DNA from: Actinomycetota bacterium
GTDB taxonomy: Bacteria; Armatimonadota; SYMT01
Direction of reading: 5' to 3'
Assembly (NCBI GenBank): GCA_005805375.1
Contig: SYMT01000193.1
Coordinates: forward strand, 1 to 37,104
DNA length: 37,104 nucleotides
Positions 1 to 37,104 of the stretch are shown piece by piece. A model generated the notes under the pieces. That model was not told the DNA's origin and made no database searches. It saw only the letters and a list, made by a program, of their open reading frames with translations. The position numbers and the translations under genes are program-made. Positions within the stretch are counted from its first letter, which is position 1, and each line of letters begins with the position of its first letter.

Positions 1-1050
1 GCCCACATGGTCGTAGTGCGCCCCGAGCGCCACGTACTCCCCGCGCAGTTTGGGGTCGCTCCCTTCCAGAACGGCCACGACGTTGCGCGTCAGAAGCTTC
101 TCGACCGACAGCGCTACGGTGAACTTCAGCACCTTCGAGGGGGTAAGCGCGAATGACTCCGCGGCTCCTCCCGCCGCTCCCTGCGCGAACACCTCGTCCG
201 CCGACAGCTTCTCGCCGCGAAAGAGCGATTGCATCAACGCAGCCGAGGCTGTGATCTGCGGGACGGCCTCCCCGGCCGGGCTGAATTTCTCGACGACGGT
301 GCTGATACGGGTGGCGAGGGCGGCGTTCTGTTCCCAGTTGGCGAGCGTCGCGAGACGCGGCAGCCAGACGATCCCGGCAGCTCCCAGGCGGAGGGCAGAC
401 CCCTGCGGATCATCCCAATCCACTCCTTTCTCGCCGTTCAGATCTGCCGCAGCGAGGCCCCTGGGGAGACCAGAGCCGCCTGACTGGATGAGCAGGATCT
501 TCCCCTTTACGTCCTGCCCGGCATAGGGGTCCATTTTCTTCGCCCGCGCCATCCAACCGGGGCCGACATAGACGAGCGGGCCCTCGGCGGTTCCCGGACG
601 CGGAGTCGGCGGAAAGCCGGGCGTCGTGGCTGCGAAGTCCGCGCCGTACCGGAGGACCTGCGACCCGAGGGCCGCCGTGCACCTGGCCGGGTCGAGTCGG
701 CTGCGGCGCAACTGGATCTGCTGAAAGTAGGAGCCCTCGTCGCCCGCAGGCTTGAGGCCCCAGAGCTTGAGCTGCGTGGCCAGGAAGAGCGCTGCGGTGT
801 CCAACCCCCGCGAAGGAGTGTCGCGTCCTTCCAGCTCGTCCGCGGCCAGGAACTCGAGGTAGGCGCGCAGATCACGGGCACGGATGCGGTCGGCGGCCCG
901 CGACGGGGCGGGTGTCCGCGCGGTCGTACCGGGGGCGCCTATTTTCTGTGCAGCCGTCCCCGGCGCCGGCGCGGAGAGCGCCGCGCAGAGCACCCCGGCT
1001 GCGGCGAGGGCAAGTTGTTTGCGATTCACGTGGGGGAGAAGTCTGGTCAT
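1..1050 (-). CDS. M28-family metallopeptidase, secreted, with possible PA domain; 3' end truncated by the window edge
   Basis: Not in the supplied ORF track because it is open at position 1. The minus frame from ATG at 1050 reads MTRLLPHVNRKQLALAAAGVLCAALSAPAPGTAAQ...RIRARDLRAYLEFLAADELEGRDTPSRGLDTAALFLATQLKLWGLKPAGDEGSYFQQIQ, typical of M28 N-termini. At the window edge it reads LRGEYVALGAHYDHVG, the M28 metal-binding H-x-D motif. Confidence 0.9.
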   Translation of the reverse strand, partial: MTRLLPHVNRKQLALAAAGVLCAALSAPAPGTAAQKIGAPGTTARTPAPSRAADRIRARDLRAYLEFLAADELEGRDTPSRGLDTAALFLATQLKLWGLKPAGDEGSYFQQIQLRRSRLDPARCTAALGSQVLRYGADFAATTPGFPPTPRPGTAEGPLVYVGPGWMARAKKMDPYAGQDVKGKILLIQSGGSGLPRGLAAADLNGEKGVDWDDPQGSALRLGAAGIVWLPRLATLANWEQNAALATRISTVVEKFSPAGEAVPQITASAALMQSLFRGEKLSADEVFAQGAAGGAAESFALTPSKVLKFTVALSVEKLLTRNVVAVLEGSDPKLRGEYVALGAHYDHVG

Positions 1051-1331
1051 CAAGATGTCATAAGGTCAGGGGTGCGGGATTGCCGGGTGTAGGGGGAGCA
1101 GTGGGTGCGAGAGCCATCTGGAAGTAAGCGGGATGGAATCCCCGCTGGAAGGGGCATCCCCTGCTCCGCCCTGAAGTCGTGCGAACATCGCCCGCGGGAT
1201 GCCGGCGCCCCGGGGGATCGCGATGTGGCAGCGCGCCTGGCCTCGAGCGCTCGGTGACGCGAGGCGGGGAAACTGTGTTGGGCATGACGAAGTGGTTTCG
1301 CTGCTCGTTGCCGCACCGTTCGTCGTGAGCC

Positions 1332-2108
1332 CTACATCGCAATCTCCAGGAAATCATCTGCCGTTCGCCGGACTGTATATGGATCGGTGCGGGTCCATTC
1401 CGGGCTCTGCGCCCGGCGGTCGGCGTGTTCCACGGCCTTGTACTGGATCTCCAGGGTGAACGGGCCCCCCATCCGGTACGGCTCAATCTCTTCGGCGCGC
1501 GCAACAGCCCGGGCGGCCCCGGCGCGGATCATCTCCCGGGATTTCTGGGGGGACCTTGTCAGGGCAGCGGTGGCGTGCAGTGACTCCTTCACGACCACGG
1601 CTTCGATGTTCGGGACGCAGCGCAGGGCCTCATCGCGGGTCGCAGCATCTCCGGTGACCAGCACGACGGGGACGCCGAAACACCCTGCAAGGATGGTTCG
1701 CATGCCGAACTCCCCGATCGGCTCGCCATTCAGACGCATTTCCTCAATCGTGCGCGAGGAATACGTGTGTGCCATCCCGGCCCGCGCGGCCCGGCTCATG
1801 GCGTGCTGTCCGACGAAGAAAAGCGCGTGGTAGCTCTCATCCAGGCAGAGCGTGCGGGGCACACCGGTGCCGTGGAGCAACCAGGCTTCAGGGTGTAGTT
1901 CCTCGACGTTGACACCGCCCGGCCCATGCCCGTCCCACACGACGACCTGCGTCGCGCCTGCCTCCAGCGCCCCCTCCACGGCGGCGTTCACCTCCAGCGT
2001 GAGGAGGTGGCGCGAGAGCGGGTAGAAGCGACCCGTGGAGTAGGAGTAGTCTTCGAAGTTTGCGACTCCCGCCACGCCCTCAATATCCGTCAGAATGTAA
2101 ACCTTCAC
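1332..2108 (-). CDS. M55-family D-aminopeptidase (DppA-like)
   Basis: GTG start at 2108: VKVYILTDIEGVAGVANFEDYS...VVVWDGHGPGGVNVEELHPEAWLLHGTG...FFVGQHAMSRAARAGMAHTYSS. The TDIEG, DGHG and GxHA/H motifs match M55. The start overlaps the stop of the upstream gene (GTGA). Confidence 0.93.
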   Translation of the reverse strand: MKVYILTDIEGVAGVANFEDYSYSTGRFYPLSRHLLTLEVNAAVEGALEAGATQVVVWDGHGPGGVNVEELHPEAWLLHGTGVPRTLCLDESYHALFFVGQHAMSRAARAGMAHTYSSRTIEEMRLNGEPIGEFGMRTILAGCFGVPVVLVTGDAATRDEALRCVPNIEAVVVKESLHATAALTRSPQKSREMIRAGAARAVARAEEIEPYRMGGPFTLEIQYKAVEHADRRAQSPEWTRTDPYTVRRTADDFLEIAM

Positions 2109-2740
2109 GCCTTCTCCTCGACCCAAATGTTGCGAAAGTGGACAGGATTGCGGTGGTTCCGAAGAAGAATCGCCGCCGGCCCCGCCGTTTCCGGCCGCCG
2201 CGCAGCGCCGCCGGTCGGCCCGGCGAGGCGGACGTCCTGGTGGATCACGACCCCGTTGTGGCGTACCGTGATGCGCGCGGGTTCCGTCTTCTCGCCATTC
2301 GCCCCGAGGCGCGCTGCCCGAAACTCCAGATCGAACGTTTGCCACGACAGCGGGGGCAGGCACATGTTCACGCCCGGCGCCTTCTGCCGGTACAGGGCGC
2401 CGCACTCATTCGGTGCGCCGGTCAGCCCGAACGAATCCAGGATCTGCAACTCGTACTCGCCGAGTAGATACACGCCGCTGTTGCCCCGCTGCTGCCCGCG
2501 TGCCGCCGGCCGAAACGGCACGCGAAACTCCAGGTGCATCGCGAAATCACGAAACAGCTTCCGGGTGCGGCACCCGTGCAGCAACAGGCCCGCCTCCGTC
2601 TTCGCACCCGGTTCCCATTCATCCACTGACGCTCCGTCGAACAGCACTACCGCCCTTGCCGGCGCTTTTGCGCCCAGTGCGGGGCTCACTCGCTGTGCGC
2701 GACGCAGCAGGACGCGCTCCCCCTCGCCCGTCTCTCCCAC
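2105..2740 (-). CDS. DUF1080 / 3-keto-disaccharide hydrolase domain protein
   Basis: VVLFDGASVDEWEP...DFAMHLEFRVPFRPAARGQQRGNSGVYLLGEYELQILDSFGLTGAPNECGALYRQKAPGVNMCLPPLSWQTFDLEFRAAR...VTVRHNGVVIHQDV...AILLRNHRNPVHFRNIWVEE. Start is uncertain; GTG at 2740 is suggested, and the ORF is open to 2929. Confidence 0.88.
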   Translation of the reverse strand: MGETGEGERVLLRRAQRVSPALGAKAPARAVVLFDGASVDEWEPGAKTEAGLLLHGCRTRKLFRDFAMHLEFRVPFRPAARGQQRGNSGVYLLGEYELQILDSFGLTGAPNECGALYRQKAPGVNMCLPPLSWQTFDLEFRAARLGANGEKTEPARITVRHNGVVIHQDVRLAGPTGGAARRPETAGPAAILLRNHRNPVHFRNIWVEEKA

Positions 2741-2766
2741 GAACTGCTCCTGCGTGCCTAGCTCGG

Positions 2767-3621
2767 CTACACGGCATAGCCGGCGTCGCGAACAATCGGT
2801 CGCAGGTAGGCCAGGTCCTCCCCGGTCTGCACCACCAGTTCTTCGAGCGTCAGGTCGCGAAAACTGTGGCTGCCCTGATACTCGCTGTGAAACGTCACGA
2901 CACCGTCCCAGCCCGCCTGGCGCAGGCAAGAGAATACCTCGCGCCAGCGGACGATGCCCTCCGTGAGGGGGACCAGACGGTTCTTCCAGGCCACCTCTCC
3001 GGTCGCCTCGTTCTTCTCGGGAAAGTGCCCGAACGTCTTGACGGCCACCATCGAGATGTAGTGCTGAAGTAGGTCAATCCCCTGCATCCAGCCCTGGTAG
3101 CCGCCTTCGAGCGTCATGTGGCCCGGATCCAGGTACGCGCCGACGTGGTGCGGATCTCGATCCTTCAGGATGAGGTAGATATTCCCCGCCTCAGCGCTCA
3201 GGCAGTTGCCTGAGTGGCTGTGGATACACGCCCGGACATTGTGCTTGCGCGCCAGAGCCTCCAGCCCATCCATCGCGCGCCGGGCGGCATCGAGCTGCTC
3301 GTGGATCTTCCCGAAGGGTCGGTACGGCCAGTATCCAAGCTTCAACTGGCGGATCCCGAGTTGGGAGGCAGTGGCCATGATTGCCTCCGCCCGGCCCTCA
3401 GCGGCGTCTACCAGGCCGGTGGTGATCATCGGGATGTCCAGACCGAGGTCGCGGACTTCCCGCAGCGCCGCAGGGAGATCCGCTTCCACGTTCTCCGGCA
3501 GGACGTGGCCGCCGGCACGCACGGTCAGATCGAGACCGGCAAACCCGAGTCGGCGGACCGTCTCCCCTGCCTGTCGCACCGACAGCGGGCCAAGATGTTT
3601 GGAGAACATCACCAGTTGCAT
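2767..3621 (-). CDS. Sugar phosphate isomerase/epimerase (xylose isomerase-like TIM barrel)
   Basis: MQLVMFSKHLGPLSVRQAGETVRRLGFAGLDLTVRAGGHVLPENVEADLPAALREVRDLGLDIPMITTGL...HVGAYLDPGHMTLEGG...VAVKTFGHFPE...GWDGVVTFHSEYQG. Confidence 0.9.
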   Translation of the reverse strand: MQLVMFSKHLGPLSVRQAGETVRRLGFAGLDLTVRAGGHVLPENVEADLPAALREVRDLGLDIPMITTGLVDAAEGRAEAIMATASQLGIRQLKLGYWPYRPFGKIHEQLDAARRAMDGLEALARKHNVRACIHSHSGNCLSAEAGNIYLILKDRDPHHVGAYLDPGHMTLEGGYQGWMQGIDLLQHYISMVAVKTFGHFPEKNEATGEVAWKNRLVPLTEGIVRWREVFSCLRQAGWDGVVTFHSEYQGSHSFRDLTLEELVVQTGEDLAYLRPIVRDAGYAV

Positions 3622-4071
3622 CGTCGTTCTCTTCCTCGCAAGCCGCCTCGAGGGCGTCGGTCTGGTCTCTGCGTCCCGGTGGCGCACGTTATCGCAGCCT
3701 TGTCCGGGCACGTGCGCTCAAGATAGGGTCAATGGGGCCTCCAGGTGGGCCCGGCCGCAAATTCCCCGCGCGCGGGCGTACGGGATGATGTGGGGAAAAC
3801 TCGCCCTACCGCATTGCCTCGTTCGTCCTACACACCCTGTGTTCCTTCCTGAGGGGCTTCGCGATGCCCAGGGGGTCTACTGGCTGACGTGCGTGAAGCG
3901 GGGACGACGTGTTGATCGGCGGCCGGTGGGAGGGATCACTTGCTCACGCCCAGGGGCGCCCGGCGTGGCACGGGTACGGAGGCGGGTTTCTTCGTGAAGG
4001 GCTTGCTGATGCGTGCGGGTCCAGGTACACTGCATAGAATCCTTAACCTCGCTCTCGGAAGGCAGCAGCAC

Positions 4072-5112
4072 ATGGTTCCGGGCCTCCTGTACGACCCGCT
4101 CTACCTGGAACATGAAACCGGGCGGCACCCGGAACACCGGGGCCGGCTGGAGACCGTCACCGCACTGCTGCGGGAACGGGGTCTCTGGGATCGGCTGGTG
4201 CACCTGCCCGCGGGTCCGGCCACGCAAGCGGCGCTGGAAGCGGGCCACGATCCTGCGTACCTCGGGCTACTGGAGGAGTATTCACGACGCGGCGGTGGTT
4301 TCCTCACACCCGACACGCCGTTCGGACGCCGTTCCTGGGACGCCGCGGTGCGTGCAAGCGGCGCTGCGATCGCCGCGACGGATGCGGTGTTGGACGGACG
4401 CGTGCCGGCCGCGTTCGTGCTCAGTCGTCCGCCGGGACACCACGCCTGCCCGGCGCAAGGGATGGGGTTCTGTCTCATCAATCATGTTGCGGTCGCGGCG
4501 CGGCATGCGGCCCGTGCGCGGGGTCTGGAGCGCGTGCTGATCGTGGACTTCGACGTGCATCACGGGACCGGGACGCAGGACATCTTCTACGCCGATCCGG
4601 CGGTCCTGTACTTCTCGTCGCACCAGTATCCTGCCTATCCGGGCACCGGTGGGGCGGACGAGATTGGGGAGGGCGCGGGGCTGGGCGCTACCGTCAACGT
4701 GCCGCTACCGCCCGGAACCGGGGACGCCGGGTTCGTATCCGCGTTGGAGCGGGTGCTGGTCCCGGTGGCGCGGCGGTTCCGCCCGGAACTCATCCTTGTT
4801 TCGGCCGGCTACGACGCGCATTGGACCAATACTGCCTACCTGAACTCCATACGGATGGCGGCGACCGTGGATGGCTTCGGGCAGCAGGTGCGGATCCTGC
4901 GAGACCTGGCGGCGGAACTCTGCCACGGCCGCCTTGTGTTCGTCCTCGAGGGTGGCTATGATCCGGAGGCGCTGGCGTGGTCGGTGGATGCCACCTTCCG
5001 CGTGCTGCTTCACGAGCCGGTCGAGGACCCCCTCGGGCCTCCCCGCAGTACCCCCACTGCGGACCTGGAGGGGCTGTTCCGCCTCTGTGAGCGCTTACAC
5101 GACCTGGGATGA
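4072..5112 (+). CDS. Histone deacetylase / acetoin utilization (AcuC-like) family deacetylase
   Basis: MVPGLLYDPLYLEHETGRHPEHRGRLETV...AAFVLSRPPGHHACPAQGMGFCLINHVAVAARHA...VLIVDFDVHHGTGTQDIFYADPAVLYFSSHQYPAYPGTG...LILVSAGYDAHW. The class I/II HDAC motifs PPGHHA, DxDVHHGxGT and SAGYDAH are all present. Confidence 0.95.
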   Translation: MVPGLLYDPLYLEHETGRHPEHRGRLETVTALLRERGLWDRLVHLPAGPATQAALEAGHDPAYLGLLEEYSRRGGGFLTPDTPFGRRSWDAAVRASGAAIAATDAVLDGRVPAAFVLSRPPGHHACPAQGMGFCLINHVAVAARHAARARGLERVLIVDFDVHHGTGTQDIFYADPAVLYFSSHQYPAYPGTGGADEIGEGAGLGATVNVPLPPGTGDAGFVSALERVLVPVARRFRPELILVSAGYDAHWTNTAYLNSIRMAATVDGFGQQVRILRDLAAELCHGRLVFVLEGGYDPEALAWSVDATFRVLLHEPVEDPLGPPRSTPTADLEGLFRLCERLHDLG

Positions 5113-5215
5113 TCGTGGGGGCAGGGCGGCGAGTGCGGCATCGGGACGGTGTGTGTTCCCGTCGCGCGCCCCCAGCCCTCCGGGTCGTGGTCGGGGGATC
5201 GGACCGACCGGGATC

Positions 5216-5824
5216 CTACCCTCTCGCGCAGCGCGCCAATGCGGCGAGGGCGCGATCGGCCGGGGCGCCGGCGTCCAGGTGGGTCAGCATGCCATCCTGG
5301 TCTGCTTGTGACCGGTTCTGGCCGAGTTTGAACTTACCTTCGATCCGGGAGATGGGGACCTCGAAGCCGACAATTGCTGTGAGCAGCCGCTCTCGGAAGT
5401 CGGTCGGCAATTCGTTCCGCCAGGGATTTGCCTGCCCGGCTTCGTACTTTTGTACGAGACGATCAAGCAGTCCGATCAACCATTCCGGATCAGACACCAC
5501 CTGCGGCACGCCGTAGGCATGCACTGCGGCGTAGTTCCAGGTCGGCACGGCGGGGGTCGTCGCGTACCACGTGGGTGAGATGTAGGCGTGCGATCCGTGG
5601 AACAGGACAAGCGTCTCGGTGTCGCTGCCGAACGCCTGCCAGTGAGGGTTGGCGCGCGCCAGGTGTCCCTGAAGCACGCCGCGTTCACGATCCAACAACA
5701 GCGGCAGATGGGAGGCGAAGGGCGCTCCGTCACAGGAGGTCACGACTGTGGCGAATCCGTGTGCTTCGATGAAGTCGAAGAGTGTCTCCCGATCCTCCAC
5801 GCGGAACGCGGCCGGCACATACAT
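5216..5824 (-). CDS. FMN-binding negative transcriptional regulator, PaiB family
   Basis: MYVPAAFRVEDRETLFDFIEAHGFATVVTSCDGAPFASHLPLLLDRERGVLQGHLARANPHWQAFGSDTETLVLFHGSHAYISPTWYATTPAVPTWNYAAVHAYG, a characteristic PaiB sequence. Confidence 0.93.
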   Translation of the reverse strand: MYVPAAFRVEDRETLFDFIEAHGFATVVTSCDGAPFASHLPLLLDRERGVLQGHLARANPHWQAFGSDTETLVLFHGSHAYISPTWYATTPAVPTWNYAAVHAYGVPQVVSDPEWLIGLLDRLVQKYEAGQANPWRNELPTDFRERLLTAIVGFEVPISRIEGKFKLGQNRSQADQDGMLTHLDAGAPADRALAALARCARG

Positions 5825-5936
5825 CGTTGGGTGCGGTCCCTCCAGCGGGTCGTCCCCGCAGCAGTGTGCGTCGAAGTGCGGCTGATTTTTGGCGCGCAGC
5901 TTGAACTCAACCAGGTCGGCCGGGCACTCTTCCGGC

Positions 5937-7388
5937 ATGATAGACCATTACCTCTCCGCGATCCGGACCGCAGTGCAGGCCGTGTTGGACGCGATCCAGC
6001 AGTTCGGAGTTCCGCTGGTTCTGTTCGGTGTCCTGGCTCTCGTAGGGGGCGCAGTGGCAGCGGCGCGGCGGGGCGAGCACGGCGCGCTGCTGCCGGCTAC
6101 GTGGCGCCGGATGCTCCCCCGGATCGGGGGCTACACAGCAGCGGCTCTCATCGTGTATTTCGGATGGGCCGCCCTCGCGGCCGTTCCGGACCTCACCCGG
6201 ACGAGCATCGGCTGGAAACAATCCTCCGAGGCGACCACCAAAGCCTCGACGGACGCCGCGCCGGTGCGGCAGTTCGGGCCTTCGGTCGCGGGGCTGACTG
6301 TTCGCACCTACACCCGTACGCTTACCCTGCCGCCCTACCTGGTTCAACGTATCGGCAGCTCGGGCGTCGGGGTGCTTGCCCCGTATCTGTCCGACCCGTC
6401 TGCGGAAAATGTCTTGCGGCTAGTTGACACGTTTCGGCACAGCGGCAGCGATGTGGTGTTTACCCGAGATGTGACTCGCCTGGACGAGGAGCCCATCCCG
6501 TTCGCCAGTTCCGTCATCAGCGCTCGGTTTCACCGGGTGGGCGCGCGGGCCTACGATCTCCGGTTCGAGGCGCAGTATGCCTTCCGGAATCCGCGGCCGG
6601 ACGTGCTGAAGACACGGTTTGCATTCCCGCTGCCCGAAACCGGCACGATCCAGGATGTGCAGGTCAGTGTGGGACGGGACCTCGTTCCGCAGCCCGCGGA
6701 CTCCGGCGCGTACGAGTGGACCGGGGAACTCCAGCCGGGTGAACAGCGCACCGCAACCGTGCGGTACCGGACACCCGGGTCGCGCACCTGGCACTACGAC
6801 TTCGGCTCACGCCGCCGCACCGTGCAACAATTCCGGCTGGATGCGGCGACAGGCGGACCAGTAAAGTTCCTGCGCGGAAGCCTGCAACCCACTGCCCAGA
6901 GTGGGGACACCATACAGTGGGTGTTGAACAACGTGGTCACGTCACAACAGGTGAGCCTGTCGTTCCCGGCGGACACTTCCGCACAGCAGTGCTATCTGCA
7001 GGCACTGGGCGCGCTTCCGGTGGGATTGTTGCTCTTTGCGGTCGGGAGTCTGGCGGTTGGGTTCTTTCGCCGGCAGTTTTACGGACCGGACCGTCTCTGC
7101 CTGGCGCTGGTGGGCGTGACGTTCGGGCTGGGCGCAGCCGCAGTCTTGAGCGAGTATGTGGGAGCGCTGGGTGGAATCCTGTTGGCCGTCTGCCTGACAG
7201 TCCTGCTGGCGGGTGCGGCGTTGGGGCGTTCCGGCGTGTGGGCTGCGGCGCCGGCGGCGTTGATGCCGGCCGTGTTCCTGAGTCCGCATCACAGCGGGTT
7301 GCTCTTGCTCGGCCTGGTGCTCGCAACCGTGAGTCTGGCCGGGAGGGCGCTGCGGCGGTCCGGTTGGAGAGAGGGGCTTGTTCCGTGA
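5937..7388 (+). CDS. Multi-TM membrane protein with large extracytoplasmic domain, function unknown
   Basis: ATG 5937 MIDHYLSAIRTAVQAVLDAIQQFGVPLVLFGVLALVGG. Hydrophobic N-terminal segments, a beta-rich middle, then several TM segments (ALPVGLLLFAVGSLAVGFF, LCLALVGVTFGLGAAAVL, ILLAVCLTVLLAGAAL). Confidence 0.8.
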   Translation: MIDHYLSAIRTAVQAVLDAIQQFGVPLVLFGVLALVGGAVAAARRGEHGALLPATWRRMLPRIGGYTAAALIVYFGWAALAAVPDLTRTSIGWKQSSEATTKASTDAAPVRQFGPSVAGLTVRTYTRTLTLPPYLVQRIGSSGVGVLAPYLSDPSAENVLRLVDTFRHSGSDVVFTRDVTRLDEEPIPFASSVISARFHRVGARAYDLRFEAQYAFRNPRPDVLKTRFAFPLPETGTIQDVQVSVGRDLVPQPADSGAYEWTGELQPGEQRTATVRYRTPGSRTWHYDFGSRRRTVQQFRLDAATGGPVKFLRGSLQPTAQSGDTIQWVLNNVVTSQQVSLSFPADTSAQQCYLQALGALPVGLLLFAVGSLAVGFFRRQFYGPDRLCLALVGVTFGLGAAAVLSEYVGALGGILLAVCLTVLLAGAALGRSGVWAAAPAALMPAVFLSPHHSGLLLLGLVLATVSLAGRALRRSGWREGLVP

Positions 7389-7414
7389 CGGTCGTAGGAC
7401 GACTGTCTGCCGTC

Positions 7415-7457
7415 GCCTGAAGGCGCCATCCCGAAACCAGGGATGGCGCCTTCAGGC
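7415..7457. terminator. Perfect 18-bp hairpin (7-nt loop) just after the membrane protein gene; terminator-like or palindromic repeat
   Basis: gcctgaaggcgccatccc-gaaacca-gggatggcgccttcaggc: arms 7415-7432 and 7440-7457, loop 7433-7439. No downstream T tract. Confidence 0.55.
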
Positions 7458-8287
7458 CAGGTCGGAACGAGGAAAGCCACGCCTGGGGTCTACCGCGCAT
7501 TGTCCGTACAGCACTCCCGACGACGAGCCCGTATCCATCCAAATCACCGGGGCCCCGAGTTCACGCCGTACCGGCACGAAGATCGGACCGGCGCCTGGTG
7601 TGAGTTCGTTAACGCTGGACCAGGTTCGTGCGAGTGGCAGCGCCGTCGCTGTCTCCGCCGAGGATGATCTGCATCTCCCTGTGTTGGAGAGGAGGCCGCC
7701 GAATGCAACGTTCGGTGTCTGAACGAACTCGGTGGGAGGGACCGCCGCTGGGATCTTCACGCGGGTGGACAGCAGGATGATGATGGTGATGTCGTCGTGA
7801 TCCTGGTTCACCCAGGTGGAGCAAGGAACCGGACAGGTGAAATGTGCCGAACCTGGCGCTCCGGCCCTTCACGGACAGAGTACTGCGCCGGAGGGTGCGG
7901 CGTTCGGCGGCCCACGGGCCACCGCGTAGACCCTGCGGGATCCACTGAGTCTCGTGGTCACTGCGGCCTGGATCATCGCCACGAGGCCATGGACGCGAAG
8001 ATGGGACGGGAGCATGCCCACCTGTGAGGTGTAAGCCACGGCCGGTAAGCCCACCAGCCGGCAGGGACACAAGTTGTACCTCCGGCTCTGCCGTCAGACG
8101 TCCGGTTGCCCCCTCTCCTGGTGCACTTCCAGATCAGAGAAGCCCGTGCAGCGATGAAGTTCCGATCCGCGGGCCGTGGAAGAACCTATCCGGACATCAC
8201 GCATGGCGCCATAATACGTGTAATCGGCCGCTGGAACGAGAGACTCTCTGCCCAGTGGGGCAGTCCAATCGGGAGCGTAGGACCACC

Positions 8288-8797
8288 GTGTCGAGGCCCA
8301 GAGCGCGCGTCAGAGATCTACTCGTACAGGCGTTGGAAGACGAGACGCTTGTCTATGACCAGCGGAGCCAGAAAGTCCACTGTCTGAACCGCATTGCCTC
8401 GGGGGTGTGGTCGGCGTGCGACGGAAGCCGCACGGAAGCTGAGATCACATCGGCGGCCTGTCGAGAGGTGGAACAGCCCTATCGGGAACTGGTGGGCCGC
8501 GAGATCATCGCGCGCCTTGCGCGCGCTGGGCTCCTGGATCCGGACCCGGCCGAGAGACCGAATCGCCCGACACGCCGGTCCGCATTGCGTCATCTGCGAA
8601 GCGCCGCCCTGATCTCTGCGGCGGTGACCACGGTGCTGGCTCCGCTGCCGGCGGCGGCGGGCACCTGCATGCCTCGATCGCGGTGCGGTTTGGGCACGGT
8701 CGGATATTGCTGCGTCAACTTCCTTGGCACGGCGCGGTCCTGCAGTTGCAGCGGATCGTTGTGCGGCTGCTTTGGATCCGCGTGTACCTGCACGTGA
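8288..8797 (+). CDS. PqqD-like (RRE-type) domain fused to an internal signal-like/TM segment and a Cys-rich C-terminal peptide
   Basis: GTG 8288 after a purine-rich gggag. VSRPRARVRDLLVQALEDETLVYDQRSQKVHCLNRIASGVWSACDGSRTEAEITSAAC... resembles PqqD domains (LVYD..., hxLN...vW..cDG..t..ei). It then reads TRRSALRHLRSAALISAAVTTVLAPLPAAAG, followed by a 43-aa tail with 10 Cys. Confidence 0.8.
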   Translation: MSRPRARVRDLLVQALEDETLVYDQRSQKVHCLNRIASGVWSACDGSRTEAEITSAACREVEQPYRELVGREIIARLARAGLLDPDPAERPNRPTRRSALRHLRSAALISAAVTTVLAPLPAAAGTCMPRSRCGLGTVGYCCVNFLGTARSCSCSGSLCGCFGSACTCT

Positions 8798-8918
8798 TTC
8801 GGTGTGCCGCTCTCCGCGGCGCACACGGCCCCGGGTTTCCCGCACCACGGCGCTTCCTCTAAGACCCCATTTTTCACAGTTCCGGGTCTCCGCGCCGCCT
8901 GCGTTTCCCGGGACGGGC

Positions 8919-10721
8919 CTACTCGGCAGCGGCGGCGCCGTCCGGTTCACGTGGGTCCGTCACGCCGTTGCGCTCTCCGGAACCGGGCTCCACGAGGATT
9001 GCCATCACGCTGCCCTGTGATGGGACAAACCGGAGTTGGTGCCCCTTCTCACGCAGCAGGCGGAGTGTGTCGGTTGAGGTGGCATCGCGCTCCAATACCA
9101 GTTCGTTCGGCAGCCACTGGTGGTGGATGCGCCCGCGGGCCACCGCCCGGCCCAGATCCATGTCGAACTCAACGACGTTGAGCAGCACCTGAAGCACGGT
9201 GTTGATGATCGTGCGGCCCCCGGGTGAACCGAGCACCAGGTACGGTTCTCCATCCTTCGCGACGATGGTCGGCGTCATGCTCGACAGCATGCGTTTGCCG
9301 GGGGCGGCGAGATTGGGCGGCGTGCCGATCAACCCGGTGCGATCGGTGCGGCCCGGTTCTCCGTTGAAGTCTCCCATCTCGTTGTTGTAGAGGAAGCCGA
9401 GGCCGTCGGCGACAATGCGGGAACCGTAGCCGGCTTCCAGCGTGTAGGTCACGGACACGGCGTTTCCTGCAGCATCCACCACCGAGTAGTGTGTGGTCTC
9501 CGGGCTCTCGTAATCGTCAGTGAAGGCTGCCGGGTCGCTCACGGAGAGCCAGTCAGGCCGGATGGAACGGCGGAGACGCGCGGCGCGGTCGGGCGAGAGC
9601 AGCAGCGAGACGGGCAGGCCGGGGTTGGAGTCGGGGTCTCCGAGGTGCCGCGCCCGATCGGCATAGGCCCGCCGCATCGTTTCTGCCAGCAAGTGCAGGT
9701 AAGCGGCGGAATTGTGCCCGAGGTCTCGGAGGGAGTCGCCCTGAAGGATGTTGAGCATCTCGATCAGCCCGATGCCTCCGGAACTCGGCGGAGGCATGGA
9801 AACGATCTCACACCCACGAAAGGCCCCGCGAATCGGCGCTCGCTCCTTCGCCTGGTAATCCGCCAGGTCAGCTTCGGTGATGAGCCCGCCGTGCCGGCGC
9901 ATGTCCGCCGCCAGGAGACGCGCGAGCGCGCCCCGATAGAATGCCTCGCGACCGCCTCGCTGGAGTGTGCGGAGGGTGCGCGCCAGGTCGGGCTGGCGCC
10001 AGACGTCCCCGGCCTCCAATGTCGTGCCGTCCGGCTTCAGGAACACCCGCGCGGATGATGGATAACGCCGCCAGTCCGTCTGGCGGGCCGCGAAACTGCG
10101 GGCCAGGGCCCGGCTGAGCGGGAAGCCTTCCGCTGCAAGACGTTCCGCGGGCTCACACAATTCTCTCCACGAGCGCGTGCCGTACCGCTCCCGGGCCAGA
10201 TCGAACCCCGCAACGGTGCCGGGCACCCCCACAGCGCGATAGCCCTCGTGGTGCAGGTCCCGCTGGTACCGGCCGTGCGGATCCAGAAACATCCCCGGAT
10301 GCGCGCCCCGGGGCGCGATCTCGCGAAAGTCGAGTGCCGTGGAACGTCCCCCCTTGAGCCGGATGAGCATGAAGCCGCCCCCGCCGAGGTTTCCCGCTGC
10401 CGGATGCACCACCGCGAGCGCCAACCCGGTCGCAATCGCCGCGTCCACCGCGTTCCCACCGCGCCGGAGCAGATCGGCGCCGGCTGTTGAGGCGAGTCCG
10501 TGCGCGCTAACGACCACTCCGCGCCGCGAGTACGCGGGGGCGCTGTCGGCCGGCGCCGGGGGGTCCAGGAGTGCCGTCCACGCCGCGACCGCGCAGGCGG
10601 CGGCGACTCCGCACGCCGCGCTCCGGGCGTAACTCTGCTGAATCCCGGGTCGGCGCCGGGCCAAGCCGGTCGCGGATGCGCCGGCGCCTGTCGGTGCCGC
10701 CGCTCGCCGCAGGGAGAGCAT
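8919..10721 (-). CDS. ggt: Gamma-glutamyltransferase (GGT family)
   Basis: GVVVSAHGLASTAGADLLRRGGNAVDAAIATGLALAVVHPAAGNLGGGGFMLIRL...ETTHYSVVDAAGNAVSVTYTLEAGYGSRIVADGLGFLYNNEMGDF...GKRMLSSMTPTIV...GSPGGRTIINTVLQVLLNV. It contains the catalytic Thr in THYSVVD. Start taken at ATG 10721; the ORF is open upstream to 11183. Confidence 0.93.
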   Translation of the reverse strand: MLSLRRAAAPTGAGASATGLARRRPGIQQSYARSAACGVAAACAVAAWTALLDPPAPADSAPAYSRRGVVVSAHGLASTAGADLLRRGGNAVDAAIATGLALAVVHPAAGNLGGGGFMLIRLKGGRSTALDFREIAPRGAHPGMFLDPHGRYQRDLHHEGYRAVGVPGTVAGFDLARERYGTRSWRELCEPAERLAAEGFPLSRALARSFAARQTDWRRYPSSARVFLKPDGTTLEAGDVWRQPDLARTLRTLQRGGREAFYRGALARLLAADMRRHGGLITEADLADYQAKERAPIRGAFRGCEIVSMPPPSSGGIGLIEMLNILQGDSLRDLGHNSAAYLHLLAETMRRAYADRARHLGDPDSNPGLPVSLLLSPDRAARLRRSIRPDWLSVSDPAAFTDDYESPETTHYSVVDAAGNAVSVTYTLEAGYGSRIVADGLGFLYNNEMGDFNGEPGRTDRTGLIGTPPNLAAPGKRMLSSMTPTIVAKDGEPYLVLGSPGGRTIINTVLQVLLNVVEFDMDLGRAVARGRIHHQWLPNELVLERDATSTDTLRLLREKGHQLRFVPSQGSVMAILVEPGSGERNGVTDPREPDGAAAAE

Positions 10722-11425
10722 TCCGGGAGCCGCGAGTCGCACCGTATGCGTTCGGTCGCCTGCGAGGGTCGGCTGGACCTGCCCGTGGGCTGCCGGTTCA
10801 TCCGAGGGCGGACGCCGGGACGCCGTCACTTCCGGCGCTCCGTCCCAGATTCGGCCCCGGACCTCTCGTGGAGAAGCACCCGCCGGCCTGCGATCGGTCC
10901 GGGCTCCGAACCGCATGTGGGTCCAATTGTGGTGCGTTGTTCCCGCCGTTGTGCGCGCAGAGTTTGCGCCCGGATGTCTCGTCTCAATACGATCTCCCCT
11001 CGTGCATGCCGGCAGGACGGATCGGGGGCTCAGTGACGTACTCCCGGCGCAGTTCCGCAGTCGCGCGGGCCCGTGCGCTCCGGGGGGGCTGATCGTTCGC
11101 CGCACCAGGCGCGCGCTTCGTCGCTCAGTTTGCGGTCCGCTCGCACCGTTCCTGCCGGGTTTAGTCGGCGTTTGCCGGCACAACGGAGACCTCGGGCCGC
11201 CCGACCGTGGTGCGGTTCAGCCAACCGCGGGGATGGCCGTCGGGTTTTCCGGATTTCCAGGCTGCCGGCGGGTGTATCCCTGATCACCCGTGCCGGCTTG
11301 CTTTCCGGCAGGGAGGGCAACCCCGAAGGGTACTCCGCAACACGTGGAGGGAGGCGAAATCGCGAACGGAGGGGAACTGCAACCAGGTACCGGCAGGAGA
11401 ACAGTTCAGGGATGAGGGCGGAAGG

Positions 11426-14287
11426 ATGAGCAACGGTTTGAGGACGCCGCGAGATCTCGGCAGGTCGCCCCACACTCCTTCGGGGCACTTCCCGGAGGGG
11501 CAGCACTGCGTCGCCCCTCATGGTCGCGAAGCCTGCGAAGCTGCACCGGTCCCGCCCGCCCTCGCGCGCCCTGCACCGCGCACCGGTCGTGTCTGGGTGC
11601 TGGTCGTGGTGCTCGCCTTCGTTCTCGCCGGGGGCACGCGGGCGCGCGGCGCCGGGGAGTCGCCCCAACTGGGCGCCGGTGTGGTGCGCACCGTGCTCTC
11701 GAACGGTCTGACTCTGCTGGTCAAGCCTACCCGGCACGCGCCGGTCGCGGCGGTGGTCACCTGGGTGAAGGCGGGCTATTTCGACGAGCCGGATCAGGTC
11801 GCCGGTATGGCGCATCTGTTTGAGCACATGTTTTTCAACGGCAGTAAGAAGTACCCGACTGCGCAGGCGATCCAGATTGCTATCCGGGGGATCGGCGGAC
11901 TCACGAATGCGGGGACGATTTATGACCACACGACCTATTATGTGATGGTGCCGAATCATGCGGTTTCCACCGCGATGGAGATTCAGGCAGACGCAGTCGC
12001 GAACCCGCTCTTCGACGAACGCGAACTGAAGCGCGAGGCAGAGGTCGTGATTGAGGAGTCGAACCGCAAGTATGACAACGCGCCGGCGCTGGCGGTGGAG
12101 AAGATGATCGAGACGGCGTTTCAGCGACATCGGGTGCGCCGCTGGCGGATTGGGTCCAACGAGGTCCTGCGCGGCATTCGCCGTGACGATCTGATGCAGT
12201 TCTTCGAGACGCTTTATCGCCCGGAGAATATCGTGGTCAGCGTGGCCGGGGACGTGGATCCGGCGGCGGTGCGAGCCACCGCCGAACGCACGTACGGCGT
12301 CATTCCGCGTGGCACGCCGAAGCGCGATGTGGGGCCGAAGGAACCGCCACAGGAGGCTCTGCGCTTCGCTACCATGCGGGGTGACATCCAGCAGGCGTAC
12401 GTGACGTTGGGTTACCCCACCTGTCCGCCGGATCATACAGACCAGGCGGCGCTGGACGTGATCCAGAGCATTCTCTCCGTGGGCAGGAGTACGCGATTCA
12501 GCCGGGGCCTGATCCGGCCGGGGATTGCCGTCAGCGCCGATGGGAGCAACGTGGCGTATGGTGATATGGGTGTGTTTACGTTTCAGACGCGGCTCGACGC
12601 GGAGCGGGTCCCCGAGGCGGAAGAGCGGATCGTGCAGGAACTGGAGCGCCTGAAGCGGTGGCCCGTCACCCCGTTCGAGCTGGAACGAGCCCGCACCCAG
12701 GTCGCGACCCTTCGCAGTCTTCAGCAAGAGGACGTGCTGAATCAGGCGCAGACTCTGGCGGAGTATGAGGCGCGAGGGTCGTTCGCGGAAGCGGATCGTT
12801 ACTACCGCAAGATCCTGGCCGTAACCGCCGATGACGTGATGGGGGTCGCCCGGAAGTACTTCCCGTTGACCCACGCCACCGTACATCGGTATCTTCCGCG
12901 CACTTCCACGCTGCCCGACACGCAGGCGGAGGAACTTGCCGCCCGGCTGCAGCGTGCGGCCGGTGCGGTGACCGCGCCCGATGCCCCGGCGTCGCTGCCC
13001 CCACTTCCCGAGGGTGCTCCGCTGGAAGGAGGCGAGGGAGATGCACCCCGCAAGAGCATCACCCTCGCTAATGGTGTGCGGGCGTTGATCCTGGAGCGGC
13101 ATACGGTGCCGACCGCGGCGGTGGCGTTCGCGTTTTCCGGCGGCAAGTCCCGCGAGGCCGCCGATCAGGCAGGCATCACGCAGTTGCTGTTCTCCACACT
13201 CGGGAAGGGAACGCCGGCCCGGGACGCTGAAGCTCTCGACCGTACGCTGGACTCCCTCGGCACCACCCTGGAGAGCGTCGTGGCGGACGATTTCTCGATG
13301 CTGTCTGCCACCGTGTTGAGCCGCAATCTCGGCCCGCTCCTGGGGTTGCTGGCCGATGTGATCCAGCGCCCGACCTTCCCGGAGCCCGAAGTGACTCGTG
13401 CCGCGCAACTGCAACTGGCTGCGGCGCGCATTGCGAGAGATGACGCGATCAACTACCCGGTCCAGTTGGTGACCCGCGCCCTCTACGGGGAGCACCCCTA
13501 TTCGTGGCGGCCGTTCGGAAGGGAAGAAACGCTGTCCAGGCTCAACCGGGCGGCGGTACTGGAGTGGTCAGGGAAAGTCGTGCGCCCGGAGGGTCTCTGG
13601 ATTCTCATCTCCGGGACCGTGAGTGCCGGTGCAGTCGAGGCGGCGCTCGGGCGTCTGTTTGGGACGTGGCGGGTGGAGGGGGCGGCAGGAGGCGTCGCCG
13701 CGGCGGCGACGGCCCGGGCGCTGGAACCCGACCGGCCCCTGGAAACGGTCGAGCAGCGGTCACGAAGGCAGACGGCGTTTGCGATGGCATTCCCTACCGT
13801 GCCGTTCGGTCACGCCGACCAGCCGGTGCTGGATGTGATCCAGGGGCTCACCGGCGGATTGGCCGGGCGTCTCGGCGCCGAACTACGCGGACGCCAGGGT
13901 CTGGCCTACGTCACCACGAGTTTCCACCGGCCGCTGGCGAAGGGCGGTCTCTTTATGGGCTACCTGGCGGGTGATCCGAGCAAGGAGGATGCAGCCCGGC
14001 GTGGTATGGCGGCCGAGTTCCAGCGCCTGGCACGGGAGCCGGTCAGCGATTTCGAACTTCGGCTGGTAAAAGACAGTGTCACCGGATCCGCTCCGATCCG
14101 CCTCCAAAGCAATGCGGCGCGTGTTGCCGATCTGGTCCGGGGGGTCCTCCTGGCGGGAGACCCGGATTACACGACGCGATCGCTGGAGCGGATGCAGCGC
14201 ATCACCGCCGACGACATCCGGCGGGTCGCGGCGGCGTACTTCTCACGCGGGCATGCGATCGGCGTCCTGCGCGGGTCCGGAATGTAG
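11426..14287 (+). CDS. M16 family peptidase (two M16 halves, pitrilysin/PqqL-like)
   Basis: VVRTVLSNGLTLLVKPTRHAPVAAVVTWVKAGYFDEPDQVAGMAHLFEHMFFNGSKKYPTAQ gives the active HxxEH motif. The second half (KSITLANGVRALILERHTVPTAAVAFAFSGGKSREAADQAGITQLLFSTLGKGT) lacks HxxEH. Start inferred at ATG 11426. Confidence 0.92.
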   Translation: MSNGLRTPRDLGRSPHTPSGHFPEGQHCVAPHGREACEAAPVPPALARPAPRTGRVWVLVVVLAFVLAGGTRARGAGESPQLGAGVVRTVLSNGLTLLVKPTRHAPVAAVVTWVKAGYFDEPDQVAGMAHLFEHMFFNGSKKYPTAQAIQIAIRGIGGLTNAGTIYDHTTYYVMVPNHAVSTAMEIQADAVANPLFDERELKREAEVVIEESNRKYDNAPALAVEKMIETAFQRHRVRRWRIGSNEVLRGIRRDDLMQFFETLYRPENIVVSVAGDVDPAAVRATAERTYGVIPRGTPKRDVGPKEPPQEALRFATMRGDIQQAYVTLGYPTCPPDHTDQAALDVIQSILSVGRSTRFSRGLIRPGIAVSADGSNVAYGDMGVFTFQTRLDAERVPEAEERIVQELERLKRWPVTPFELERARTQVATLRSLQQEDVLNQAQTLAEYEARGSFAEADRYYRKILAVTADDVMGVARKYFPLTHATVHRYLPRTSTLPDTQAEELAARLQRAAGAVTAPDAPASLPPLPEGAPLEGGEGDAPRKSITLANGVRALILERHTVPTAAVAFAFSGGKSREAADQAGITQLLFSTLGKGTPARDAEALDRTLDSLGTTLESVVADDFSMLSATVLSRNLGPLLGLLADVIQRPTFPEPEVTRAAQLQLAAARIARDDAINYPVQLVTRALYGEHPYSWRPFGREETLSRLNRAAVLEWSGKVVRPEGLWILISGTVSAGAVEAALGRLFGTWRVEGAAGGVAAAATARALEPDRPLETVEQRSRRQTAFAMAFPTVPFGHADQPVLDVIQGLTGGLAGRLGAELRGRQGLAYVTTSFHRPLAKGGLFMGYLAGDPSKEDAARRGMAAEFQRLAREPVSDFELRLVKDSVTGSAPIRLQSNAARVADLVRGVLLAGDPDYTTRSLERMQRITADDIRRVAAAYFSRGHAIGVLRGSGM

Positions 14288-14291
14288 GGCC

Positions 14292-14322
14292 AGGGTTCTA
14301 GGGTTCTAGGGTTCTAGGGTTC
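14292..14322. repeat. Short tandem repeat, 8-bp unit AGGGTTCT, about 4 copies
   Basis: agggttct agggttct agggttct agggttc, directly after the M16 stop codon. Confidence 0.9.
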
Positions 14323-14474
14323 ATAGGGGGACGACACGACATGTGGAACTCAGTAACCCTGGCCGCCTGGCGGAGTAATGGTCAAGCGCGTCATTTCCGA
14401 CCCTCGAAAGGCGCCGAAGCGCTCCGAAACTGGGGATCCGAACACCCCGAAACGACATCTCCGACAGGCGGCTC

Positions 14475-14505
14475 GAAACCTGGAAACCTGGAACCTTAGG
14501 AACCT
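14475..14505. repeat. Short imperfect tandem repeat (GAAACCTG x2, then GAACCTTAGGAACCTG)
   Basis: gaaacctg gaaacctg gaacctta ggaacctg, shortly upstream of the DUF58 start. Confidence 0.75.
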
Positions 14506-14525
14506 GTCCGGACACACCGTAACCC

Positions 14526-15428
14526 ATGCCGCTTACTCCGCAACAACTCAGTGATCCAAACATGCTGGCCGCCGTGCAGCGGCTGGCATTCACCGCGCGC
14601 GAGGTGATGGAGGGGGCCATTTCCGGGCTCCACCAGAGCCCGTATCACGGCTTCAGCGTCGAATTCGCTCAGCACCGCGAGTACACTCCCGGTGACGAGA
14701 TTCGCTACATTGACTGGAAGGTCGCCGCACGATCGGATCGGTACTACGTCAAGGAATTTGAAGAAGAGACGAACCTCAAGGGATACCTCCTGCTGGACGC
14801 GAGCGATTCGATGCGCTACCAGGGAGACCGGCGCCCATACAGCAAGTTGGAGTATGCCTCACTGCTGTTGTCGGCGCTGGCCTCTTTGCTCATCCAGCAG
14901 AGGGACGCCGCCGGGCTTGTCGTCTTCAATGACGGTATTCAGCTAAACCTGCCGCCGCGGGCTACCGGCAGCCAGTTCGGGCAGATCCTGGAGCATCTGG
15001 TGAAGGTCACAACCCAGCCCAAGTCGGATCTCGCGCCTACGTTTCATACGATTGCGGAGCAGATGCGGAGGCGCGGTCTGGTGGTGCTGTTTTCTGACCT
15101 GTTCGGGGATGTGATGGAGGTGCTCAGCGGATTGCGTCACTTCCGTTATCGGCGCCACGAACTGGTCGTGTTCCACATTCTGGACGAGGACGAAGTGACC
15201 TTCCCCTTCCACGACCTGACCAAATTCGAGGGTTTGGAACTTGAGCCGGACCTGCTCGTGGATCCGCGCGGAGTGCGCGAAGAATACCTGCGGAACTTCC
15301 GTGGCTTCTGTGACGAACTCGAGCGCGGCTGTCGCGAGATCCACGCCGACTTGATCCGCGTGACGACCTCGGAGCCCCCTGGGGACGCGCTCGGCCGTTA
15401 CCTCGCCAACCGGATGCGGCGGACCTGA
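14526..15428 (+). CDS. DUF58 domain-containing protein
   Basis: MEGAISGLHQSPYHGFSVEFAQHREYTPGDEIRYIDWKVAARSDRYYVKEFEEETNLKGYLLLDASDSMRYQ is the canonical DUF58 signature. Confidence 0.95.
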   Translation: MPLTPQQLSDPNMLAAVQRLAFTAREVMEGAISGLHQSPYHGFSVEFAQHREYTPGDEIRYIDWKVAARSDRYYVKEFEEETNLKGYLLLDASDSMRYQGDRRPYSKLEYASLLLSALASLLIQQRDAAGLVVFNDGIQLNLPPRATGSQFGQILEHLVKVTTQPKSDLAPTFHTIAEQMRRRGLVVLFSDLFGDVMEVLSGLRHFRYRRHELVVFHILDEDEVTFPFHDLTKFEGLELEPDLLVDPRGVREEYLRNFRGFCDELERGCREIHADLIRVTTSEPPGDALGRYLANRMRRT

Positions 15429-15430
15429 AC

Positions 15431-17575
15431 ATGGGTCTAGCATTTCTGAACCCGGCCCTTCTCTGGGCGCTCGGTCTGGTGGGAGTGCCGATCCTGATCC
15501 ACCTGCTCCAGCGGCGGCGCTTTCGGGTGGTGAAGTGGGGGGCGATGGAGTTTCTGCTCGTGAGCCAGCGGAATCGGCGCCGCAAGCTGGTTCTGGAGCA
15601 GTTGCTATTGTTGTTGCTCCGCTGCCTGATCATCGCTCTGGTGGTGATGGCGGTCTGCCGGCCCGTAGCGGCTCTGCGAGGGGTGGCTCCCGGCATGCGC
15701 GGGCAGGTTCACGCAATCGTCATCCTGGACAATTCGTACAGCATGGGCTACCGGGCTACCGGCTCCGGCGCGGAGACGGTGTTCGATCGGGCCGTCCGGC
15801 GCGCCATTCACTTGGTGGAACAGGGGCTGCGGCAGGGAGATGCGGTCAGTATCATTCTGGCATCGGATCCGCCCCGCACCCTGATCCGCCGCCCCAGTCT
15901 GGACCTCCGCGCGGCTGTGGGGAGCCTGCGCCGCCTGAAGCTGTCCGATGCCGGCACGAGCTATGGCGCCGCCGCGCGGCTGGCGCTTGCCGTCGCCGGC
16001 GAGTCCCGGTTTCCGAACCGGGAAGTGTACCTCATCTCGGACAATCAGGACACTGGATGGAGTGGGCGGGGTAGTGATCCGGCTGCCTGGGAAGCCCTCG
16101 CCCGCCTCGGGCGACTGGTGATGCTGCCGGTGCGGGAAGGGTTCCCGGCCAATGTGGCGGTGGAGTGGGTGCAGCCGGCCCGGGGCCTGGCCACCGCCCG
16201 CACCAGTTCACGGATTCAGGCGCGCCTCGTGAACACGGGCCCACAGACGGCGCGCGGCGTGCTCGCCTCGCTGGAGGTAGACGGGAGACCACAAGGAGCT
16301 GCGCAGCGCGTGGATGTGGAACCCGCGCAGCACGTCCTGGTCGCGTTCAATCATCTGTTTGAGAGTGGGGGCGTGCATACGTGCGCGGTCCGGCTCGGTC
16401 CTGATCGGCTCCAGGCGGACGATGTGGGTTACCTTTCCCTGCGGGTGCGGCAGAGTGTCCGCATCCTGGTGCTGAACGGCAATCCCGATCCCGTCGTGCC
16501 CCAGAGGGACGCGGCGTTTTTCCTCGAACCGGCCCTTTCCCCGCCACCGGCCGGACCCGGCGCCGAACCTGTGCCATTGGAGCCGGAAGTGGTGCGCGGC
16601 GGACTGAGCGGGTCAGATGTGCGCCAGTACGACGTGGTGGTTCTGTCCAACGTGAGCGTGCTGTCGGCGGCGGATCGGCGGCTGCTTGGCGAGTTCGTGC
16701 AGAACGGGGGTGGACTGCTGCTCTTTCCCGGGAGCCGCGTGAGCCCGGAACTGTATAACCGGGATCTGCTGGAAGGGATTCCCAGCCTGCTTCCGGCACG
16801 CCTGGGCGCCGTGCGGACGAACAAGACTTCGTTGGATCCCGGCAGCCTGGATCATCCCGCGCTGGAGCGGTTCCGCGGCGCGCAGGACGTGGACCTCACC
16901 ACCGCCGAGTTTCAGCGCTATTTTCCGCTGCAGCCGCGCAGCGGCGACCGTTCAGTGCGGGTCATGGCGCGACTGGCGACGGGCGAGCCGCTCCTCGTCG
17001 AGCGGACATTCGGACTCGGACGCGTGGTGCTGGCTGCCTCAGGCGCCACTACAGAGTGGAACAACCTTCCGCTCAAGCCGCTGTTTCTGCCGCTCCTGCA
17101 CCAACTCGTGGGCTACTTGACCGGCGGCAGCGATGGGAGCCGCAACGGCCAGGTGGGCGAACCCCTGACACGTTCTCTCCCGCTGACCGAGGCGACCCGT
17201 CCGGTTTCCATTACCGGCCCCGACGGAGCAACCACCACGCTGCGGCCTGTGGTGAACGAGCGCGGCTGCCTGGTCACGCTGGAGCGTCCGGAGCGCGCCG
17301 GGTTCTATCGCCTGGAGGTGCCGGGGGGCACGACGGATCGTCTGGCGGTGAACCGGAACGTGGCGGAGTCGAACCTCCGGTCCCTCGACCAGAAGGGACT
17401 GCGCAGCCGCCTGCCGGGACGGGAGTGGATCTGGGTGGCCCCGGCGGAAGATCTTCTGGCAGCGATTACCCGCGCGCGTCAAGGGGTTGAGCTGTGGCGA
17501 CACGCCCTGCTGGCGGCACTTGCGCTGATGGTGCTGGAATCGATGCTGGCGCAGGTCTTCGGACGGAGAGCATGA
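15431..17575 (+). CDS. BatA-domain / VWA-like membrane protein
   Basis: MGLAFLNPALLWALGLVGVPILIHLLQRRRFRVVKWGAMEFLLVSQRNRRRKLVLEQLLLLLLRCLIIALVVMAVCRPV is a BatA N-terminal domain. It is followed by VWA-like HAIVILDNSYSMGYR...YLISDNQDTGW and a C-terminal TM. Confidence 0.92.
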   Translation: MGLAFLNPALLWALGLVGVPILIHLLQRRRFRVVKWGAMEFLLVSQRNRRRKLVLEQLLLLLLRCLIIALVVMAVCRPVAALRGVAPGMRGQVHAIVILDNSYSMGYRATGSGAETVFDRAVRRAIHLVEQGLRQGDAVSIILASDPPRTLIRRPSLDLRAAVGSLRRLKLSDAGTSYGAAARLALAVAGESRFPNREVYLISDNQDTGWSGRGSDPAAWEALARLGRLVMLPVREGFPANVAVEWVQPARGLATARTSSRIQARLVNTGPQTARGVLASLEVDGRPQGAAQRVDVEPAQHVLVAFNHLFESGGVHTCAVRLGPDRLQADDVGYLSLRVRQSVRILVLNGNPDPVVPQRDAAFFLEPALSPPPAGPGAEPVPLEPEVVRGGLSGSDVRQYDVVVLSNVSVLSAADRRLLGEFVQNGGGLLLFPGSRVSPELYNRDLLEGIPSLLPARLGAVRTNKTSLDPGSLDHPALERFRGAQDVDLTTAEFQRYFPLQPRSGDRSVRVMARLATGEPLLVERTFGLGRVVLAASGATTEWNNLPLKPLFLPLLHQLVGYLTGGSDGSRNGQVGEPLTRSLPLTEATRPVSITGPDGATTTLRPVVNERGCLVTLERPERAGFYRLEVPGGTTDRLAVNRNVAESNLRSLDQKGLRSRLPGREWIWVAPAEDLLAAITRARQGVELWRHALLAALALMVLESMLAQVFGRRA

Positions 17576-20004
17576 TGGACTGGCTGCACCGTGTGTTCGG
17601 GCTTGAACCGGGGCAGGACCGCCTGCAATGGGATCGGGTCTTCCTGGTCCTGCCGTGGCCCCGAATGGGCCTGATCGCCGGCGCCGGTCTGATTCTGGTC
17701 TGGCTCCTCTTTTTCTACTACCGGGACGGCACCCGCCCCTCGTGGATCTGGAAGGGACTGATGGTGCTCTTGCGGGTGGGGGCGATGGCGGTGCTGGCGC
17801 TCATGGTGTGCCAGCCGATGCTCCGGAGCCAGCGCACCGAAAGCAACCCGTCGGTAGTAGCCGTTGTACTGGACGAATCGAGCAGCATGCGGCTCAAGGA
17901 TCGCTGGCGGCGGGTAGATCGTCGCCGAGACCTGGTGCAGGCGCTCGGAGACCCCCGAGCGGGCGACCTGGCGCGTTCTGCCGCTCTGTACCAACTGCTG
18001 GGGCGCGATGACTCCCGGCTGTTGCGCCGGCTCGCGGGCAAGCACACGGTGCGGATCTATCGTTTCGGCGCAGATGTCACCGGTAAAGAACTGGCTGTCC
18101 CTCAAGAACGGGGGCCGGGCAAGGAGGAGCCGGCCAGCGGGCGGAACCGGCCGACCCCTGCATCCCGATCCGCCACCGCGGAGACCGAGCGCCTTCCCCT
18201 GTCCGCCGGCAAGTCGTCGGCGGAGCAGACACGCATCGGGAGTGCGCTGGAATATGTGCTGCAGGACACGGCCGGCCAGCCCCTGGCGGGGATCGTGCTC
18301 TGTTCCGACGGCGGCCAGAATATGGGAGAGGACCCTACCGCGGCCGCTCGCCGGGTGGCTGAGGAGCGGGCTCCGATCTTCACGGTCGGGTTCGGCGACC
18401 CGCAGCCTCCGCAGGATGTCGCCATCACGAGCCTGCTCGCCGATGAGGTCGTGCGGAAGGGAGACGAGGTCGTAGTGTCCGTTGCGGTGCGCCAGCGCGG
18501 CTACCCGGGTCGCACCGTTCCGCTCACCCTGAAACTGGGCGATCGTGTGCTCGAAACGCGCAACGTGCAACTCGCTCCCGAAGGCCAGAAGCAGGAAGTC
18601 AACCTTTCGTTCACGCCGACCGAGGCGGGCGCCCGCACGCTCACCGTGTCGCTCCCCGGGCTCAGCGGCGAACTCACCCTGTCCAACAACCAGAAGGCCT
18701 GGCCGATCCGCGTCGTGGACAAGAAGCTAAAGATTCTTTACATTGAGGGCCAGCCTCGCTGGGAGTTTCGCTTCCTGAAGAATGCCATCTTGCGCGACCA
18801 GACAACACTGTTCGCCTGCATTCTCACCGACGCGGACCCGGCTCTCGGGGGCGAGGGCAACGTGCCGATCTACGGGTTTCCCCGCGAACGAAAGGCCCTT
18901 TTCGACTATGACATCGTCATTCTGGGAGACGTCCCGCGGAACTTCCTGAGCGCCGGCGACATGAAGAACATCCGCGCCTTCGTGGAGGAGCGGGGTGGCA
19001 GCCTCATCACTATCGCCGGCGAGGTCTCGCTTCCGTGGGACTACCGGGGCACTGAGCTCGAAACCGTATGGCCCATCGTGGCGCCTCAGTCGCGACGCGA
19101 AACACTCTTCCGAGAGCCGTTCCAGCTCGCGTTGACCGATGCCGGCGCCCGGCATCCGATGTGCTTCCTGGTCCCGGACGTGGAGCAGAACCGCAACCTG
19201 TGGCACTCCCTGGCGGGCATGTACTGGTGCGGCGTCGCGGAACGCGCCAAGCCGGGCGCCACGGTGCTCGCCCAGCATCCGACGATGCGGGGGACCGACG
19301 GAAACATCCCGCTGATGGCGCTGCAGCAGGTCGGCGAGGGGATGTCGTTCATGACGATGGTGGACTCCACCTGGCAGTGGCGCTTCCGCGTCGGCGACAA
19401 GTACTTCTACCGCTTCTGGGGTCAGGTGGTGCGCTCGCTGACTCCGCACGAACTCCCGGGCGCCAATCGGTTTGTGCGCCTCACCGCCGACCGAACGACC
19501 TATGCCCTGGGAGAAAAAGTGGTGCTGCGGGCACGCCTGCTGACGCCGAACTTTCATCCGGTGCGGCTGAAGGAAGTCCAGGCGGAAATGGAACGCACCG
19601 ACGGCCAGCGTTACCCGGTGCGGCTGGAGCCGGTGCCGGGCGCCGCCGGGGTGTACTCGGGAGAATGGCAGCCGGCGCAGGCCGGGTCGTTCCGGGGGCT
19701 GCTGAACATGGCCGGAGCGCCGCGCGGTGAGTCGTTGACCAACGTGGTCGTGGAAGCGTCGAGTCTCGAGCTGGAAATGCCGCAGCAGAACGAGGCGCTG
19801 CTCCGCCGGATCAGCGGTGTCACCGGCGGAAAGTACCTGCTCTGGAGCGAGGTCGCCGGCCTGGCTGATCAGATTCCGGATCGGCGGCAGGTAGTGAGCA
19901 CCCGGGTGGAACACTCCCTCTGGGATGCACCGCTGCCGATCTCAGTATTTCTGGTGCTGTTGGTAGGAGAATGGCTTCTCCGCAAGCGCTCGGGGTTGTT
20001 GTGA
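17572..20004 (+). CDS. VWA-type / glutamine amidotransferase-like membrane protein
   Basis: ATGA overlap with the previous gene. MMDWLHRVFGLEPGQDRLQW...VVAVVLDESSSMRLKDRW...IVLCSDGGQNMGEDPT...KKLKILYIEGQPRWEFRFLKNAILRD...YDIVILGDVPRNFLSAGDMKNIRAFVEERGGSLITIAGE..., plus a C-terminal TM. Confidence 0.9.
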   Translation: MMDWLHRVFGLEPGQDRLQWDRVFLVLPWPRMGLIAGAGLILVWLLFFYYRDGTRPSWIWKGLMVLLRVGAMAVLALMVCQPMLRSQRTESNPSVVAVVLDESSSMRLKDRWRRVDRRRDLVQALGDPRAGDLARSAALYQLLGRDDSRLLRRLAGKHTVRIYRFGADVTGKELAVPQERGPGKEEPASGRNRPTPASRSATAETERLPLSAGKSSAEQTRIGSALEYVLQDTAGQPLAGIVLCSDGGQNMGEDPTAAARRVAEERAPIFTVGFGDPQPPQDVAITSLLADEVVRKGDEVVVSVAVRQRGYPGRTVPLTLKLGDRVLETRNVQLAPEGQKQEVNLSFTPTEAGARTLTVSLPGLSGELTLSNNQKAWPIRVVDKKLKILYIEGQPRWEFRFLKNAILRDQTTLFACILTDADPALGGEGNVPIYGFPRERKALFDYDIVILGDVPRNFLSAGDMKNIRAFVEERGGSLITIAGEVSLPWDYRGTELETVWPIVAPQSRRETLFREPFQLALTDAGARHPMCFLVPDVEQNRNLWHSLAGMYWCGVAERAKPGATVLAQHPTMRGTDGNIPLMALQQVGEGMSFMTMVDSTWQWRFRVGDKYFYRFWGQVVRSLTPHELPGANRFVRLTADRTTYALGEKVVLRARLLTPNFHPVRLKEVQAEMERTDGQRYPVRLEPVPGAAGVYSGEWQPAQAGSFRGLLNMAGAPRGESLTNVVVEASSLELEMPQQNEALLRRISGVTGGKYLLWSEVAGLADQIPDRRQVVSTRVEHSLWDAPLPISVFLVLLVGEWLLRKRSGLL

Positions 20005-20010
20005 TGGGGC

Positions 20011-20046
20011 TTAGGGGCAACCCCTCGTGGTTGCTCCCCCGAGGGG
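20011..20046. repeat. Imperfect intergenic palindrome (ggggcaacccctcgtggttgctcccc...)
   Basis: ttaggggcaacc-cctcgt-ggttgctcccccgaggggg; cccctcg (20021-20027) also pairs with cgagggg (20040-20046). Resembles REP-like GGGGCAACC/GGTTGCCCC intergenic palindromes. Confidence 0.6.
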
Positions 20047-20184
20047 GACAGAATGAATAAGGGCGAACGGCGATTGAAGACGGGCGAACGGCAAGTGGCG
20101 AACGGCGAAGAGCGTGCGTGGCGGCGACTGCCGCACAATCACGGCGACCCGGCGGGTGATGGGCAGGGAGCGCGAAGTGAGCAA

Positions 20185-22305
20185 GTGCGTACCCCGCCCT
20201 GCTCTCCATTCGCGCCCTCCACTCCGCTGCGCTCTCCCCACACGGGAGCGGTTCGCCCTGCACTGCGCGCCTCCGGTTTCCTGCTTCTGGCGTCACTGAT
20301 CCTCGTCGGCACGGCGGGGGCACAAACCCGCACCGAGTTCGTGCCGACGTTCTCGACGAACGCGCGAGTGGTGCAGCAGTGGCACCAGATGGAGAAGCTG
20401 GCAATCGCCAAGTCGTGGGATGCGTGGCTCGGTTTGTATCAGAAACTGGTGGACGATCCGCGCGATCTCGTGCTGGAGCGCGATTCCGAGTTTCTCGATG
20501 GGCTGCGGTACCTCTGCCACAAGAAGCTGGCGGGCTTGCCGGCGGGTGTGCGACAGCGCTACCGGGCGCTGCACGACGCCGACGCCCGCAAGCTCTACGA
20601 GGCGGCGCTGGCGGAAAAAGACTCCGGCGCCATGCAGGAACTCTACCGCCGCTTTTACCATTCGTCCTTCGCCACCCGGGCGCTGCAGTGGTTGGCGGAG
20701 TGGCATCTCGACCGGGGCCGCGTCGAGCCGGCGCGGGCCTGTTACCAGCGCCTCTGTCAGGAGCCGGACGCGGTCGGCAGCATGGTCGTCCGGTACGCAC
20801 TGGCAGCTTCCGCCGCCGGGGCGGCATCCGACGTGCGCGATGCGGTGGGAATGCTGAAGGGCCGATTTGCGAATCAGCCGGTGACACTGGCCAACCGGAA
20901 GGTGTCCGGAGCCGCCGCGGCCGAGCAACTGGCGAAAGACTTGCGCGGTCCGGACGCGGAGGGCCCGGGGGACTGGCCTGCTTTCGCGGGATCCGCGGGC
21001 ACGCGAAAAATGGCTGGGTTGCCGGCGGGTCCGCTGCGAATGCGCTGGCAGTACTCACTCTCTGCGCCACCCACCTCCTCGCCTTCGCGCCCCAGTCGCG
21101 TAGTGTTCGGCGGCGGCTATAGCTCCACTCGGTCCCGCTTCAGCTACCTCTGCTTTCCCGCGCGCCGGGGGGACCAGGTCTGGGTGCAAACACCGCGGAG
21201 TTTGGTCGCACTCAACGCCCGTACGGGCGCGGAACAGTGGAACCGCGCTGACTTCACGCTGACCCGCGACGAAGCGCCGGCGGAGAATCAGGGTGGGAAT
21301 TCCGGGTATTACACCCGCAGCGCCCGGACGGTGCAGGCGGCTCCGATGCTGGCCGGTCCGCGCCTCTACACCCGGCTCCCGATGAGCCTACCGGGCAACG
21401 ACACGAGCCGCTGGCCCGCCGATCAGGCCATTGCGGCGTTCGACGCGCGCACCGGCGCCCCGATCTGGCGGCGTGTGGCTCTGGGCGAGCAGCGGGGAAT
21501 ACACTTCAACGTGCCCCTGGCGCGGGGTGGGCTGGTGTTCTCCGGCGTAGCCTCGGCGAAGGGAGGTATCACCGAGTATTCGGCGGTGGCGCTGGATGCG
21601 GGCACGGGAGATCCGATCTGGACCACCTACCTCGGCGCCGGGAGTGATCCCCTTGCACTCGTGGACGGGTCGCCGCCGGCGATCCGCGACGGGCTGCTCT
21701 GGATCGAGACTGCGTTGTACACCCTCAGCGCCGTGGATGTGATTACCGGCGACGTCCGGCTCATCTACCGGTATCCCCCGAATCGCCGTCTCGGCTACCG
21801 GGGCGGCATGGACGGTGCGCCTCAGGTGACCAACGAACCGATCAGCTTGATCGCCGGTGCGAAAGGGCCGATCTTGTTCTGCCCCCGGTGGGGCGCCGAT
21901 GCCGTCGCGATCGATCCGGGCACGGGGCGATTGGTCTGGTCGTCGCCGAAAGCATCGCGTGGCTCGACCACCGGCGCGCTGATAGGGACCACCGACCGGT
22001 TCGCTTTTTTTTCCGGCGACCAGATTCAGGCAGTTCACCTGAACGACGGGGCGCGCGAGTGGATCTGGGATCCGGATCCGTCCGGCGGCACCCTTGGGTA
22101 CCCGGCCCTGGTGGGGGATCGCCTCTACATTCCGGTGGGCACCCAAATCCTCGTACGCTCGGCCGCCGACGGACGTGAGATCGAGACCCTGGAACTGAAG
22201 GACGCACTCGGCAGCAGCCCCGGCTTCACCACCGTGACGGTGGCGGATGACCTGGTGCTGGTCGCGACCCAGGATCGGGTGGTCGGGTTTGAGGGGCGCA
22301 AGTGA
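20185..22305 (+). CDS. Secreted PQQ-like beta-propeller repeat protein
   Basis: VQTPRSLVALNARTGAEQWN, AIAAFDARTGAPIWRRVALGE, YSAVALDAGTGDPIWTTYLG, ADAVAIDPGTGRLVWSSPKAS, IQAVHLNDGAREWIWDPDPSG are PQQ-like blade repeats. A signal peptide follows GTG 20185 (...ALRASGFLLLASLILVGTAGAQ). The ATG at 20053 is also in frame but lies in repeat-like DNA. Confidence 0.85.
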   Translation: MRTPPCSPFAPSTPLRSPHTGAVRPALRASGFLLLASLILVGTAGAQTRTEFVPTFSTNARVVQQWHQMEKLAIAKSWDAWLGLYQKLVDDPRDLVLERDSEFLDGLRYLCHKKLAGLPAGVRQRYRALHDADARKLYEAALAEKDSGAMQELYRRFYHSSFATRALQWLAEWHLDRGRVEPARACYQRLCQEPDAVGSMVVRYALAASAAGAASDVRDAVGMLKGRFANQPVTLANRKVSGAAAAEQLAKDLRGPDAEGPGDWPAFAGSAGTRKMAGLPAGPLRMRWQYSLSAPPTSSPSRPSRVVFGGGYSSTRSRFSYLCFPARRGDQVWVQTPRSLVALNARTGAEQWNRADFTLTRDEAPAENQGGNSGYYTRSARTVQAAPMLAGPRLYTRLPMSLPGNDTSRWPADQAIAAFDARTGAPIWRRVALGEQRGIHFNVPLARGGLVFSGVASAKGGITEYSAVALDAGTGDPIWTTYLGAGSDPLALVDGSPPAIRDGLLWIETALYTLSAVDVITGDVRLIYRYPPNRRLGYRGGMDGAPQVTNEPISLIAGAKGPILFCPRWGADAVAIDPGTGRLVWSSPKASRGSTTGALIGTTDRFAFFSGDQIQAVHLNDGAREWIWDPDPSGGTLGYPALVGDRLYIPVGTQILVRSAADGREIETLELKDALGSSPGFTTVTVADDLVLVATQDRVVGFEGRK

Positions 22306-23711
22306 TGGGCGGGGCTGCTGCGGGAGCGAAGGGCAAGCAGCCGGATCCAGGTGTCTCGTCGCGCCTGAAGCTGCTGGAGGCCTGGTTCGAGAGCAGTCTG
22401 GCCTACCGGGACCAGCCCGGGCTGTCGCTCGGCATCGTCAGGGATCAGGAGTTGATCTGGGAGCGAGGGTTTGGGCTGGCAGATACCGAAGCCGGTCGCG
22501 TTGCGGACGCGGACACGCTCTACCGGATCGCTTCGATCTCCAAGCTCTTCACCGCCATCGCCGCGATGCAACTGCGCGACGAGGGCCGGCTGCGACTGGA
22601 TGAGCCGATTCAAACCTACCTGCCCTGGTTTTCGGTACGCGGTCGGGCGCCGGATTGGCCGGAGACGACCCTCTGGCAACTGCTGACGCATACCTCTGGC
22701 CTTCCCCGCGAAGCGGCGTTTCCTTATTGGAATGAGAACGACTTTCCGGATGCCGATCAGATTCGAAGGACGGTTCCTGAACAGGAACTCGTGCATCCCC
22801 CCGAGACCCGATGGAAATACTCGAACCTGGCATATGCTCTCGCCGGAATGGTGGTCGAGGCGGCGTCCGGTCGTTCTTACAGTGACTGGGTTGCCACGCG
22901 GATCTGTGATCCGCTCGAGATGACCAGCACCACCGTCGAGGCGGCCGGAGACCACCGGGACCGGCTTGCGGTGGGCTATGGGCGGCGCATGCCTGGGAAC
23001 GTTCGCGAGGTGCGGCCTTTCAGCGACACCCGGGCGATCGGCGCCGCGGGGGGTGTGGTCTCCAGCGTGCGGGATCTGGCGCGGTTCGCGTCATTTCTGT
23101 TCCACCCCGCGGGCAAGGGTGTGCTCCGACCCTCCACCATTCGCGAGATGCAGCGCGTCCATTGGGTCCGCCCGGACTGGCAGGGCGGCTGGGGCCTGGG
23201 GTTCAGCCTGCTGCGTCGCGGTGAACGCACCCTGGTGGGCCACGGAGGCTGGCTCGCCGGATACCAGTCCAGCTTTACTACCAGCCCACAAGAAAAGATT
23301 GCCGTCATCGCGTTAGGGAACGCCGATGACGCAGCCCCCTACCCGGGACGTGCCGACAGCGTGGTGGATCGGGTCTGGTCGTGGGTGGCGTCGGCGATGC
23401 GACCACTCCCCGCGCCTCCGCCGCCCCCCGAGCCGATCTGGGCGCGCTACGTGGGCCTGTACCGCAGCGCCTGGGGCGACCGGCAGATCCTGGAACTGGA
23501 CGGCCGGTTGACGATGATCGCGCCGACCGAACCGGATCCCTTCCCGCTGCGGGTCACGCTCGACCCGGTGGGCAAACATCGCTTCCGCACGCGCAGCGAT
23601 GCTCCATTCGGGGAGGATGGCGACCCGGTCGTCTTCGAATTCGGCGCGGACGGGGAGGTTGCCCGCCTCCGAGTAGGAGAGAGCTACAGCCTCCCTGTCC
23701 GCACCGGGTGA
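22302..23711 (+). CDS. Serine hydrolase, beta-lactamase/class C fold
   Basis: ATGA overlap with the previous gene. SLGIVRDQELIWERGFG...LYRIASISKLFTAIAAMQLRDEGRLRLDEPIQTYLPWF...LLTHTSGLPRE...WKYSNLAYALAGMVVEAASG...VGHGGWLAGYQSSF. SxxK, YxN and HGG-like motifs. Confidence 0.95.
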   Translation: MMGGAAAGAKGKQPDPGVSSRLKLLEAWFESSLAYRDQPGLSLGIVRDQELIWERGFGLADTEAGRVADADTLYRIASISKLFTAIAAMQLRDEGRLRLDEPIQTYLPWFSVRGRAPDWPETTLWQLLTHTSGLPREAAFPYWNENDFPDADQIRRTVPEQELVHPPETRWKYSNLAYALAGMVVEAASGRSYSDWVATRICDPLEMTSTTVEAAGDHRDRLAVGYGRRMPGNVREVRPFSDTRAIGAAGGVVSSVRDLARFASFLFHPAGKGVLRPSTIREMQRVHWVRPDWQGGWGLGFSLLRRGERTLVGHGGWLAGYQSSFTTSPQEKIAVIALGNADDAAPYPGRADSVVDRVWSWVASAMRPLPAPPPPPEPIWARYVGLYRSAWGDRQILELDGRLTMIAPTEPDPFPLRVTLDPVGKHRFRTRSDAPFGEDGDPVVFEFGADGEVARLRVGESYSLPVRTG

Positions 23712-23721
23712 TCCGCGCGGA

Positions 23722-24507
23722 TTACTCGCCAGCGATGATCCGGTCCAGGTGGTGGCTCGAGTCGATCGCCATCTGGTCCGGGTAAACCGGGTACTGCGGG
23801 AGTTCCACCGTGAGATAATCGTCGTAACCGATCTCGCTGAGGGCCGCCCGCACCTCTTTCCAGTTCACACTGCCCTGCAGCAGGTGGCGGAACTGGCGCA
23901 GGTTCACATCAAAGTCCTTCACGTGAACCTTGATGATGCGGCGCCCCAGTTCGCGGATCCACGCCTGCGGGTGGCCATAGTTCAGGATATTGCCGCAATC
24001 GAAGTAGAGCCCCACATTCGGCGCGTCAATGTCCGTCAGGTAGCCGTCCATCTCCCTCGGGGTGAGCAGGAACCGGTTCCACACGTTCTCCACGCCGAGG
24101 CGGATGTTGTGCTGCGCCGCGTACGGCGCGAGCTCCCGCAGGCTCTTTACACTGATGTCGTACGCCTCGCCGTAGGGCTGGGTGTCGTTCACCACCGCAG
24201 GGACGACCAGCACGACGCTTGCCCCCACGGCCACTGCAGTGTCCACGCTGGCGCGAATGTTCTGCAACCCCGCCTGTCGGACCGCCTCGTCCGGGCTGGA
24301 GAGCGGGTTCTGCCAGTGGCCACTCGCCATCACACTGGGCAACTCGATGCCTTCCGCCGCCGCCGCCGCACGCACCGTCTCGCGCTGCGCCGGGTCTTCG
24401 ATCGTGTTTACCTCCACACCGTGGTAGCCCGCGCGCGCCGCGAGTGCCAGCTTGTCCTCCAGCGACCAATCGCGCGGGAGACAGCCGAAACAGATTCCCT
24501 TCTTCAT
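23722..24507 (-). CDS. Sugar phosphate isomerase/epimerase (UlaE/xylose isomerase-like TIM barrel)
   Basis: MKKGICFGCLPRDWSLEDKLALAARAGYHGVEVNTIEDPAQRETVRAAAAAEGIELPSVMASGHWQNPLSSPD...NIRLGVENVWNRFLLTPREMDGYLTDIDAPNVGLYFDCGNILNYGHPQAWIRELGRRIIKVHVKDFD. Confidence 0.93.
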   Translation of the reverse strand: MKKGICFGCLPRDWSLEDKLALAARAGYHGVEVNTIEDPAQRETVRAAAAAEGIELPSVMASGHWQNPLSSPDEAVRQAGLQNIRASVDTAVAVGASVVLVVPAVVNDTQPYGEAYDISVKSLRELAPYAAQHNIRLGVENVWNRFLLTPREMDGYLTDIDAPNVGLYFDCGNILNYGHPQAWIRELGRRIIKVHVKDFDVNLRQFRHLLQGSVNWKEVRAALSEIGYDDYLTVELPQYPVYPDQMAIDSSHHLDRIIAGE

Positions 24508-24603
24508 GCCGTTCCTTTCCAGAAGCAACTGCCCTCTCCGAAGAGGTTTGGGGGTACGGCACGGGGAATTCCTCCCGGAATCGCAAAGGACAGGCACAAC
24601 CGG

Positions 24604-26022
24604 ATGTTCGATCTCTTCATGCGCGCCGAGTCGGGTGAGCCTGCGCCGGCGTACGGGTGGTTGCTCGCCCTGTTTGGCGTAGCGAGCATCCTGGCGCTGC
24701 GCGGGACGGTTCTGGCGCCGTTGGCCGTTGCGGCGGTCCTGAGCGGGTGCATGGCACAATGGATCCCATACCGGAGTGCGTCCGCAGCAGTGGTGGAGGG
24801 AGTGACGGCGAGTGACGAACGAGCGGCTCCGTCGCCCAGTCCTCCTCCCTCTCCGCGCGTCACCCTGTCACGCCAGGCCATCTTGCTCATCTCGACCTCA
24901 CCACTCTGGCTGGCCGCAGTGAACCTGGTGCAGTCCGGCGGCGGGCGGCATCTGATTGGAAGTCTGCTGTATGCGGCGGCGGCGTGTATCTCCCACCGCC
25001 TCGGGCACGCACTCTGGATCACTTGTGCGGATGGCCGGGCGGCGCGCCGGACCCCGGCCGACCAGTTGCACACTCTCCCGCGCCTCGTCCCAGCAGCGGA
25101 ACTGGTCGCCAGCGAGCGCCTCTTACTGCTCAACCACCGGCCGGCCCCCCGCCCGTCCCAGACGCACCCCCAAACAGATTCCCCATCTACCCCGCAGCGC
25201 CGCGCGTGTCAACAAGCGGAGACCACGTCCCACGAGCCTGTGTGGGTGGAACTCACGACTGCAATGGAATTCGAACGTCGGCTGGCATCGCTCCCTGATG
25301 CGCCCGCGCTGCGGCTTCGCGTGCAGCGCCTCCGCAGTCTGTCCGCCTTTCTGCATGGAGATCTTCCGCTGGCGATCCGCCTGGCGGATACGCTGCTTGG
25401 CTCCCGCCTGGATATCGAAGAGCAGCGTCAGTACCGTCTCTGGCGGGCCTTCCTGGCATTCGCAGAGGGGGGGTTCTTCGACGCTCACCAGCGCGCCGAG
25501 CAAGCGTGCGGTTCGCTTCCGATGGCCGGCGACGAATGGATTGCCCGGTGTCTCGCCCAGCGAGGCTGGGCGCTACTCGAGCTCGGGCGTCCGGAGGAGG
25601 TGCTGAAGTTTGAGGGAATCACCCACGGCACCCGCTGCACTCCGAACACTCTGCAGGCGATGGAGGCGCTGTACGCCCGGGCGGAAGTCGCGATTGGGCA
25701 CCCGGAGGCAGCACGGAAACGCCTGGGGATACCCGGCGGAGGGCCGGATGCCACCTCCGCCAGGTCAGGCAGAACCGATGTGGACCTGGATCCGTTCACC
25801 CTGGGTGCTGTAGCCCGGACGGAAGCAGCCCTCGGGCACACAGCCAGAGCGGTCGCGCTCCTCACGCGGCCGGCCGGGTCCGAACCGCACGGGTTTGCTG
25901 ACGCAGTCCTGGCTCTGGACCGGGCATGGGTGCTTGATCTGGCAGGCGAGGCGACTCTCGCGATACTTTCCCGTGCAGAGGCCCGAGAGCAGTGGCCGGC
26001 GTGGACTGAGCACATCGCGTAG
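24604..26022 (+). CDS. Membrane-anchored protein with TPR-like C-terminal region, function unknown
   Basis: MFDLFMRAESGEPAPAYGWLLALFGVASILALRGTVLAPLAVAAVLSG is TM. The helical C-terminus (LRSLSAFLHGDLPLAIRLADTLL...AFLAFAEGGFFDAHQRAEQACGS...RCLAQRGWALLELGRPEEVLKFEG) is TPR-like. Confidence 0.75.
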   Translation: MFDLFMRAESGEPAPAYGWLLALFGVASILALRGTVLAPLAVAAVLSGCMAQWIPYRSASAAVVEGVTASDERAAPSPSPPPSPRVTLSRQAILLISTSPLWLAAVNLVQSGGGRHLIGSLLYAAAACISHRLGHALWITCADGRAARRTPADQLHTLPRLVPAAELVASERLLLLNHRPAPRPSQTHPQTDSPSTPQRRACQQAETTSHEPVWVELTTAMEFERRLASLPDAPALRLRVQRLRSLSAFLHGDLPLAIRLADTLLGSRLDIEEQRQYRLWRAFLAFAEGGFFDAHQRAEQACGSLPMAGDEWIARCLAQRGWALLELGRPEEVLKFEGITHGTRCTPNTLQAMEALYARAEVAIGHPEAARKRLGIPGGGPDATSARSGRTDVDLDPFTLGAVARTEAALGHTARAVALLTRPAGSEPHGFADAVLALDRAWVLDLAGEATLAILSRAEAREQWPAWTEHIA

Positions 26023-26114
26023 GCGGCCCACGAGAAGGGCCGTGTGCCGCCGTGCGGAGTCACCCCGCGCGAGGTCGGTGCAACTTCCCCCACCGTGGTG
26101 TGTCACACACCGGC

Positions 26115-27536
26115 ATGATCCAGATATTGGGGAGCGCTGCACACACGTGCGAAGGCATCACCCGGCGCGAGACGCTGCGGGTGGGTGGACTGTCGTTGCT
26201 GGGCGGGTTGACGCTCGCCGATGCTGCGCGTGCAGGCGCCCCTCACGCAGGCCGGGTTCGCCACGCACGGAATGTGATCGTCATCAACCTGTTGGGTGGG
26301 CCCGCGCATCTGGACATGTTCGACTTGAAGCCCGATGCTCCCGCGGAGATTCGGGGCGAGTTCCGGCCGATTGACACCGATGTTCCCGGCCTGCGGATTT
26401 GCGAGCACCTGCCGCGTACGGCCCGCACGATGCGCCGCGCGGCCCTGATCCGTTCGGTGACCCACAACTTCGACAGCCACAACCCCGTACCCGTGCTCAC
26501 CGGTTACGCGACCGGCCCGACGGCCGCCGCATTGAACACCACTCAGGCGGATCCCCCCAGCATGGGGGCTGTGTGCCAGTATCTCGGGATGGGCCGCCCG
26601 AATACGCCGGTCCACGCGGTACTGCCCTGCTACCCGGGTTGGGGCGAGAGCATCCGCCGGCCCGGCCCGTACGGCGGGTTTTTGGGGTCGGAGTATGATC
26701 CCCTCTTCTCAGTCTACGATCCGAAATTCGACCGGGAGCCGACGCGGAACTACTACGATCCCGTGCGACCCCTGGGAGCGCCGCGACTGCCGGGGTTGGA
26801 CGAGATCCCCGGAGTGACCGTGGACCGTCTGGATCGGCGCCGCAGTCTGTTGCGTCAGGTGGACACTGGCCGTGCGCGGGCGATGGAGAACCACGCCGTC
26901 GGCGGGCTCGATCGCTGGCAGCAGCGGGCGTTCGATCTGCTGATGCGCGGCGACGTGCGTGATGCGTTCGACCTCGAGCGGGAGCCTGCGGCGCTGCGAG
27001 ACCGGTACGGCCGCAATGTTTATGGCGCGAGCATGTTGCTCGCTCGGCGGTTGATCGAGGCGGGTGTCCTGTTCGTCACGGTGACCTGGGAGGTCTTCGG
27101 CAAGAACGGTCACGCCTACGACACGCACGAAAACAACTTCAACATGCTGAAGAACGAGAACCTCCCGATCCTGGACCAGGGATATCCCGCCCTGCTGCAG
27201 GACCTGGAGGATCGGGGGCTCCTTGACGAGACGCTGGTGGTGCTGATGGGCGAAATGGGCCGGTCTCCGCGGATCAACCGGAGTGCCGGCCGGGATCACT
27301 GGCCGCAGTGCGGGTTCGCAGTACTGGCAGGTGGGGGAATTCGCGGGGGGGTGGTTCACGGCAGGAGCGATGCCATCGGCGCCTACCCGGACGAGGATCC
27401 GGTGTCCCCCGGTGACCTCGCCGCGACGGTCTATGATCGCCTGGGCATCAGCCCCGATACCACGATTCTCGATCAGCAGGCGCGACCCACCCCCATCGCC
27501 TACGGCGGTACGCCGATCCGGCCGATCCTGACCTGA
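26115..27536 (+). CDS. DUF1501 domain-containing protein (sulfatase-like, Tat signal)
   Basis: ITRRETLRVGGLSLLGGLTLADAARAG is a Tat-type signal. NVIVINLLGGPAHLDMFDLKPDAPAEIRGEFRPIDTDVPGLRICEHLPRTARTMRRAALIRSVTHNFDSHN...LLARRLIEAGVLFVTVTWEVFGKNGHAYDTHENNF...LVVLMGEMGRSPRINRSAGRDHWPQC is typical DUF1501. Confidence 0.96.
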   Translation: MIQILGSAAHTCEGITRRETLRVGGLSLLGGLTLADAARAGAPHAGRVRHARNVIVINLLGGPAHLDMFDLKPDAPAEIRGEFRPIDTDVPGLRICEHLPRTARTMRRAALIRSVTHNFDSHNPVPVLTGYATGPTAAALNTTQADPPSMGAVCQYLGMGRPNTPVHAVLPCYPGWGESIRRPGPYGGFLGSEYDPLFSVYDPKFDREPTRNYYDPVRPLGAPRLPGLDEIPGVTVDRLDRRRSLLRQVDTGRARAMENHAVGGLDRWQQRAFDLLMRGDVRDAFDLEREPAALRDRYGRNVYGASMLLARRLIEAGVLFVTVTWEVFGKNGHAYDTHENNFNMLKNENLPILDQGYPALLQDLEDRGLLDETLVVLMGEMGRSPRINRSAGRDHWPQCGFAVLAGGGIRGGVVHGRSDAIGAYPDEDPVSPGDLAATVYDRLGISPDTTILDQQARPTPIAYGGTPIRPILT

Positions 27537-27737
27537 GCGCCGTCCTCGGCCAACCCTGACTCCGGCCGACCACGGAGCGCCGATCGGACCGGGCGGTGCA
27601 ATCGCCTGCACGAAGCTGGAGGGAATTCCCTGACCGCTGCACTGCCGCACTGCGCACATTTCTTCGCGCTATGTGACCCCCTACTGATTGCGGCCGTCTA
27701 ACACATTGTTCTGACACGAGTTAGGAAGGACAATCCC

Positions 27738-28991
27738 ATGCGACGTTGGATAGCTTTGTGCGGCGTGCTACTTGCGGCCCTGCTCACCCTCTCCGCGGAA
27801 GCGGCGAACCCGCGGGTCACCCTGCGTTTGGAGCACGTGACAGCGTTTGAGGCGATCACGGCCCTCTCCGACACGGCGGGAATTCCTATCTGGATGCAGG
27901 TTCCCGAGGGCGTTCCCGGGCAGCCGCCTCCTCCCATCCGGGCGATTCTGGAGGGCCGGTCCTCGTTCCGGTGGCGAAACACCCGCTTTGCCGATGCCCT
28001 GCGCCAGGTCTGCGGGCGCTACGGACTCGAACGCATCCCAACGTTCGGACTGGGGTTGGGACTGTACCACCCGGACAAGAAGCAGAACGGACCTTTGCTC
28101 GACGCCCCGGTGGTTGGGGAGAAGTCGGGAGTCAAGTTTCGCGTGCAGGTCGTGTCACGGCAGCCGTGGCGGACCATGGAAGCCAGAGATGTGCAGCCTT
28201 CCCCGCAACGGACGGCGCCCATCGGAACACTCAGCATGAACCTGATCCTGGCGCTCGGCGGGATGGACGCCGACCGCCTCGCCGGCGTCACGAACGTTTC
28301 CGGGAAAGATGACCTGGGGACCAGGGTCACTGGTCAAGGCACAGAGCGTTTGGACCTCTTTGGGGCTGCTGCCAGGCAGGGCGCCTGGCCGGATCAGGCT
28401 GTGGCGCCGGTGAATCTGAACCTGCCGCACATCCGCGCGAGCAAGTTGGTACGATTGGAAGGCGATCTCATCGGCTACCAACGGGTGAAGCGGCATCGAG
28501 TGGAAGTCCCCTACCCCTTCCCCGCGGATGGACAGGTCCGTATTCGCCTCGGAAATGCCGAGGTGAATCACCTCTCCCTCTCGACCAGTCAGACACCGGA
28601 CGGCGCCACCAGAACGACGCTCCACGCGCGATACACCGCCACCCGCGGCGATGACGCGGGGATGTTATTCCGCGGCGGCCTCTCGACGGAACTCATCGGC
28701 GTCTCCGGGAAGGTGCTCAGCTCAGGAAGTGGCGCGGGTGGTCTGGGTGGCGGGAACGATCGGTTCCGTGGCGAGGCGCGGCGCGTCTATACCCGACTGG
28801 AGGAACCGATCCTGCGTGCGGTGGTGTCGTGGGTAGAATGCAGCGGTCAGGAGCGTCTCTTCCGTTTCCGGCTCAAGGACATTCCGCTGCCGCCTGAAAC
28901 CCCAGCTCCCGAACCGCTGCGCCGGGACGCACGTGGCGAGGAGTTCAACTCTCCGCGCCTGCTGGCGCTGCCCGGGCCAGCAGGCAGCTAA
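27738..28991 (+). CDS. Secreted protein with N-terminal STN/secretin-like segment, function unknown
   Basis: Signal peptide MRRWIALCGVLLAALLTLSAEAA, then VTLRLEHVTAFEAITALSDTAGIPIWM...RSSFRWRNTRFADALRQVCGRYGLE, which resembles secretin/TonB short N-terminal domains. Confidence 0.75.
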   Translation: MRRWIALCGVLLAALLTLSAEAANPRVTLRLEHVTAFEAITALSDTAGIPIWMQVPEGVPGQPPPPIRAILEGRSSFRWRNTRFADALRQVCGRYGLERIPTFGLGLGLYHPDKKQNGPLLDAPVVGEKSGVKFRVQVVSRQPWRTMEARDVQPSPQRTAPIGTLSMNLILALGGMDADRLAGVTNVSGKDDLGTRVTGQGTERLDLFGAAARQGAWPDQAVAPVNLNLPHIRASKLVRLEGDLIGYQRVKRHRVEVPYPFPADGQVRIRLGNAEVNHLSLSTSQTPDGATRTTLHARYTATRGDDAGMLFRGGLSTELIGVSGKVLSSGSGAGGLGGGNDRFRGEARRVYTRLEEPILRAVVSWVECSGQERLFRFRLKDIPLPPETPAPEPLRRDARGEEFNSPRLLALPGPAGS

Positions 28992-29956
28992 ACCGGCGCT
29001 GGCCCGGACGGGGTCGCTGCGGCGTCCGGGCGTGACCGTGAGGCGCTTGTGAGTCCGCCTTGTCGGCGCATCTGCGCAGGATTGGGTCTCCGCGAAGTGG
29101 GCGCGTGACCGTGGGGCTTGCGCCGATACCTGGGATTGTAACGGCGACTGGATGTGGGTGCGTCTCCGGGGCGGGGAATGGAGGCGCGCCCCGCCGACTC
29201 CCGCAAACGGAGTTGCGGGACTCCACAGTTTGGCTTCCGCAAACGGAGTTGCGGGACTCCATAGAGGGGGCACCATGCGTTTCCCTCCGGGTGTGGGGCC
29301 CAGGCCGCCAGGGAGCGCAGGACGATCCCTTTCAGGAGTCCAAGTACTGTCTTCGCCTCCACGCGGGCGGCGTATTCCCGCGAGACCGTGACCTCCAGCG
29401 TGGGACGCTCTGTGTCAAGACCGTCTGCCTGGGCGTGCACGAACGTCCAGTAGTCCCCGACGTTGTAGCATCCGAGTAATTCCTGCGGTACTGTGTTCAC
29501 CACCTCCCAGTTCGTTCGCGCTACGGCGATGAGTTCCGCGAAAAGTTGGGGCTGTGAGTCGCCGGCTTCCATGCCGCGCTTCGCTTCCGCCACCACGAAG
29601 AACGGCCGCGGCAGGTTGCCGGAGAGCGAAATGCCGATCACCCCGTCCAGCACTCCTTCCAGGACGAAGGCCGGGAACTCCGCCCGAATGGGGATTCCGG
29701 CCCACGCCTCCGCAGGCGGGGCCTCGGCCATCATCAGCAGTGGAAAGATCACCCGGGACCACAGCGTGGCTTCGTTCAGGCGGGTGAGCGATCGGTCCCG
29801 GATAAAACGATGCAGGAGTGTGAGTTCCTGGCGGTCTGTGTCATCAAGGGGCGCAGCCAGCGAGTTCCACAATTCGGGCTGGAAGCGCCGCTCTCGCAGG
29901 GTCACCAGTGTGCGGAGCGTGTCGTCAGTGATCTGCGAGAGCGTGATGCGGGACAC
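28988..29956 (-). CDS. PD-(D/E)XK nuclease-like protein, paralog A (C-terminus altered by repeat insertion)
   Basis: GTG start at 29956. ITLSQITDDTLRTLVTLRERRFQPELWNSL...RLNEATLWSRVIFPLLMMAE...FPAFVLEGVLDGVIGISLSGNLPRPFFVVAEAKRGMEAGDSQPQLFAELIAVARTNWE...LLKGIVLRSLAAWAP. D...E-x-K pattern (LDGVIG...VAEAKRG). Collinear with the adjacent paralog up to SLAAWAP. Confidence 0.7.
   Translation of the reverse strand: MSRITLSQITDDTLRTLVTLRERRFQPELWNSLAAPLDDTDRQELTLLHRFIRDRSLTRLNEATLWSRVIFPLLMMAEAPPAEAWAGIPIRAEFPAFVLEGVLDGVIGISLSGNLPRPFFVVAEAKRGMEAGDSQPQLFAELIAVARTNWEVVNTVPQELLGCYNVGDYWTFVHAQADGLDTERPTLEVTVSREYAARVEAKTVLGLLKGIVLRSLAAWAPHPEGNAWCPLYGVPQLRLRKPNCGVPQLRLRESAGRASIPRPGDAPTSSRRYNPRYRRKPHGHAPTSRRPNPAQMRRQGGLTSASRSRPDAAATPSGPAPV
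29201..29261. repeat. Two identical 25-bp direct repeats, 36-bp period, each with an internal inverted repeat
   Basis: ccgcaaacggagttgcgggactcca at 29201-29225 and 29237-29261 (25/25 identical). Each contains ccgcaa-acggag-ttgcgg. Confidence 0.9.
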
Positions 29957-30034
29957 GATGCAGTGTCTCTGTGTCCGCCAGGCTCTGTGGATTGTGCTGT
30001 GCCTGCGGTCTCCAATTGTACCCGGATCAAGGAC

Positions 30035-30718
30035 TCACGAAGCCGGATCGAGGTACGGCGCCCAGGCGGCCAGGGAGTGGGCCACGATGCCCTTCAGGAT
30101 ACCCAGAACCGTTTCGGCCTCCACCCACGCTGCGTGCTCGCGCGACAGGGTAACTTCGAATGTCGGTCTCTCCGCGTCAAAGTCGCCTACCCGGGCGCGG
30201 GCGAACGTCCAGACATCACTGATGGTGTAGCAGCCGAAGATCTCCCGCGGACCGTGCGGCACGGCTTCCCAATTGCAGCGGGCAACGGCCAGCATTTCGG
30301 CCAATAGCTGGGGCTGCGGGTCACTCGCTTCCAGGCCCCGCTTTGCCTCCGCCACGATCAGGAGCGGCCGTCCCAGATCCCCGAGATCGGAGACGCCGAT
30401 GACTCCGTCCAACGTACCCTCCAGCACGAACGCCGGAAACTCCGCCCTCAGCGGTACGCCCGCCCATGTCCGCGCCGACGACTGCTCCGCCAGCATCAGC
30501 AGCGGATAGATGGCCCGCGCCCAGAGCGTGGCTTCGTTGAGCCCGGCCAGACGCAAGCCGTCCAGGAACGGAGCCAGCACCGCCAGGCGCTCACGGTCGC
30601 GCGCGTCAAGCGGTGCGCTCAGTGTCAACCAGTAGTCGGGAGTCTCCGGACGGTGCTTCAGCGAGACGTACGGCCGGAGAGTGGCGCTGGATATCTGCGA
30701 GAATGTAAATCGTTCCAT
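30035..30718 (-). CDS. PD-(D/E)XK nuclease-like protein, paralog B
   Basis: MERFTFSQISSATLRPYVSLKHRPETPDYWLTLSAPLDARDRERLAVLAPFLDGLRLAGLNEATLWARAIYPLLMLAEQSSARTWAGVPLRAEFPAFVLEGTLDGVIGVSDLGDLGRPLLIVAEAKRGLEASDPQPQLLAEMLAVARCNWEAV. Same D...ExK pattern as paralog A. Confidence 0.75.
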   Translation of the reverse strand: MERFTFSQISSATLRPYVSLKHRPETPDYWLTLSAPLDARDRERLAVLAPFLDGLRLAGLNEATLWARAIYPLLMLAEQSSARTWAGVPLRAEFPAFVLEGTLDGVIGVSDLGDLGRPLLIVAEAKRGLEASDPQPQLLAEMLAVARCNWEAVPHGPREIFGCYTISDVWTFARARVGDFDAERPTFEVTLSREHAAWVEAETVLGILKGIVAHSLAAWAPYLDPAS

Positions 30719-30771
30719 CTCGTAGCTCCACCATGTCGGGCGCCGTCCTCGACATTCGGCGCCTACGCGCG

Positions 30772-31530
30772 TTAGTGCGCGAGGCCGCCGGAGCCGTGCA
30801 TCTCCCCAAGACTGATCTTGATGTCCTCGCGGTTCTCGATCCGCTCGATCTGTCCGTCGCTGATGTAGACGATCCGGTCCGACACGTCCACCATCTTCAG
30901 GTCGTGAGTGGCGGAGATCACGGTCACGCCCCGGTCCTTGTTCATCGTACGCAGCAGTTCGATGATTTCCGTGCCGGTCTTTCCATCCAGATTGCCGGTG
31001 GGTTCGTCCGCCAGGATGAGGGCGGGGTCGTTCGCGAACGACCGGGCGATCGCCACGCGCTGTTGTTGTCCGCCGGAGAGTTCCGTCGGCTTGTGGTGGT
31101 AACGATGCCCCAGACCGACTACCTTCAGGAGTTGCATCCCTTTCTCGGCCGATGCGTCCGACGGTACGCCGGCGAAAATCATCGGCAGGGTAACGTTTTC
31201 CAACGCGGTCATGACCGGGATCAGGTTGAAGGTCTGAAAAATGTACCCGATGCGGCGGCAGCGAAGATAGGCCAGTTCCGCTGCATCGAGTTGTGCCATG
31301 TCCACTTCGTCAATGAAAACGTTTCCTTCGGAAGGCTTATCGAGTCCCCCGATCATGTTGAACAGCGTGGATTTTCCGGAGCCGGAGGGACCCATCAGCG
31401 AGATGTATTCTCCCCGGCGAACGTCCAAATCCACCCCCTTCAGGGCGCGCAGTGTCTGCCCGCCCATCGTGTACTCTTTGACCACCCCTTTGGTGCGGAC
31501 GATCCATTCGTGCCCTGAGCCCGCCGACAT
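30772..31530 (-). CDS. ABC transporter ATP-binding protein (MacB/LolD type)
   Basis: [53 protein letters not shown] (Walker A), [32 protein letters not shown] (signature and Walker B), ATHDLKMV (H loop). Confidence 0.97.
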
Positions 31531-31576
31531 CCGTGCTTCCTCCCTGTCTTCCCGTGAGCTAGTGTGGTCCGGACCG

Positions 31577-32263
31577 TCAGATTTCTGACCGGAGCGCGGC
31601 GGCCGCCGGCAGCTTGGCTGCCTTCATGGCGGGCATCACTGTGGCCAGCACAGTGAGAATCACCCCTGCCGCCACCGAAATCCCCAGGCTCTGGATCGCT
31701 CGTAGTGGAGGCAGGTATTCGAGGGCTTCCGGCCCGAGCTGGAAGATTTTCATCAACACCCCGCCGAGGAACCCTACGGCGAACCCAATGAAGGACGCAA
31801 TGACCCCGAGAAACCCGGCCTCGAGCAGAAACAACGTCACGATGAAGCTGTCGAGCGCTCCGAGGCACTTCATGGTGCCGATCTCTTTGAACCGTTCGGT
31901 CACGGACATGAACATCGAGTTGGCGATGCCCACGGTGCAGACGATCAGGGACATGGAGACGAGCCAGTTCTGACGAGTTTTCGCCTCTTCCTTCTGGATC
32001 TGAGCCTGCTGCGCCGAGAGGCCCTGCGCGTTCTTTACCGGCGTGTTCTCCTCAATGATCGACTGGCCGAACGTTGCGCCCAGGAACGCGATGCCCAGCA
32101 TTACACCGGCGGCGGTGATCATCGAGCGCCAGAAACGGACCCGGATGTTCTGCATCGCAATCGAAAATGCCTTCGCCAGGGGCAATTGCACCTGACGCTG
32201 CCCCGCACCGCCAATCAGGCGACCGGGCTGGTTGGGCGTCTGCGCTGATTCCATCTCCGTCAT
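31577..32263 (-). CDS. Short FtsX/MacB-like ABC permease
   Basis: MTEMESAQ...LPLAKAFSIAMQNIRVRFWRSMITAAGVMLGIAFLGATFG...WLVSMSLIVCTVGIANSMFMSVTERFKEIGTMKCLGALDSFIVTLFLLEAGFLGVIASFIGFAVGFLGG...LGISVAAGVILTVLATVMPAMKAAKLPAAAALRSEI. ATGA overlap with the upstream PqqD-like gene. Confidence 0.92.
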   Translation of the reverse strand: MTEMESAQTPNQPGRLIGGAGQRQVQLPLAKAFSIAMQNIRVRFWRSMITAAGVMLGIAFLGATFGQSIIEENTPVKNAQGLSAQQAQIQKEEAKTRQNWLVSMSLIVCTVGIANSMFMSVTERFKEIGTMKCLGALDSFIVTLFLLEAGFLGVIASFIGFAVGFLGGVLMKIFQLGPEALEYLPPLRAIQSLGISVAAGVILTVLATVMPAMKAAKLPAAAALRSEI

Positions 32264-32751
32264 TTCCTTCCCCCGGCCGCCTCGCCCGCCGTCTCCAGGC
32301 GCAATCCGATGAACCCCCGCCGTGCCAGTGTGCGCAGATACGTGGTCAACGACACCTCCACCTCCCGCCGTTCCAGTTTGTGTGTCCTTGCCAGGGACCG
32401 GATCAACTCGTCCACCGTCGTCGCCCCGTCGCACATCGTCCACACCTCCGTGCCCAGTTCGTCCAGCACGACGACCTTGTGCGTCGGCGCCTCGAAGATC
32501 CGCTGCAGGATCTTTCCCAGACGGTCCTGACGGCGGGGCACCCGGAGTACGGCCACGGGAGTGTCGGTCTTTTGCCCGTCTTCGGGGCCTTTCATTTCCC
32601 ATTCGATGCGCTCGTTGCGAAAGGGCAGGGCTTGCAAGACCTCCGCCCGAGTAATCCGTGCTGCGGCTCGCCTCGGCCCCACGACCGGGAGCCGGTCAAG
32701 CCAGTTGCCTGCTCGCTGCCGCCAGGCCGGAAGAGGACGCCGCTGCTCCAT
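32260..32751 (-). CDS. PqqD family protein
   Basis: MEQRRPLPAWRQRAGNWLDRLPVVGPRRAA...LGKILQRIFEAPTHKVVVLDELGTEVWTMCDGATTVDELIRSLARTHKLERREVEVSLTTYLRTLARRGFIGLRLE. PqqD-like hxLdelGteVWxxcDGxxtvdeli. The ORF is open to 32895; start inferred at 32751. Confidence 0.88.
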   Translation of the reverse strand: MEQRRPLPAWRQRAGNWLDRLPVVGPRRAAARITRAEVLQALPFRNERIEWEMKGPEDGQKTDTPVAVLRVPRRQDRLGKILQRIFEAPTHKVVVLDELGTEVWTMCDGATTVDELIRSLARTHKLERREVEVSLTTYLRTLARRGFIGLRLETAGEAAGGRK

Positions 32752-32827
32752 CCGGGTCCCGGTGGACCGTTCCTGTTTCGGGTTACGCTTGCCGCCTCCT
32801 GGACCGGGCACATCACTCCTCGCCGCC

Positions 32828-33808
32828 TCAGGCGTGGCACGGGACGCGCGCTGCCACACTTTCAAGCAGCGTGCTGCGCCGAGACTGCTCCACAATGAGC
32901 GCGTAGATCCGGTTTGAGGCCTCGCAGTGCCACAGATAGCCCTGCATGAAGAAACACGGCCAGGTCAGCGTGGCGGGTACGCGCGCCAGCTTGAGCAGCG
33001 CCTGCCACCACCGATCGCGCCCGACCAGCCGGAATGCCCGGTGCCCGCGCAGCACGGTCTCCTCCACGCGGTAGGCATAGCGGCTGAGCGCAGCCCGCTC
33101 CCGCGCTTCGTACCACTCGCGTACCGATCCTCCCCGCAGCGCCAGTTCGGCGAGTCCCCACCGATCCGCCTGCAGACGCGCGCCCCCTTTTCGCAATTGG
33201 AACTGCTGGCGGCCGGTCATCAGTACCTGCTTCTCCATCGTGAATCCTACCGGCGCCGATATCGTGAGGCCGTAGAGCGACCAGGTGATCCAGTCGTCCT
33301 CGCCATGTTCGCGGATGCCGGCCAGGATGCTCCGCGCGATGGACAGGTCGTCGTCCCGCTCCCCCACCACCTCGGCGATGACCAGCCGTCCGCAGTGCCC
33401 GCAATGCCAGATGCACCCCACGGCCTTCTGAGCCGCTTCCCACGTGTACGCGATCGGCGCCTGGTCGTCCGGTCGCAACCGCCCGAGTCCCGCCGGCTTG
33501 GTCCGCACGACCAGTTCCATCCTGCTGCGGCGAGCGGTCTTGCGCAGCCGGTCGAGATACCTTTCCAGCGCCTGGGGCACGTTGACGACGCCTTTGGGTT
33601 GCTCCCACTTCACCTCAAGGTGGCGCGTGTCCGGGCCGACCACCTTGACATAGCCTTGCCGTCCCTCGCCACTGACTGCGACCGGGCTCCACTCGTCCGG
33701 CGTGTGAAGCGTCAGCCCATTCCATCCTACCAGAACCGAGAGTGCCGCTGGCAGCGGCCCTTCTCCGCGGGTTCCGTCCTTCTCTGCTGTGCCTGTGGTC
33801 CTTCGCAT
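32828..33808 (-). CDS. Uncharacterized protein with CxxxCxxC motif, in the PqqD/transporter operon
   Basis: 326-aa ORF with coherent protein-like composition: ...AVGCIWHCGHCGRLVIAEVVGERDDDLSIARSIL...GYLWHCEASNRIYALIVEQS.... Packed between the PqqD-like and transporter genes. Confidence 0.8.
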   Translation of the reverse strand: MRRTTGTAEKDGTRGEGPLPAALSVLVGWNGLTLHTPDEWSPVAVSGEGRQGYVKVVGPDTRHLEVKWEQPKGVVNVPQALERYLDRLRKTARRSRMELVVRTKPAGLGRLRPDDQAPIAYTWEAAQKAVGCIWHCGHCGRLVIAEVVGERDDDLSIARSILAGIREHGEDDWITWSLYGLTISAPVGFTMEKQVLMTGRQQFQLRKGGARLQADRWGLAELALRGGSVREWYEARERAALSRYAYRVEETVLRGHRAFRLVGRDRWWQALLKLARVPATLTWPCFFMQGYLWHCEASNRIYALIVEQSRRSTLLESVAARVPCHA

Positions 33809-33811
33809 CGC

Positions 33812-35869
33812 CTAGAACGGGAGGAAGGAAACAGATTTGGTAATGAGACCGAGGGAAATAGCCACCATAGCAATCAGGCCCATCCCACAGGAGAATCCGG
33901 CCAGAATCACCGGCGAGTACCGCCGCCAGTCGTTCAGTCCGAACCGCTTGGCGAAGTAGTGCTTGCCGAGCAGACCGCCGACAAGGTTCGGCAGGGTCGT
34001 GGTCATCATCTGGCCGACGCCCCCCACCGCCCCGTAGAAGAACAGTACCGGCACCTTCGCAGCCGCCAGTAGCGCGTACGCGGCGACTCCGGCGATCGTT
34101 GACGGGATGATGACCGATGGTCGAATCGCGCCCACGAACTGTTTCACTGCCTCCCCTCCCTCGGTCGTGGCACTCATCCACAGGACGCGGTAAGTGACAT
34201 GAACCGGCCAGTACATCTGCGCATAGGGGAACTGTGACGACGGAATCGCGCTGGTGTACCAGAGGAACGCCCAGTAGAGGAAGCTCGCGATGAGGATGAG
34301 CGGGAGCGCAAGGGTCTCTGCCTTGATGATGCTCGTAAACTTTGTGCCGGTCAACTCGACCTCGCGGAAGCGCTGGGCAAAGGCGCCATAGTCATGCATC
34401 GCGGTCGGCATGAACCAGACATCAATTCCCTTGTATCCCGTGCGAAGGAAGATGGCTTCCCGAACGTAGGGCAGACCGATGCCGCGGCCGGTCAGGCCGT
34501 ACATCCGGGCCGACACATACGAGTAGAACGGCGTGTAGAACACCGCAAGCAGGATCAAGATCCAGAGCGGGAAGGCGGGTACCAGCCAGTGGCCCAGCGC
34601 GACATAGGCTGCCTGACACACCGCGAACAGCATGAGTCCCTTGCGCCAGTCGAAGTCGCCACGTCCGGGGGGCGGGGCGACGCCCGCATCGGTGCCGCCG
34701 GAGCGCCTCCCGCGCAGGTAGCGGAGCATGATTCCCGCAGCCATCCAGATGCCGAGGATCGCTACAGCGATTTTCAGCCCGATGTCCACCGACATCCAGA
34801 AGTCCAGGTCGCTCGCCATTTTGGTCCAGAGCGCGTTGGCCCCCTTGCGGTACGTGGGCAGCAAGTTCGCGTTGTAGAGCATCGGGTTGACCACGAGCTG
34901 TGAAACGAGGCTGGTGACCGCCGCCCCGACAATCATCGGCAGCGGAAGCACGAAGCCGGACAACACGTGGGTCAGATCCATGCTGATCCCGGTGGCGGCG
35001 CCGGGCAGAATGCCTTCGGTGTTGGGGGTCAAATCGAGGAACGGGAGCGGGAGCAGTTTCAGCGGCGCCGGCAGCACCGTACCGGTGAAGATCGGGATGC
35101 CGAGGTAGAAGAACCCGAAGACCAGCCCGGCCATTGCGCCGATGCTGAAGACCTGCCAGCGCCAGGACTCTTCCTTCGAGCCCGCTTCGGCGAGCGCGGT
35201 CGCTCCCGCGGCATGAACCGGCGCCATCGGGAACGGGAGCCGCTCGATATCCGAGGTGAGACGGAACAGCGCATAGCCGCCGGTGATCTGGCTGATCTTG
35301 TCAATCACCGAGCCGATGATCAGCAGGCCAACGGGGAACAGCCAGTCCGTGTGGAGAAATGTGCGTTGCGTCCAGACCGTTGAACTCTCAGGTGGGATCG
35401 CCCAGATGGGAATGGCGCGACTGATCGTGGTCAGTTCCCCGTTCAGGGTGACGGTGGTCCCGGTGGCCTGGGGGGCCACGTGCAGGTAGCCGTTCCAGAT
35501 CAGGTTGCCGAAGGGCCCTCCCGACACTCCCAACTCCGCGTTCAGTCCTGAGAGCGCCGCGGCGATGTAGAAGAGGACGTAGATCTCCTGCCGCTTCAGC
35601 GGGATGAACGAGCGGCGCGCCACCTCCGCGAACAGGACGATGGTGACCCACTCCGAGGCGGAACCCAGGCTCTGGCCGGAGACCAGGCCCAGATAGATCG
35701 CACCGGGCAGCATCACAAAGGCGACAAAGAGCGCCCCCACGACGGTCCGCACGGTGAACCCATCTTCGTAGACTACATGTTCTACGTCCGTCCCGGAAGT
35801 GGATTCTCCCTGCGCGCGGAGGGTGTCCATCGCATCCGCGTTTCGATTCTGGTTCCGTCTGCTTCGCAT
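33812..35869 (-). CDS. Multi-pass membrane transporter, OPT-like / DUF6785-type
   Basis: FTVRTVVGALFVAFVMLPGAIYLGLVSGQSLGSASEWVTIVLFAEVARRSFIPLKRQEIYVLFYIAAAL..., many hydrophobic TM helices, TKFTSIIKAETLALPLILIASFLYWAFLW, and a C-terminal ...NLVGGLLGKHYFAKRFGLNDWRRYSPVILAGFSCGMGL. Confidence 0.8.
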   Translation of the reverse strand: MRSRRNQNRNADAMDTLRAQGESTSGTDVEHVVYEDGFTVRTVVGALFVAFVMLPGAIYLGLVSGQSLGSASEWVTIVLFAEVARRSFIPLKRQEIYVLFYIAAALSGLNAELGVSGGPFGNLIWNGYLHVAPQATGTTVTLNGELTTISRAIPIWAIPPESSTVWTQRTFLHTDWLFPVGLLIIGSVIDKISQITGGYALFRLTSDIERLPFPMAPVHAAGATALAEAGSKEESWRWQVFSIGAMAGLVFGFFYLGIPIFTGTVLPAPLKLLPLPFLDLTPNTEGILPGAATGISMDLTHVLSGFVLPLPMIVGAAVTSLVSQLVVNPMLYNANLLPTYRKGANALWTKMASDLDFWMSVDIGLKIAVAILGIWMAAGIMLRYLRGRRSGGTDAGVAPPPGRGDFDWRKGLMLFAVCQAAYVALGHWLVPAFPLWILILLAVFYTPFYSYVSARMYGLTGRGIGLPYVREAIFLRTGYKGIDVWFMPTAMHDYGAFAQRFREVELTGTKFTSIIKAETLALPLILIASFLYWAFLWYTSAIPSSQFPYAQMYWPVHVTYRVLWMSATTEGGEAVKQFVGAIRPSVIIPSTIAGVAAYALLAAAKVPVLFFYGAVGGVGQMMTTTLPNLVGGLLGKHYFAKRFGLNDWRRYSPVILAGFSCGMGLIAMVAISLGLITKSVSFLPF

Positions 35870-35885
35870 GGGTTCGTTTGCCCTC

Positions 35886-37104
35886 CTAGTGCGCCGTCAC
35901 CGTCGCCGGGGCTTCGGTGGACTGATAGCGCTCGCGCTCATCGGCGCGGAGGGTGCGCCAGATCAGGAACTGCTTCCGGAGCGTATTCAGGAAGCGTCGG
36001 TTGACTCGCTTCCAATTGCTGATGTCGCCGCTCAGCCGGAATATGACCAGCCGGAGGTCGAACACGTCCTCCATGTCCGTCGGGCGCGTGTGGAGTTCGA
36101 CCTGCTGGCTCACCCCCAGGTCAAAGGGCGCCAGCCAGGCCGTCAGGGTGATCTTGTATGCAGTGCCCGCGTCAGTCGTCTCGTCCGAGGTCTGCACGTT
36201 CTGCGTGACAAAGTCGCCGATGGAGTACTCCTCGTACGCCTGGAACCACTCCCCGAGGAAGGAATTGAGCCCCACCGCCTGATCGCCGGTCACCATAAAG
36301 GGCAACGGGATCTCCCAGCGATCTCCCACCGGGTCCGGCGTGCGCCAGTTGCGCTCGATGGCTGGGGTCGCGACTTCTCCCGCTTTCTTGGCAGGATAGA
36401 GGGTGGACAGGATGACCACCCCCATTACCAGTGTGGTGGAAAGCACGGCCGACAGCGAGGAGAAGTTCAGGTTCAGGCCGTGAAGGACATCGAGAGCGAC
36501 GATGATCTTCGCCGTACCCTGGCCGAGAATGTAGCCCGACATCGCGCCCAGCACTGCGTACACCAGCGATTCGGCCATGAAGAGCATGGCCACGTGGTTG
36601 GGCGCGAGGCCGATCGAGGAAAAGATGTGGATCTCTTTCTGCCGCTCGAATACGGCGCCCAGCATCGTGTTCAACACGATCAGCGCAGCAATCAGGATCG
36701 GTACGAACAGCGTGGCCGCACCCGCAATGGAAGTGCCCCCGATCGCGCTGTAGCGGTATGTCTGGCCGCGCTCGCCGGCGTAAAGGTTCAGCCCGAGCCG
36801 GGGCATCAAGTCCAGCCGCGTCTCCTTCACCTGCCCCGCCGACACCAGGTTGACGGCCACCGACCGCACTTCGCCTCCCTGCGTCATCAACGTGTCGTAC
36901 GGAACGATGAAGCAAGTATCGGGCTCCAGGTGCGTGTATTCCTGGAAGCCGGCATCTCCTCCGCCGCCCTGGGCGCCGCCGCCGCCGCCGCCGGAGCCGC
37001 TCTGGCGCTGCATCCCGCCTCGGCCCCGCTCCTCTTTGAGCTCGCCGAGCACGAATATGTGCGTCTCCTCCCTGTCGTCGGTCGCCTGGTCGCTCTCTGC
37101 TGAC
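35886..37104 (-). CDS. FtsX/MacB-like permease C-terminal part; 5' end truncated by the window edge
   Basis: The frame stays open past 37052 to the window end (SAESDQATDDREETHIFVLGELKEERGRGGMQRQSGSGGGGGG...). TM segments GAATLFVPILIAALIVLNTMLGAVFERQKEIHIFSSIGLAPNHVAMLFMAESLVYAVLGAMSGYILG and LVMGVVILSTLYPAKKAGEVATP are FtsX-like. Confidence 0.85.
   Translation of the reverse strand, partial: SAESDQATDDREETHIFVLGELKEERGRGGMQRQSGSGGGGGGAQGGGGDAGFQEYTHLEPDTCFIVPYDTLMTQGGEVRSVAVNLVSAGQVKETRLDLMPRLGLNLYAGERGQTYRYSAIGGTSIAGAATLFVPILIAALIVLNTMLGAVFERQKEIHIFSSIGLAPNHVAMLFMAESLVYAVLGAMSGYILGQGTAKIIVALDVLHGLNLNFSSLSAVLSTTLVMGVVILSTLYPAKKAGEVATPAIERNWRTPDPVGDRWEIPLPFMVTGDQAVGLNSFLGEWFQAYEEYSIGDFVTQNVQTSDETTDAGTAYKITLTAWLAPFDLGVSQQVELHTRPTDMEDVFDLRLVIFRLSGDISNWKRVNRRFLNTLRKQFLIWRTLRADERERYQSTEAPATVTAH
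36975..36992. repeat. Trinucleotide microsatellite (GCC)6 inside the permease gene
   Basis: Six consecutive gcc; on the minus strand it encodes the poly-Gly run in SGSGGGGGGAQGGGG. Confidence 0.9.

Follow-up and report, generated by a model that had tools for sequence, protein, structure and literature searches.

PqqD proteins fused to a twin-arginine signal and a cysteine-rich tail: candidate peptide precursors with a built-in recognition domain in two bacterial phyla

Lasso peptides can be phosphorylated on a serine by an HPr-kinase homolog, with a B1 protein as the recognition element; in the paeninodin pathway these parts are the kinase homolog PadeK and a stand-alone PqqD-type B1 RRE, and in the pseudomycoidin pathway PsmK phosphorylates, after which PsmN attaches one or two hexoses to the phosphate (PMC8498205, PMC9266682). 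The proteins described here recall this arrangement through an HPr-kinase homolog, a nucleotidyltransferase (likened to PsmN by description), a PqqD-type RRE, and a small peptide. PqqD and an HprK-related kinase also occur together in the HPr-rel-A system (TIGR04352, kinase A; TIGR04353, PqqD family peptide chaperone), a second point of likeness. The gene from which this study starts lies in a window of 37,104 nucleotides, by which we mean the whole stretch of DNA analysed.

The window gene and its family

The initial annotation had described the open reading frame at 8288-8797 as a PqqD domain joined to an internal twin-arginine signal and a cysteine tail. This gene is real: its coordinates match, it has homologs in two phyla, and an alignment of homologs backs the start at 8288. 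It is composed of the following parts.

8288..8797, plus strand: whole precursor gene, 169 aa; GTG start at 8288, stop codon TGA at 8795-8797
8342..8509, plus strand: PqqD/RRE-like domain, residues 19-74, with the family motif LVYD...HCLN...W..CDG and a PF05402 match
8573..8578, plus strand: twin arginines R96-R97 of the (S/T)RRxxhK/R motif; RR in 69/69 members
8597..8659, plus strand: hydrophobic signal core and predicted signal peptidase I site (...APLPAAA/GTC, putative cut at the slash); AP..A.A kept across the family
8660..8794, plus strand: mature peptide of 45 aa as predicted from the sequence, with 10 Cys in the framework C5C7CC9C1C4C1C4C1C

Residues 19-74 match the PF05402 PqqD model with E=3.9e-6 and 27.5 bits, above the gathering cut-off of 23.4, in agreement with the domain originally proposed. 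The top NCBIfam model for this domain is TIGR04353, at 25.2 bits and below its cut-off of 35, and the top PDB sequence match is the lasso RRE TbiB1 (E=0.029). A two-sequence AlphaFold2 model of the full-length protein was poor in this region (pLDDT ∼40); its order of elements, two strands followed by helices, is compatible with an RRE/PqqD domain.

The neighbours of the window gene are ordinary: a histone-deacetylase-like gene and genes for an FMN-binding protein, an M16 peptidase, DUF58, and BatA, with a gamma-glutamyltranspeptidase gene nearby on the opposite strand. No maturase was recognised near the gene within the 37-kb contig. The window also holds a second, different PqqD domain gene at 32260-32964 on the minus strand (E=2.9e-10), which adjoins genes for an ABC ATPase and an FtsX-like permease; further genomes of the phylum also encode PqqD proteins like this one (e.g., at L024).

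The genome of the window (G000; 7.46 Mb, 80% complete) contains five copies of the family, the four further copies lying on three other contigs and showing the same order of parts as the window copy. For genome searches we used profile A2, which represents the N-module and includes the RR segment. The phylum to which the window belongs may be Armatimonadota, judging from features of its relatives. Among its 291 genomes, 7 contained full-length members, as did ∼40 of 396 sampled genomes from the phylum of Acidobacteria MAG RYN_26, with up to five copies per genome; the second count bears out the suggestion in the initial annotation that similar architectures exist in Acidobacteria. The family set gathered in this way comprised 69 proteins from the two phyla. 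PqqD matches (E≤0.01) were obtained for 67/67 members, two repeat-tailed members having been dropped from the set, and cysteine-rich tails, whose conservation had been proposed as a check, recur in nearly all homologs. No relative was found in the viral contigs searched, and none in the 50 genomes searched from the class of Chitinophaga; the plasmids searched gave one half-length match only, on a Gemmatirosa megaplasmid whose record carries no annotation. One candidate, L040, was rejected as not being a real member.

A frameshift or overrun that joined an unrelated cysteine-rich stretch to a PqqD gene would also yield such a protein. We found no evidence supporting this explanation, and the same architecture in more than 60 genes from two phyla refutes it, leaving it a negligible probability. 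Because the four paralogs share the same order of parts and 69 members occur in two phyla, the fusion is, as judged from these homologs, a family and not a product of chance or of reading-frame overrun.

Some members and relatives carry other kinds of cargo or unusual arrangements. Two PqqD-RR proteins of one genome (G044; L048:7919-9121 and 10506-11810, minus strand) have a repeat region of 250-300 aa instead of the cysteine tail; their repeat regions end near-identically, in a way that resembles phage tail-fibre ends, and this genome is without the kinase described below. PqqD-RR proteins at L163 and L164 (G306) and at L177 (G662) carry other cargo, either TTTADPG/GGGDT repeats or a terminus rich in proline (PKPAPPKPKPKPILPFL), and in G662 a kinase homolog lies ∼400 bp downstream. 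Divergent PqqD proteins at L179 and L180 (G370 and G498) have no RR and a short two-cysteine tail (CAKYPGVSTICSTNPEQ, CALQPGVSDLCNTNPQNS), and the kinase of these genomes is on a contig other than that of the divergent gene. At L045:1534-2016 (minus strand), a full-length member adjoining a kinase gene has a tail without any cysteine (SGRSQFAQPPEMPDQGPAIGGGFAIGSSNIGR). At L119:1677-3745 (minus strand), three tandem precursors with three different cysteine frameworks form a local cargo-diversification array.

Cysteine-rich tails and the export signal

Sixty-three of the 69 members have cysteine-containing tails and make up the Cys class. The number of cysteines is even in 62 of these 63 tails (nominal binomial p=7e-18, with relatedness ignored), the most common counts being 6 (35/69) and 8 (18/69). 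Several frameworks occur, among them C6C5CC3C4C and its kin, which have textbook inhibitor-cystine-knot (ICK) spacing, as well as C1C5C5C5C4C, C5C1C11C5C4C1C11C, and that of the window protein. For the window tail, the 10 cysteines noted in the initial annotation stand, but its length is 45 aa when counted from the AxA site (GTC...) rather than the 43 given there. The regular CxC-x4-CxC-x4-CxC pattern is likewise present in the window copy but peculiar to it, and the paralogs C298 and C658a differ, with C-x5/7-C-x7-CC-x5-C-x8-C-x4-CxC.

A loose regular expression for knottins, C-x3-8-C-x3-14-CC-x1-9-C-x-C, fits 23 of the 63 Cys tails, including that of the window. Searching the PDB with a profile of 10 ICK-type tails returned 23 sequences at E≤0.1, and the top matches were animal ICK peptides (6nk9 at 2.8e-5, atracotoxin, and omega-conotoxins). 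One tail came just short of the cut-off for the Omega-toxin Pfam model (E=1.7e-4); two members match a fulvocin C-related model, and these matches were not among the ten members rescanned. The window tail itself matched no Pfam family. When it was modelled alone with single-sequence AlphaFold2, the prediction consisted entirely of beta strands (pLDDT 78), and a comparison of this model with PDB folds gave no match. The resemblance to knottins is one of framework only, is probably convergent, and carries no information on the target of these peptides.

By eye, the CxC repeats of the window copy look like metal-binding motifs, and the tail could conceivably bind metal or take part in redox or thiol chemistry rather than being disulfide-bonded. 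We regard this as very unlikely in view of the export signal in all members, the almost uniformly even cysteine counts (62/63), the ICK spacing of many tails, and their few His, Asp, and Glu residues.

In 85 close pairs, mean identity was 0.68 for the N-module vs. 0.46 for the tail, and the non-synonymous difference was 0.23 vs. 0.40 at a similar synonymous difference; the aligned tails are short in this comparison, and synonymous positions approach saturation. At the level of sequence, this pairing of a conserved N-module with a fast-changing tail is what one expects of a precursor whose leader is conserved and whose core varies. The self-carrying precursor put forward in the initial annotation gains partial support from this conserved PqqD/twin-arginine module with its fast-changing cysteine cargo, with RRE binding and cargo modification as its putative steps. 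No conserved Ser/Thr acceptor was identified in the tails.

Between the PqqD domain and the tail lies the putative Tat signal. In the window protein, TRR (residues 95-97) is followed by a hydrophobic stretch and then by PLPAAA/GTC. Across the family, the residue preceding the invariant arginines is S/T in 56 of 69 members, and the residue four positions past the second arginine is R/K in 62 of 69; the resulting motif agrees with the Tat consensus (S/T)RRxFLK apart from a looser F position, and full-length members include no KK or RK variants. The invariance of RR is partly favoured by the search, because profile A2 contains the RR segment. The TIGR01409 TAT_signal_seq model matches 11 of 67 members (best E=1.2e-4), and TIGR01409 and PF10518 match only a subset of the family (about a sixth at E≤0.05); the window's own signal gave no match to Tat models at E≤0.1. 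The (S/T)RRxxhK motif, the hydrophobic core, and the AxA site expected of a Tat signal are all present, with the window copy having H in place of K/R after TRRSAL-R. TatC is encoded in the same genome. The Tat pathway prefers folded cargo, and disulfides normally form only after export; a tail folded beforehand would fit this preference.

Partner enzymes and a proposed pathway

Candidate partners were found by clustering all predicted genes around the loci, and two of them stood out from the rest. A PF14907 NTP_transf_5 nucleotidyltransferase (match E ∼1e-26) is present in 43 of 69 loci and an HprK-type P-loop kinase in 36 of 69; both mostly flank the precursor directly and on the same strand, with the kinase upstream and the nucleotidyltransferase downstream. 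The model nearest to the kinase is TIGR04352 HprK_rel_A (E=3e-14; 52.8 bits, below the cut-off of 200). The P-loop G-K and SDE motif residues of the kinase are invariant, and the nucleotidyltransferase retains D-x-D. The most frequent neighbour families included no radical SAM or YcaO protein.

In the sampled phylum, the kinase profile found a match in 40/40 genomes with full-length members vs. 7/356 without (Fisher 5e-48, phylogeny ignored), and in the window's phylum in 5/7 family genomes vs. 1/284 others; the related genomes in these counts are not independent observations. Two family genomes have no kinase: G044, whose tails are not cysteine-rich, and G051, a close relative of the kinase-bearing G109. 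One could suppose that PqqD only assists Tat export in the cytoplasm, as a quality-control or chaperone domain, that the peptide is unmodified, and that the kinase acts elsewhere. The RR and the signal core are indeed the most constant features of the family, and in G044, where no kinase was found, the same module bears unrelated cargo (repeats and a phage-tail-like end). However, a kinase accompanies the family in 40/40 genomes of one phylum and is encoded directly upstream in many loci. Because of this kinase, a role purely in export quality control is the less likely reading, and we consider it improbable.

In the genome of the window, a kinase–nucleotidyltransferase pair lies on contig C127.

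C127:2365-3204, minus strand: kinase, overlapping the start of the nucleotidyltransferase gene
C127:1316-2368, minus strand: nucleotidyltransferase

A further nucleotidyltransferase gene lies 2 bp past the C658b precursor. The window copy is an orphan, and it could be served in trans, since the genome encodes the C127 pair. The statement in the initial annotation that no maturase is adjacent holds for the window copy but gives the wrong impression of the family, in which most members stand beside a kinase and/or a nucleotidyltransferase.

Polysaccharide genes surround several of the loci, and for this reason there is a real, if somewhat unlikely, alternative in which the exported peptide would, as a protein, anchor or prime exopolysaccharide: the enzymes would add a sugar-phosphate, the polysaccharide machinery would extend or attach the glycan, and the cysteines would merely stabilise the carrier. 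Several lineages have the gene in polysaccharide clusters, with neighbours that include Wzz (4), O-antigen ligase (3), exosortase EpsH (2), and polysaccharide export proteins (2), and a synteny block containing WecA-like and glycosyltransferase-like genes is common to 22 loci, as judged by eye from sequence clusters. The NCBI name HPr-rel-A system is also tied to polysaccharide clusters. However, the window copy and several others are located outside such clusters, the context is in part shared synteny within one lineage, and the tail is hypervariable, a property that an anchor does not require.

We give somewhat better than even credence to a different pathway, proposed from sequence features and by analogy, in which a precursor with a built-in RRE undergoes modification, passes through Tat, and is cleaved to yield a secreted disulfide-rich peptide. 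The PqqD/RRE domain would dock the kinase and the nucleotidyltransferase onto the precursor. The kinase would phosphorylate a Ser/Thr of the Ser/Thr-rich cargo, by analogy with lasso peptides, and the nucleotidyltransferase would place a sugar-phosphate or nucleotide on that residue, as in lasso peptides. The modified product would then be exported by Tat, signal peptidase I would cut after AxA and leave the PqqD part behind, and the tail would be oxidised outside the cytoplasm to a knottin-like peptide. The window copy would depend on the C127 pair in trans. The finished peptide would most likely serve as a secreted effector, for example a bacteriocin-like or surface-active peptide. If this pathway is correct, one kinase–nucleotidyltransferase set could serve many disulfide-rich cargos that evolve fast and are encoded at scattered sites in the genome, and poorly studied bacteria would contain a large, apparently undescribed source of knottin-like peptides with an easy search signature (a PqqD domain, an RR signal, and a Cys tail, in that order).

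Comparison with known systems

Many tails share their cysteine spacing with animal and plant knottins and with bacterial defensins (e.g., C6C5CC3C4C), and the ICK-type profile has the PDB matches given above. The likeness is nevertheless restricted to the framework, and the 10-Cys tail of the window matches no Pfam family or PDB fold. The family is also similar to the HPr-rel-A system but, by its model scores, is not a member of it, because both proteins fall under the respective cut-offs (25.2 vs. 35 and 52.8 vs. 200 bits); moreover, the TIGR04353 model describes a domain of 74 positions, whereas the PqqD domain of this family is fused to a Tat signal and cysteine-rich cargo. A literature search of limited coverage returned no description of the HPr-rel-A system or of the PqqD–Tat–Cys architecture.

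By sequence, the recognition domain belongs to the PqqD family, as do RREs of RiPP pathways (PF05402; RRE-Finder). RREs known so far either stand alone or are joined to enzymes, whereas the RRE of this family is fused to its own cargo, and the searched passages of the two RRE-Finder papers do not mention a fusion to Tat-exported cysteine-rich cargo. We tentatively suggest that the family may constitute a new class of ribosomal natural-product peptides in two phyla, that of phosphorylated or phosphoglycosylated knottins whose precursor has its own fused recognition domain and Tat signal. Such precursors would allow a clean test of the RRE role, with the recognition element and the substrate forming one chain.

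Of the lasso peptide machinery, the cyclase and the B2 protease were absent from the recurrent neighbour families (131 neighbour proteins; best 25 of 191 families). The family differs further from lasso peptides in having the RRE fused to the substrate, a disulfide-rich cargo, and a Tat signal. What HprK-like kinases and NTP_transf_5 enzymes do to peptides is an open point in lasso peptide work, and these precursors would allow a clean test of it as well.
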